Of a stretch of 38,342 nt of DNA, positions 1 to 38,342 are shown one piece after another. The notes under the pieces were generated by a model. The model did no database searches and had not been told where the DNA came from. It saw only the letters and a program-made list of their open reading frames with translations. The stretch is from IMG/VR virus record IMGVR_UViG_3300037502_001123, positions 1 to 38,342 of that record. One strand, given 5' to 3'. This DNA comes from a virus. Position 1 is the stretch's first letter. Each line of letters starts with the position of its first letter. The position numbers and the translations under genes were made by a program.

Positions 1-21
1 TATGGACGGAGGCAAGGGTGA
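1..21 (+). CDS. 3' end of RuvC-like resolvase gene (partial)
   Basis: The first seven codons read YGRRQG-stop and are identical to the end of the RuvC-like gene at 37507-37977. This is the same gene cut by the contig start, and the full copy lies at the other end. The stop overlaps the GTG start of the next gene by the GTGA arrangement. Confidence 0.9.
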   Translation, partial: YGRRQG

Positions 22-275
22 CAGCTTGGACCCCGCTCAACAAGGGCGACAAGCGTCCGCAGGGGCGCGTGCTGGTGACGTTCGACGCCAGCACGAAGGC
101 GGAGAAGAAGCTGTACGCCGCCATCTTTGGATTTGAGCAACAGCCCGACTGGAGCGTTGGGGTGGCTTACTGGAGCCCAGAGATCAGGAAGTGGATGACT
201 GGCCGCGGCAGCATCGAGAACGTCATCGCCTGGGCGCCGCTGCCAGAACCGTATGAGGTGAAAGACAATGGTTGA
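18..275 (+). CDS. DUF551-like small protein
   Basis: This 85-residue protein starts at a GTG that overlaps the preceding stop, with GGAGG just upstream at positions 8-12. The layout resembles DUF551 phage proteins: an N-terminal W-x-P segment, a central VLVTF strand, a Trp-rich middle and a C-terminal IAWAPLPEPYE that matches the W-x-PLPEPP signature of the family. DUF551 proteins are common in early regions of temperate phages, and I know of no assigned reaction. A second copy with one amino-acid change (K82 to Q) lies at 37974-38231 because of the contig overlap. Confidence 0.75.
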   Translation: MTAWTPLNKGDKRPQGRVLVTFDASTKAEKKLYAAIFGFEQQPDWSVGVAYWSPEIRKWMTGRGSIENVIAWAPLPEPYEVKDNG

Positions 276-555
276 CTTCCAACGAGGCGACGAACTGACG
301 GTCGATGACATCCTCGACGAGCGCGCCGCCACCTACGGCGCGTTCATGGATGCGGCTGCGTTGGCAGTGGCCCTGCGTGCCGTCATCCGCGATCGGCGCC
401 CTGATCTGTTTCCTGATCAGGACGAGGCGCTGAACATGATCTGCAGCAAGATTGCTCGCATTGTGAATGGTGACCCCAACCACATCGACAGTTGGCGGGA
501 CATCGCCGGCTATGCGCAGCTGGTTGTGGACCGGCTGGAAGGGCGAAGCCGGTGA
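268..555 (+). CDS. DUF6378-like phage protein
   Basis: This is a 95-residue soluble, mostly helical protein. The conserved features I recognise are ERAATYG near residues 15-21, QDEALNMICSKIARIVNGDP near residues 51-70, and SWRDIAGYAQLVV near residues 74-86, which match the DUF6378 family of phage proteins. The family has no established activity known to me. The ATG overlaps the stop of the upstream gene by 8 bases and its own stop overlaps the next start, so it is translationally coupled within the early rightward operon. The truncated second copy at the right end differs at two residues (G7 to S, A29 to V). Confidence 0.75.
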   Translation: MVDFQRGDELTVDDILDERAATYGAFMDAAALAVALRAVIRDRRPDLFPDQDEALNMICSKIARIVNGDPNHIDSWRDIAGYAQLVVDRLEGRSR

Positions 556-1235
556 TGATCCACTATCACGGCACACCGATCACGCCTATAGCGCGGCTTT
601 ATGAGCTCGCCGGTGCTCATTTTTGTGTGTCGTACATGGCGCCCTCTCAAGTTCGCCACTGCCACGAAGTAGGGCAGTCCGTTATGCTGGACAACGGAGC
701 CTTTTCAGTGTGGCGGCGGGGCGCTGTGCCGGACTGGAATGGTTATTACAAATGGGCAGATGAGTGGCTTGATTGCCCAACTACTTGGGCCATCATTCCT
801 GATGTTGTTGAGGCCGGAGAAGAAGAGCAGGACGCACTGATTGCAGAGTGGCCGCACGGACTTCGCGGCGCGCCCGTCTGGCACTTGCACGAAAGCTTTG
901 ACCGCCTGCTTCGTCTGATCGACGAGTGGCCGAAGGTGTGCATGGGGTCAAGCGCCGAGTATGCCGTCCCGCTGTCTGCCCCGTGGCGGCGACGCATGGA
1001 TCAGGCGTGGAACGCTATTGCGCAAACTCATGCCCGCACGCCGTGGGTTCATATGCTGCGTGGCATGGCTTGCAGCGGAGAGCGTTGGCCGTTTGCGTCG
1101 GTAGACAGCACTGACATCGCGCGTAATCACAATCGTCCACAGAACACGCCGAAAGCCATGCGTGAACGGTGGGATGCTGTGCAATGCCCCGCGCGCTGGA
1201 AATTCACCCCTGAACAAATGGAGTTGATCGCTTGA
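555..1235 (+). CDS. dpdA: DpdA-like 7-deazaguanine DNA transglycosylase (TGT fold)
   Basis: The predicted 226-residue protein has the order of motifs expected of a compact tRNA-guanine-transglycosylase-type barrel. LDNGAFS (residues 45-51) corresponds to the TGT DSGGY loop with its acid-base Asp (D46). PVWHLHES (108-115) and CMGSSAEY (129-136) look like core strands. PWVHMLRGMA (163-172) resembles the HGxG loop, and SVDSTDIARNH (182-192) resembles the segment with the nucleophile Asp (D184). DpdA proteins swap guanine in DNA for a 7-deazaguanine. No Cys/His zinc site of the tRNA enzymes is seen, and the length is short for the family, which fits a phage DNA-acting form. The start is ATG 555, overlapping the upstream stop; GTG 552 is equally possible. 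The queuosine-precursor transporter directly downstream, coupled by TTGA, supports the assignment. Alternatives are an unassigned TGT-fold enzyme or a tRNA-acting enzyme. Confidence 0.7.
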   Translation: MIHYHGTPITPIARLYELAGAHFCVSYMAPSQVRHCHEVGQSVMLDNGAFSVWRRGAVPDWNGYYKWADEWLDCPTTWAIIPDVVEAGEEEQDALIAEWPHGLRGAPVWHLHESFDRLLRLIDEWPKVCMGSSAEYAVPLSAPWRRRMDQAWNAIAQTHARTPWVHMLRGMACSGERWPFASVDSTDIARNHNRPQNTPKAMRERWDAVQCPARWKFTPEQMELIA

Positions 1236-1759
1236 GGTATCTGGTTTTCGTTGCCTTCCTCGCCACGATCCCGGTCGCTAACTGGCTGATCGGCAACATT
1301 GGCACGACGTGCATTCCGAACGGACCTTGCCTTATCCCAGTGGCACCCGGCCTCATGGCCCCGTCTGGCGTCCTGATGATCGGTTTGGCGTTGGTCTTGC
1401 GCGATGCCGTCCAGCAGTTGCTTGGCATGCGCTGGACTATCATGGCGATCGCTGTTGGCGTTGTCTTGTCTGCCTTGGTTGCGCCACCTGCCTTGGTGTT
1501 GGCATCAGCTGCCGCATTCCTAATTGCGGAAAGCCTTGACCTCGCCGTTTACACGCCGCTACGCCGCCGCAACCTGCCGCTGGCTGTTTTAGCGTCTGGC
1601 GCGGTGGGAGCTCTTGCGGACAGTGCGGTCTTCCTGCTGATCGCGTTTGGCAATCTTGATTATCTCGCTGGGCAAGTGGTCGGCAAGATTTGGATGAGTG
1701 TTGCGGCTGCCGTCGTGTTGGCAGCGACTGCTTCTAGCGTGAGGTGGAGGCAGCAATGA
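1232..1759 (+). CDS. yhhQ: YhhQ/VUT-family queuosine precursor transporter
   Basis: The 175-residue protein is almost entirely hydrophobic with about six membrane segments. The RRRNLPLAVLASGAVGALAD stretch (residues 109-128), followed by VFLLIAFG and a C-terminal WMSVAAAVVLAAT segment, is typical of the YhhQ (vitamin-uptake-like) family. YhhQ imports preQ0/preQ1 into bacteria. It starts at TTG 1232, within the stop of the DpdA-like gene. The context indicates that the phage imports precursor into the infected cell for DNA modification rather than making it. None of the synthesis genes (folE, queC, queD, queE) are in the genome, so the substrate would be salvaged or taken from the host pathway. 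Confidence 0.8.
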   Translation: MRYLVFVAFLATIPVANWLIGNIGTTCIPNGPCLIPVAPGLMAPSGVLMIGLALVLRDAVQQLLGMRWTIMAIAVGVVLSALVAPPALVLASAAAFLIAESLDLAVYTPLRRRNLPLAVLASGAVGALADSAVFLLIAFGNLDYLAGQVVGKIWMSVAAAVVLAATASSVRWRQQ

Positions 1760-1908
1760 ACGGCCACCGCGACACGACCACCTACGGCACGCAGCTGATC
1801 CTCGACATGCTGCTGGCGCACCAGGCGATGGGCCGCGACCTCGAAGAGGTGATCGCCTACCTGCAGCGGGTGATCGCCAAGAGGCAGAAAGAGGAGGCGG
1901 AGTGGTGA
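1756..1908 (+). CDS. Small 50-residue helical protein
   Basis: An ATG at 1756 overlaps the stop of the transporter gene (ATGA) and opens a 50-codon frame starting MNGHRDTTTYG. It continues with an amphipathic helix rich in Leu, Ile and Val and ends in a Lys/Arg/Glu-rich tail. Tight coupling on both sides makes it a probable gene. I do not recognise a family. Confidence 0.6.
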   Translation: MNGHRDTTTYGTQLILDMLLAHQAMGRDLEEVIAYLQRVIAKRQKEEAEW

Positions 1909-2738
1909 ACCCTTATTTCATCCAAGGCCCGGCGCTGATCTCCTTTTCGGGCGGGCGCACCAGCGCATACATGCTCAAGCAGATCCTCGACGCTTATAAC
2001 GGAACGCTACCTGACAACGTATTGGTGACGTTTGCCAATACTGGGAAAGAGCGTGAGGAAACCCTGCGCTTTGTCAACGACTGCGCCACGCATTGGAACG
2101 TGCAAGTGCGGTGGCTGGAATATCGCGTTGGCGATCAGCGTTTTGAAGAGGTCGAGTTTAACTCGGCTTCGCGCAACGGCGAGCCGTTTGCCGCACTGAT
2201 CGCTAAAAAGAAATACCTGCCGAACGCCGTCACGCGATTTTGTACATCGGAGCTGAAGATCAGAGTAATGCGTGATTTCGCCAAATCGCTGGGCTGGAAG
2301 AACTGGTCGAACGTTATTGGCCTTCGCCACGATGAAGGCCACCGCGTGATGAAGGCGCTGGCGGCAAACGACACCGGCAAGCAGCCGTGGCGCAACATCA
2401 TGCCGATGTCCAAGGCCAAAGCTACCCGCCGCGACGTGATGGCGTTTTGGGCGGAACAGCCCTTTGATCTGCAGCTGAAGCCTTACGAAGGCAACTGCGA
2501 TCTGTGCTTCCTGAAATCAAAGGCTAAGTTGCAGGCGCTGATCCGTGAGAACCCCGGCATGGCCGACTGGTGGGTCCAGCAGGAGCACACAGCAGTAGCT
2601 GGCGGGAGTTCCACTTTCGTCACGGAATACTCTTACGCCCAGTTGGCCGACCAAGTCGATAGACAGGGCTTCCTGTTCGATGTGGACGATGAACACGACG
2701 CCGAGTGCGGGCTTACGTGCATTGGAGAAGCGGCATGA
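1905..2738 (+). CDS. PP-loop ATPase / PAPS-reductase-family protein
   Basis: A 277-residue protein with an N-terminal PP-loop SGGRTSA (about residues 15-21), which binds and adenylates with ATP in the adenine-nucleotide alpha-hydrolase superfamily. Further family features are TRFCTSELK (C113) and a GLRHDEGHR motif near 140-148. A pair of cysteines (C198, C201) lies in CDLC. Phage PAPS-reductase-like proteins of this size are common, but their substrates are mostly unknown. GTG 1905 is preferred over GTG 1902 because GGAGG lies seven bases upstream. The position just downstream of the 7-deazaguanine genes suggests a further tailoring or activation step on the modified base, but that is inference; a role in sulfur transfer is an alternative. 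Confidence 0.75.
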   Translation: MNPYFIQGPALISFSGGRTSAYMLKQILDAYNGTLPDNVLVTFANTGKEREETLRFVNDCATHWNVQVRWLEYRVGDQRFEEVEFNSASRNGEPFAALIAKKKYLPNAVTRFCTSELKIRVMRDFAKSLGWKNWSNVIGLRHDEGHRVMKALAANDTGKQPWRNIMPMSKAKATRRDVMAFWAEQPFDLQLKPYEGNCDLCFLKSKAKLQALIRENPGMADWWVQQEHTAVAGGSSTFVTEYSYAQLADQVDRQGFLFDVDDEHDAECGLTCIGEAA

Positions 2739-2920
2739 CCGCCCTCCTCGCAGCCACGGCCCTGCTGTGTGGCGTGCCGGTGGGCTTTGTGATCGGCATC
2801 CTCGCCGCCCGCCACGCCTATCGCACCGCCACCGAGGCCGACGAGTTCGATGGCGGGTACAAGGCGCAGAACCCGCCGGTCAGGACCATTATCTGGTCCA
2901 GGGACGTGGAGCGCAAATGA
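2735..2920 (+). CDS. Small single-pass membrane protein, 61 residues
   Basis: The ATG overlaps the upstream stop (ATGA). Residues 1-25 form one hydrophobic segment rich in Ala, Leu, Val and Gly, followed by a polar tail. No family is recognised. It could be a lipid-anchored or inner-membrane accessory protein of the early operon. Strict coupling before and after argues that it is expressed. Confidence 0.6.
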   Translation: MTALLAATALLCGVPVGFVIGILAARHAYRTATEADEFDGGYKAQNPPVRTIIWSRDVERK

Positions 2921-3162
2921 AGCGCCGCGGATACCATCACGCCGAGAAGTGGATGCCCGTCTACTACGACGTGCTCGACGAGGATCTGCGGGCGATCGAC
3001 ATCGGTGAGAACGAGGCCGCCGCCCGGCGCGAGATCGCCGCCTGCGGCCACCTGACGGCCAGCGTGGCGTCCTTCACCTGGCCCGAGGTTTACACCTGTC
3101 TCGGGTGGGAGGGTGGCTTTGCGACCTACAGCCGGAACAAGACTGAATATGAGGGGTGGTGA
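2917..3162 (+). CDS. Hypothetical protein, 81 residues
   Basis: This frame starts at ATG 2917 inside the end of the previous gene and ends by overlapping the excisionase-like start. The protein is soluble, acidic in the middle and rich in aromatic residues (Trp and Tyr) at both ends. I do not recognise a family. Confidence 0.6.
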   Translation: MKRRGYHHAEKWMPVYYDVLDEDLRAIDIGENEAAARREIAACGHLTASVASFTWPEVYTCLGWEGGFATYSRNKTEYEGW

Positions 3163-3572
3163 TGCTGGAGCGCCTCTATAGCGTTGACGAAGTGCTGGAA
3201 ACGTGGCCGCCGAACGCACGGCCCGCACGCCGCCGGCTAATCGCTGCGGCCAAAACCTATGGTTGTTGCGTGAAGTTGGGTCGGGGTTTAGGTTTTACGT
3301 CCCGGCAAATCACAGACCTGCAGAACGCACTCACATGCTCAAGCTCAAGCGTTACCCAAAACTCTCCCCGTATTGGTATATCCGCGGCACGGTCAAAGGC
3401 ATCTACGTACGAGAAAGCACGGGCACTGCTGATCGAACAAAAGCGGAAGAACTCCGCCTCAAGCGCGAAAGAGAGATCTTTGATGAAGCTGCGCTCGGCA
3501 AGGAACGCCCCGCCACCTTCGCCGAAGCCGTCGCCGGATACATCGGCGCAGGAGGAGAGGCGCGGTTCCTGA
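3162..3572 (+). CDS. Excisionase-like HTH protein overlapping int
   Basis: The first 60 residues (LYSVDEVLETWP, a basic helix around RPARRRLIAAAKTYG, then FTSRQITDLQNAL) look like the small helix-turn-helix/winged fold of excisionases or MerR-type DNA-binding proteins. These often precede a tyrosine integrase. The frame stays open for a further 76 codons that overlap the integrase in another frame, and this tail is low-complexity Ser/Lys/Pro-rich. The core is likely functional and the tail is probably an incidental extension. A role in excision and directionality control is inferred from position. Confidence 0.6.
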   Translation: MLERLYSVDEVLETWPPNARPARRRLIAAAKTYGCCVKLGRGLGFTSRQITDLQNALTCSSSSVTQNSPRIGISAARSKASTYEKARALLIEQKRKNSASSAKERSLMKLRSARNAPPPSPKPSPDTSAQEERRGS

Positions 3573-4309
3573 TGCCGATCCTCGACCACTTCAAGGACCG
3601 GCCCGTTCAGGACATCCGCCAGGCTGACGTGGATGAGTTGGTGAGGAAGTTGTACCCGACCGCCAAGGCTTCGACCGTCAACCGTCAGTGCATCAGCCCG
3701 ATCATCTCCGTCCTAAACTACGCACGGGATGCGGAGATGCCGGGGGCTAATATCCGCAAGATCCGCCGGCGGCAGGAGGAGAAGCCATTGGTGACCCCCG
3801 CCAGCGATGAACATATCGACAAGCTGCTGCCGCACCTGTCGGAGCGCCTCCGCGCCTTGATCCTGATGATGACCTTCACCGGCCTCCGCACCGGCGAGGC
3901 GTTGCGCGTGCAGCCAGATCACGTGAAGGACGGCTTCATTTACACCGGGCGGACCAAGAACGGAGACGCCCGCATGGTGCCCGTTCCGGATGGCTGGGAA
4001 TACCCCTCCGGTGGCTGGGGCTACACCACAACCCAGGGAGTTGGCGCTGCACTGCGAAGGGCGCACAAGGCTGCCGGGCTGCCCTACCGAGACGGGCATG
4101 AGCTGGGCCGCCACGGCTTCGCTTTCCGCTGGCTGAAGAGCGGCGGATCTATGAAAGGATTGCAGATCGCAGGCGGCTGGAAGAAGTTTCAGATCCCGGC
4201 GGACATTTACGGCCATCTTGAGATTACCGACGTACATGAGCGCATGCGGGAGCTTTCCCGAAAAAAAGTGTCAGAAATCCGTCAAGTGAAAAACGAGGGT
4301 AACAACTAA
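3335..4309 (+). CDS. int: Tyrosine-family site-specific integrase
   Basis: The 324-residue protein has an N-terminal arm-binding segment, a SAM-like core-binding domain and a C-terminal catalytic domain. Visible catalytic elements are TGLRTGEAL (R185), the beta-hairpin RTKNGDARMV (K208), HELGRH (H255, R259), a W at 282 in GGW, and the tyrosine nucleophile Y292 in IYGHL. The His-to-Arg spacing is one residue longer than the common HxxR. ATG 3335 is chosen because the reading frame upstream translates the excisionase region out of frame. It integrates and excises the prophage at attP, which is expected just downstream. Confidence 0.9.
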   Translation: MLKLKRYPKLSPYWYIRGTVKGIYVRESTGTADRTKAEELRLKREREIFDEAALGKERPATFAEAVAGYIGAGGEARFLMPILDHFKDRPVQDIRQADVDELVRKLYPTAKASTVNRQCISPIISVLNYARDAEMPGANIRKIRRRQEEKPLVTPASDEHIDKLLPHLSERLRALILMMTFTGLRTGEALRVQPDHVKDGFIYTGRTKNGDARMVPVPDGWEYPSGGWGYTTTQGVGAALRRAHKAAGLPYRDGHELGRHGFAFRWLKSGGSMKGLQIAGGWKKFQIPADIYGHLEITDVHERMRELSRKKVSEIRQVKNEGNN

Positions 4310-4494
4310 GATGCTGAAATATCACAATAAAAAAGGGCCACAGAGTGTGCCCGTGGCCCAAGTCTATGGACGCAACAATAATCAAGCCATTGTAAAATAT
4401 AAGGATTTACATAGGCATAGCGACCGAAAAATGTCGCTATTTGCTGAGGTTTTTCCAAAAGTCCGGAAAAATCCGTCAAAAATCCGTCAAGTGA
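4275..4494. other. Probable attP zone with integrase arm-type repeats
   Basis: AATCCGTCAA occurs three times, at 4276-4285, 4470-4479 and 4481-4490. The first and last copies extend to the identical AAATCCGTCAAGTGA. The intervening 180 bp is AT-rich relative to the genome and carries an 8-bp inverted repeat ATAGCGAC/GTCGCTAT (4417-4424 and 4433-4440). Direct repeats flanking an AT-rich core next to int are typical of attP arm sites. The core itself cannot be assigned without the host junction. Confidence 0.5.
4335..4359 (-). terminator. Intrinsic terminator for leftward transcription
   Basis: GGGCCAC (4335-4341) and GTGGCCC (4353-4359) form a 7-bp GC-rich stem with an 11-base loop. On the minus strand the stem is followed directly by a run of six Ts. 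It would stop leftward transcripts that pass the end of the late operon at 5296 before they reach int. There is no matching T-run for rightward transcription. Confidence 0.65.
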
Positions 4495-4877
4495 TTTTGG
4501 CCCTCGGACTGCTCGCAATCACCCCGCCGCAGCCCGTCAAGGCCACCGCCTCCGACGCCACCCACCTCGTCACCTCCGAGGCCCGCCGCCAGGGCGTGCC
4601 GGTGGGCTTCGCACTCAAGATGGCGAGGATCGAGAGCGGTGTCCGGTGCCACAACCATAACAAGAGGTCGAGCGCATCCGGCCCCCTGCAAGTGCTCCGC
4701 GGGACGGCCAGGTCGCTGGGCTACCGTGGCGACATCAGGCGGGCCTCCTGCGCCACTCAGACGCACTACGGCATGAAGCACCTGGCGATGTGCTGGCGGG
4801 CCGCCAAGGGGCGCCCGGCGCTCGCCAAGCGTTGCCACCAGTCCGGCATCTCCGCCGTCTACGGGAGGCGCCGCTGA
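4431..4877 (+). CDS. Exported lytic transglycosylase (SLT-like)
   Basis: The protein (148 residues from ATG 4431) has a short hydrophobic signal-like stretch (VILALGLLAIT, ending near VKATAS) and then an SLT-type domain. SEARRQGVP and KMARIESG carry the expected catalytic Glu, and SGPLQVLRGTARSLGY matches the GxMQ...TAxxLG region of the family. It should cleave peptidoglycan glycan strands in the periplasm. The start is uncertain: ATG 4311, ATG 4431 and GTG 4491 are all in frame and none has a clear ribosome-binding site. It lies beyond attP, away from the holin/endolysin genes, so entry or prophage-state expression is possible. Several Cys residues suggest disulfides. Confidence 0.65.
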   Translation: MSLFAEVFPKVRKNPSKIRQVILALGLLAITPPQPVKATASDATHLVTSEARRQGVPVGFALKMARIESGVRCHNHNKRSSASGPLQVLRGTARSLGYRGDIRRASCATQTHYGMKHLAMCWRAAKGRPALAKRCHQSGISAVYGRRR

Positions 4878-5197
4878 TGACCCGCGAGCCAGACCTCGAC
4901 GCCGTAACCAGAACCCTGTCGGTTACAGTTCAGCGCCAGCAGGAGGAGATCCGTGTCCTTCGCCTGGCGCTGCAGTGGATCTTGCGCCAGGAGCCGACGA
5001 TCGGCGCCGGCGATGACGCCCGCCAGATCCTGCTGCAGGAGATCATGGACCGGGCAGCTGTGGCGCTGGCCTTCACCAGCACCTCCGCGCCACCGGAGCA
5101 TGAGCGCCTGCGTTCGGCCTTGCTGCAGGCTGCCGATCACCTTCGGCGAGCCGGGTGGCATCAGTCTGCCGATCTCGCACGGGATGCCGCGACATGA
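4877..5197 (+). CDS. Hypothetical protein, 106 residues
   Basis: The ATG overlaps the previous stop (TGATG). The product is helical with a heptad-like stretch around residues 17-38 (VQRQQEEIRVLRLALQWI) and a second helical half. No signal peptide or known motif is visible. It sits between the transglycosylase and a tiny membrane protein and is coupled to both. Confidence 0.55.
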   Translation: MTREPDLDAVTRTLSVTVQRQQEEIRVLRLALQWILRQEPTIGAGDDARQILLQEIMDRAAVALAFTSTSAPPEHERLRSALLQAADHLRRAGWHQSADLARDAAT

Positions 5198-5289
5198 GCG
5201 AGTTCTGGGTGTGGCTTGGCGTGGCCTACGCGCTGATGACCCTGTTCGTGTTCGCGGCGATGAAGGTGGGAGGGGATAGCGATGAGTAA
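5194..5289 (+). CDS. Tiny membrane peptide, 31 residues
   Basis: ATG 5194 overlaps the upstream stop (ATGA). The peptide is MSEFWVWLGVAYALM followed by LFVFAAMKV and an acidic tail, a single membrane span. It ends the rightward block, six bases short of the convergent gene. It could be a small holin-like or accessory membrane protein; this is uncertain. Confidence 0.5.
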   Translation: MSEFWVWLGVAYALMTLFVFAAMKVGGDSDE

Positions 5290-5295
5290 AGGGGT

Positions 5296-6270
5296 CTAGA
5301 CCACCTGCTGGCCGCGCCAGTAAGCCTTGCCCTGGATCACCTCGCATAGCTCTGGAGGCAGCACCGTCCCGTCATCATTGATGTGCAGCACCACAAAGCC
5401 AGAAGCCCAGTTCGCCACCGTGTCCTCGAGGTAGTCGAACTGTGGCTGGGCTGGACCGATCTCCGCGAGGCAGCCAGCATCGACGCCATACGAACGTCGC
5501 GGCCTGTAGGTCGTCTGTGGCGTCACGCGCAGGCTGTGGAGGTGGTTGCAGACGATCGCGTCGAGGCCGCTCGACACGATGCTGCCCCACGTTGAATGCA
5601 CGCCGCCCTTAGGCGGGCGATGCTTGATCATGACGTTGCCGTTGAGCATCAGGCTGATGCCCAGCGCCCAGGCGGGGAAATGATCCTCAAGCCTCGCCCC
5701 CTTGACGGCGGCGAACTCGGGCGCCACAGAGGCGAGCTTTGCAGCAAGCCGCATGTCATGGTTTCCAAGGTTCCAGATCAGCGCACATTCTGCCGGCGCT
5801 GCCTGCTCTATCTCCGCCAGGTATTCCTGGCAGATGCCGATTTCCTGCGCGACATCGTGCGATGGTGCGACACCATATCCAAGTGGCGGGTGCCTAGACG
5901 AAAGAGGTAGGTCGAGAAGGTCGCCGTTCGCCACGATCATGGCGGGCTTGACTGCATGGATCACCTCAAGCAGCGCACGGTGCGCCGTTGACTTTGCCTG
6001 CCCCGGCCACCAGTGGGCATCACCAAACACCACTATGGTGCCTGTAATGTTTGCCAGCTGACGGAGGCCCTGCTTCGGCAATTCGATCTTCTGCCGCCCG
6101 CTCACGTCATTCTGATAGCTGGCGATGATGATGCCGCGCCGCGCCTCAATGTCGTTCCGCCGCCTGTAGACCTGCCTGACGGTCATGCCGTAGTGATCGG
6201 CGATTTTCTGAGGTGAGCCAAAGCGGCGAAACGCCTCGATCAGTTCAACGTCCGAAACCTTTGCCGTCAC
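5296..6270 (-). CDS. Calcineurin-like metallophosphoesterase with N-terminal HTH
   Basis: The 324-residue protein has a helix-turn-helix-like N-terminus (about residues 5-45, FGSPQKIADHYGMTVRQVYR). A full set of metallophosphoesterase motifs follows: GDAHW (D84, H86), NGDLLD (D117), GNHD (169-172), a His in IKHRPP and CNHLHS (242-245). Such enzymes are di-metal phosphodiesterases/phosphatases, and phage members act on nucleic acids or nucleotides. The domain fusion suggests a DNA-targeted activity. It is the last gene of the leftward operon, with its start overlapping the stop of the HExxH protein. Substrate is unknown. Confidence 0.85.
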   Translation of the reverse strand: MTAKVSDVELIEAFRRFGSPQKIADHYGMTVRQVYRRRNDIEARRGIIIASYQNDVSGRQKIELPKQGLRQLANITGTIVVFGDAHWWPGQAKSTAHRALLEVIHAVKPAMIVANGDLLDLPLSSRHPPLGYGVAPSHDVAQEIGICQEYLAEIEQAAPAECALIWNLGNHDMRLAAKLASVAPEFAAVKGARLEDHFPAWALGISLMLNGNVMIKHRPPKGGVHSTWGSIVSSGLDAIVCNHLHSLRVTPQTTYRPRRSYGVDAGCLAEIGPAQPQFDYLEDTVANWASGFVVLHINDDGTVLPPELCEVIQGKAYWRGQQVV

Positions 6271-6524
6271 TGCATATCCTCTGATCTCTTGAACCCGAGC
6301 CTTGCCAGCGTGGCGGCGATCTGCCGCCCGAGTAGCTCAACCGTGTCTTCCTCAAGGTATGGGCAACAGACATGGGCGACCTCGTGGCTGGCGACTTCGA
6401 TCATCGTCACGTCGTCCATCCGCGGGTCGAGCACGATGCGATGCTCGTCCGGGTAGGCAACGCCCCAAGTAGTGCGCATCTCCGCGAACTCGATCTTGAT
6501 CCTCTTGAGGCGCTTCTTTGCCAT
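6267..6524 (-). CDS. Small HExxH (zinc-metalloprotease-like) protein
   Basis: An 85-residue protein from ATG 6524, chosen because it begins MAKKRLKRIKIEF, as many of these phage proteins do. The central SHEVAHVCC carries a HExxH zinc-binding motif (HEVAH), followed by an acidic EED. No other protease elements are evident. The size is close to minimal SprT/ImmA-like zincin cores, but the motif could be structural. It is coupled to the metallophosphoesterase gene. Confidence 0.6.
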   Translation of the reverse strand: MAKKRLKRIKIEFAEMRTTWGVAYPDEHRIVLDPRMDDVTMIEVASHEVAHVCCPYLEEDTVELLGRQIAATLARLGFKRSEDMQ

Positions 6525-6525
6525 G

Positions 6526-6753
6526 TCATCGCTTCCGCCGACGCAGCCACTCGTCACCGCGGCCCGACCGCTGCGCGGCACGCCACTCGGCTTCCTTCTC
6601 TGGCGGCATGCGCTTCATCAAGGTCGGCAGGAGCCGGCGAAAGACCTCGACCGCCATGCCGACCCAGAACGCTGGCGAGCGGGCAACAAGAAAGCCACCC
6701 GCCGCCACTCCGATCAACACCGCGATGAATAGCGCGATGTCGATCCAGTTCAC
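6526..6753 (-). CDS. Small membrane protein of the lysis region, 75 residues
   Basis: One N-terminal membrane span (IDIALFIAVLIGVAAGGFLVA, residues 4-24) is followed by a strongly basic Arg/Lys-rich tail. The start overlaps the holin stop (ATGA). The topology would suit a lysis accessory or small spanin-type protein, but no specific family is recognised. Confidence 0.6.
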   Translation of the reverse strand: MNWIDIALFIAVLIGVAAGGFLVARSPAFWVGMAVEVFRRLLPTLMKRMPPEKEAEWRAAQRSGRGDEWLRRRKR

Positions 6754-6920
6754 GCCAAGGCTTTCTTCTGTGCGATTGACCAGCCGATGCCGATGATGGT
6801 CATCAGCGCACCGACGGCCTCATTAACGATCGCCTGATCCACGATCCCCTTGGCGGCGATATAGCCACCAGCGAATGTGAGGACGTGGCGCACGACGCCA
6901 AGAATTGCTTCCTTGCTCAT
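6750..6920 (-). CDS. Putative holin (Pam3-gp28-like)
   Basis: A 56-residue protein from ATG 6920 with two hydrophobic segments. The pattern VRHVLTFAGGYIAAKG... then GALMTIIGIGWSIAQKK matches small phage holins that I recall as the Pam3-gp28 family. A holin forms inner-membrane lesions to release the endolysin. It sits directly downstream of the M15 endolysin gene, which supports the role. Confidence 0.75.
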   Translation of the reverse strand: MSKEAILGVVRHVLTFAGGYIAAKGIVDQAIVNEAVGALMTIIGIGWSIAQKKALA

Positions 6921-6928
6921 AGTGTCTC

Positions 6929-7339
6929 CTATTTCGTGCCAGGGTACTGCGCCCACGGCAGCTGATAATGAGGCCCGTCCTTGAAGGTGATCCAATCGAG
7001 CCCGGCCTCAATGGGCACGCCTTCGTTCTTGGCCGCCTGCTTCATGGCGGCGGCTATTTTCACGTAGAGGGGCCAGTCCCAGCGGGCCTTACCGCCGATT
7101 ACTGCCGCAACGTCCACCGCATGGGCGAAGCCATTCTTGGCGACGAGGTGGCGCGAGCGCATCGTCTTCGACGCGCCTTTCTTCACCAGCACGCGCTGCT
7201 CTTCCAACGTCCTGACGCCTTGTGTAACGATCCAAGTGAAGGTCTTGTCCTTCCAGTCTCCGGCGCACCGGCGCACCACGCGAACAAGATCCGGGTGGAC
7301 GCCTTTCAGCCTTGCCTCTGATGTTTTTGTAAGGATCAT
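6929..7339 (-). CDS. Endolysin, M15 family peptidase
   Basis: The 136-residue single-domain protein shows the M15 (VanY/CwlK-like) zinc peptidase signature. SRH at 62-64 supplies the first ligand H64, AVDV supplies D76, and DGPHYQLP supplies H124, which resembles the WxDxPHFEL motif. The loop between H64 and D76 is longer than in the usual SxHxxGxAxD form. It should cleave peptidoglycan stem peptides, probably the L-Ala-D-Glu bond. There is no signal peptide, so it depends on the holin next door. Confidence 0.85.
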   Translation of the reverse strand: MILTKTSEARLKGVHPDLVRVVRRCAGDWKDKTFTWIVTQGVRTLEEQRVLVKKGASKTMRSRHLVAKNGFAHAVDVAAVIGGKARWDWPLYVKIAAAMKQAAKNEGVPIEAGLDWITFKDGPHYQLPWAQYPGTK

Positions 7340-7440
7340 CTCGCCTTCGGCCCCCGCTTCTTCCGGTGGTTCATCGGCGCCTCAAGGTGCCGACGTTTCT
7401 TGATCTTGCGGATGGGTTTCTGTACCGCTGATTGCTTCAC
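7336..7440 (-). CDS. Highly basic 34-residue peptide
   Basis: A GTG at 7440 overlaps the upstream stop (GTGA) and the frame runs 34 codons to a TGA overlapping the endolysin start (ATGA). About 40 percent of residues are Lys or Arg. Coupling on both ends supports translation. Function is unknown; it might only keep ribosomes in phase between its neighbours. Confidence 0.5.
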   Translation of the reverse strand: MKQSAVQKPIRKIKKRRHLEAPMNHRKKRGPKAR

Positions 7441-7679
7441 TTGCGGAGAGCCTCCTCGATGCTATCCAGCTTCGCCATTATCGCGCGGCTGGTTTCGCGG
7501 ATTTCCTTGATCTCCCGGTCGTGTGCGAGCCGTGCGCTCGTCGTCTCAGCCTGCAGCACGGCGATCGCCGTCGCGTGGTTCTGTTGCTTCTGGTAGATCA
7601 CCCACACGAAGGCAGCGACCGGCATCACCACCCACTGCATCAGTGCGCTCAGAACCTTGAGAGCGTTGTCGTCGATCAT
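7437..7679 (-). CDS. Membrane-anchored coiled-coil protein (i-spanin-like)
   Basis: The 80-residue protein has one membrane span (MQWVVMPVAAFVWVIYQ, residues 14-30) and then a long charged helix with coiled-coil character to the C-terminus. This layout is shared by i-spanins and XhlA-type proteins of lysis cassettes. It lies upstream of the endolysin and holin genes. No outer-membrane partner (a Cys-lipobox peptide) was found, so the spanin role is tentative. Confidence 0.6.
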   Translation of the reverse strand: MIDDNALKVLSALMQWVVMPVAAFVWVIYQKQQNHATAIAVLQAETTSARLAHDREIKEIRETSRAIMAKLDSIEEALRK

Positions 7680-7688
7680 GGTGGTGCC

Positions 7689-9656
7689 TCACTGCACGAG
7701 ATTTCCGTTTACGTCGTAGCGATTGCCTTGAGCGTCTTCGACGGCCCAACCTTGCTGTGCGGCTGCAGCCGACTGCCCCGCTGTCCTGCTGCCTTGCAGC
7801 ACCTTGTTCAGCAGACTGTTGGCGAACTCAATGTTGCCTGGAGTGGCCTTGCGCATCAGCGCCGCAGCGATCGCAGGATCCGCGAATGCCTCCACCAGCC
7901 TCTCCTGCGTTGCAGGTGCTCCAAGGTCGCCGAGCCCAATCAGCCAATTGAGCGGCTTGGCGAAAGCCGTGCCAACCGGCCCTTCCGCCACAGTGCCGCC
8001 GAGCGCCCGCCCGAGGAACGACGCCACAGACAAGTTCTGCATGGTGTCAGAACCACTCGACCGGATCGACGGCGCCGTCGTCTTCATGGAGCGGTCGAGA
8101 TCCTTGATCACAGCTTCAAAGGTCTGCCGCTGCGTTTGCGAGAGTTCCGGCGCACGCTGCTGATATGCACGCCGCAAGGATGCGAGGTTGAGGAACGGAG
8201 CGCCGCCGTTGACTGCGGTCGGCCCGCTCGACATGCCTGCCTGATATGCCTCGTACCCGAGCGCCCCCTGCTTGCGGGCCTCGCCACTCTGCGCAAGATC
8301 AGCCATGTACGCCTTGAAGCCGGGTGCTGCTGCCTCGATCTCGTCGTCAATGATCGACAGGATTTTCTCGCCAGCCTTGCCAGCCAGCTTCACGTTCGGG
8401 GCGGCATCGCTCTTGATCTGCCCACTCAGTCCTTGAGCCAAGTTCTGGCGGATTGAGTACAGAACGCCGGGGTTGATCTCCATCTCGCCGGTGGTCCGGT
8501 TCCGCTTGGAATTATTCACGATCATGCGGCGGGCCTCACGAACGGCCTCTTGAAAAGGCTGGCGTGCATAAAGGCGGCGGTCCTGCCGAAGGCCGTGAAG
8601 CTGTGCCATCAGATTGTTGGTCGGCACACGAGCCGCACGCATCTGAGGCGTGTCGAACAGCGCAGCCGTGTCGATGTCGGCCTTTGCGGTCCTGGCCTTT
8701 GAGAGCGCATCGACCTGCGATGGGTTCATTGTCACCGCAGCCAAGGCATCGTTCCGCGCCTGATTGGCCTGTTCTATATTCTCGGCGAACAGGCGGCGTG
8801 TATCCATACGCTCGACGCCGCGCTGCAGGTTGATGAGGCCGGGGTCGCCAGATGCCACACCAGCCAGCGGCCTTGAGCCCGGCACATAAGTCGGTGCTGT
8901 CGTCATGTTTCGGATGGCGCGCTGCGGGTTGCGGGCCTGCATGTTGAGAACGTCACCTACGATGCGGTCACGTCCGCCGGCAGTCAGGGGGCGGAGAGCG
9001 GTCAGAGCGCCCTGACCGGCAGCCATCGAAACGCCCGTGCCAACGCCGCCGGCAAGCCCAGCCAAGGCTGCTATAGTCGGGCTTCCGGTCTGCTGCATAG
9101 CTAGCTCAGACGCACCGCCAGCCGCGCCGCCGCTTGCCATCTGCGTGACAGGCGCAGCACGCATCCAGTTTCCGGCAGTTCGAACAGCGCCGCCGCCTGC
9201 ACTCATGGCTGCGCCAAGGCCCATGCCAGGAATGGCGCTGATCGCACCCTTGCCGATCGACATCGCCAGGCGCTCGTTGTCGGTGCGTGGCTCAGGAAGA
9301 CTTAGAGCATCCGCCGCCATGTCTGCCGCACGCGACACGCGGTTGGTGACGGGCATGCCGAACTCTGCGCCTGTGTCTGTTCCAGCGAGATAATCCAAAC
9401 CCTTCGTGGCCGCCACGCCTACGTTGTACAGTGCATCAGCCGGAAGAGACGCCAGCGTTCCGGCGCCTTCAACCAGCCCCTCGACACTAGCGCGTCCGGC
9501 AAGCCCGGCAACGCGGCCCATGTCCCAGCCACCCACAGCTTCGCCCGCCGCTATGCGGGCCTGAAGCTGCCGAGCCTGTGCCCGAGCATCATCAGGCGTT
9601 GCCGCCTTGATGGGCACGGTCGTGCCGTCCATCAGCCTGAAGTAATATGTCTTCAC
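7689..9656 (-). CDS. Large internal virion / DNA ejection protein
   Basis: The 655-residue protein begins with a short beta domain (KTYYFRLMDGTTVPIKAATPDDARAQARQL), common at the head of phage injection proteins. Gly/Ala-rich hydrophobic stretches (about residues 40-220) that could form membrane-crossing helices follow, and then a long helical region. Together with the next two upstream genes it occupies the place of podovirus ejection proteins that leave the capsid to build a conduit across the envelope. The assignment rests on composition and order, not a precise family match. Confidence 0.65.
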   Translation of the reverse strand: MKTYYFRLMDGTTVPIKAATPDDARAQARQLQARIAAGEAVGGWDMGRVAGLAGRASVEGLVEGAGTLASLPADALYNVGVAATKGLDYLAGTDTGAEFGMPVTNRVSRAADMAADALSLPEPRTDNERLAMSIGKGAISAIPGMGLGAAMSAGGGAVRTAGNWMRAAPVTQMASGGAAGGASELAMQQTGSPTIAALAGLAGGVGTGVSMAAGQGALTALRPLTAGGRDRIVGDVLNMQARNPQRAIRNMTTAPTYVPGSRPLAGVASGDPGLINLQRGVERMDTRRLFAENIEQANQARNDALAAVTMNPSQVDALSKARTAKADIDTAALFDTPQMRAARVPTNNLMAQLHGLRQDRRLYARQPFQEAVREARRMIVNNSKRNRTTGEMEINPGVLYSIRQNLAQGLSGQIKSDAAPNVKLAGKAGEKILSIIDDEIEAAAPGFKAYMADLAQSGEARKQGALGYEAYQAGMSSGPTAVNGGAPFLNLASLRRAYQQRAPELSQTQRQTFEAVIKDLDRSMKTTAPSIRSSGSDTMQNLSVASFLGRALGGTVAEGPVGTAFAKPLNWLIGLGDLGAPATQERLVEAFADPAIAAALMRKATPGNIEFANSLLNKVLQGSRTAGQSAAAAQQGWAVEDAQGNRYDVNGNLVQ

Positions 9657-10705
9657 GGGCTCACCTCAATAAGCTCGGGTTCAGGGAACGGAACTTCCAG
9701 CGCGCCTTTGCCGGCACGATCAATGCGCGGTGCCGGTGGCACTGGGTTGGGGGCAAGTTGCGGAATTGGGCGAATAAACCGCTCGTCAACCACACCAGCG
9801 CCAATTTCGAGAATGTTTTTCCTTTTTGTCTCAGCAAGCGGGCGAAGTGCTTCAGCGCGGCGCCTGACAAGAGACAAAAGCTCAAGTCTCTGGTTCGGCA
9901 GCAATGCCCCGCCGCCCCATATACCATTGATGCGTCCAAGCGTTGCCGCGTCTAGACCCTGCGCATCAATAACCATGCCCGCTTCGCTCTCGCGAACAAC
10001 GGATGTCGGGTCTAGCGCCTTCGCAACACCGTAAACGAAGTCAAGGTCTGACACCTTGCTGTCGTCGTAGACGGCGTTTGAGAGGCTTGTAACCGTCGAG
10101 GCGAGTACGTTGTAGGACTGAACTTCTGGCGCACCTTCAAATTCTTTAACGAATGCAAGCCTGTCTTTGGGGTCCACTTCTTTTGCTTTAGGCACAAGAC
10201 CAGGAACCTGCTGAGCGCCAGCCAGCGGGTTGTTCATGTCGATAACTTGGCCGTCCACAAGTTGATAGTTTGGCTTCTGTACTTCCGGCGTCAGCTGCTC
10301 CGCAGCCTTCGCATAGTCGCCAAGCTGTGCATAGATCAGCGCCTTCTGCTTCAAGGGGCCATTAGGCATGGAATTGATCTGCTGCATCACGAATGCTTGA
10401 GCCTGCCGATCCCTCTCACTCTCAGCAGCCTTCCGCCTCTGCGCATCGCCCATCAGCTGCATCTGCGCGGCGTTGTAGAGGTTGGACTGCATGCCGCCGG
10501 TCCAATCAGCCTGCCCCATCATCCTGGCGCGCTGGTCTGGCGTCATCTGTGCCGACATCGCCATGATCTGGCCGCCGATGTTGCCCAGCGCCTGCATGCG
10601 GGCCTGTTTCACCATCTCCGGGCTCAACCCGTATGGGTTCGGCTGCTGCTGCGCCTGCGGCTGCTGCCACAGGCCGAGGTTCTTCAACGTGTCCAGAAAG
10701 CTCAT
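9653..10705 (-). CDS. Internal virion / ejection protein, 350 residues
   Basis: A Gln/Met/Ala-rich helical N-terminal half (NPYGLSPEMVKQARMQALGN near residues 23-42) is followed by a conserved-looking segment with FVYGVAKALDPTSVVRESE near residues 224-242. Similar segments occur in virion proteins of many podoviruses and siphoviruses. It overlaps its neighbours by four bases on both sides. It is most likely a minor virion protein ejected with the DNA; the precise role is unknown. Confidence 0.6.
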   Translation of the reverse strand: MSFLDTLKNLGLWQQPQAQQQPNPYGLSPEMVKQARMQALGNIGGQIMAMSAQMTPDQRARMMGQADWTGGMQSNLYNAAQMQLMGDAQRRKAAESERDRQAQAFVMQQINSMPNGPLKQKALIYAQLGDYAKAAEQLTPEVQKPNYQLVDGQVIDMNNPLAGAQQVPGLVPKAKEVDPKDRLAFVKEFEGAPEVQSYNVLASTVTSLSNAVYDDSKVSDLDFVYGVAKALDPTSVVRESEAGMVIDAQGLDAATLGRINGIWGGGALLPNQRLELLSLVRRRAEALRPLAETKRKNILEIGAGVVDERFIRPIPQLAPNPVPPAPRIDRAGKGALEVPFPEPELIEVSP

Positions 10706-11373
10706 CCCAGCAGCCCCTTCCCTAGTTTGATGCGGCGGAGCGGCTGCAAGACCGTCGCCTGCATCGGCATGTCGTCCTCGGGCTCGGCGTCGGCCTGAGC
10801 CTTCTTCATCATCGCGCCGCCCATCTCTTTCAGCGCCTCCCAGTCAGGCTCAGGCGGCAGCGCGCTCGGCTGATAGGGTTCGGCGTCGAGCAGCCCGGCG
10901 GGCGCGGCTTCGCCAAGCCCCGAGTTGTAGGCCGTGCCGCGGTCGTCACGCATGGTGCCGGGGCCATCGGCCTGTCCGAAAACGTGGCCGTTGATCGTCA
11001 TGGCCGTGCCGTTGTTGATCATGTTCTGTGCCCACGAAGGCGCACCGCCACGGCCCTCCATCACGCCGGGGGCATAGAAGTGCGTGGCGCCGCCGGTGAC
11101 ATCGTCCTGCAGCGCCGCCTCGACCGCCATGTCGGCGGTGCGGTAGGTGTCGGCGGTGCGGGGAATGGCGAGGAGCTCCGCCTTGCGGGTGCTCCACGGC
11201 TCGAACTGGTTCTTGGCGAGGATCACGTTCTCCAAGCTGTCGCCGTACCGGCCCGCCCGGAGGCGGTTCAGGACGACGTTGGCGACCGCCTGCTGGCCCA
11301 TGAATGGCTCCGAGGCGGCCTCGCCGACGATGGTGCGGATCAGGAGATCACGCTGCTGAGGGGTCATCTGCAT
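10702..11373 (-). CDS. Virion-associated cell wall hydrolase (SleB-like)
   Basis: The 223-residue protein from ATG 11373 has the hydrolase_2/SleB pattern in its N-terminal 130 residues. IRTIVGEAASE carries the catalytic Glu, GQQAVANVVLNR is the conserved helix, and NVILAKNQFEPW follows. ATHFYAPG matches the C-terminal part of the fold. SleB-type enzymes are lytic transglycosylases. Its position among ejection-protein genes suggests local peptidoglycan digestion at DNA entry. The C-terminal 90 residues are acidic and probably unstructured. The longer upstream start is rejected because it overlaps the preceding gene heavily. Confidence 0.8.
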   Translation of the reverse strand: MQMTPQQRDLLIRTIVGEAASEPFMGQQAVANVVLNRLRAGRYGDSLENVILAKNQFEPWSTRKAELLAIPRTADTYRTADMAVEAALQDDVTGGATHFYAPGVMEGRGGAPSWAQNMINNGTAMTINGHVFGQADGPGTMRDDRGTAYNSGLGEAAPAGLLDAEPYQPSALPPEPDWEALKEMGGAMMKKAQADAEPEDDMPMQATVLQPLRRIKLGKGLLG

Positions 11374-11374
11374 G

Positions 11375-12286
11375 TCAGCGACCCGCCAGACCGCCGAGGA
11401 TGCCACCGGCAAGTGCACCCCACGGCCCGAACTGCATGCCCGCCAAGGCGCCGCCTGCGGCACCCGTCAGGAAGTTCCCGCTGGTCGGCCTCGTCGTCGT
11501 GCTTGAAGTCGGCACCTGCGTTCCGCCCAGCGCCGCGAGGCGGACGTTCATCTGCTCCAAGGGATAATTGCGCTGGGCGTCGTAACGCTGCGCATCCTGC
11601 GCCAGCAGGGCCTGCGCCTGGTCCTGGTTCATCTGGCCCGCCGCCATCGCCGCCTGCAGGCTCTGCAGGTAGGCACCCTGCCCCGCCGTGGCGAGGTCGC
11701 CCTGCATGCCGGCGGCCTGCAGGTTCAGCTGCTGGCCCTGCATCGCGCGATCCATGTCGGACTGCATCATGTTGGCGGCCTGTCCGTAGCCCTGGGAGCG
11801 CAGCTGTGCCGAGAGGTCGCCATACTGGCGGGCCATCTCGGAAGCCGCCACGCCTTCCGCCACACCCTGCCGGGAGCCGCCAAAGGCCCCGGCGTTGATC
11901 GAGCGATCGGCGATCGTGTTCAGGCCCTGCTGATACGCCTGCCCCATGTTGGCGAGCGCCGCCTGCTCCACGTTCTGGATATAGGGGTTCATGTAGGCGC
12001 CGATGTTGCCGGACAGGAACGAGCCGGGCGTGTAGTCGGCAACACCCGCCGCCGTCTGGCCTGCCTGACTGAAAGCGGCATTCGTGGCGCCGATGTTCTG
12101 GCCGGTGGCGTTGATCGCCTGCGACTGCAGGGGATCGAGGCCCGCCACGGTGTTGCCCATGTAAGGCTGCGCCAGGTTGTTGGCGGTCGTCTCCGCCTGA
12201 TTGATCGCGTTCTGTGCCGCCTTGGAATACCAGCTTGGGAGCTTGGTTTCCTGCGTGACCTTCTGATTGCCGCTCGACTTGCCCAT
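11375..12286 (-). CDS. Ejection / internal virion protein, 303 residues
   Basis: The N-terminus is typical of podovirus DNA-transfer proteins (QETKLPSWYSKAAQNAINQA). It is followed by GNIGAYMNPYIQNVEQAAL, INAGAFGGSRQGVAEG and a long Gln/Ala-rich helix, and ends in a Gly/Ala-rich hydrophobic tail that could insert in membranes. The overall plan recalls P22 gp7/gp16-class and T7 core proteins. It is the first of the ejection cluster. Confidence 0.7.
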   Translation of the reverse strand: MGKSSGNQKVTQETKLPSWYSKAAQNAINQAETTANNLAQPYMGNTVAGLDPLQSQAINATGQNIGATNAAFSQAGQTAAGVADYTPGSFLSGNIGAYMNPYIQNVEQAALANMGQAYQQGLNTIADRSINAGAFGGSRQGVAEGVAASEMARQYGDLSAQLRSQGYGQAANMMQSDMDRAMQGQQLNLQAAGMQGDLATAGQGAYLQSLQAAMAAGQMNQDQAQALLAQDAQRYDAQRNYPLEQMNVRLAALGGTQVPTSSTTTRPTSGNFLTGAAGGALAGMQFGPWGALAGGILGGLAGR

Positions 12287-12652
12287 CTAGAGCGCCCTTT
12301 CGTAAATGACTTTCTGATCTTCCTTCCAGCCGTGGTCAGGCAGCACGCGGCGCCATCCCTTGCGGCCTTCCATCCTCATCGCCTTGCAGCCGTGCTGGCG
12401 CCCGAACGCCTCAAGATCCGGCTGCAGCGCCATCACCTCATTGAGATCGCCAACAGCCAAAAACACGTTCAGCGCCTTGGTCTGCGGGAACTCCAGCACC
12501 TCCGTCACCACGAGGCTGTTGCCCCGCGTCCACGCCTGCATGCGGCCCGCCTTCACGGCAGCCGCCACGTCGTCGGGCGTGTGCGTATTGCCAGCCACGC
12601 CCAAGGCCCGCTGCAGGCGGCGCATCAGTTCATCACGGTCGAGTTTTGCCAT
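12287..12652 (-). CDS. Small virion-cluster protein, GNAT-like (T7 gp13-like context)
   Basis: A 121-residue protein from ATG 12652. The alternating strands LVVTEVLEF and KALNVFLAVGDL, the helix LQPDLEAFGRQHGC, and a final MRMEGRKGWRRVLPDHGW resemble small GNAT-fold proteins often found next to podovirus tail genes. T7 gp13 has a similar place. No catalytic claim is made. It overlaps the upstream gene by about 20 bases. Confidence 0.55.
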   Translation of the reverse strand: MAKLDRDELMRRLQRALGVAGNTHTPDDVAAAVKAGRMQAWTRGNSLVVTEVLEFPQTKALNVFLAVGDLNEVMALQPDLEAFGRQHGCKAMRMEGRKGWRRVLPDHGWKEDQKVIYERAL

Positions 12653-12839
12653 CGGGCACCACCGTGGTTGAAAGGACACCGGCATCGCTCACCGTGACGG
12701 AATAGGTCGTGCCGTTCGGCGAGCGCAGCATCACACGCGCCGCCGCCTCGTCCTGGCTCACTGCCGGGATCAGGGCGCGGCGGATTGTGTCGAGGATGAC
12801 GCCGAGGCTGGCGGATGGCGGCGGAAGGACGATCCTCAT
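12633..12839 (-). CDS. Hypothetical protein, 68 residues
   Basis: A short protein from ATG 12839 with a helical first half and a beta-like second half (NGTTYSVTVSDAGVLSTTVV). It overlaps the nozzle gene stop by four bases. No family is recognised; from position it may be a small tail or connector component. Confidence 0.5.
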   Translation of the reverse strand: MRIVLPPPSASLGVILDTIRRALIPAVSQDEAAARVMLRSPNGTTYSVTVSDAGVLSTTVVPDGKTRP

Positions 12840-14563
12840 CGACGCCCCCCTGCCGCCCCGACCTTCATGCGGATGCGCCCGATCGACCAGTCACCGGCGG
12901 CGTTGGCGCAGATGCGGAGACGCATGTCGCGCCCCGTGGCGCGCACGTCCACATAGCCGTCGCTGCGGCTGAGATACGGGCCGAACTGCCGCTCGGCGCC
13001 ATTGGGCGTCATACGGGTGAAGAGCGTGTATTTGGTCAGGTTCGCCTGCCCGCCGTTCGACGGCAGCAGCTGCTGCACCGACCAGTTCTGCTCATCGCCC
13101 GGCAGGTTCAGCGTGCCGCTGACGATATAGATGTTATTGGCGCAGTCGAATGCGTCGTACTGCCAGCCCATCTCATGCTGGTAGATGTGCTTATCCGATC
13201 CGCCCATCAGCGGATAGCCGCCGACACCGGCCCGAGATCCAGCAGAGCGCGAGAGCGAGCCCATGCTCCACCAATTCTCGGCCCAGTTCCACACGACATA
13301 ACGGTCGCACTCGGCGGAGCCGTCTGAAGGGTAGAAGAACCAGACCTCGTCGAACTTGCCGTTCACCATCGCATGCGCGACACGAGGGCCATAAAGCGGG
13401 TCGATGTCGGAGAAGACATAATCCGTCAGCGGGCAGGCGAGAGGCCGCATTGCGCCGCCCTCGTAGATCATAAAGCCCGAGCTATCCATCCACACGCACC
13501 GCCCGTCAAACTCGGCGTAGGCGTTGCTGGAATAGAGCCTCGTCGTGCCAAGCTCGTCGGCGCCATAGACGAAGGGCTGGCCGACATAGCGCAGAAGGAA
13601 GGCGCGGTTGGCTGACCAGATCAGCGTGCCCTCGCGCACGGCAGAGGCCGACACCAGTGGCGTCTCGGTCTGAAGGTCGAGGAAGCCCGCGGTGTTCGTG
13701 GTCGAGGCATAGTTCCAATCGGTGTAATCCTCGCGGCTCGACCAGGCGACCCGACGAGGCTCGCCACCAGCCTGCAGCAGGACGGCGTGGCGTTCCGGCG
13801 TGACGATGACGGCGCGGCTACCTGTCGGCACGGAGCGGTCCCGTACCTTGCCACCCGACGATGAGCCGTTGGTGCCGGTATTGGCATAGGTAAACTGCGT
13901 GGTCGATGTAACCGTCACCGTGGCGCTGCTGGTGTTGAAGGTCGTGTCTGCAACCCCTGAAATCTGCACCGTGTCGCTGGTCGCCAGATTGTGCGCCGTG
14001 GAGGTGGTCACGGTCGTGACGTTCGATGTGCGGCTGATGCTGGAAATGGCATAGACGCCGACCACCGTGCAGTCGGTGCCGGGATTGGTCACGTCGTAAT
14101 AGAGCAGCCGGCCATCGGTCGAGGCCAGCGCCAGGATGTCCTCGCCCCAGTTGCTCATCGACCAGTTCGGGCTGGAATTGTTGAGGCCCGTCGAGCCGGT
14201 GCGCGGTGTGCCGTAGGTGCCGCTGCCATAAGTGCCCAGGCCATAGCCGCCAGCGGCACCGGCGTCCGTCAGCGGTACGAGGTCGGTCGGCGCCACGTCG
14301 GTCCACAGGCCGTCGTTCTGTGCGTAGAGGCCGGTGTCGCCGCCCGCGATCACCTGCGAGACATTGGTGTTCGTGCGCCACTGGTGGATCTTGCGAACAA
14401 CGGACGCGAGCGGCGATGACGTGACCCTGGACCATCCCCCGACCGGCTCCATGACGCCCTCGCGCCACCGGATGAGGTTGGCCTCATACCAGCGACCCGG
14501 CGCGTCATCAGGGTTCGCGCCGCGGACGATGCCAGGGGGGAGTTGGAGGGGGATAAAGGTCAT
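12836..14563 (-). CDS. Tail nozzle/tubular protein (gp10-stabilisation-like)
   Basis: The 575-residue beta-rich protein opens with FIPLQLPPGIVRGANPDDAP and NLIRWREGVMEPVGGW, a start I associate with podovirus nozzle (tail tubular B / DNA stabilisation gp10) proteins. The WREG and GGW residues and the repeated beta-propeller-like blades (TGLYAQ, WSSREDYTDWN, RYVVWNWAENWWSMG) fit. It should form the distal part of the short tail that closes the DNA channel. A Ser/Thr-rich insert near 195-245 is likely a surface loop or domain. Confidence 0.75.
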   Translation of the reverse strand: MTFIPLQLPPGIVRGANPDDAPGRWYEANLIRWREGVMEPVGGWSRVTSSPLASVVRKIHQWRTNTNVSQVIAGGDTGLYAQNDGLWTDVAPTDLVPLTDAGAAGGYGLGTYGSGTYGTPRTGSTGLNNSSPNWSMSNWGEDILALASTDGRLLYYDVTNPGTDCTVVGVYAISSISRTSNVTTVTTSTAHNLATSDTVQISGVADTTFNTSSATVTVTSTTQFTYANTGTNGSSSGGKVRDRSVPTGSRAVIVTPERHAVLLQAGGEPRRVAWSSREDYTDWNYASTTNTAGFLDLQTETPLVSASAVREGTLIWSANRAFLLRYVGQPFVYGADELGTTRLYSSNAYAEFDGRCVWMDSSGFMIYEGGAMRPLACPLTDYVFSDIDPLYGPRVAHAMVNGKFDEVWFFYPSDGSAECDRYVVWNWAENWWSMGSLSRSAGSRAGVGGYPLMGGSDKHIYQHEMGWQYDAFDCANNIYIVSGTLNLPGDEQNWSVQQLLPSNGGQANLTKYTLFTRMTPNGAERQFGPYLSRSDGYVDVRATGRDMRLRICANAAGDWSIGRIRMKVGAAGGRR

Positions 14564-15462
14564 CCGAACACCACCAAGGAAACTCTGCTGGGGCTATAGG
14601 CAGCGGTGCTGGCTGTGCCAGCAGACAAGCTAAGGGACGTGCATTGAATGCGGATAGCCGAGCTAGTAGGCGTGCCTTGTACGCAAATCACGATGTTTGA
14701 TGCGTCTGTCGCATGCTTTCCAATTGCTGAAACTGCATAGTTTGCATCAGGAAGAGCAGTGCTGAAGTTGATTGTGTAGTCACCCGTAGCTGACCGAGTG
14801 ACACTGCTCACGTTTCCACTTGCCGATATTGTCGGAGGCGTTGCTGTACCGTCAAAGGTTACCCAGGCCCTTGCACCATACAGAGGAGCAGACCCCGTCT
14901 GAGCGCCACTCAGCTTTGCCGGTGTAATGCTGGCGTCAGCGATCTTTGCCGTGGTGACGTTCGCATCAACGATCTTTGCCGTGGTAACATTTGCATCGGC
15001 AATCTTCGCCGTTGTGATATTTGCGTCGGCGATCTTCGCCGTCGTCACCGCGCTGTCAGCCAACTCCGCCGTGCCGACCGAGCCGTCGGTGATCTCGGAC
15101 GCGCCGACGGTGCTGAGAACTGCCAAGCCCCCAAGCCCGAGGTTGGTGCGGGCGCCAGCAGCGTCAGACGCGCCCGTGCCACCATCGGCGATGGCGAGGT
15201 CCGTGATGCCCGACACCGTGCCGCCGGTGATGGCGACGGCGTTGGCGTTCTGCGTGGCAATCGTGCCGAGGCCGAGGTTGGTCCTGGCATTGGCCGCCGT
15301 CGTGGCGCCTGTGCCGCCCTTCGCCACAAGCAAGGCCGGGCCAGCACCAAACAGCGCGTCGATCGCGTCGGCGTTGCTATTCCATTTCGTGCCCCACGTG
15401 TCCGAGCTTGCGCCGACCTCGGGCTTCGTCAGGTTAAGGTTGGATGTGTTTGTGTCAGCCAT
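14560..15462 (-). CDS. Tail fibre protein with decapeptide repeats
   Basis: The 300-residue protein starts with NLTKPEVGASSDTWGTKWN, the usual head of trimeric phage fibre proteins. It then has two GGTGA..AxxARTNLGLG repeats and a run of ten-residue repeats of the form TTAKIADAN (about residues 125-180). A globular C-terminal tip rich in Ser/Thr follows. GGTGGAG lies 3-9 bases upstream of the ATG. It probably contacts the host surface; the repeats make a triple-helical shaft. Confidence 0.75.
   Translation of the reverse strand: MADTNTSNLNLTKPEVGASSDTWGTKWNSNADAIDALFGAGPALLVAKGGTGATTAANARTNLGLGTIATQNANAVAITGGTVSGITDLAIADGGTGASDAAGARTNLGLGGLAVLSTVGASEITDGSVGTAELADSAVTTAKIADANITTAKIADANVTTAKIVDANVTTAKIADASITPAKLSGAQTGSAPLYGARAWVTFDGTATPPTISASGNVSSVTRSATGDYTINFSTALPDANYAVSAIGKHATDASNIVICVQGTPTSSAIRIQCTSLSLSAGTASTAAYSPSRVSLVVFG
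14911..15090 (-). repeat. Six 30-bp tandem repeats in the fibre gene
   Basis: Exactly phased 30-bp units begin at 14911, 14941, 14971, 15001, 15031 and 15061. The core on the plus strand is GATCTTTGCCGTGGT followed by a more variable half. The four central units are most alike and the outer ones are diverged. Each encodes one decapeptide of the fibre shaft. Copy-number change by slippage would alter shaft length in 10-residue steps. Confidence 0.85.
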
Positions 15463-15472
15463 ATTGCTCCAC

Positions 15473-16225
15473 CTATGCCGCGATCTGCGTCCAGGTTGAC
15501 GATGAAGGGTTTACTGGCGCCCATGTCGGGGCGCTCGCGTTGACTGTTGACCAGTCTTCTGCTGCGCTTGGCACCTCGGCCCATGCGGGGGCGGAAGCAC
15601 TTGTCGCGGACCAGTTATCTTCTCCGCTTGGGATGATGACCCAACCGCGCACAGAACCTGACGCGGAAACCGTCGAAGACTGTTGAAGCGAAGCGGTTGC
15701 GCCAATTGCAACTCGGCCTCCCGAAGCAAGGGATTGGTCCGACTGAGCGTTGTCTGCAATGGCGTACTTATTTGCAACGCCAGCGGCAACTATAATGTTT
15801 CCATCCTGTGCAGAGACGAGCGTGCCTATGACAGGCTGGGAGGACGATGCGGAAACTGTATTATCAGCGTTGACGAGCGAAGCGATCCCATTGACGCGGA
15901 CCAAGGCATCAGAGCTCACTGCATTTGAAGACTGCACCAAGGATGCAGAGGCCACAGCGCCACTAGCAGCCGAGCCAGCAGCCGCCAGCGTATCCCCCGC
16001 CTGCGTGAGGTTGCTAGACCCCTGCACCAGAACAGTGGCGGCAGTCGAGACGGTGTTGCCAGCTTGCGTGAGGTTGACGGTGCCGGTGACGCCGCTAGGG
16101 GCTGCACCAGCGGCCAGCGTGTCATAGGGCAGACCGTTGACCCAATACTTGCCCGCCCCGGCGGTCGAGCTTAGACCATCAACAGGTAGACCGTTGTACC
16201 AGTATTTGCCCGCCCCGACAGCCAT
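15473..16225 (-). CDS. Repeat-rich virion appendage protein, 250 residues
   Basis: Two near-identical N-terminal motifs (GAGKYWYNGLPVD and GAGKYWVNGLPYD) are followed by about six beta repeats of 20-23 residues. Their core resembles NLTQAGNTVS, SLVQSSNAVS and SLVNADNTVS. A Trp-bearing C-terminus (WSTVNASAPTWAPV) repeats as well. The build suggests a fibrous appendage or collar protein next to the beta-helix spike. The stop lies 10 bases before the fibre start. Confidence 0.6.
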   Translation of the reverse strand: MAVGAGKYWYNGLPVDGLSSTAGAGKYWVNGLPYDTLAAGAAPSGVTGTVNLTQAGNTVSTAATVLVQGSSNLTQAGDTLAAAGSAASGAVASASLVQSSNAVSSDALVRVNGIASLVNADNTVSASSSQPVIGTLVSAQDGNIIVAAGVANKYAIADNAQSDQSLASGGRVAIGATASLQQSSTVSASGSVRGWVIIPSGEDNWSATSASAPAWAEVPSAAEDWSTVNASAPTWAPVNPSSSTWTQIAA

Positions 16226-18753
16226 CAGGTCACCGTCCAGTCATCGACGTTGATCCAGCCAGTCGTGCCGTCACAGTCCACGAAGAACTCAAGAGCGCCG
16301 TCAGCGTCTACGGTCGCGGTCGTGCCGGTAAGCTGTTCCCAAGAGCCAGCGGCGGCTGTCATCGTGTCCAGCACTGTGTCACTGGTGATGCCGCACGCGA
16401 GGTTCTTCCTCACGATCAGGCGTGGCTGGTTGCCGTTATAGGCAGCACCATCTCCGACCACAGACTTGCGAACGTAGGCGTTGATCGTAACGGTGCTACC
16501 GTCATCGACAGCGACAAGGCGAGGCCCTGACTGGAGTTTCAGAGATGCGCTGATAGGCGTAAGGCGTTCAGATGGTGCAGCAGTGTTGAAGATGGTTGTG
16601 TCGCGCTCGATGCGGCCATTCTTGATCCACGACTTGAATGCGCCTTCAGTCTGGTCGTGTTTAGAGGATTTTACAAAAGCTGATGTACCAGCAGATGACT
16701 GGTTCGCAACCTCATTTGCAGAAGCAAGGGTTGTGTTGTTAAGAACAAACTGTGGCGTAGCGTTTGTTACGGCGGCAAGGTTAAGGTCGTTTGTGTGAGT
16801 TGTGAGTATCCCAGATGCCACGCCAAATGTGGAATTATTTACTTCAGCCAGCGTGATACCGCCTCCAACACGCAACCCGTCTGCGGTAGAGAAACTTGTG
16901 TCACCGTTAACAGAGACGTTGTCAAACGTAAGAACGCCGCCGCTAACCAATAAATTGTAGTTCTGGTTCCCAAAAAACGAACTGTTTGTGATGGTGATAT
17001 ATGAGCCGGGGGTGCCTGTCGTGGTGCTATCGGCACTCATGCCGACAGACATGCCACCGATATTATTTCTCCAAGATTTAATTCCATCAATTGTAATCGT
17101 GTAGCCCGTTGTTAGCGCCATGCTAAACGGGCCTTGACACGAATGAAATGTGTTATTGCTCAGAGAGCTTCCAGCAACAACAAGAGTGGCAGTTGCGCTT
17201 TGCCCTGATGACCCAGCGATTGTGTTCCCGGTAAATGTTCCGCTGCCGCCAAACCCTATGCCAGCGCCGCCGCCTGTGCCACTTGGAAGAACTGCAATGT
17301 TATCTGTGAACGTTAAGCGCGCGACAGCTTGGCTGCTCTGAGAGGCAAATGCACCTCCGCCAAAAGATGATTTTCCTGTATTGTAGAACGCATTATTTGA
17401 AATCGTAATCACGCCTTGTAGGTTAGAACCGCTCTGGAAAAGAGCAGTGCTTGTTGTCTCTCTAAAGCAGCAGTAATGAATATCAATCGTGTTAGCTGTA
17501 GACGAGACTGAGAAAGTTGCGGCTGAGATCCAGAAACACTCCACCCAATCCGCATTGAAATTGACATTAAACCCAGATATTTGCGCGACAGCGGTAGCTG
17601 ATGCCCCGCTTATACGGACATTGCGGGTCAGTAGAATGATCTCAGCTTGTGTAGGAGCTGTGCCGCTATGGGCAAATGCAAGACCGCCACCGGCACCAGC
17701 AAAGCCATCCACCGTAAGAGTGCTGGTTCCTGCATTGCCGTTCAGTGCGCCAGCTTCACATTGTGTGTAGGTTCTCGTTGTCGCAGAAATTGCGATCAAA
17801 TCATTATCAAGCCAGCCGGTATCTGTGTCCACACCAAGAGATGTAGACGCAACCGCCTCATCTGTGTTCAGCTTGCAGTACCAATTGTTGTTCCCACTTG
17901 TGCGTGAAAGCCCCTGAATGTTTGCAGTGCTTTCGTTCATAAAATTCAGACCAAAGTCGTTTGCTGCAACGCAATCAAACTGCAAATACATCGTGCTGTC
18001 GCGCGGGCATGGGGTTGCCACTGTTCCCATGTTATATGTGCCGCCAGACCATACTGTAAGAGCGCCAGACAGCTTAAGGTAATAAGCCGTTGCGGCAGAC
18101 GCTCCCCATGTCAGGGTTCCGTCTTTGCCAATCTGAATGCCATTAAATACGCGAGTAATGGACTGAGACGGACCGAGAGCCGCAACGCCAGTTCCAAAAT
18201 CTGTTGTCGCGGTATTGTCCATCGTGACGGTATATGCAGTGCTAGCGCCAGCGCCCGTTAACTCCCCAACAATAAGCATTGTGTCGCCAGCGGCAGGGGC
18301 TGCTGTATCAGTCGTGGATATGATACGACCCCAGTTCCCGGCGGTGCCGTCACGAAGAACAGAGGCATTTCCTGCTGAAGAACCCAATACACCAACGCGG
18401 TAGTCAGTGCCACCGTCAAGCGTCAACGTCGTGCCGAACTTAAAGAACACCCAACTCTCTTGAGCCGGAAGATCAGAGGCATTTACTGTTACAGATCGTG
18501 TAGCTGTGACGCCGTTATCATCCGACAACGCAACAGACACTGTGCCTGTTGTATTTACGCGCCTTAAGAAAAGAACAATACCGTCCGCAACCTTCGCATT
18601 GGTTCCGGTGAATGTGCTGCTGTAAACATATGAAGTCGTTGTAGTGGTTGCAGCAGTCAGTGAGGTTAACTGTGAACCAGTCGCATTATCAGCCACGCCC
18701 CACGTAGATGAGGACGTAAAGTTCCCGGTCGCGCGGCTGATCAGCAGAGCCAT
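16225..18753 (-). CDS. Large beta-helix tailspike-like protein
   Basis: An 842-residue, Thr/Ser/Gly/Asn-rich beta protein. The N-terminal 190 residues look like a jelly-roll domain. The middle (about 250-680) has many short repeated strands of the kind FTDNIAVLP, FTGNTIAGSS and ITNSSFFGNQNYN, typical of right-handed parallel beta-helices. The C-terminus is another small beta domain (LECD-like, ending INVDDWTVT). This would suit a spike that binds or depolymerises surface polysaccharide; no catalytic residues can be assigned by eye. Its GC content appears lower than that of its neighbours, which may reflect exchange. Confidence 0.65.
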   Translation of the reverse strand: MALLISRATGNFTSSSTWGVADNATGSQLTSLTAATTTTTSYVYSSTFTGTNAKVADGIVLFLRRVNTTGTVSVALSDDNGVTATRSVTVNASDLPAQESWVFFKFGTTLTLDGGTDYRVGVLGSSAGNASVLRDGTAGNWGRIISTTDTAAPAAGDTMLIVGELTGAGASTAYTVTMDNTATTDFGTGVAALGPSQSITRVFNGIQIGKDGTLTWGASAATAYYLKLSGALTVWSGGTYNMGTVATPCPRDSTMYLQFDCVAANDFGLNFMNESTANIQGLSRTSGNNNWYCKLNTDEAVASTSLGVDTDTGWLDNDLIAISATTRTYTQCEAGALNGNAGTSTLTVDGFAGAGGGLAFAHSGTAPTQAEIILLTRNVRISGASATAVAQISGFNVNFNADWVECFWISAATFSVSSTANTIDIHYCCFRETTSTALFQSGSNLQGVITISNNAFYNTGKSSFGGGAFASQSSQAVARLTFTDNIAVLPSGTGGGAGIGFGGSGTFTGNTIAGSSGQSATATLVVAGSSLSNNTFHSCQGPFSMALTTGYTITIDGIKSWRNNIGGMSVGMSADSTTTGTPGSYITITNSSFFGNQNYNLLVSGGVLTFDNVSVNGDTSFSTADGLRVGGGITLAEVNNSTFGVASGILTTHTNDLNLAAVTNATPQFVLNNTTLASANEVANQSSAGTSAFVKSSKHDQTEGAFKSWIKNGRIERDTTIFNTAAPSERLTPISASLKLQSGPRLVAVDDGSTVTINAYVRKSVVGDGAAYNGNQPRLIVRKNLACGITSDTVLDTMTAAAGSWEQLTGTTATVDADGALEFFVDCDGTTGWINVDDWTVT

Positions 18754-18995
18754 CAGACGATCTCCGTACCCACAAGAGCCTCAAGGTTGACCACCGCCTG
18801 ATCAAAGGCGTTCAGCCGGTCAACCTGATCCTTGATGAACGACACCGTGGCATCCACCGTGGGGAAGTTCTCAGGATGGATATTGTAGGTGCGGTTGATC
18901 TCGCGCACGCCATCGGAATAGCGCACAGCTACATTGCGCGTGTCGTTAGGAACGGGGTTTTCGTAGACACCGAGTATAGTCGCGGTCCAAGCCAT
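18753..18995 (-). CDS. Hypothetical protein, 80 residues
   Basis: From ATG 18995, which overlaps the upstream stop (TAATG). The start MAWTATILGVYENPVPNDTRNV and the later FPTVDATVSFIKDQVDRLNAF have a strand-then-helix plan. Similar short proteins accompany phage tail appendages, possibly as adaptor or chaperone. No named family is recognised. Confidence 0.5.
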   Translation of the reverse strand: MAWTATILGVYENPVPNDTRNVAVRYSDGVREINRTYNIHPENFPTVDATVSFIKDQVDRLNAFDQAVVNLEALVGTEIV

Positions 18996-19402
18996 TAAGC
19001 GTTGCCCGCAGAGATCGTGAAGCTCGTGACCGTCACCGTCTGGCCCGAATTGATCGACGTGTTGTCCAGCGTCATGTCGCCGCCGCCGCCGGTTGCGGTG
19101 ATCGTACCTTGTGCATGGCACGTCGTTCCATCCGAGGCGTAGAGACGCCAGTGAGCCGCCGTGCCGGTGGCGTCCGCACTGGCATCTTCCCATGTCCCAG
19201 ACTTCGACTTGCTGCCGGAGCTGGCCGCAGCCATCCAGTCACTCGGAAGGTTGAGCGTTGCCAGAACAGTGCCGCTGTCGGCTGTGGCGCAGTTTGCCGG
19301 TGCGGAGCCGGTCCTGATCTTGAGAATAGCAGACGTTCCGCACGCAGTTTCAAGAGCATCGAGCTGCGCGTTGCGAACGGTCACTGAATACTGAAGAGCC
19401 AT
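18995..19402 (-). CDS. Hypothetical beta-rich virion protein, 135 residues
   Basis: The sequence begins MALQYSVTVRNAQLDALETACG and goes on with ILKIRTGSAPANCATADSGT and a DNTSINSGQTVTVTSFTI tail. This pattern is common in short phage structural proteins near capsid/fibre genes. It is all beta, with three Cys. Likely a minor virion or fibre-associated protein. Confidence 0.55.
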   Translation of the reverse strand: MALQYSVTVRNAQLDALETACGTSAILKIRTGSAPANCATADSGTVLATLNLPSDWMAAASSGSKSKSGTWEDASADATGTAAHWRLYASDGTTCHAQGTITATGGGGDMTLDNTSINSGQTVTVTSFTISAGNA

Positions 19403-19410
19403 AACTTCTC

Positions 19411-20034
19411 CTATCCGAATGAACGCTTGAAGGCAGACAGCGCACCTTGCGGGCGCTTGGCCTTCTCGCTTTCAAGTTTCATGTCAGTGATGATCTTCTC
19501 TGCAGCCGCCATCCACAGCGGGATCCGCTCGTCGTTCTGAAGATACGCCTCCGCGTTTACGAGCGATGCGTAAAGGTAAAGGTCTGGCGACCTAGCAAGC
19601 AGCCAGTTCGATGGGTTGCCGGAAGACAGCGCAGCAATACGGGCGTAGTATATGATCTCAACTGTCGTGTTGCTGGTTGGCGCTGGCAACAGGATGATCC
19701 GGTCGTCTACGATCGTGTAGTATCTTGGAGTGCCAGCAAGCCCGCGGTTGCGAAGATCGTTGTAACCCTCATTGCTGAGATATGTCAGAGCCCCATAATC
19801 TGGCCCAGCCGAAGTCACGACTAACGATACATGCTCAAGCCAGTCGGACGGAAGTTGCACGTAGTCTTGCGTGACAACAGTTGAGAACCGCCGCAACATA
19901 GCATTGACCCGAAGATCACGGTTAAAACGTGCTTCAGCAAGTGTGATAAAGTCAGGGATCTGTGCAGTCAGGTCTTCTCGATTGAGCCATGACGCGATTG
20001 ACGCCTGCAACGCGGAATATGTGCTCAGAGCCAT
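19411..20034 (-). CDS. Head-tail adaptor (SU10-type / tail tubular A-like)
   Basis: A 207-residue helical bundle protein. LQASIASWLNREDLTAQIPDFITLAEARFNRDL (residues 9-41), LPSDWLEHVSL, YTIVDDRIILLPAP and IIYYARIAALS are hallmarks of the adaptor proteins that sit under the portal in SU10-like and other podoviruses. It should form the dodecameric ring that joins portal and nozzle. The start overlaps the preceding stop. Confidence 0.8.
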   Translation of the reverse strand: MALSTYSALQASIASWLNREDLTAQIPDFITLAEARFNRDLRVNAMLRRFSTVVTQDYVQLPSDWLEHVSLVVTSAGPDYGALTYLSNEGYNDLRNRGLAGTPRYYTIVDDRIILLPAPTSNTTVEIIYYARIAALSSGNPSNWLLARSPDLYLYASLVNAEAYLQNDERIPLWMAAAEKIITDMKLESEKAKRPQGALSAFKRSFG

Positions 20035-20444
20035 TAGAAGTCCTCTGCGGGCGGGTTAATGATCGCCAGGGTCAGTCTCTCCATTGCTGCAAACGGCTCC
20101 TGTGCCGTTACATCGGCCACAGCGAACAAGGCATCCACGTCTGCCTGAGTGCAGGGAACAGATGCAGCAAGAGCCGCCTGATAAACAGCAACAGGATCTC
20201 CCGGTTCGCTCGACACCAGTTGCCATGCGCCGCTCTCGTCTATTCCCCATGTCTGGCAAGGCGCGAGGCTAGCAAACGCTTCTGGAATGTAGCCTGTGCT
20301 GATGTAGCGCGTGGCGGGCTCAAGGCCATCTGACGACAAAGCCGTCGTCCACATGCCCACGCCACCGGGTCCGAACGCGGCTGCAATCGAACGCGCAAGA
20401 TCAACCTGAGAAACGGGTACAATGAGGGTGCGGAAGATGTCCAT
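20034..20444 (-). CDS. Hypothetical virion-region protein, 136 residues
   Basis: From ATG 20444, chosen because it overlaps the stop of the upstream gene (TGATG). The protein starts MDIFRTLIVPVSQVDLARSIA. It resembles small proteins found after lectin-type fibre genes in many tailed phages, often containing a YISTGYI segment. It is possibly a fibre-assembly or attachment factor. Confidence 0.5.
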   Translation of the reverse strand: MDIFRTLIVPVSQVDLARSIAAAFGPGGVGMWTTALSSDGLEPATRYISTGYIPEAFASLAPCQTWGIDESGAWQLVSSEPGDPVAVYQAALAASVPCTQADVDALFAVADVTAQEPFAAMERLTLAIINPPAEDF

Positions 20445-21262
20445 CAATATGCCCTCGTCTTTCCGTTGACCCACGTCTCGGCGTTCCCGATTGTTGCTGC
20501 GTCAAGGTTAGATCCAAACCGGGTGATCAGAGAGTACAAGTTGCCGTTATACGGGGTTGAAGCGCCCGCACGGCGGCCAATATAAAACTGTTGTGCTGTA
20601 AAGTTTCCGGTACCCTGATCAGATGTTGACTGCGCTACGTCACTTCCATTAGCTCGCAAAATCAAACTGTCACCAGAGATGTCAGACAGGACTGTAACTT
20701 GATTAGTAACGGGGGCCGCTATTGCTGCATTTGTATACGAAGCCACAACAGCAGCAGCCGATCCTCTTGATGCTGTCGTATAGTTTGCCGCTGCGCCAGA
20801 TGGTGCAAACAGATTTATCGTTCCGGCATTGCTGTTTACTGTAGCACTCATTTCTATGAAAATGCCGCTTGCAGCATCACTCAGCTTTCGAAGGCCAACA
20901 AACACCTGTACCTTGTCCGTACCCGGCGTGATCGTCGATGTCTGAAGGAAGTCATCGACGCCATCAAAGCTCAAGTAATAGCTTCCATTGCCATCTTGCT
21001 TCAGCACCGGGCGGGAGGCAGATGTCGATTGCGATGCGTGGTTGCCGCGACCAGACTTGTCTTGAATTAACCCAACGGGCTGCTCAACCGCAGTAACAGG
21101 TGTGGTGCCTGCACTGTCTTGATACATTGTGCTAAAGTCTGACGGATCATACCAGACACCGGGTTCAGAGGCAGCGAAGAGAGAACTCGGCGAAAACGAT
21201 GTGCCCACTCCGTGCCACTGTACTGCGGAGCTATTCAGAGCGAAGCGGAGGTCAAGCCGCAT
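20444..21262 (-). CDS. LamG/concanavalin-type lectin-domain spike protein
   Basis: The 272-residue protein has an N-terminal GVWYDPSDFSTMYQDSAGTT, then DKSGRGNHASQSTSASRPVL, LSFDGVDDFLQTS and a C-terminal FYIGRRAG...YNGNLYSLI. These are the recurring motifs of LamG-like/concanavalin-fold carbohydrate-binding domains. It lies seven bases after the spike base gene, so it may be the head-spike fibre that binds host glycans. Confidence 0.7.
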   Translation of the reverse strand: MRLDLRFALNSSAVQWHGVGTSFSPSSLFAASEPGVWYDPSDFSTMYQDSAGTTPVTAVEQPVGLIQDKSGRGNHASQSTSASRPVLKQDGNGSYYLSFDGVDDFLQTSTITPGTDKVQVFVGLRKLSDAASGIFIEMSATVNSNAGTINLFAPSGAAANYTTASRGSAAAVVASYTNAAIAAPVTNQVTVLSDISGDSLILRANGSDVAQSTSDQGTGNFTAQQFYIGRRAGASTPYNGNLYSLITRFGSNLDAATIGNAETWVNGKTRAY

Positions 21263-21268
21263 TTAAGA

Positions 21269-21499
21269 TCACCAGAACCTGACAAGATTGGTTGCTGTGG
21301 TGCTGGTCGCACGGACACGGGAAAACTCGACCGGGATAATGGAGCCAGCCTGAACGTTGACCAGCGTCACCGTGTCGCCGCCCGCCGTCACGATCGACAC
21401 ATTGCCAGCACCTCCAACGTAGAGGCCGAGGCCGTAGTTGTTAACGGTGTCTGACGGCGTCACGGCTGCGGCATTGTTGGGGATTGAAATGTTCTGCAT
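21269..21499 (-). CDS. Spike base protein, RCAP_Rcc01079-like
   Basis: A 76-residue beta protein from ATG 21499. AAAVTPSDTVNNYGLGLYVG, NVSIVTAGGDTVTLVNV and a TTATNLVRFW ending match the small spike base proteins known from the Rhodobacter capsulatus gene transfer agent (Rcc01079). There they anchor head spikes on the capsid. GAGG is visible just ahead of the start. The adjacent lectin-domain gene supports a head-spike unit. Confidence 0.7.
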   Translation of the reverse strand: MQNISIPNNAAAVTPSDTVNNYGLGLYVGGAGNVSIVTAGGDTVTLVNVQAGSIIPVEFSRVRATSTTATNLVRFW

Positions 21500-21509
21500 C
21501 TGGGTCTCC

Positions 21510-21818
21510 TCAGACGCGCCCTTTCCAGACGCGGAAATCCTTATTCTGTCCATCGTTGAGCCACTGCGCCCAACGCTTTTCGTCGTGGAACCAGCCCTCA
21601 CGCATCGCCTGCTCGACAACCGTCACCGGAACACGGGCCATGTGCTTCCAGTTGGACTTGTTGCTCTGGTTGTCCTCGAGCTCCTTGACGCTGTCGATAA
21701 TCGGCTCAACGTCCTCGATCGTCTGGATAGCAAAGTCGCCCATAGGGTCGTCTGGCTTCGCGTGCAGAACACGCGCCACTGTTCCATCAGCCGAGTAGAG
21801 ATATTTGCGTTCGCTCAT
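21510..21818 (-). CDS. Conserved-type virion-region protein, 102 residues
   Basis: From ATG 21818. The N-terminal YLYSADGTVARVLHA is beta-like and the C-terminal half is a Trp-rich helical segment (WKHMARVPVTVVEQAMREGW, then WAQWLNDGQNKDF). It follows the major capsid gene at 47 bases. Similar proteins lie next to SU10-type capsid genes; whether it is structural is unclear. Confidence 0.55.
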   Translation of the reverse strand: MSERKYLYSADGTVARVLHAKPDDPMGDFAIQTIEDVEPIIDSVKELEDNQSNKSNWKHMARVPVTVVEQAMREGWFHDEKRWAQWLNDGQNKDFRVWKGRV

Positions 21819-21864
21819 TCTTCGTCCCATAGAGAGAGGGGCGGGTTTCCCCGCCCCTGCCCGG

Positions 21865-22809
21865 TTAGGTGGCCTGCACGTCGGCGATCTTGGCGTGGGC
21901 GGCCTGGTTCTTCATTTCGACGCCCCACTCAACGACCAGCATCTTCGTGGTCGCATCGCCGATGGTGGCGATGTCCACGGTCTGGAAGTTGCGGAAGAAA
22001 GCGAGAGCCGCATACTCAGGATCAAGCATCAGCACGGTGCGGGTGCGCACCCAGCGAGACGGGATGATCTTGATGTCACCGAAGTCGGACTTGTAGAGAT
22101 CGACGGCGTTCACGACCTCGGCCTTGGACACCGGAACCTGGGTGCCGGTGCGGCCCGTGAAAGACGAGATCTTCCGCTTCAGCGCGGGCGGCACCACAGC
22201 CATCGTCGGCTCGGCGCCGTTGGTGTAGGCCGTCTGCAGCACGTCGTTGAACATCGTCTCGGTCAGCGTGCGCAGCGTGCCGTCAGTGACGTTCGCCGTT
22301 TCCGAGACCGGATTGGCACCCGTAGCACCGTAAGACGTGTTCGTGGTGATCCAGTGCTCAATGGCGCGGGTCTTGCGAGCCGTGCCGCTGTCGTTGCCGG
22401 CAGCGCGAGCCTGGTTCTGCGACAGGATCGCCTCCATGTCGCGCTTCAAAGCCTTGGAATTGAGCGCAAGCTGGTGGGCAAGTTCAGAACGCTTGCCTGC
22501 AGCGTCGGCAGCCTCCTGCGAACCGGCCACCGTCGCATCACGCGCAGAGATCTGCGTCGTGTTGGACACGCGGACAGTCGCGGTGGCAGCCGAACGGGAA
22601 AGCTCGAAGCCTTCTTCCTTGGCGTTGGCGGTATCAAGGGCCGGCAGGTTCTCGGTCTGCCAGTCGAAGATACGACCCTGCACATTACGGCGGCCAATGG
22701 CGCTCATAATGGGCGTGTCGAATGGGTCGATATTATATATCAAATTTGACAACTGTTCGCGGTTTGCGGTCGCGCTGTAGGTCGAGAAGGCGTTGGTAAC
22801 TTTTGCCAT
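21865..22809 (-). CDS. Major capsid protein (SU10 / DUF5309-type HK97 fold)
   Basis: The 314-residue protein reads NLIYNIDPFDTPIMSAIGRR at 22-41 and then IFDWQTENLPALD, which is the signature start of SU10-type major capsid proteins. RWVRTRTVLMLDPEYAAL and the final VEWGVEMKNQAAHAKI match the P-domain and C-terminal strands. It follows the scaffold gene by 12 bases and would be the most abundant virion protein. Confidence 0.9.
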   Translation of the reverse strand: MAKVTNAFSTYSATANREQLSNLIYNIDPFDTPIMSAIGRRNVQGRIFDWQTENLPALDTANAKEEGFELSRSAATATVRVSNTTQISARDATVAGSQEAADAAGKRSELAHQLALNSKALKRDMEAILSQNQARAAGNDSGTARKTRAIEHWITTNTSYGATGANPVSETANVTDGTLRTLTETMFNDVLQTAYTNGAEPTMAVVPPALKRKISSFTGRTGTQVPVSKAEVVNAVDLYKSDFGDIKIIPSRWVRTRTVLMLDPEYAALAFFRNFQTVDIATIGDATTKMLVVEWGVEMKNQAAHAKIADVQAT

Positions 22810-22821
22810 TGTGGCGTGTCC

Positions 22822-23829
22822 TTAAATCAGGGTTTCGAACACAGCCGCGGCGTCACGCACGCGGCCAGTTTTTGCGAGACGCTGCTTTGCCTTGGTGGCT
22901 TCTGAGGTTCGCCGCTGCGGCATCGACTGCGGGACACCCGGCTTCGCCGGCTTCGGCCCCGCCTGTGCTGCAGGCTGCGGACGCTTGGACATGATCCGGT
23001 CGTACTGCAGCGCCTTCCACATCAGGCGCACGGCACGCGGGTCATAAGCCTGGCTCAGTTCCTCATCGGAGAAGCCGACCTCGCGCCCGTATTCACGGAG
23101 CGCCTTGCGGTCCTCTTCCCACCTGCTCTGATCCTTCCATGCGGGGATCCATTCAGTGAGTTTCTGCCGGCCTTCCTGAACAGCCTTCTGGAGGCTGGCG
23201 GCCTGTTCCTGCATCTGCAGGTACTGGACGCGCTGCAGTTCGGACATCGCCGCCTGCTGCCTCTCCTGGCGTTCACGCCAAACGTCTTTCTGGCGAACAT
23301 ACTCAAGCGGATCTTCTGCGTAGAGCCGGTTCCAGTCCGGTTCCTGCGGCACAGCTTCTGCAAGCTGTTGCTGGAGTGCCGTCAAAAGCTGGGCGTACTG
23401 CTGCCGCTCCGCTGCCACTTGATCACGGACCTGGTGGAGCTCATCGCGCTCGCGTGCCAGTGCTTCCGTTTTCTGGCTGAACACCGCAGACCGTTGATAA
23501 CCTTTCGCCGCCTCTTCAACCGTGACCTGTTCGCTCTTGCCGTCGATGACGACGGTGACCAACTGATCAGGGCGAGCCAGCTGCGGGCTCTCTTCTTCCT
23601 CGGTGTCGGCTTCCTCTTCCTCGGCTTCCTCGGCGGCCTCATCAGCCTCCTCGGGGGTCTCTTCCTCGGTGTCGGATGCCTGTAGCGCCTCGACCTGATC
23701 GTCGGTCGAGGTTTCCTCGGCCTCCCCTTCGGGCGTCTGGGTGTCGGGCTTGCCGGCCAGAAAAGCGTCGAAGGCGGATACTGCTTCGGAAATGCCGATG
23801 CCCTGTTCGGGCGTGTCGGTATTCGTCAT
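22822..23829 (-). CDS. Scaffolding protein
   Basis: The 335-residue protein has a very acidic Glu-rich segment (about residues 35-85). A central conserved patch is LVTVVIDGKSEQVTVEEAAK, and long coiled-coil helices rich in Gln, Arg and Glu run from about 110 to 260. The C-terminus is basic. This composition and the position right upstream of the capsid gene are those of internal scaffolds, which guide procapsid assembly and then leave. Confidence 0.8.
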   Translation of the reverse strand: MTNTDTPEQGIGISEAVSAFDAFLAGKPDTQTPEGEAEETSTDDQVEALQASDTEEETPEEADEAAEEAEEEEADTEEEESPQLARPDQLVTVVIDGKSEQVTVEEAAKGYQRSAVFSQKTEALARERDELHQVRDQVAAERQQYAQLLTALQQQLAEAVPQEPDWNRLYAEDPLEYVRQKDVWRERQERQQAAMSELQRVQYLQMQEQAASLQKAVQEGRQKLTEWIPAWKDQSRWEEDRKALREYGREVGFSDEELSQAYDPRAVRLMWKALQYDRIMSKRPQPAAQAGPKPAKPGVPQSMPQRRTSEATKAKQRLAKTGRVRDAAAVFETLI

Positions 23830-23849
23830 TTGTTTCTATACTTTCTTCA

Positions 23850-23929
23850 AGCGTTTCACAACGCTGGATGGTTGTGGACAAGCGTCTCACGACGCTGGTT
23901 CAGGCACGTCCCTAACGCCTGACGGCGTT
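23850..23929 (-). ncRNA. Three tetraloop hairpins in the late mRNA ahead of scaffold
   Basis: Read on the transcribed (minus) strand, three 6-bp stems with 4-base loops follow each other. They are AACGCC-GTCA-GGCGTT (23914-23929), AGCGTC-GTGA-GACGCT (23881-23896) and AGCGTT-GTGA-AACGCT (23850-23865). The last two have GNRA-type GUGA loops and differ only by a compensatory closing pair (C-G against U-A). The first overlaps the stop codon of the 84-residue gene. Such an array may control stability, processing or translation of scaffold and capsid mRNA. Confidence 0.6.
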
Positions 23930-24166
23930 TCGGTTGTTGTGGGCTGCAACCTTCGGCGCGCTTGCGAGCGACGAAAGTTTTGCCCGAATGTCGTCAAGCG
24001 CACGCACATTGGCATGCGCCGTCTCACGTCGCTCGTTCTCGCCAGGCCCAGTGCCGCGCCATTCGAGAATGTAGCGGCGCTCAAGGTCTGACAGGATCTG
24101 CTGCACGACAGGATCATCAAGCAGCTGCTGCGCGCGGATGGCGGTCTCGTGCGGGGTGAGGGTCAT
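23912..24166 (-). CDS. Small conserved-type head protein, 84 residues
   Basis: From ATG 24166, overlapping the portal stop. The helical sequence AQQLLDDPVVQQILSDLERR followed by an ENERRETAHANVRALDDI helix is a pattern I have seen in short proteins between portal and scaffold genes of many phages. No activity is known. Its stop lies in a hairpin. Confidence 0.6.
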   Translation of the reverse strand: MTLTPHETAIRAQQLLDDPVVQQILSDLERRYILEWRGTGPGENERRETAHANVRALDDIRAKLSSLASAPKVAAHNNRNAVRR

Positions 24167-26337
24167 TGGTAGCCGCCTTGCATCGGCTGCTGCTGCCGCA
24201 TCGCGGCCTGCTGCTGCTGCGCCGCGATCTTCGCTGCATCACGCTCGCGCTGCAGCATCGCGTAAAGGTTCTCAACCTGGATCTGCGTGCCGTATTTCAG
24301 CTGCATCTCCGTCGCCTTCAGCCAGATGTCAGCATCAAGGCGATCGCGCTCAAGGTCATCAGCCGCGCGCTGCTTCTCGATCTCAAGCTGCGCCTTCATG
24401 CCGGCGATCTCGATGTCCTTCTGGATCTTCTGTGCCTCGACCTGCGCCAGGATCTGCGCCGGGTCTGGCGCCGCCTGCTGCGGCTGGGCCATCTGCGCCT
24501 CGGCCTCGGGCGTGATCTCGGAGAAGTAGCGCGACGTGTCCTTGAGCCCGGACAGTTCCAGCACCTGCGCCATCGTGTTGCGCAGCTGCTTCACCGACAC
24601 CAGCGGGTTGTTCGGCCCAAGCGTCTGCAAGATCTCTTTCTGCTGCGCGACCACCGTCGTCAGCAACGCCACGCGCTGTTCGATCGAGCCGGTGCCGAGG
24701 CCCACATTCACGACCACGTCCATGTCGGCATCCCAGGAGCGCGGATCAACCGGCACCCACTGGTTCCTCAGACGCACCACGCGGGGGCGGTCCTGGTGTC
24801 GGATTACTTCCTTGAGCAAGCCCCGGAACAGCCGCTTGATGCCGGTCTCGGCAAAGATCCGCGCCACCATCTCAAGGCGCTCCTGCGCGGCGCTCATCGT
24901 CGCCGTCACCGCCGCCTTGGTCGTGGACTGCAGCACGTCGGCATCGAGACCCTGGGACGCCTTCGACATGCCGGTGCGGGACGCCTTCACGTCGTCCAGA
25001 TAGGCAATGATCGGCATCGCCTGCTGGCCGACGAATGTCGAACCCAATTCCTGTATCATCCCCGGCTGCGTCACACGCACCAGGCCGCCCGTCTCGACGT
25101 TCATCAAGTCATCGGCATTCACGGCGCCTTCGACGTAGGCCGTGCGCGGGTGGATGGTCTGCGCCAGACTGTCGAGGGTGTTGCGCACCACGTTCGACTT
25201 GATCAGCTGCAGATCCATCACCTGATCCGCGATCGACGAACCGATCACCATATGGCTCTCGGGGTCGGGGCAGATCACCGCGAACTTGACCTCGTCAACG
25301 ACCTCGTCGTGAACAATGTGCGCGGCGTCTCCAATCGTGCAGATGCGGCGCAACTCGGCGATGCCGTCGCCGTCCTTGTCGATGCGCATGTAGCTCTCGA
25401 CGTAGAAGTAGCGGCGCATCGCCGGATCAACCTCGGTGGCCTCGGCGCCCTGGAACCAGTCGCGGAGCCCCGGATTGCGGATCTGCGCCTCGACGTTGAT
25501 CTCGAACGTGCCGGACGAACCGCCATGCTCCTTGATCGTGTCGCGGTCGTAACCCATCTCGATGAGCTCCGACATCGTCTTGAACGAGCGGTGGCCCACA
25601 TAGTCGGCGGTATCAAGATCACGCGCATTGCGCGCAATCAGGAACTCCTCGGGCGGCACGACCTGAATGCGCTGGCGCTTCTGCTCAAGCCGCCGGCGGA
25701 TCATCACGTCATAGAGCATCGACGGCATGCCAGTCATCGGGTCGAGGTCACCCTCGCCGCTGGCGAACACCGACAAGACCTCGATCTCGCCATCCTGCTG
25801 CAGCACATTCAGCTGCGCGTCGTCGATGCCGGAATACTTCTCTTCGCGAACGCTCGTCGTGGTCTCAGTGTACCACTTGAACACGCCCAGCTTGGACTTT
25901 AGCGCATCCTTGAAGGCCGAATGCAGCAGCGAGAAGCCGGGGTTGTCGGTGTTGAAAATATACGACACGTAATCCGTCGCCTGCTCCGCCATCGGCACAT
26001 CTTCAGCACGGCGCGGCGCGAACTCGACGGGCTTCTCGGACGAGGTGAACACGCGCAGCAGTGACGGCATCATCGACAGGATGACATCGCGCACCTCAGT
26101 CATCACGACCTGGGAGCGGCCCTCTTCCTCATTGCCGAAGGGGTCGCCGCGATAGTACGCCTGCGCCTTCTCACGGGCCGGCGCGATCTCCGTGTCGATG
26201 TAATCCTGCGCGTCCTGAATGGCGGTCTTCACCGCGGCGCCGAACTCATCCTCGGACAGGGGCGACAATTCCAGCACCTCGGGCTCGATCGCCGCCTCGA
26301 CCTGGTCCTCGATCATTTCCGCGAAGCCTTCAGACAC
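24163..26337 (-). CDS. Portal protein (P22-class)
   Basis: The 724-residue protein is close to the P22 portal in length. Early YYRGDPFGNEEEGRSQVV and VMTEVRDVILSMMPSLLRVF (residues 65-105) are the typical clip/stem entry region. DVMIRRRLEQKRQRIQVVPPEEFLIA (about 210-235) is the conserved wing segment, and a long Gln-rich C-terminal helix (620-724) would be the barrel. It forms the dodecameric DNA channel at one capsid vertex. The GTG start directly follows the TAG of the upstream gene. Confidence 0.85.
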   Translation of the reverse strand: MSEGFAEMIEDQVEAAIEPEVLELSPLSEDEFGAAVKTAIQDAQDYIDTEIAPAREKAQAYYRGDPFGNEEEGRSQVVMTEVRDVILSMMPSLLRVFTSSEKPVEFAPRRAEDVPMAEQATDYVSYIFNTDNPGFSLLHSAFKDALKSKLGVFKWYTETTTSVREEKYSGIDDAQLNVLQQDGEIEVLSVFASGEGDLDPMTGMPSMLYDVMIRRRLEQKRQRIQVVPPEEFLIARNARDLDTADYVGHRSFKTMSELIEMGYDRDTIKEHGGSSGTFEINVEAQIRNPGLRDWFQGAEATEVDPAMRRYFYVESYMRIDKDGDGIAELRRICTIGDAAHIVHDEVVDEVKFAVICPDPESHMVIGSSIADQVMDLQLIKSNVVRNTLDSLAQTIHPRTAYVEGAVNADDLMNVETGGLVRVTQPGMIQELGSTFVGQQAMPIIAYLDDVKASRTGMSKASQGLDADVLQSTTKAAVTATMSAAQERLEMVARIFAETGIKRLFRGLLKEVIRHQDRPRVVRLRNQWVPVDPRSWDADMDVVVNVGLGTGSIEQRVALLTTVVAQQKEILQTLGPNNPLVSVKQLRNTMAQVLELSGLKDTSRYFSEITPEAEAQMAQPQQAAPDPAQILAQVEAQKIQKDIEIAGMKAQLEIEKQRAADDLERDRLDADIWLKATEMQLKYGTQIQVENLYAMLQRERDAAKIAAQQQQAAMRQQQPMQGGYQ

Positions 26338-26664
26338 CTACAGCAACCCTCCAACCGGAGGAACGCCACCGTGCTGCCCCTGCGTGCGATACCAATCCCG
26401 ATACCACTGCGGCATCGACGCCAGCGGATCCTTGGCAGAGCCAGTGCCGGCGCCGGGACGCGACACAGCCCCGCCATTCATCCACGGCAGGACTTCCATC
26501 GGGTTCTGGCCGCGGGCCACAGCCTGGTTGAAGAACTGGCTCAGAAGATTGCCGCCCACCATGCCGGCGGGAAGCCCCATGCCGAGCAACGACAGGGCGA
26601 AGGGGTGCGCGTCATCCGGCGCATTGTCGAACACCCATTGCATGCGGTCGGCGGTGTTTTGCAT
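26338..26664 (-). CDS. Hypothetical protein, 108 residues
   Basis: A Gly/Pro/Met-rich protein with a hydrophobic helix around residues 22-45 (FALSLLGMGLPAGMVGGNLL) and a Trp/Tyr-rich segment near the end (MPQWYRDWYR). No family is recognised. Placed between terL and portal, it is likely a minor head component. Confidence 0.5.
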   Translation of the reverse strand: MQNTADRMQWVFDNAPDDAHPFALSLLGMGLPAGMVGGNLLSQFFNQAVARGQNPMEVLPWMNGGAVSRPGAGTGSAKDPLASMPQWYRDWYRTQGQHGGVPPVGGLL

Positions 26665-26667
26665 GGA

Positions 26668-27420
26668 TTAACGCCCCCTCAAGCTGCCGTAGCCACTGGT
26701 CACATGGTGCGTAGAGCCAGGACCGGAGGCCATGCTGGCGTCTTCCTGCGGGTAATTTTTGAACGGCGGGTCCGCCGTCATGTAAGGGATCTTACGGCCA
26801 CCCTGAATGCCGGTCAGATAGCCGCTTGTCGGCTGGCTCAACGCCGTGCGGCGCGGTGTCGTGGCCTGCCCCGGCCAGACTGCATTGCGTGGGATAAGGC
26901 CACGGACGCCGGGGTTCACGGCCTGCCCCGGCCAACCGAAGTTCAAACTGTCAGGGAGCCACGACAGATCGGTGGGCGCCGCCGGTGCCGCCGTCGGGAC
27001 CACGCTCGGGATGTCGCCGACCGCCACATCCTCATCTGCCAGCAAGCCGCCCACGCGGGGGCGCTGGGCGCCCGCCAACGCCTGCAGCATGCCGAGGGCC
27101 TGCTGGGGGTTCCTTGCCGCCACAGGGCGCCCCTGAAGGTCGCCGCCTATCATCGCGCCGCCGGTGGGGGTGCGGAAGTTGGAATAGGTGTTGATGGACG
27201 GACCCATTCCGAAATTTCGGCCCGGCGTCATCGTCGCATAACCGACGGCACGCCCACCCGCCGGGCCGAAGGCCGTGTTCCCGTAGATCGTGTTGCCAGT
27301 CTTGATGCCGAGGCCGCCTCCGCCGCGGGAGGCAGACATACCGCCGGAAGATCCGCCGCCGCCGTAGCTGCTGGACGCGGGATTTGAACTCGGGCCGTAT
27401 GCGGTAGTGTCTTTCGGCAT
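26668..27420 (-). CDS. Gly/Pro-rich hypothetical protein, 250 residues
   Basis: From ATG 27420 (MPKDTTAYGPSS). The first 100 residues are low-complexity Gly/Ser/Thr, and the centre is helical (NPQQALGMLQALAGAQRP). Two WPGQA motifs occur about 20 residues apart with matching DNA. It looks largely disordered and may be a capsid-interior or neck accessory protein. Function is unknown. Confidence 0.5.
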   Translation of the reverse strand: MPKDTTAYGPSSNPASSSYGGGGSSGGMSASRGGGGLGIKTGNTIYGNTAFGPAGGRAVGYATMTPGRNFGMGPSINTYSNFRTPTGGAMIGGDLQGRPVAARNPQQALGMLQALAGAQRPRVGGLLADEDVAVGDIPSVVPTAAPAAPTDLSWLPDSLNFGWPGQAVNPGVRGLIPRNAVWPGQATTPRRTALSQPTSGYLTGIQGGRKIPYMTADPPFKNYPQEDASMASGPGSTHHVTSGYGSLRGR

Positions 27421-27441
27421 CGGGCTCTCTACGGATTGGTG

Positions 27442-27511
27442 GTGGTAGCGGGCTACCACACAACCCCTAGAGATGCAATGTTATAACATTACATTTGAAG
27501 CCTGTGGAAAA
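27442..27511 (-). promoter_or_regulatory. Intergenic control region: hairpin, palindrome, DnaA-box match
   Basis: Between terL and the next gene are three elements: a perfect 7-bp hairpin GTGGTAG-CGGG-CTACCAC (27442-27459), a perfect 14-bp palindrome AATGTTATAACATT (27477-27490) and, on the minus strand, TTTTCCACA (27503-27511), which fits the DnaA box consensus TTWTNCACA. TATAAC inside the palindrome could serve as a leftward -10 box. A secondary late promoter for the head genes is plausible but unproven. Confidence 0.4.
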
Positions 27512-28933
27512 CTACACCACGCCGCGGATCCCCCGCCTCATCGGCTTGCCCGGCACCCACCGGGGCGACCTGCCGCCAACCCGTGACGCCACGGAGGCGA
27601 AGGTCAGCCCCAGGCTGTCGGCCAAGTCAGGCGAACGCAACCCGCGGCGCTTCATCTCCGCCTTGCCCTCCACCTTGATCTTGCCGTTCGACGTGAAGGT
27701 GTAGGTCGGCGCCACCAACTCTTGCCGCAACTCGTCCATCTTCGGCAACCGGCAGGCCCGCGCGTTCAGCCACTCCTTGACCGCCAGCCACAACTCATCC
27801 CGCAGCTTGGCCGCCTGCTGGTTCATCGCCGACGCCTCCGACACGTTCACGTCGCGCACCACATGCCCAAGTTCCCGCAACCGATCCGCCACGCCGGACC
27901 CGAGCCCGATGCTGTCCACGCAGATCTCGGCGGGCTTGTCGAGCTTTGCCTCGTTCACGATGGCACCCGTCAGCTGCATCAGGTCCAGCCCCTGCCAGGT
28001 CTTGAACTCGAGCACGACATTGCCGCGGCGCTTGCACAGGACGGATCTGTCATCGCCGAAGCGCGCCACGTCCAGCCCGTACACGATCGGCTCCTGCGGG
28101 TTCAGTGCGACGTCGCGCACCATCGCCGCGTCCACCAACTCGGCGGCGATCAGCGTGTCGTCGTCTCGCAAGGCAAACTCGCCTAGGACGCGAATTCGGT
28201 ACTGGTTACTGTCAATTCCATAGGTGTCGGCGATCTGCTTCACGAAGTCGGGCGACACGCGCTTGCTGTTGAGGCACGAGACGTGCATCGTTTTCCATTC
28301 GCTCGCCAGCTTGTGGTGCGTCTGGAAGAACAGACCGGAGTTTCTTGTCGGGTTGCCGATCAGGATGGTGCAGGCATTCTCGCCGGACATTGAACCCGCA
28401 GCACTCTCGAACACAGCCTCGGGCACGCCAGACGCCTCGTCGACAATCAGCAGAACGTGCTCGGAGTGAACGCCCGCCAAACTCTCAGGGCGATCCGCTG
28501 AGCTTGTCCTTGCGCTGATAAAGGACGCCTCTGGCGCCGCCTTCAGCATCACCTTCTCGCTCGTCGTCTCAAACAGTGCCTTGATCGGGTCCGGCAGCCG
28601 GTTGATCCAGAACTTCACCTCGTTGAACAGACTGTCGAATAGCTGCGCCGCAGTTGGCGCTGTGCAGATTGATTTCTGCGGCAGGAAACAAACTGCATGC
28701 CAGATCAGGATCCATGAGCAACAGCTTGATTTCCCGACGCCGTGGCCTGCCCGGATCGAGATACGCCGCTCGCCGGCCGCAACCCATCGCATCACTTCTT
28801 CCTGCCAGGGGTCAGGCTCGACGCCCAGCACGTAGCGGACAAAACCGACCGGGTCTGTGCGGTAGGTGTTGACAACCGAAGCCAGTGCGTCGGTCAGGTT
28901 TTGGTTAATGTCGGGGAGTGAAGTGTCGCTCAT
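27512..28933 (-). CDS. terL: Terminase large subunit
   Basis: The 473-residue protein has the ATPase Walker A GHGVGKSS (63-70), Walker B LLIVDE (161-166) and a coupling segment GNPTRNSG (193-200). Nuclease acids are visible in VYGLDVARFGDDRS (D288, D294), EICVDS (D340) and SPDLADSL (D436, D439), as in RNase-H-like terminase nucleases. It pumps and cuts DNA for packaging. The start is ATG 28933, with AAGGAA about nine bases upstream. Confidence 0.93.
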   Translation of the reverse strand: MSDTSLPDINQNLTDALASVVNTYRTDPVGFVRYVLGVEPDPWQEEVMRWVAAGERRISIRAGHGVGKSSCCSWILIWHAVCFLPQKSICTAPTAAQLFDSLFNEVKFWINRLPDPIKALFETTSEKVMLKAAPEASFISARTSSADRPESLAGVHSEHVLLIVDEASGVPEAVFESAAGSMSGENACTILIGNPTRNSGLFFQTHHKLASEWKTMHVSCLNSKRVSPDFVKQIADTYGIDSNQYRIRVLGEFALRDDDTLIAAELVDAAMVRDVALNPQEPIVYGLDVARFGDDRSVLCKRRGNVVLEFKTWQGLDLMQLTGAIVNEAKLDKPAEICVDSIGLGSGVADRLRELGHVVRDVNVSEASAMNQQAAKLRDELWLAVKEWLNARACRLPKMDELRQELVAPTYTFTSNGKIKVEGKAEMKRRGLRSPDLADSLGLTFASVASRVGGRSPRWVPGKPMRRGIRGVV

Positions 28934-28963
28934 GTAACGCTTTCCTTGTCGCGGGCCTGCCAA

Positions 28964-29050
28964 GACTGTTGGCTAATTTTTTTTCGGCTGACGCGCCAGC
29001 CTGCTCGTCACCGGCGGCGGGGTGGGGGCCCCGACGGGGGACGGGGGGGG
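28964..29050 (+). other. G-rich gap with quadruplex-forming motif
   Basis: In the gap between the recombinase stop and terL, the plus strand reads G4-T-G5-CCCCGAC-G5-AC-G8 (29019-29050), a textbook four-tract quadruplex motif with loops of 1, 7 and 2. A run of eight Ts lies close by (28977-28984). The template strand for leftward transcription carries the G tracts. It might mark a packaging (pac) or replication pause site. Confidence 0.55.
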
Positions 29051-29596
29051 TTAGGCCCGCATGATGCGGACGACCGAAGCGCGGCTGATGCCGGTGATCT
29101 CCACGATTTGCGCGATGGTTTTCCCTTGTTCCCGAAGCGCCACTACCTCAGCGCCACGGGCACGTGCTGTTGGCGCCCTGCCCCTGTACTTGCCTTCACC
29201 TTTGGCTTTTGCGATCCCCTCCCGCTGCCGCTCAAGCATAAGCTCACGCTCAAACTGTGCGATTGATCCGAGCATGTTAACCATCAGCTTGCCAGTAGGC
29301 GTCGAGGTGTCGAGGTTTAGCGCCAAGATGTGGAGAGTGACGCCTTTAGCCTGTAGCCTCTCGGTGATCTTCACTAGGTCAGCGACCGAGCGCGCCAGGC
29401 GGTCAAGCTTGGTCACGATCAGAACGTCACCCTCGCGGGCGAAGTCGAGAGCAGCCTCGAGCTGGTCGCGCTTGGCGACTGAACTAACCTGTTCGCTGAA
29501 CAGCTTCTCAATTCCAGCTGCCTGAAGGTCGCGTAACTGGGCCTCAAGGCCTGCGTGCTGCTCGGTTGTTGAGGTTCTCGCGTAGCCGATTTTCAT
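29051..29596 (-). CDS. Serine recombinase (resolvase/invertase family)
   Basis: A 181-residue protein from ATG 29596 (MKIGYARTSTTEQ), with the catalytic Ser at residue 9 and the usual arginines in TKLDRLARSV near 65-74. GKLMVNMLGSIAQFERELMLERQREGI forms the dimer/E-helix, and there is a C-terminal HTH (KTIAQIVEITGISRASVVRIM). This is the full layout of the small resolvase/invertase family. It lies between the terminase subunit genes together with a 67-residue gene and its own promoter, suggesting a cassette. It could resolve phage multimers, invert a segment or mobilise the cassette. Confidence 0.85.
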   Translation of the reverse strand: MKIGYARTSTTEQHAGLEAQLRDLQAAGIEKLFSEQVSSVAKRDQLEAALDFAREGDVLIVTKLDRLARSVADLVKITERLQAKGVTLHILALNLDTSTPTGKLMVNMLGSIAQFERELMLERQREGIAKAKGEGKYRGRAPTARARGAEVVALREQGKTIAQIVEITGISRASVVRIMRA

Positions 29597-29796
29597 TGGT
29601 CTACCTGGATCTTCATGGCGCGGCACATGTCGGTCAAGCTCCAATCAACGAAGGGGGTGTTCACTCCGCTCGTATCGGCAGTGCGAATGAACTTCTGCAA
29701 CCCCAGCATGATCTGTAGATTGAGAGTATCGGTCGGCGAGAGGCGCATGGCCTTAATCTCCTCCAGCGCCGCTTTCATTGCAGGGTCTTCAGCCAT
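29593..29796 (-). CDS. 67-residue protein co-transcribed with the serine recombinase
   Basis: ATG 29796 follows GGAG at eight bases, and the stop overlaps the recombinase start (ATGA). The sequence is helical, with LSPTDTLNLQIMLGLQKFI in the middle and VDWSLTDMCRAMKI near the end. No HTH or known fold is obvious. As first gene behind a palindrome-controlled promoter it may be a regulator or accessory factor of the recombinase. Confidence 0.55.
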   Translation of the reverse strand: MAEDPAMKAALEEIKAMRLSPTDTLNLQIMLGLQKFIRTADTSGVNTPFVDWSLTDMCRAMKIQVDQ

Positions 29797-29807
29797 CGCT
29801 ATCTCCA

Positions 29808-29926
29808 GTGATCAATAAAATCTATGATAATATGATCACTAATGTGCTCAATGTCAACAACCATTCATGTGATCACGCATTACGCTGCGGTCTGGAGTGA
29901 TCGCACAATCAGGGTCTAATGATCAC
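29808..29926. promoter_or_regulatory. Cluster of five GTGATCAC-type palindromes (operator or res site)
   Basis: GTGATCAC or close forms occur at 29808-29814, 29832-29839, 29869-29876 (perfect octamer), 29897-29904 and 29919-29926, with centres 22-37 bp apart. One lies between the -35 and -10 boxes of the leftward promoter and one just upstream of the -35. The last covers the stop of the upstream gene. This could be a repressor operator array, the res/crossover site of the serine recombinase, or a GATC methylation switch. Confidence 0.6.
29827..29857 (-). promoter_or_regulatory. Leftward sigma70-like promoter of the recombinase cassette
   Basis: On the minus strand, TTGACA (29852-29857) is followed by 19 bases and TATTAT (29827-29832), or by 17 bases and CATATT. 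Transcription would begin about 25 bases ahead of ATG 29796. A GATCAC palindrome sits in the spacer, so binding there would block RNA polymerase. Confidence 0.55.
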
Positions 29927-30369
29927 GTCCTGCCCTTGTCATCGTTGCTTTCCTCCACCTTCCCCTCGATCACCTTCATCGCCTGTTCGCGCTTCGCCTG
30001 CAGATCAAGCAGGATTTGCAGGTGCGCCTGCTGAACGTTCGTCGTCGTGACGTTGGCATCCACCTGCTGCGTCGGCTTGCCGTACAAGCGCGACAGCAGC
30101 GCCTCTGAGGCCGCCAGCGCCACGCGCTCGTCATTGCTGGCGCAGAGCTCCACCAGCCGCTTCGCCGCCACCTCCGAGCCGGCCTGCAGCGCCTCGACCA
30201 CTTCCGGCGGCATTGGCCGCCGGCCTGACGGGTTGCCGCTCTGGCCCGGTTGCCAGCGCGTCTCAAGCGGCGGGCCAGGCCGTGCGACTGCCGTGTTGGC
30301 TGGCGCATCTTTACTCTTGGGCACCTTCACCTTCTCGCCTGGCGCGAACCTGATCCCAATCTTCGCCAT
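29923..30369 (-). CDS. Candidate terminase small subunit (DUF5681-like)
   Basis: A 148-residue protein from ATG 30369. Its WQPGQSGNPSGRRP segment (about 39-52) matches the DUF5681 signature. It is followed by a helical part (VVEALQAGSEVAAKRLVELC, ASEALLSRLYG) and a charged tail. Proteins of this type lie directly ahead of phage large terminases and are taken to be DNA-recognition subunits. Here the recombinase cassette separates it from terL. Confidence 0.6.
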   Translation of the reverse strand: MAKIGIRFAPGEKVKVPKSKDAPANTAVARPGPPLETRWQPGQSGNPSGRRPMPPEVVEALQAGSEVAAKRLVELCASNDERVALAASEALLSRLYGKPTQQVDANVTTTNVQQAHLQILLDLQAKREQAMKVIEGKVEESNDDKGRT

Positions 30370-30371
30370 CT

Positions 30372-30917
30372 TCACCCCGCCATCATCACATCGGGCAGCG
30401 CATCGCCCTGCTTCCAATCAACCTTGGGCTTCACGGTCTCGGGATCCACCCTCGCCTGCTCGACCTTGGCGCCAGGGAACGTGATCTTGGCGTCGTTCAC
30501 CATCGAGAACTGCCACAGCACCCGAGCGATCTCCTCCATCGACCAGACCACGGCGGCGCGATCTTCATGCGCCACCGACCAGGCGCCCTCCGGCCCGTCT
30601 ACGACGACCAGGAGACTGCCATCCGGTAGCCGAGCCTCGAGGCGCTTCGGCTTGATGGGATCTGCCCCAGCGGCCTCCGCAGCCGCGTCTAGGGCCATCC
30701 AGGCGTTAACCATGCGCCCTGCCTCGCGCTCGACATCCGCAATCCCCGCCGTAGCCTCTTCGAGGATCTCGGCATTAAGCTTCTCGACCTGCCGGTGGAA
30801 CTTCGCCGCCAAGTCTGCCGACACCAGCCGCGGCAGCCGCCCGACGCCCCACTTGCGTTCCATCCGGTGCGCCACCTCGTCCAGCGCCTCGACGGCGATT
30901 TGTGAGCGGGCCTTCAC
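30372..30917 (-). CDS. Hypothetical protein, 181 residues
   Basis: A mixed alpha/beta protein with a helical first half (heptad-like MVNAWMALDAAAEAAGAD near 68-85) and beta strands such as LPDGSLLVVVDGPEG. It ends close to the small-terminase start. It resembles unassigned proteins of phage packaging/replication regions; function is unknown. Confidence 0.55.
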   Translation of the reverse strand: MKARSQIAVEALDEVAHRMERKWGVGRLPRLVSADLAAKFHRQVEKLNAEILEEATAGIADVEREAGRMVNAWMALDAAAEAAGADPIKPKRLEARLPDGSLLVVVDGPEGAWSVAHEDRAAVVWSMEEIARVLWQFSMVNDAKITFPGAKVEQARVDPETVKPKVDWKQGDALPDVMMAG

Positions 30918-31120
30918 ACCTTCACCCCGTTTTTATGGATCCCTTCGCCACAAGTGTCGCCAACCCAAGTTTTCGGGAACACCCCCTGCAGGTCGCCATC
31001 TTCCAGAACCTTCGGAGGATACCGATGGCATGTGCCCGTCTCCTCATCTTGTGATCGCCAGAATGCGCAGTCACCGCACCCGTGAGTGTCCACGTCAAAA
31101 GCAAACCTGATCTTCGCCAT
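30914..31120 (-). CDS. Cys-rich small protein (zinc-finger-like)
   Basis: A 68-residue protein from ATG 31120. CGDCAFW, GTCHRYPPK and a final GDTCGEG supply four spaced Cys plus His, suggesting one zinc knuckle or a small metal site. Comparable proteins are common in phages but uncharacterised. The longer start at 31252 is rejected because it would translate the iteron region. Confidence 0.6.
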   Translation of the reverse strand: MAKIRFAFDVDTHGCGDCAFWRSQDEETGTCHRYPPKVLEDGDLQGVFPKTWVGDTCGEGIHKNGVKV

Positions 31121-31129
31121 TTTTTGCAC

Positions 31130-31338
31130 CGTTCCTATGTAGAAAAAGAGAAATCGTTCCAAGCCTGAAGAAGGGGCACTAAAGATGCCCTTCTTCAGGT
31201 GCGTTCCAACGTGCCGTTCCACGTTTTCTTTCGTGTTTTCAGTGTTTTGCACGGGTGCCGTTCCAAGACCGTTCCAAAAATCGTTCCAGCCAGAAACGTG
31301 GAACGCAAAGGGGGGTATCGTTCCACGTCACCGTTCCA
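31130..31338. repeat. Iteron cluster CGTTCCA, candidate replication origin
   Basis: CGTTCCA occurs at 31155, 31202, 31215, 31259, 31270, 31282, 31319 and 31332 (starts), once inverted at 31299-31305, and as CGTTCCT at 31130. Adjacent copies are spaced 11-13 bp, about one helical turn. A T-rich stretch (31222-31249) lies among them. By chance well under one copy is expected. The cluster sits right behind the primase-helicase and DnaA-domain-IV genes, so an origin bound by the phage initiator is likely. Confidence 0.7.
31164..31199. other. Strong hairpin inside the iteron region
   Basis: CCTGAAGAAGGGGCA (31164-31178) pairs with TGCCCTTCTTCAGG (31186-31199) over 14 bp with a single bulged G and a 7-base loop. 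Neither side has an adjacent T-run, so it is not a standard terminator. It could be a single-strand initiation or priming structure of the origin, or an mRNA processing site. Confidence 0.6.
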
Positions 31339-31345
31339 CTTTTTC

Positions 31346-33514
31346 TCAGCCAAAATCGCCCCCCAGATCCCCTTCTTCGGCGTCATCTTCACCCGCCCCA
31401 TCAACGCCTAGCGCCCTCGCCTTCGGGCCAATCTCGGCCTTGCCGGCCTTGGTCAGGGCGAGCTTGCCGTTGCGCTTCTGGGTGATCAGTTTCTGCTTCC
31501 TGAGATTGTCCACCAGCCTGGCGACCTTGCTCTTCTGTGGCGCCCCCATCGGGCTGACCCATAGATTGGCGATGGCGATGTCTGAGAAACTGATGTCGCC
31601 CTTCCGGCTCAGAAGCATGATCATCACCTTGTCCTCGTCCGTGGCGTTGTCGGCTAGGCGCTTGCGGAAAGCCTCCTCCGAGACGTGCTCGGCCACCACG
31701 GTCGGGATTTGCCGCCCCTTGGCGTCCTTGAGCGCCTTTGGCTGGGTGCCCTTCAGGACGAAGTTGATCGGCGCAAACCCCGCTCCGCGGAACTTGCCCT
31801 GATGGTGGAAGGTGATGTTGTCGCTGTCGTTCCAGATCGTCAGGTTGCCGTCCACCTCGGCCAGGAACCCGCCGCCGCCTCTGGGCAGCAGGTTATCCTT
31901 GGACGGGTTCTTGACCGGGTGGGTGAGGATGATCACGCACGGGTTGCCGGGCAGCGTGGTGAGCTTCCGCATGGCCTTGGCGTGGCCGACCATCTGGCTG
32001 TTGCTGTTCTCGTCGTCGCCCCCAAAGAAGGCTTGTGACGTATCCACGATGATCAGGTCGAAACCGCCGGCGGCTTCCGCCTCGACCTTGATGTCCTCAT
32101 ATGTGGCGGTCAGGTCGATGGTGAACGGGCAGAACCACACATCCGGGTCATCGAGGCCCATGACCTCCTCGAGGCCCTTCCAGCGCGCCTGGATGTCGTT
32201 CGGGTTCTCGGCGGCGAAGTAGCCCACCCTGCCCGGCAGCGTCTCGGCCCCCGCGAAGCTGCGTCCGCTCCCGACACAGGCGGCAAGGTTCAGGATCACG
32301 GCGGTCTTGCCGCCGCCTGTCGGTGCGGTAAGGCTGTAGCAATAGCCCCGCTGGATGATGCCATCGACCAGATACTCCGCTGGCTTCCAGTTGGCGGCAA
32401 ACAACTTGGCGCGGGTGAAGAGCGGCCCGGCTGGCTTAACGGTTTCCGCCTTAATCTTTGGTTCGGGCATCTTCTTTTCGGCCTCGCGTTGCCGCCACTC
32501 CTCCACCAGCCCGTCGAGGGTCAGTATTTTCCCGTACCTGCCGCGCAGCCTTCCCTGCTCAAAGCGGCGCACCGTGGAGGCGCACATCCTGGCGAACTTG
32601 TCGGGGCCGCGGCCCGGCCTCGACAGGTCCGTATGGGCCTCGTATTGAGGCCACGCGGCGTCGAAAAGCTCCTGCTCTGTAGGAGTTGCGCCGGTGGTGC
32701 CGACGAGCTCCCCGAACACAGCAAGGATGGTGCTGCGCATGTAAGCATGGCGCCCGTCGGTGACGATTTCCCCGCCGAGCCCGAGCAGACCCGCCCCTTG
32801 CCGCTCGATCGGTGTATTCTTGCCGGTGTCGATCGTGGTTGTGTTCGCGGCGCGAGGGTATTGGCGTTGCAACAGGAGCACAGATACGGGCGGAGGTGCT
32901 TCCTTGATATTCATCAAGAACGTCATCTCAGCCACCCGCCCCGGCTTCGTCGGCCATGCGATGCCACCCGCCAACCGCATCACCCGTCCGGGGTCACAAA
33001 CGGAGCGGTCGCCGCCGAGGCTGTCGGCCAGCCCTTCGCAGACGGCCCGGTGAACATCCTTGTCGGTGAGCGGCTCATCCAGCATCCAGTGCAGTTGCAT
33101 GCGGCGGTGAGGCACGACGCCGGTGCACACTGCGATGTGAGGCCGGCATTGGGCGGTGCGCTGTGCGGCGGCTGCGGCGGCGTCTGACGTGTCAAGATCG
33201 ACGTAGGCGGCGGTTGTTGCGTAATGGTCGTCGCTTGAAGCACGCCCGAAAGGGGAAGTGCCCGGACTGCGCAGCGCCTGGCCGACGTAGATGTTGCTGC
33301 CCTTGGCGTTTTCGTGCGCGGCGAAGGCACATGCTTCTTCCATTTCATCTATGGAAAAAAGCCGCGAGTGCCAGAAGCCGGATCCGATGACGTGGACCGC
33401 AATCTCGATCAGCCCGTCGTCATATTCGCGGGCGTTGCCAAACAGCAGCTGCAGATGTTGGGCAATGTGCTCAGGGTTCGGCGCCAGGTCGAGGTTGGTG
33501 TCGGCCATGCTCAT
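31346..33514 (-). CDS. Primase-helicase (PrimPol/RepB-like + AAA ATPase)
   Basis: The 722-residue protein has an N-terminal primase-like part, with VDLDTSD and RMQLHWMLDEP near 105-150 and DRSVCDPGRVMRLAGGIAWP near 172-191, as in archaeal/eukaryal-type PrimPol and RepB primases. A RecA-like ATPase follows: Walker A APTGGGKTA near 395 and Walker B LIIVDTSQAF near 486. A winged-helix-like C-terminus (VARLVDNLRKQKLI) ends in an acidic tail. It would unwind and prime at the nearby iterons. It is four bases downstream of nothing else and starts directly at the end of the DnaA-like gene. Confidence 0.85.
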   Translation of the reverse strand: MSMADTNLDLAPNPEHIAQHLQLLFGNAREYDDGLIEIAVHVIGSGFWHSRLFSIDEMEEACAFAAHENAKGSNIYVGQALRSPGTSPFGRASSDDHYATTAAYVDLDTSDAAAAAAQRTAQCRPHIAVCTGVVPHRRMQLHWMLDEPLTDKDVHRAVCEGLADSLGGDRSVCDPGRVMRLAGGIAWPTKPGRVAEMTFLMNIKEAPPPVSVLLLQRQYPRAANTTTIDTGKNTPIERQGAGLLGLGGEIVTDGRHAYMRSTILAVFGELVGTTGATPTEQELFDAAWPQYEAHTDLSRPGRGPDKFARMCASTVRRFEQGRLRGRYGKILTLDGLVEEWRQREAEKKMPEPKIKAETVKPAGPLFTRAKLFAANWKPAEYLVDGIIQRGYCYSLTAPTGGGKTAVILNLAACVGSGRSFAGAETLPGRVGYFAAENPNDIQARWKGLEEVMGLDDPDVWFCPFTIDLTATYEDIKVEAEAAGGFDLIIVDTSQAFFGGDDENSNSQMVGHAKAMRKLTTLPGNPCVIILTHPVKNPSKDNLLPRGGGGFLAEVDGNLTIWNDSDNITFHHQGKFRGAGFAPINFVLKGTQPKALKDAKGRQIPTVVAEHVSEEAFRKRLADNATDEDKVMIMLLSRKGDISFSDIAIANLWVSPMGAPQKSKVARLVDNLRKQKLITQKRNGKLALTKAGKAEIGPKARALGVDGAGEDDAEEGDLGGDFG

Positions 33515-33991
33515 CTAAACCCCCAACATCTTCCGCGCGGCCACGTCTTCGTGGACGTAGTTCAACTCATGCAGGTGCCACGACTTCACGGCGTGTATGA
33601 TCGTGCTGTGATCCTCGACGTTCACGTAGCAGCAGACATCGGGGTAACTCAGCTTCGTGAGCTCACGCAGCAGCACGCACGCATGCTGCCTGGCGCGGAT
33701 GATGTGGCGGGCGCGTGTTTTGCTGGTGAGCTCGGCGGGTGTCAGCCCATGCGCCGCGGCTGTGGCGATGATGATGCCCTCGGGCGTGACGCCGGCGCCG
33801 GGCACAATCTTCATCGCCTTGATGGCCTCGACCGCCTTGGCCCGCATCAGCTTGCGGGTTGCGGCTTGTGCTTTGCGCTCCTCGCGCTCGGCATGCAGCT
33901 GCCGCGCCAGTTCGTTTTTGTCCCGCCCGTCGAGGCCATAGAACTTGCCTTCGAGGTGCGCCGCGATGGCGGCTTCGGTCCAGTGGGTCAT
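33515..33991 (-). CDS. Stand-alone DnaA domain-IV initiator protein
   Basis: A 158-residue protein. Residues 70-138 match the C-terminal DNA-binding domain of DnaA: AAHGLTPAELTSKTRARHII, the helix RARQHACVLLRELTKLSYPDV, and the signature VEDHSTIIHAV (compare RDHTTVxHAV). There is no ATPase domain. Residues 20-60 form a basic helix. It probably binds the phage origin and recruits the primase-helicase encoded next. The ATG overlaps the Cro stop. Confidence 0.8.
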   Translation of the reverse strand: MTHWTEAAIAAHLEGKFYGLDGRDKNELARQLHAEREERKAQAATRKLMRAKAVEAIKAMKIVPGAGVTPEGIIIATAAAHGLTPAELTSKTRARHIIRARQHACVLLRELTKLSYPDVCCYVNVEDHSTIIHAVKSWHLHELNYVHEDVAARKMLGV

Positions 33992-34203
33992 GCGTCGGCC
34001 CCGAAGATGTCGGGGCGGAGTTGCTCTTTCCTGACCTTGCCCTTGGTCGCCTTGTGAATGGCAACGGCCATGCGTGGCGACACCTGCCCTCTCTTGTTCA
34101 AGGCGTGCCAGACGGCGTGCTGGCTGTAGCCAATGGCTGCCGCCAGCCTGCTCATGTTGTCAAAATGGGCGATGGCGCGGTTCAAGTATTCGATTTGTTC
34201 CAT
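33988..34203 (-). CDS. Cro/YdaS-like transcriptional regulator
   Basis: A 71-residue protein from ATG 34203 (MEQIEYLNRAIAHF). A helix-turn-helix (MSRLAAAIGYSQHAVWHALN) followed by a basic segment is typical of Cro and YdaS-type proteins divergent from a CI repressor. A longer GTG start at 34245 lies within the operator, so the shorter one is preferred. As first gene of the leftward block it should act as the lytic-side switch. Confidence 0.75.
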   Translation of the reverse strand: MEQIEYLNRAIAHFDNMSRLAAAIGYSQHAVWHALNKRGQVSPRMAVAIHKATKGKVRKEQLRPDIFGADA

Positions 34204-34225
34204 GATGCGCCGCAAGAAAACACAC

Positions 34226-34249
34226 TTCCGTTTATTCGTCAACACGGAA
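34226..34249 (-). promoter_or_regulatory. Left operator/promoter with TTCCGT-N12-ACGGAA inverted repeat
   Basis: TTCCGT (34226-34231) and ACGGAA (34244-34249) form a perfect inverted repeat. On the minus strand it encloses TTGACG (34237-34242), a -35-like box that faces the Cro gene. The same element, with TTGACA, lies downstream of the repressor gene. The -10 box is weak (TTTTCT at 34215-34220). Confidence 0.6.
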
Positions 34250-34265
34250 AACGTTTCTCGCTGTG

Positions 34266-34301
34266 GTGTATGGTAAATTACACAGTCGTGTATTAAAACA
34301 C
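34266..34301 (+). promoter_or_regulatory. Repressor promoter/operator region with GTGT half-sites
   Basis: GTGTA-N8-TACAC (34266-34283) and GTGT-N6-ACAC (34288-34301) are two inverted repeats with the same half-site. TATTAA (34291-34296) is a -10-like box about 33 bases before GTG 34330. A matching -35 is not clear, which would fit a promoter that needs activation. Confidence 0.45.
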
Positions 34302-34329
34302 CCGCTTGAGTGATGTGAGGGACAGTCCG

Positions 34330-34905
34330 GTGGGTGTCGGTAAGCGCATTAGAGAAGCGCGCGAAGCGTTAGATTTAACGCAGGAGCAGCTGGCGGAAAT
34401 GGTCGGCTGCAAGCAGACCGACGTGTACCGCATCGAGACAGGCAAGGTTACGCACTCAAGATACCTTGCGCCTATATTAAAAGTTTTGCACTTATCAGAG
34501 AACACACATACCGTTGTGCCGCTGGTGGGCTACATAGGTGCAGGTGCTGAAGTGTTTGCGATAGACGACCACGAGAAGGGCGACGGGCTTGAAATGATCC
34601 CTGCGCCGCCAGGTATGCTGAACGGTATCGCTCTGATTGTACGCGGCACGTCCATGACGCCGAAGTATGACGACGGAGAGGTGATTTTTATCGAGAAGAC
34701 CGTCTATGCGATCGACAGCCTGATTGGCGAAAACTGCTACCTCCAGCTTCCCGATGGCCGGTCCTATCTCAAAAAGCTCCAGTACGGCTCCCGGCCCGGC
34801 CTCTATAGCCTCATTTCCTACAACGCGCCGCCCATCATAGACGTGCCAATTGAGCGCGCTTACCCGATTGCGTTTACAAAGCCGAAGTACCGAAATCTGA
34901 AATAA
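34330..34905 (+). CDS. CI/LexA-type lysogeny repressor (HTH + S24 peptidase)
   Basis: A 191-residue protein from GTG 34330, chosen for GAGGGA seven bases upstream; TTG 34306 is possible. The N-terminal XRE HTH (LTQEQLAEMVGCKQTDVYRIE, about 16-36) precedes a hinge with Ala-Gly (71-72) suited to autocleavage. An S24 domain follows, with the Ser of GTSMTPKYDDGE (S108) and the Lys of SYLKKL (K148 or K149). RecA-stimulated self-cleavage would induce the prophage. It lies between two copies of the same operator. Confidence 0.88.
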   Translation: MGVGKRIREAREALDLTQEQLAEMVGCKQTDVYRIETGKVTHSRYLAPILKVLHLSENTHTVVPLVGYIGAGAEVFAIDDHEKGDGLEMIPAPPGMLNGIALIVRGTSMTPKYDDGEVIFIEKTVYAIDSLIGENCYLQLPDGRSYLKKLQYGSRPGLYSLISYNAPPIIDVPIERAYPIAFTKPKYRNLK

Positions 34906-34909
34906 ACAT

Positions 34910-34943
34910 TTCCGTGTTGACACAATAAACGGATCTGTATAGT
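34910..34943 (+). promoter_or_regulatory. Right operator/promoter of the early rightward operon
   Basis: TTCCGT (34910-34915) and ACGGAT (34929-34934) form an inverted repeat around TTGACA (34917-34922). TATAGT (34938-34943) follows at 15 bases. The first rightward gene starts at 34973 with GGAGG upstream. The element starts five bases after the repressor stop. Confidence 0.7.
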
Positions 34944-34972
34944 CTCGCCTCCGTCAGTTCACGGAGGACGAC

Positions 34973-35155
34973 ATGCAAACGGCACTCACGCACCAACAGC
35001 TCACTGACCTTTACGACCTGCGCCGCTGGATGCTGCGGCCCGACTACCAGCGCCTGGCGGACGCGCACCACATCCGCCGCGACCCCAACACCTATGAGAT
35101 CAGCTGGGCGCCCTCGTCGATCGAGGCGCGGCTGCATGAAGCGGGGCTTCTGTGA
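34973..35155 (+). CDS. First early rightward gene, 60-residue protein
   Basis: ATG 34973 has a strong ribosome-binding site (GGAGG at 34963-34967). The protein (MQTALTHQQLTDLYDLRRWM) is helical at the start, with an ISWAPSSIEARLHEAGL end. As first gene behind the main early promoter it may be regulatory, but no family is recognised. Confidence 0.6.
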   Translation: MQTALTHQQLTDLYDLRRWMLRPDYQRLADAHHIRRDPNTYEISWAPSSIEARLHEAGLL

Positions 35156-35337
35156 TGGCCCGCCCCGCGAAATATCCGTGGCGCACGATGGCTGTGGGCG
35201 AGAGCTTCTTCGCCCCCGGTCGGACCTCGACATCAATTCACGGCGATGCCCGCAAATACTTCCGCCCGATCCGCATCCGCACCCGCTTGGTGATGGTCAA
35301 GGGGATTGTCGGCGTCCGCGTGTGGAGGGTGGCATGA
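35155..35337 (+). CDS. Hypothetical protein, 60 residues
   Basis: ATG 35155 overlaps the upstream stop. The basic protein reads YPWRTMAVGESFFAPGR and ends GVRVWRVA, a recurring pattern of small phage proteins (vGdSFf...RVWR) without assigned activity. The fold is likely a small beta sheet. Confidence 0.55.
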   Translation: MARPAKYPWRTMAVGESFFAPGRTSTSIHGDARKYFRPIRIRTRLVMVKGIVGVRVWRVA

Positions 35338-35603
35338 AGCCCTGGCACCAGATCGACGGCTATTGCTTCAACTGGCCGATCCTGTCGAGCGAGAAGGCAA
35401 AGCAGCGCATCGAGACGCTGGTCGATCACATGATCGAGATGACGCCGGCGGAGCGAGTGGAGTTCCTCGACAAGTGGATCCCGGCGCTGCGCGACACGAA
35501 GGCCGCCGCGAAGGCGGGCATTGACGCAGCTGATCAACACCTAGTCGTGACCGCGCTGATGACGTGGCGCGAGGACAACCGCGAGAGGATCCAGCACCAA
35601 TGA
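35334..35603 (+). CDS. Hypothetical protein, 89 residues
   Basis: ATG 35334 overlaps the previous stop (ATGA). The sequence is helical: KAKQRIETLVDHMIEMTPAE, VEFLDKWIPALRDT and a charged tail. No known motif. It is coupled to its neighbours on both sides. Confidence 0.55.
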   Translation: MKPWHQIDGYCFNWPILSSEKAKQRIETLVDHMIEMTPAERVEFLDKWIPALRDTKAAAKAGIDAADQHLVVTALMTWREDNRERIQHQ

Positions 35604-36103
35604 TCACCCGCATCCTGTGGACATTCAGAAACAACGAGACGGCGCACGCGCCGAGCCGCTTGACGGCCAGCGTGACGCCTGCGGCCCGCTCCGTCGTCCT
35701 CCCACCTCGTGGGCGGGCCGCCCCTATTGCTGCCGTGCCGAATTGTCACCGGATGGTGCGCGTTCTTGGCGATCGTCAAGATAGGCCGGCAGCAACCCTC
35801 TCCCTCCGACCGCGCGTTCATGCTGCGCGCGGCACCTTGGCGTCGCCTCAGTTTTCGAGGCGCGCCCCTTTATTCGACGCCACCGCCGAGCGGTGGATCG
35901 TGCCCCCTTCCTCCGTGACGGAGGGTGCCGGCGCTTCGGCGGAACCGAGGCACACCCACAACGCTGCAACTCTCAAGCGCCCGGCGGTCGTCCCCGATCC
36001 ACAGGCCGCCGGGCGTCTTGATGCAGTGCTGGAGGTGGTGACTGTGGCGATGGGCTTGGTCGTGTTCGGCATGATCGCCTACGTGCTGATGGTGATGGCA
36101 TGA
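35600..36103 (+). CDS. Uncertain frame with C-terminal membrane peptide
   Basis: An open frame from ATG 35600 runs to the start of the nuclease gene, but most of its translation is a Pro/Arg/Ala-rich string with no protein-like features and coincides with a dense hairpin region. The last 28 residues (LDAVLEVVTVAMGLVVFGMI and on) form a convincing membrane span. GGAGG lies eight bases ahead of an in-frame GTG near 36047. The real product may be only this short membrane peptide, coupled by ATGA to the nuclease gene. Confidence 0.3.
   Translation: MITRILWTFRNNETAHAPSRLTASVTPAARSVVLPPRGRAAPIAAVPNCHRMVRVLGDRQDRPAATLSLRPRVHAARGTLASPQFSRRAPLFDATAERWIVPPSSVTEGAGASAEPRHTHNAATLKRPAVVPDPQAAGRLDAVLEVVTVAMGLVVFGMIAYVLMVMA
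35641..36015 (+). ncRNA. Multi-hairpin region, candidate structured RNA
   Basis: Successive stems are 35641-35652 (GGCGC/GCGCC), 35681-35721 (8-bp GCGGCCCG/CGGGCCGC enclosing CCCAC/GTGGG), 35810-35832 (7 bp), 35844-35862 (6 bp), 35880-35896 (7 bp, 3-base loop), 35910-35924 (6 bp, TGA loop), 35932-35941 (C-UUCG-G tetraloop) and 35978-36015 (10 bp, CGCCCGGCGG/CCGCCGGGCG). They lie in an early rightward transcript in a region poor in convincing protein code. A structured leader, a small RNA or a decoy for host factors are options. Confidence 0.45.
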
Positions 36104-36852
36104 GCGGCCTCCTGAAGCACGGGCGCAAGCACGTCTCCGTCAGCCAGTGCAACCTGTTTCAGAATAGCATATGGCTCTACGTGTTCGAGCAGATCATGGG
36201 CAACCGTGGCTCTGTTGGCTCTGCTGCCCACCGCGGAACGGCTGGAGAGGATGGCGTCACGCTGGGTCTGCTGAAGCCGGACACGCCACTCGCCGAGTGC
36301 CAGGAGAAGGCGCTCGCCACCTATGACCGCCTCACGGCGCTGTCTGGTGATCCGAACCGCGAGAAGGAACGCGAGGCTGTCCCCGGCATCGTTGAACAGG
36401 CGCTGAACGAACTGCGCCCCTATGGCGTGCCGTCCCACGTTCAGCACGAGATTATGTGGCAGCACCCGGATCTGCCGGTGCCGTTCAAGGGCTACATCGA
36501 CTTCATGTGGGAAGACCACGGCATCATCCTCGACATGAAGACCCAGCTGCGTCTGTCGAGCGAGGTGTCTACCTCCCATGCGCGGCAGGTCGCTCTGTAC
36601 GGCGCAGCGGTGAGCGACAACTTCGGGCTTCGCGTTGGTTACTTCACTCCGAAGAAGTGCGCCGTCTATCAGGTCGAGAATGCAAAGCAGCACCTTGAAA
36701 GCCTAGTGCGCATCGCCAAGGCGATCGACCGCTTCCTTGATCTGCACGATGACCCGAACGAGCTCTTGAAGATCGTCGTGCCCAATCCAGACAGCTTCTA
36801 CTTCTCGGATCCGATGATCCGCCAGAAGGCATTCGAGATTTCCGGCATCTGA
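36100..36852 (+). CDS. PD-(D/E)XK nuclease, RecB/Cas4-like
   Basis: A 250-residue protein. The N-terminal VSVSQCNLFQNSIWLYVFEQ and SAAHRGTAGEDG (H44, E50) match the RecB-family motif I region. GYIDFMWEDHGIILDMKTQ supplies D134 and the D145-x-K147 catalytic set. It likely acts as an exonuclease for recombination or DNA processing with the SSB and RuvC-like products encoded next. Confidence 0.8.
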   Translation: MSGLLKHGRKHVSVSQCNLFQNSIWLYVFEQIMGNRGSVGSAAHRGTAGEDGVTLGLLKPDTPLAECQEKALATYDRLTALSGDPNREKEREAVPGIVEQALNELRPYGVPSHVQHEIMWQHPDLPVPFKGYIDFMWEDHGIILDMKTQLRLSSEVSTSHARQVALYGAAVSDNFGLRVGYFTPKKCAVYQVENAKQHLESLVRIAKAIDRFLDLHDDPNELLKIVVPNPDSFYFSDPMIRQKAFEISGI

Positions 36853-36910
36853 GCCGAAACGCAACGCCGCCGGCGTCATGGCGGCAATCACATAGAAGGT
36901 AAACTGCAAG

Positions 36911-37507
36911 ATGTTTTCACTTGGACTGAGTGGCGGCGGCGGAAACTACATCCGGTTCAGCCCGTCGATTAACGCCTGGCAGCTGGGCAAGGACGAGATC
37001 GAACTGAAGAAGATCGTCTTCGACATGGACAGCATCAAGACCGGCTGGGGGCTGATGGCCGAAGGCCAGGCGCCGCAGTGGGTATGGGATGACGCTGTCG
37101 GCAAGCGCGGCGTAAAGCCCGAAGGCGAGTTCAAGCGAGGCTTCAGCGTTCGCGTATGGCTCGGGCCGGATCGCGGATGGGCTGAATGGTCGAGCACGGG
37201 AACGGGGCCAGCGATGGGCTTTGAGGCGTTGGCGGGTGAGGCGATGGCCGACAAGGACGACAACCCCGGCAAGTGCGTGATGTGCGCCTACAAGGGCTCG
37301 ACACCAATGAAGGTTGGCAAGGGCTCCACCCGCTCGCCCAACTTCGAGATCCTTGGCTGGGTGGATCGCCCCGCCGACGACGCCGACGACGAAGACGAGG
37401 CACCGGCTCCGAAGGCCGCCGCGAAGGCACCGCCGGCCACCGGCTCGAGGGCTGTTCCGCCGCCGAGCAAGAAGGCCGCCGCAGTTGATCTGGCGGACTT
37501 TGGCTGA
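36911..37507 (+). CDS. Probable single-stranded DNA-binding protein
   Basis: A 198-residue protein with a beta-rich N-terminal two thirds (FDMDSIKTGWG, PQWVWDD, FKRGFSVRVWL, WAEWSSTGTGPAMGF). An Ala/Pro/Lys linker with an acidic patch (DDADDEDEA) follows, and the end VDLADFG resembles the acidic SSB tail. Location between nuclease and resolvase genes supports the role. The exact family is not certain. Confidence 0.6.
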   Translation: MFSLGLSGGGGNYIRFSPSINAWQLGKDEIELKKIVFDMDSIKTGWGLMAEGQAPQWVWDDAVGKRGVKPEGEFKRGFSVRVWLGPDRGWAEWSSTGTGPAMGFEALAGEAMADKDDNPGKCVMCAYKGSTPMKVGKGSTRSPNFEILGWVDRPADDADDEDEAPAPKAAAKAPPATGSRAVPPPSKKAAAVDLADFG

Positions 37508-37977
37508 TGATCGTCGCTGGCGTGGATTGCGGCTTGACAGGCGCCGTCGCTTTTCTCGACGGCCCCAACCTTCTCACGGTCTTCGACCTGCCGACGATCG
37601 ACAAGCCACACAAGAATGGAAGCCGGGCTGAACTTAGCCCGGCACTCCTTCAGGACGAACTGATCGGAGACGTGAAGGTGAGCGTGGCATTCATCGAACA
37701 AGTTACCGCCAGCCCGCAGATGGGCACGGTGTCGGCGTTCCGGTTCGGCGAATGCTTCGGGCAGATCTGCGCCGTGTTTCAGTGCCTCGGGATACGCACA
37801 GAACTTGTGCGCCCGGCAACCTGGAAGAAGGCGATGGGGCTGAACTCCGACGCCGAGGTGTCGCGCGCCAAGGCCATCGAGCTCTGGCCCGACAGCAGCC
37901 ACTACTTCAAGCGCAAGATGGATCACAACCGAGCCGAGGCGGCGCTGTTGGCTGAGTATGGACGGAGGCAAGGGTGA
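37507..37977 (+). CDS. RuvC-like Holliday junction resolvase
   Basis: A 156-residue protein. GVDCGLTGA (D7) and the Glu in AFIEQV (E64) are followed by MGTVSAFRFGECFGQI and RPATWKK. The end MDHNRAEAALLAE carries D139 and E144, completing the RNase-H-like acidic set. It should cut branched DNA before packaging. It overlaps its neighbours at both ends. Confidence 0.85.
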   Translation: MIVAGVDCGLTGAVAFLDGPNLLTVFDLPTIDKPHKNGSRAELSPALLQDELIGDVKVSVAFIEQVTASPQMGTVSAFRFGECFGQICAVFQCLGIRTELVRPATWKKAMGLNSDAEVSRAKAIELWPDSSHYFKRKMDHNRAEAALLAEYGRRQG

Positions 37978-38231
37978 CAGCTTGGACCCCGCTCAACAAG
38001 GGCGACAAGCGTCCGCAGGGGCGCGTGCTGGTGACGTTCGACGCCAGCACGAAGGCGGAGAAGAAGCTGTACGCCGCCATCTTCGGCTTTGAGCAACAGC
38101 CCGACTGGAGCGTTGGGGTGGCTTACTGGAGCCCAGAGATCAGGAAGTGGATGACTGGCCGCGGCAGCATCGAGAACGTCATCGCCTGGGCGCCGCTGCC
38201 AGAACCGTATGAGGTGCAAGACAATGGTTGA
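37974..38231 (+). CDS. DUF551-like small protein (second copy from contig overlap)
   Basis: The same 85-residue protein as at 18-275 apart from residue 82, Gln in place of Lys. Two silent changes occur (38084, 38087). Biologically one gene per genome unit is expected. Confidence 0.8.
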   Translation: MTAWTPLNKGDKRPQGRVLVTFDASTKAEKKLYAAIFGFEQQPDWSVGVAYWSPEIRKWMTGRGSIENVIAWAPLPEPYEVQDNG

Positions 38232-38342
38232 TTTCCAACGAAGCGACGAACTGACGGTCGATGACATCCTCGACGAGCGCGCCGCCACCTACGGCGCGTT
38301 CATGGATGTGGCTGCGTTGGCAGTGGCCCTGCGTGCCGTCAT
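38224..38342 (+). CDS. DUF6378-like protein, 5' part (contig end)
   Basis: The first 39 codons of the DUF6378-like gene, cut by the contig end, with Ser at residue 7 and Val at residue 29 in place of Gly and Ala. The complete copy is at 268-555. Confidence 0.8.
   Translation, partial: MVDFQRSDELTVDDILDERAATYGAFMDVAALAVALRAV

Follow-up and report, generated by a model that had tools for sequence, protein, structure and literature searches.

A compact DpdA-like transglycosylase coupled to a YhhQ-type transporter homolog: a recurrent gene pair and probable salvage variant of phage DpdA systems

Phage DpdA enzymes, phages that encode DpdA only, phage-encoded YhhQ transporters, and YhhQ in bacterial dpd islands have all been described previously (PMC6884629, PMC8310023, PMC8651126, PMC11888242). 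Among the phages that encode DpdA only, Salmonella phage 7-11 belongs to group 3 of the Hutinet 2019 scheme, and Pantoea phage MED16 is a further case; both encode a compact DpdA and no preQ0 synthesis genes. Low levels of dADG have been measured in their virion DNA by LC-MS, amounting to 0.02% of G in 7-11 (PMC6884629) and 0.13% of G in MED16, a phage without synthesis genes (PMC8306585). The restriction resistance of MED16 was ascribed to m6dA, and its deazaguanine gave no noticeable resistance (PMC8306585). In the Seuratvirus and EC151 clusters, a phage DpdA is grouped with a preQ0 transporter and with FolE, QueD, QueE, and QueC (PMC8310023), and the archaeal viruses HCTV-1 and HCTV-16 carry a virus-encoded YhhQ plus a preQ0/G+ synthesis pathway (PMC8651126). 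Bacterial DpdA, a protein of about 400 residues, works with DpdB. YhhQ is present in approximately 9% of bacterial dpd islands (PMC11888242).

Here, we describe a locus in which a compact DpdA-like gene is joined to a gene for a small transporter homolog, within a window that is itself a complete virus record in IMG/VR (38,342 bases). Both open reading frames that had been proposed in a first-pass annotation of this DNA, together with the TTGA that they share, are borne out by the sequence (Table 1), and in the nearest relative (viral record L001) the two genes are arranged alike, ATGA taking the place of the window's TTGA. The enzyme is homologous to the compact DpdAs of 7-11 and MED16, and the record likewise has no preQ0 synthesis genes; it differs from those phages in the addition of an overlapping transporter gene, no compact transporter having been reported beside their DpdAs, and a search of the whole MED16 record did not recover one. 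Unlike the Seuratvirus and EC151 clusters, the window combines a compact-type enzyme with none of the four synthesis genes, and it shares a YhhQ-type gene with HCTV-1 and HCTV-16 but not their pathway. In contrast to bacterial DpdA, the pair adjoins no DpdB, QueC, or restriction genes. We regard the pair as a salvage-type variant, recurrent and made up of two genes, of the phage DpdA systems already known. As far as the papers searched show, what is new is the tight, recurrent pairing of compact DpdA with one transporter clade, the occurrence of the same clade in dpd islands, and a small QueF-L-like partner. Phage 7-deazaguanine enzymes were reportedly surveyed by Cui and colleagues in 2023, and part of this novelty may already be contained in that survey.

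Table 1. Coordinates of the module, its key codons, and associated features (window numbering unless a locus is named)
Feature	Coordinates	Strand	Basis or remark
DUF6378 gene, upstream operon neighbor	268..555	+	PF19905, 36.5 bits against a cut-off of 27.1
Compact DpdA/TGT-like transglycosylase (P0001), 226 aa, ATG to TGA	555..1235	+	PHROG_887; identity to MED16 DpdA; AF2; BFVD
D46 codon, motif LDNGAFS (TGT DSGGFQ-type), candidate catalytic/base-binding Asp	690..692	+	
D83 codon, motif IPDVV	801..803	+	Invariant in 74 homologs
D184 codon, motif SVDSTD, candidate nucleophile	1104..1106	+	Invariance; strand E182-185 of the model
GGAG, candidate ribosome-binding site of the transporter gene, 8 bases before TTG	1220..1223	+	Direct sequence reading
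TTGA start/stop overlap uniting the enzyme and transporter genes	1232..1235	+	Sequence; ORF calls
Compact YhhQ/VUT-type (PF02592, COG1738) queuosine-precursor transporter homolog (P0002), 175 aa, TTG start	1232..1759	+	
QueF-L-like protein of about 80 aa	L007:8678-8917, L019:7771-8001, L067:7768-8001, and 20 more		Alignment A3

The DUF6378 gene shares one nucleotide, position 555, with the enzyme gene that follows, and the enzyme-transporter pair is therefore probably co-transcribed with it. About 12 of the 122 loci have a DUF6378-like gene close to the enzyme. Comparison of the window with L001 gave JC-corrected dN and dS values of 0.056 and 1.40 for the enzyme and 0.087 and 1.75 for the transporter, corresponding to dN/dS ratios of approximately 0.04 and 0.05, respectively, and thus to strong purifying selection on both genes. 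A PAPS-reductase-like gene (phrog_424) occupies positions 1902-2738 of the window; in relatives, such a gene occasionally adjoins the compact enzyme, for instance directly upstream of it in the Microcystis phage Mae-JY30, and one lies close to the transporter in phage Aoka. It was considered as a third member of the module and excluded, because only some 9 of the 122 loci have a homolog near the enzyme and because the family occurs widely among phages. At the record ends, positions 1-386 repeat as 37957-38342 in direct orientation (386 bases, 6 mismatches), which probably means that the contig is circular or that strain variants have given it redundant ends.

The enzyme matches PHROG_887, named 'queuine tRNA-ribosyltransferase' (E = 2.2e-49), and shares 42% identity over 197 residues with the DpdA of MED16 and 33% identity with that of 7-11; a profile built from 74 homologs is aligned by hhalign to 9g DpdA, from an Enterobacteria phage (E = 6.7e-7). 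P0001 is therefore homologous in sequence to DpdAs of phages with modified DNA. Across the 74 aligned homologs, five residues never vary (D46, D83, H110, G131, and D184); among them are the two aspartates, D46 and D184, that the first-pass annotation had placed in TGT-like motifs. The same annotation had called the 226-residue length unusual for DpdA, a view that does not hold, since the DpdAs of 7-11 (234 aa) and MED16 (261 aa) and dozens of homologs (219-241 aa) are similarly small.

The AlphaFold (AF2) model of P0001 is a confident TIM barrel (pLDDT 94.8) in which the invariant residues sit at or just past the strand ends; D46 closes strand E42-46 and aligns with the SGAFS of 9g DpdA. A Foldseek search of BFVD returned 25 matches below 1e-3, many of them named phage queuine tRNA-ribosyltransferase. 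Taken with D46, D83, and D184, the AF2 and BFVD results describe a TGT-type (beta/alpha)8 fold carrying Asp motifs. The fold search of the PDB, by comparison, returned generic TIM barrels alone, with TGT absent among the top 50, and P0001 matches no Pfam or NCBIfam model. PF01702, the canonical TGT family, has no match in P0001 or anywhere in the record. Assignment as a canonical TGT was rejected, there being no match by Pfam, by PDB sequence, or by hhalign to six TGTs, and the C-terminal region of TGT is missing from P0001. Assignment as a bacterial DpdA (NF041059) was also rejected, given that no NCBIfam match was obtained and that the neighbors of the pair are not DpdB; the similarity to bacterial DpdA is remote and confined to one short motif. 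The expected TGT-fold match was thus found with phage DpdA/TGT families and in BFVD, but not with canonical TGT in profile-profile or PDB fold searches. With homology to phage DpdAs present and canonical TGT and PDB matches absent, P0001 groups with the phage DpdAs and is tied to TGT indirectly. This tie is supported by the published HHpred match between MED16 DpdA and a Thermotoga TGT (PMC8306585).

The second gene had been annotated as a YhhQ-type transporter, which agrees with the score of its product against PF02592 (Vut_1; 44.3 bits, cut-off 27.2). Against TIGR00697, the NCBI equivalog for queuosine precursor transporters, P0002 scores 34.7 bits, below the cut-off of 50.95, although all 52 aligned family members match this model at E <= 0.01 (best E = 2.8e-13). 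Since P0002 falls below that cut-off, we infer its substrate from genomic linkage: the association with dpd islands and with DpdA suggests import of preQ0/preQ1. The model of P0002 is a helical membrane-type protein (pLDDT 94.4); its fold similarity to ECF S-components in the PDB was weak and non-significant and was set aside. E. coli YhhQ (COG1738), a preQ0 transporter, belongs to the same PF02592/TIGR00697 family but is about 220 residues long, compared with about 175 in the phage/dpd clade, which is separate in the tree from canonical chromosomal YhhQ-type proteins. Within this clade, the transporters of dpd islands are nested with those of phages to the exclusion of canonical YhhQ (SH-aLRT 95).

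The compact DpdA family and this one transporter clade are tightly and recurrently linked, across numerous phages that are unrelated to one another. The transporter was present in 58 of 80 viral loci retrieved with the enzyme alone, and the enzyme in 67 of 76 viral loci retrieved with the transporter; coupled genes always lie on the same strand, and both gene orders occur. After dereplication, the transporter remained by far the commonest real neighbor of the enzyme (78 of 122 loci). The enzyme tree requires no fewer than 16 changes in whether the transporter is present and no fewer than 7 in gene order, from which it follows that the association is recurrent. When the first 8 kb of the window were compared with two phage isolates that carry the pair, Pseudanabaena phage Pam5 and Rhizobium phage RHph_N3_2, DNA-level similarity was restricted to the module, as would be expected of a moving cassette.

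The absence of folE, queC, queD, and queE from the record, already remarked upon in the first-pass annotation, was upheld by whole-record searches, which found no QueC, QueD, FolE, QueE (radical-SAM), QueF, canonical TGT, or mini-QueF-L. The record accordingly lacks the preQ0 synthesis cluster (FolE, QueD, QueE, QueC) of groups 1 and 2 of Hutinet 2019. Among 48 virus records, QueC or QueD occurred in none of the 37 with the transporter and in 4 of the 11 without it, a strong raw difference that is not significant in a kinship-corrected test with 4 independent pairs. This exclusivity is a trend only, because of that corrected result and because phage EC151 has both the transporter and the synthesis genes, as do the Seuratviruses (PMC8310023). 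On the host side, 39 of the 42 bacterial genomes with enzyme homologs contain a QueC match over the cut-off, some of these matches being partial, and import would therefore, in many hosts, supplement rather than replace the host supply.

Enzyme homologs that lack the transporter sometimes adjoin preQ0 synthesis genes instead, being found beside QueD-QueE-QueC in L078, QueE and a mini-QueD in L039, a mini-QueD in L046 and Caulobacter phage DMCA, and QueE in L177; others adjoin a QueF-L-like protein. In L078 and L207 (record G026), the genes form a phage operon QueD-QueE-QueC-compact DpdA in which QueC is just 182 residues long, and in DMCA a shortened QueD (PTPS) of 98 residues overlaps the enzyme gene (L159:5705-6001). 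The QueF-L-like protein, of about 80 residues, is a third conserved neighbor of the enzyme, present in 23 of 122 loci (39 loci altogether). Its top PDB match is the archaeosine synthase QueF-Like (5jyx/5k0p; E = 2.9e-5), with which its CP and HE motifs align, and C, Y, E, E, and H residues are invariant; judged from these sequence features, it is probably a miniature QueF-L. The window itself was searched for mini-QueF-L and has none. The logic of import instead of synthesis, as put forward in the first-pass annotation, is backed by the conserved pair, by the dpd-island transporters, and by the QueD/QueE/QueC or QueF-L-like partners.

The transporter subfamily is also associated with other TGT-like families. 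In phiLM21, there is a one-base overlap between its gene and a TGT-like phrog_1279 gene; in Aoka (an Arthrobacter phage) and GreaseLightnin (a Mycobacterium phage), a phrog_15826 gene deposited as 'DpdA-like' is close to the transporter gene or overlaps it. A YhhQ-type gene of a Fishburnevirus mycobacteriophage likewise overlaps a DpdA-like gene (L254, NC_051731.1, 3465-4626). The Fishburnevirus host, Mycobacterium smegmatis, reportedly lacks the preQ0 pathway, and supplying or withholding preQ0 should therefore switch Fishburnevirus DNA modification on or off. In bacteria, the compact transporter comes after DpdB-DpdA-DpdB-(QueE)-QueC, directly following QueC, in four dpd islands; two of these belong to an Ensifer genome and the others to Devosia and Microvirga, all three being Alphaproteobacteria; DpdA and DpdB score above the NCBI equivalog cut-offs in the island scanned. 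These alphaproteobacterial clusters, in which QueC and the compact transporter accompany a pair of DpdB genes, are located at L213:4441-9269 and in L214, L215, and L216.

We consider it probable that the enzyme and transporter together constitute a two-gene salvage module for the 7-deazaguanine modification of phage DNA. In the proposed mechanism, the 175-residue VUT/YhhQ-type protein would enter the host inner membrane and import external preQ0 and/or preQ1. The 226-residue single-domain DpdA-like TIM-barrel enzyme would then swap guanine for the imported base in a TGT-type reaction, a step proposed from homology and from the invariant residues; D46 and D83 would contribute to base binding, and D184 would serve as the nucleophile. 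The target would be the phage's own DNA; homology to DpdA and the dpd-island context both point to DNA rather than RNA or protein. The benefit, which is the weakest step of this scheme, is likely partial protection from restriction or from other DNA-targeting defence. The possible evasion of restriction suggested at first pass finds no support in the data for 7-11 and MED16, in which only traces of modified G were measured and the resistance of MED16 was ascribed to m6dA (PMC6884629, PMC8306585).

Such low levels of DNA modification in two phages with compact homologs (PMC6884629, PMC8306585) would also suit an enzyme that acts on RNA, that is, a stripped-down TGT that incorporates the imported 7-deazaguanine into tRNA of the host or the phage, or into other RNA, and so tunes translation during infection, with the transporter feeding it. 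The fold family is that of tRNA transglycosylases, PHROGs name the protein queuine tRNA-ribosyltransferase, and the partner QueF-L, recognized by its PDB match, works on preQ0-tRNA in archaea (PMC6884629). We nevertheless regard an RNA target as unlikely: the enzyme is without the C-terminal region of TGT, the relatives that sequence comparison identifies are DpdAs of phages (9g, MED16, and 7-11), the transporter subfamily is shared with DNA-modifying dpd islands, and other VUT-linked genes were called DpdA-like by their depositors. Moreover, a full-length canonical TGT match already exists in all 10 host genomes checked.

The trace amounts of dADG in 7-11 and MED16, to which no resistance was ascribed (PMC6884629, PMC8306585), could also reflect weak or vestigial metabolic cargo, in which host-made preQ0 is inserted at trace levels, the transporter mainly boosts the host's queuosine supply, and DNA modification brings no benefit; most bacterial genomes with homologs can make preQ0. 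The strong purifying selection on both genes, the invariance of the catalytic residues in 74 homologs, and the recurrent formation of such pairs from different TGT-like families render this distinctly unlikely. A role in protein-level counter-defence, with the enzyme removing or blocking 7-amido-7-deazaguanine on a defence protein in the manner of Cap10 (type IV CBASS) and the transporter being a coupled metabolic gene, draws on the finding that Cap10, an enzyme of the TGT family, has been remodelled in such a way that it binds a deazaguanylated protein (PMC11996544), which means that TGT-like folds can have protein targets. The importer and the QueD/QueE/QueC or QueF-L-like partners, however, indicate that free base is supplied and consumed, and the sequence links lead to DpdA; we find a Cap10-like function highly improbable. 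Modification of phage DNA with salvaged bases is thus the reading that we prefer.

More broadly, and tentatively, the small-transporter clade may have been recruited again and again to DNA 7-deazaguanine systems, in combination with at least four TGT-like families (the compact phrog_887 type, phrog_1279, phrog_15826, and bacterial DpdA), with phages modifying their DNA using imported bases. The tight and recurrent link between DpdA and the transporter makes import directly testable, and the transporter clade tied to compact DpdA is also that of the dpd islands seen here. Import may be the missing factor behind the low modification in 7-11 and MED16, and the need for it may explain why the DpdA-only phages tested show little or no modification, as media or hosts may not supply the base. 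Phages may therefore build chemically altered DNA from imported rather than self-made bases. If the broader view is true, bases imported from the environment would modify phage DNA even in hosts unable to make preQ0, and the chemical state of that DNA would depend on the surrounding microbes.
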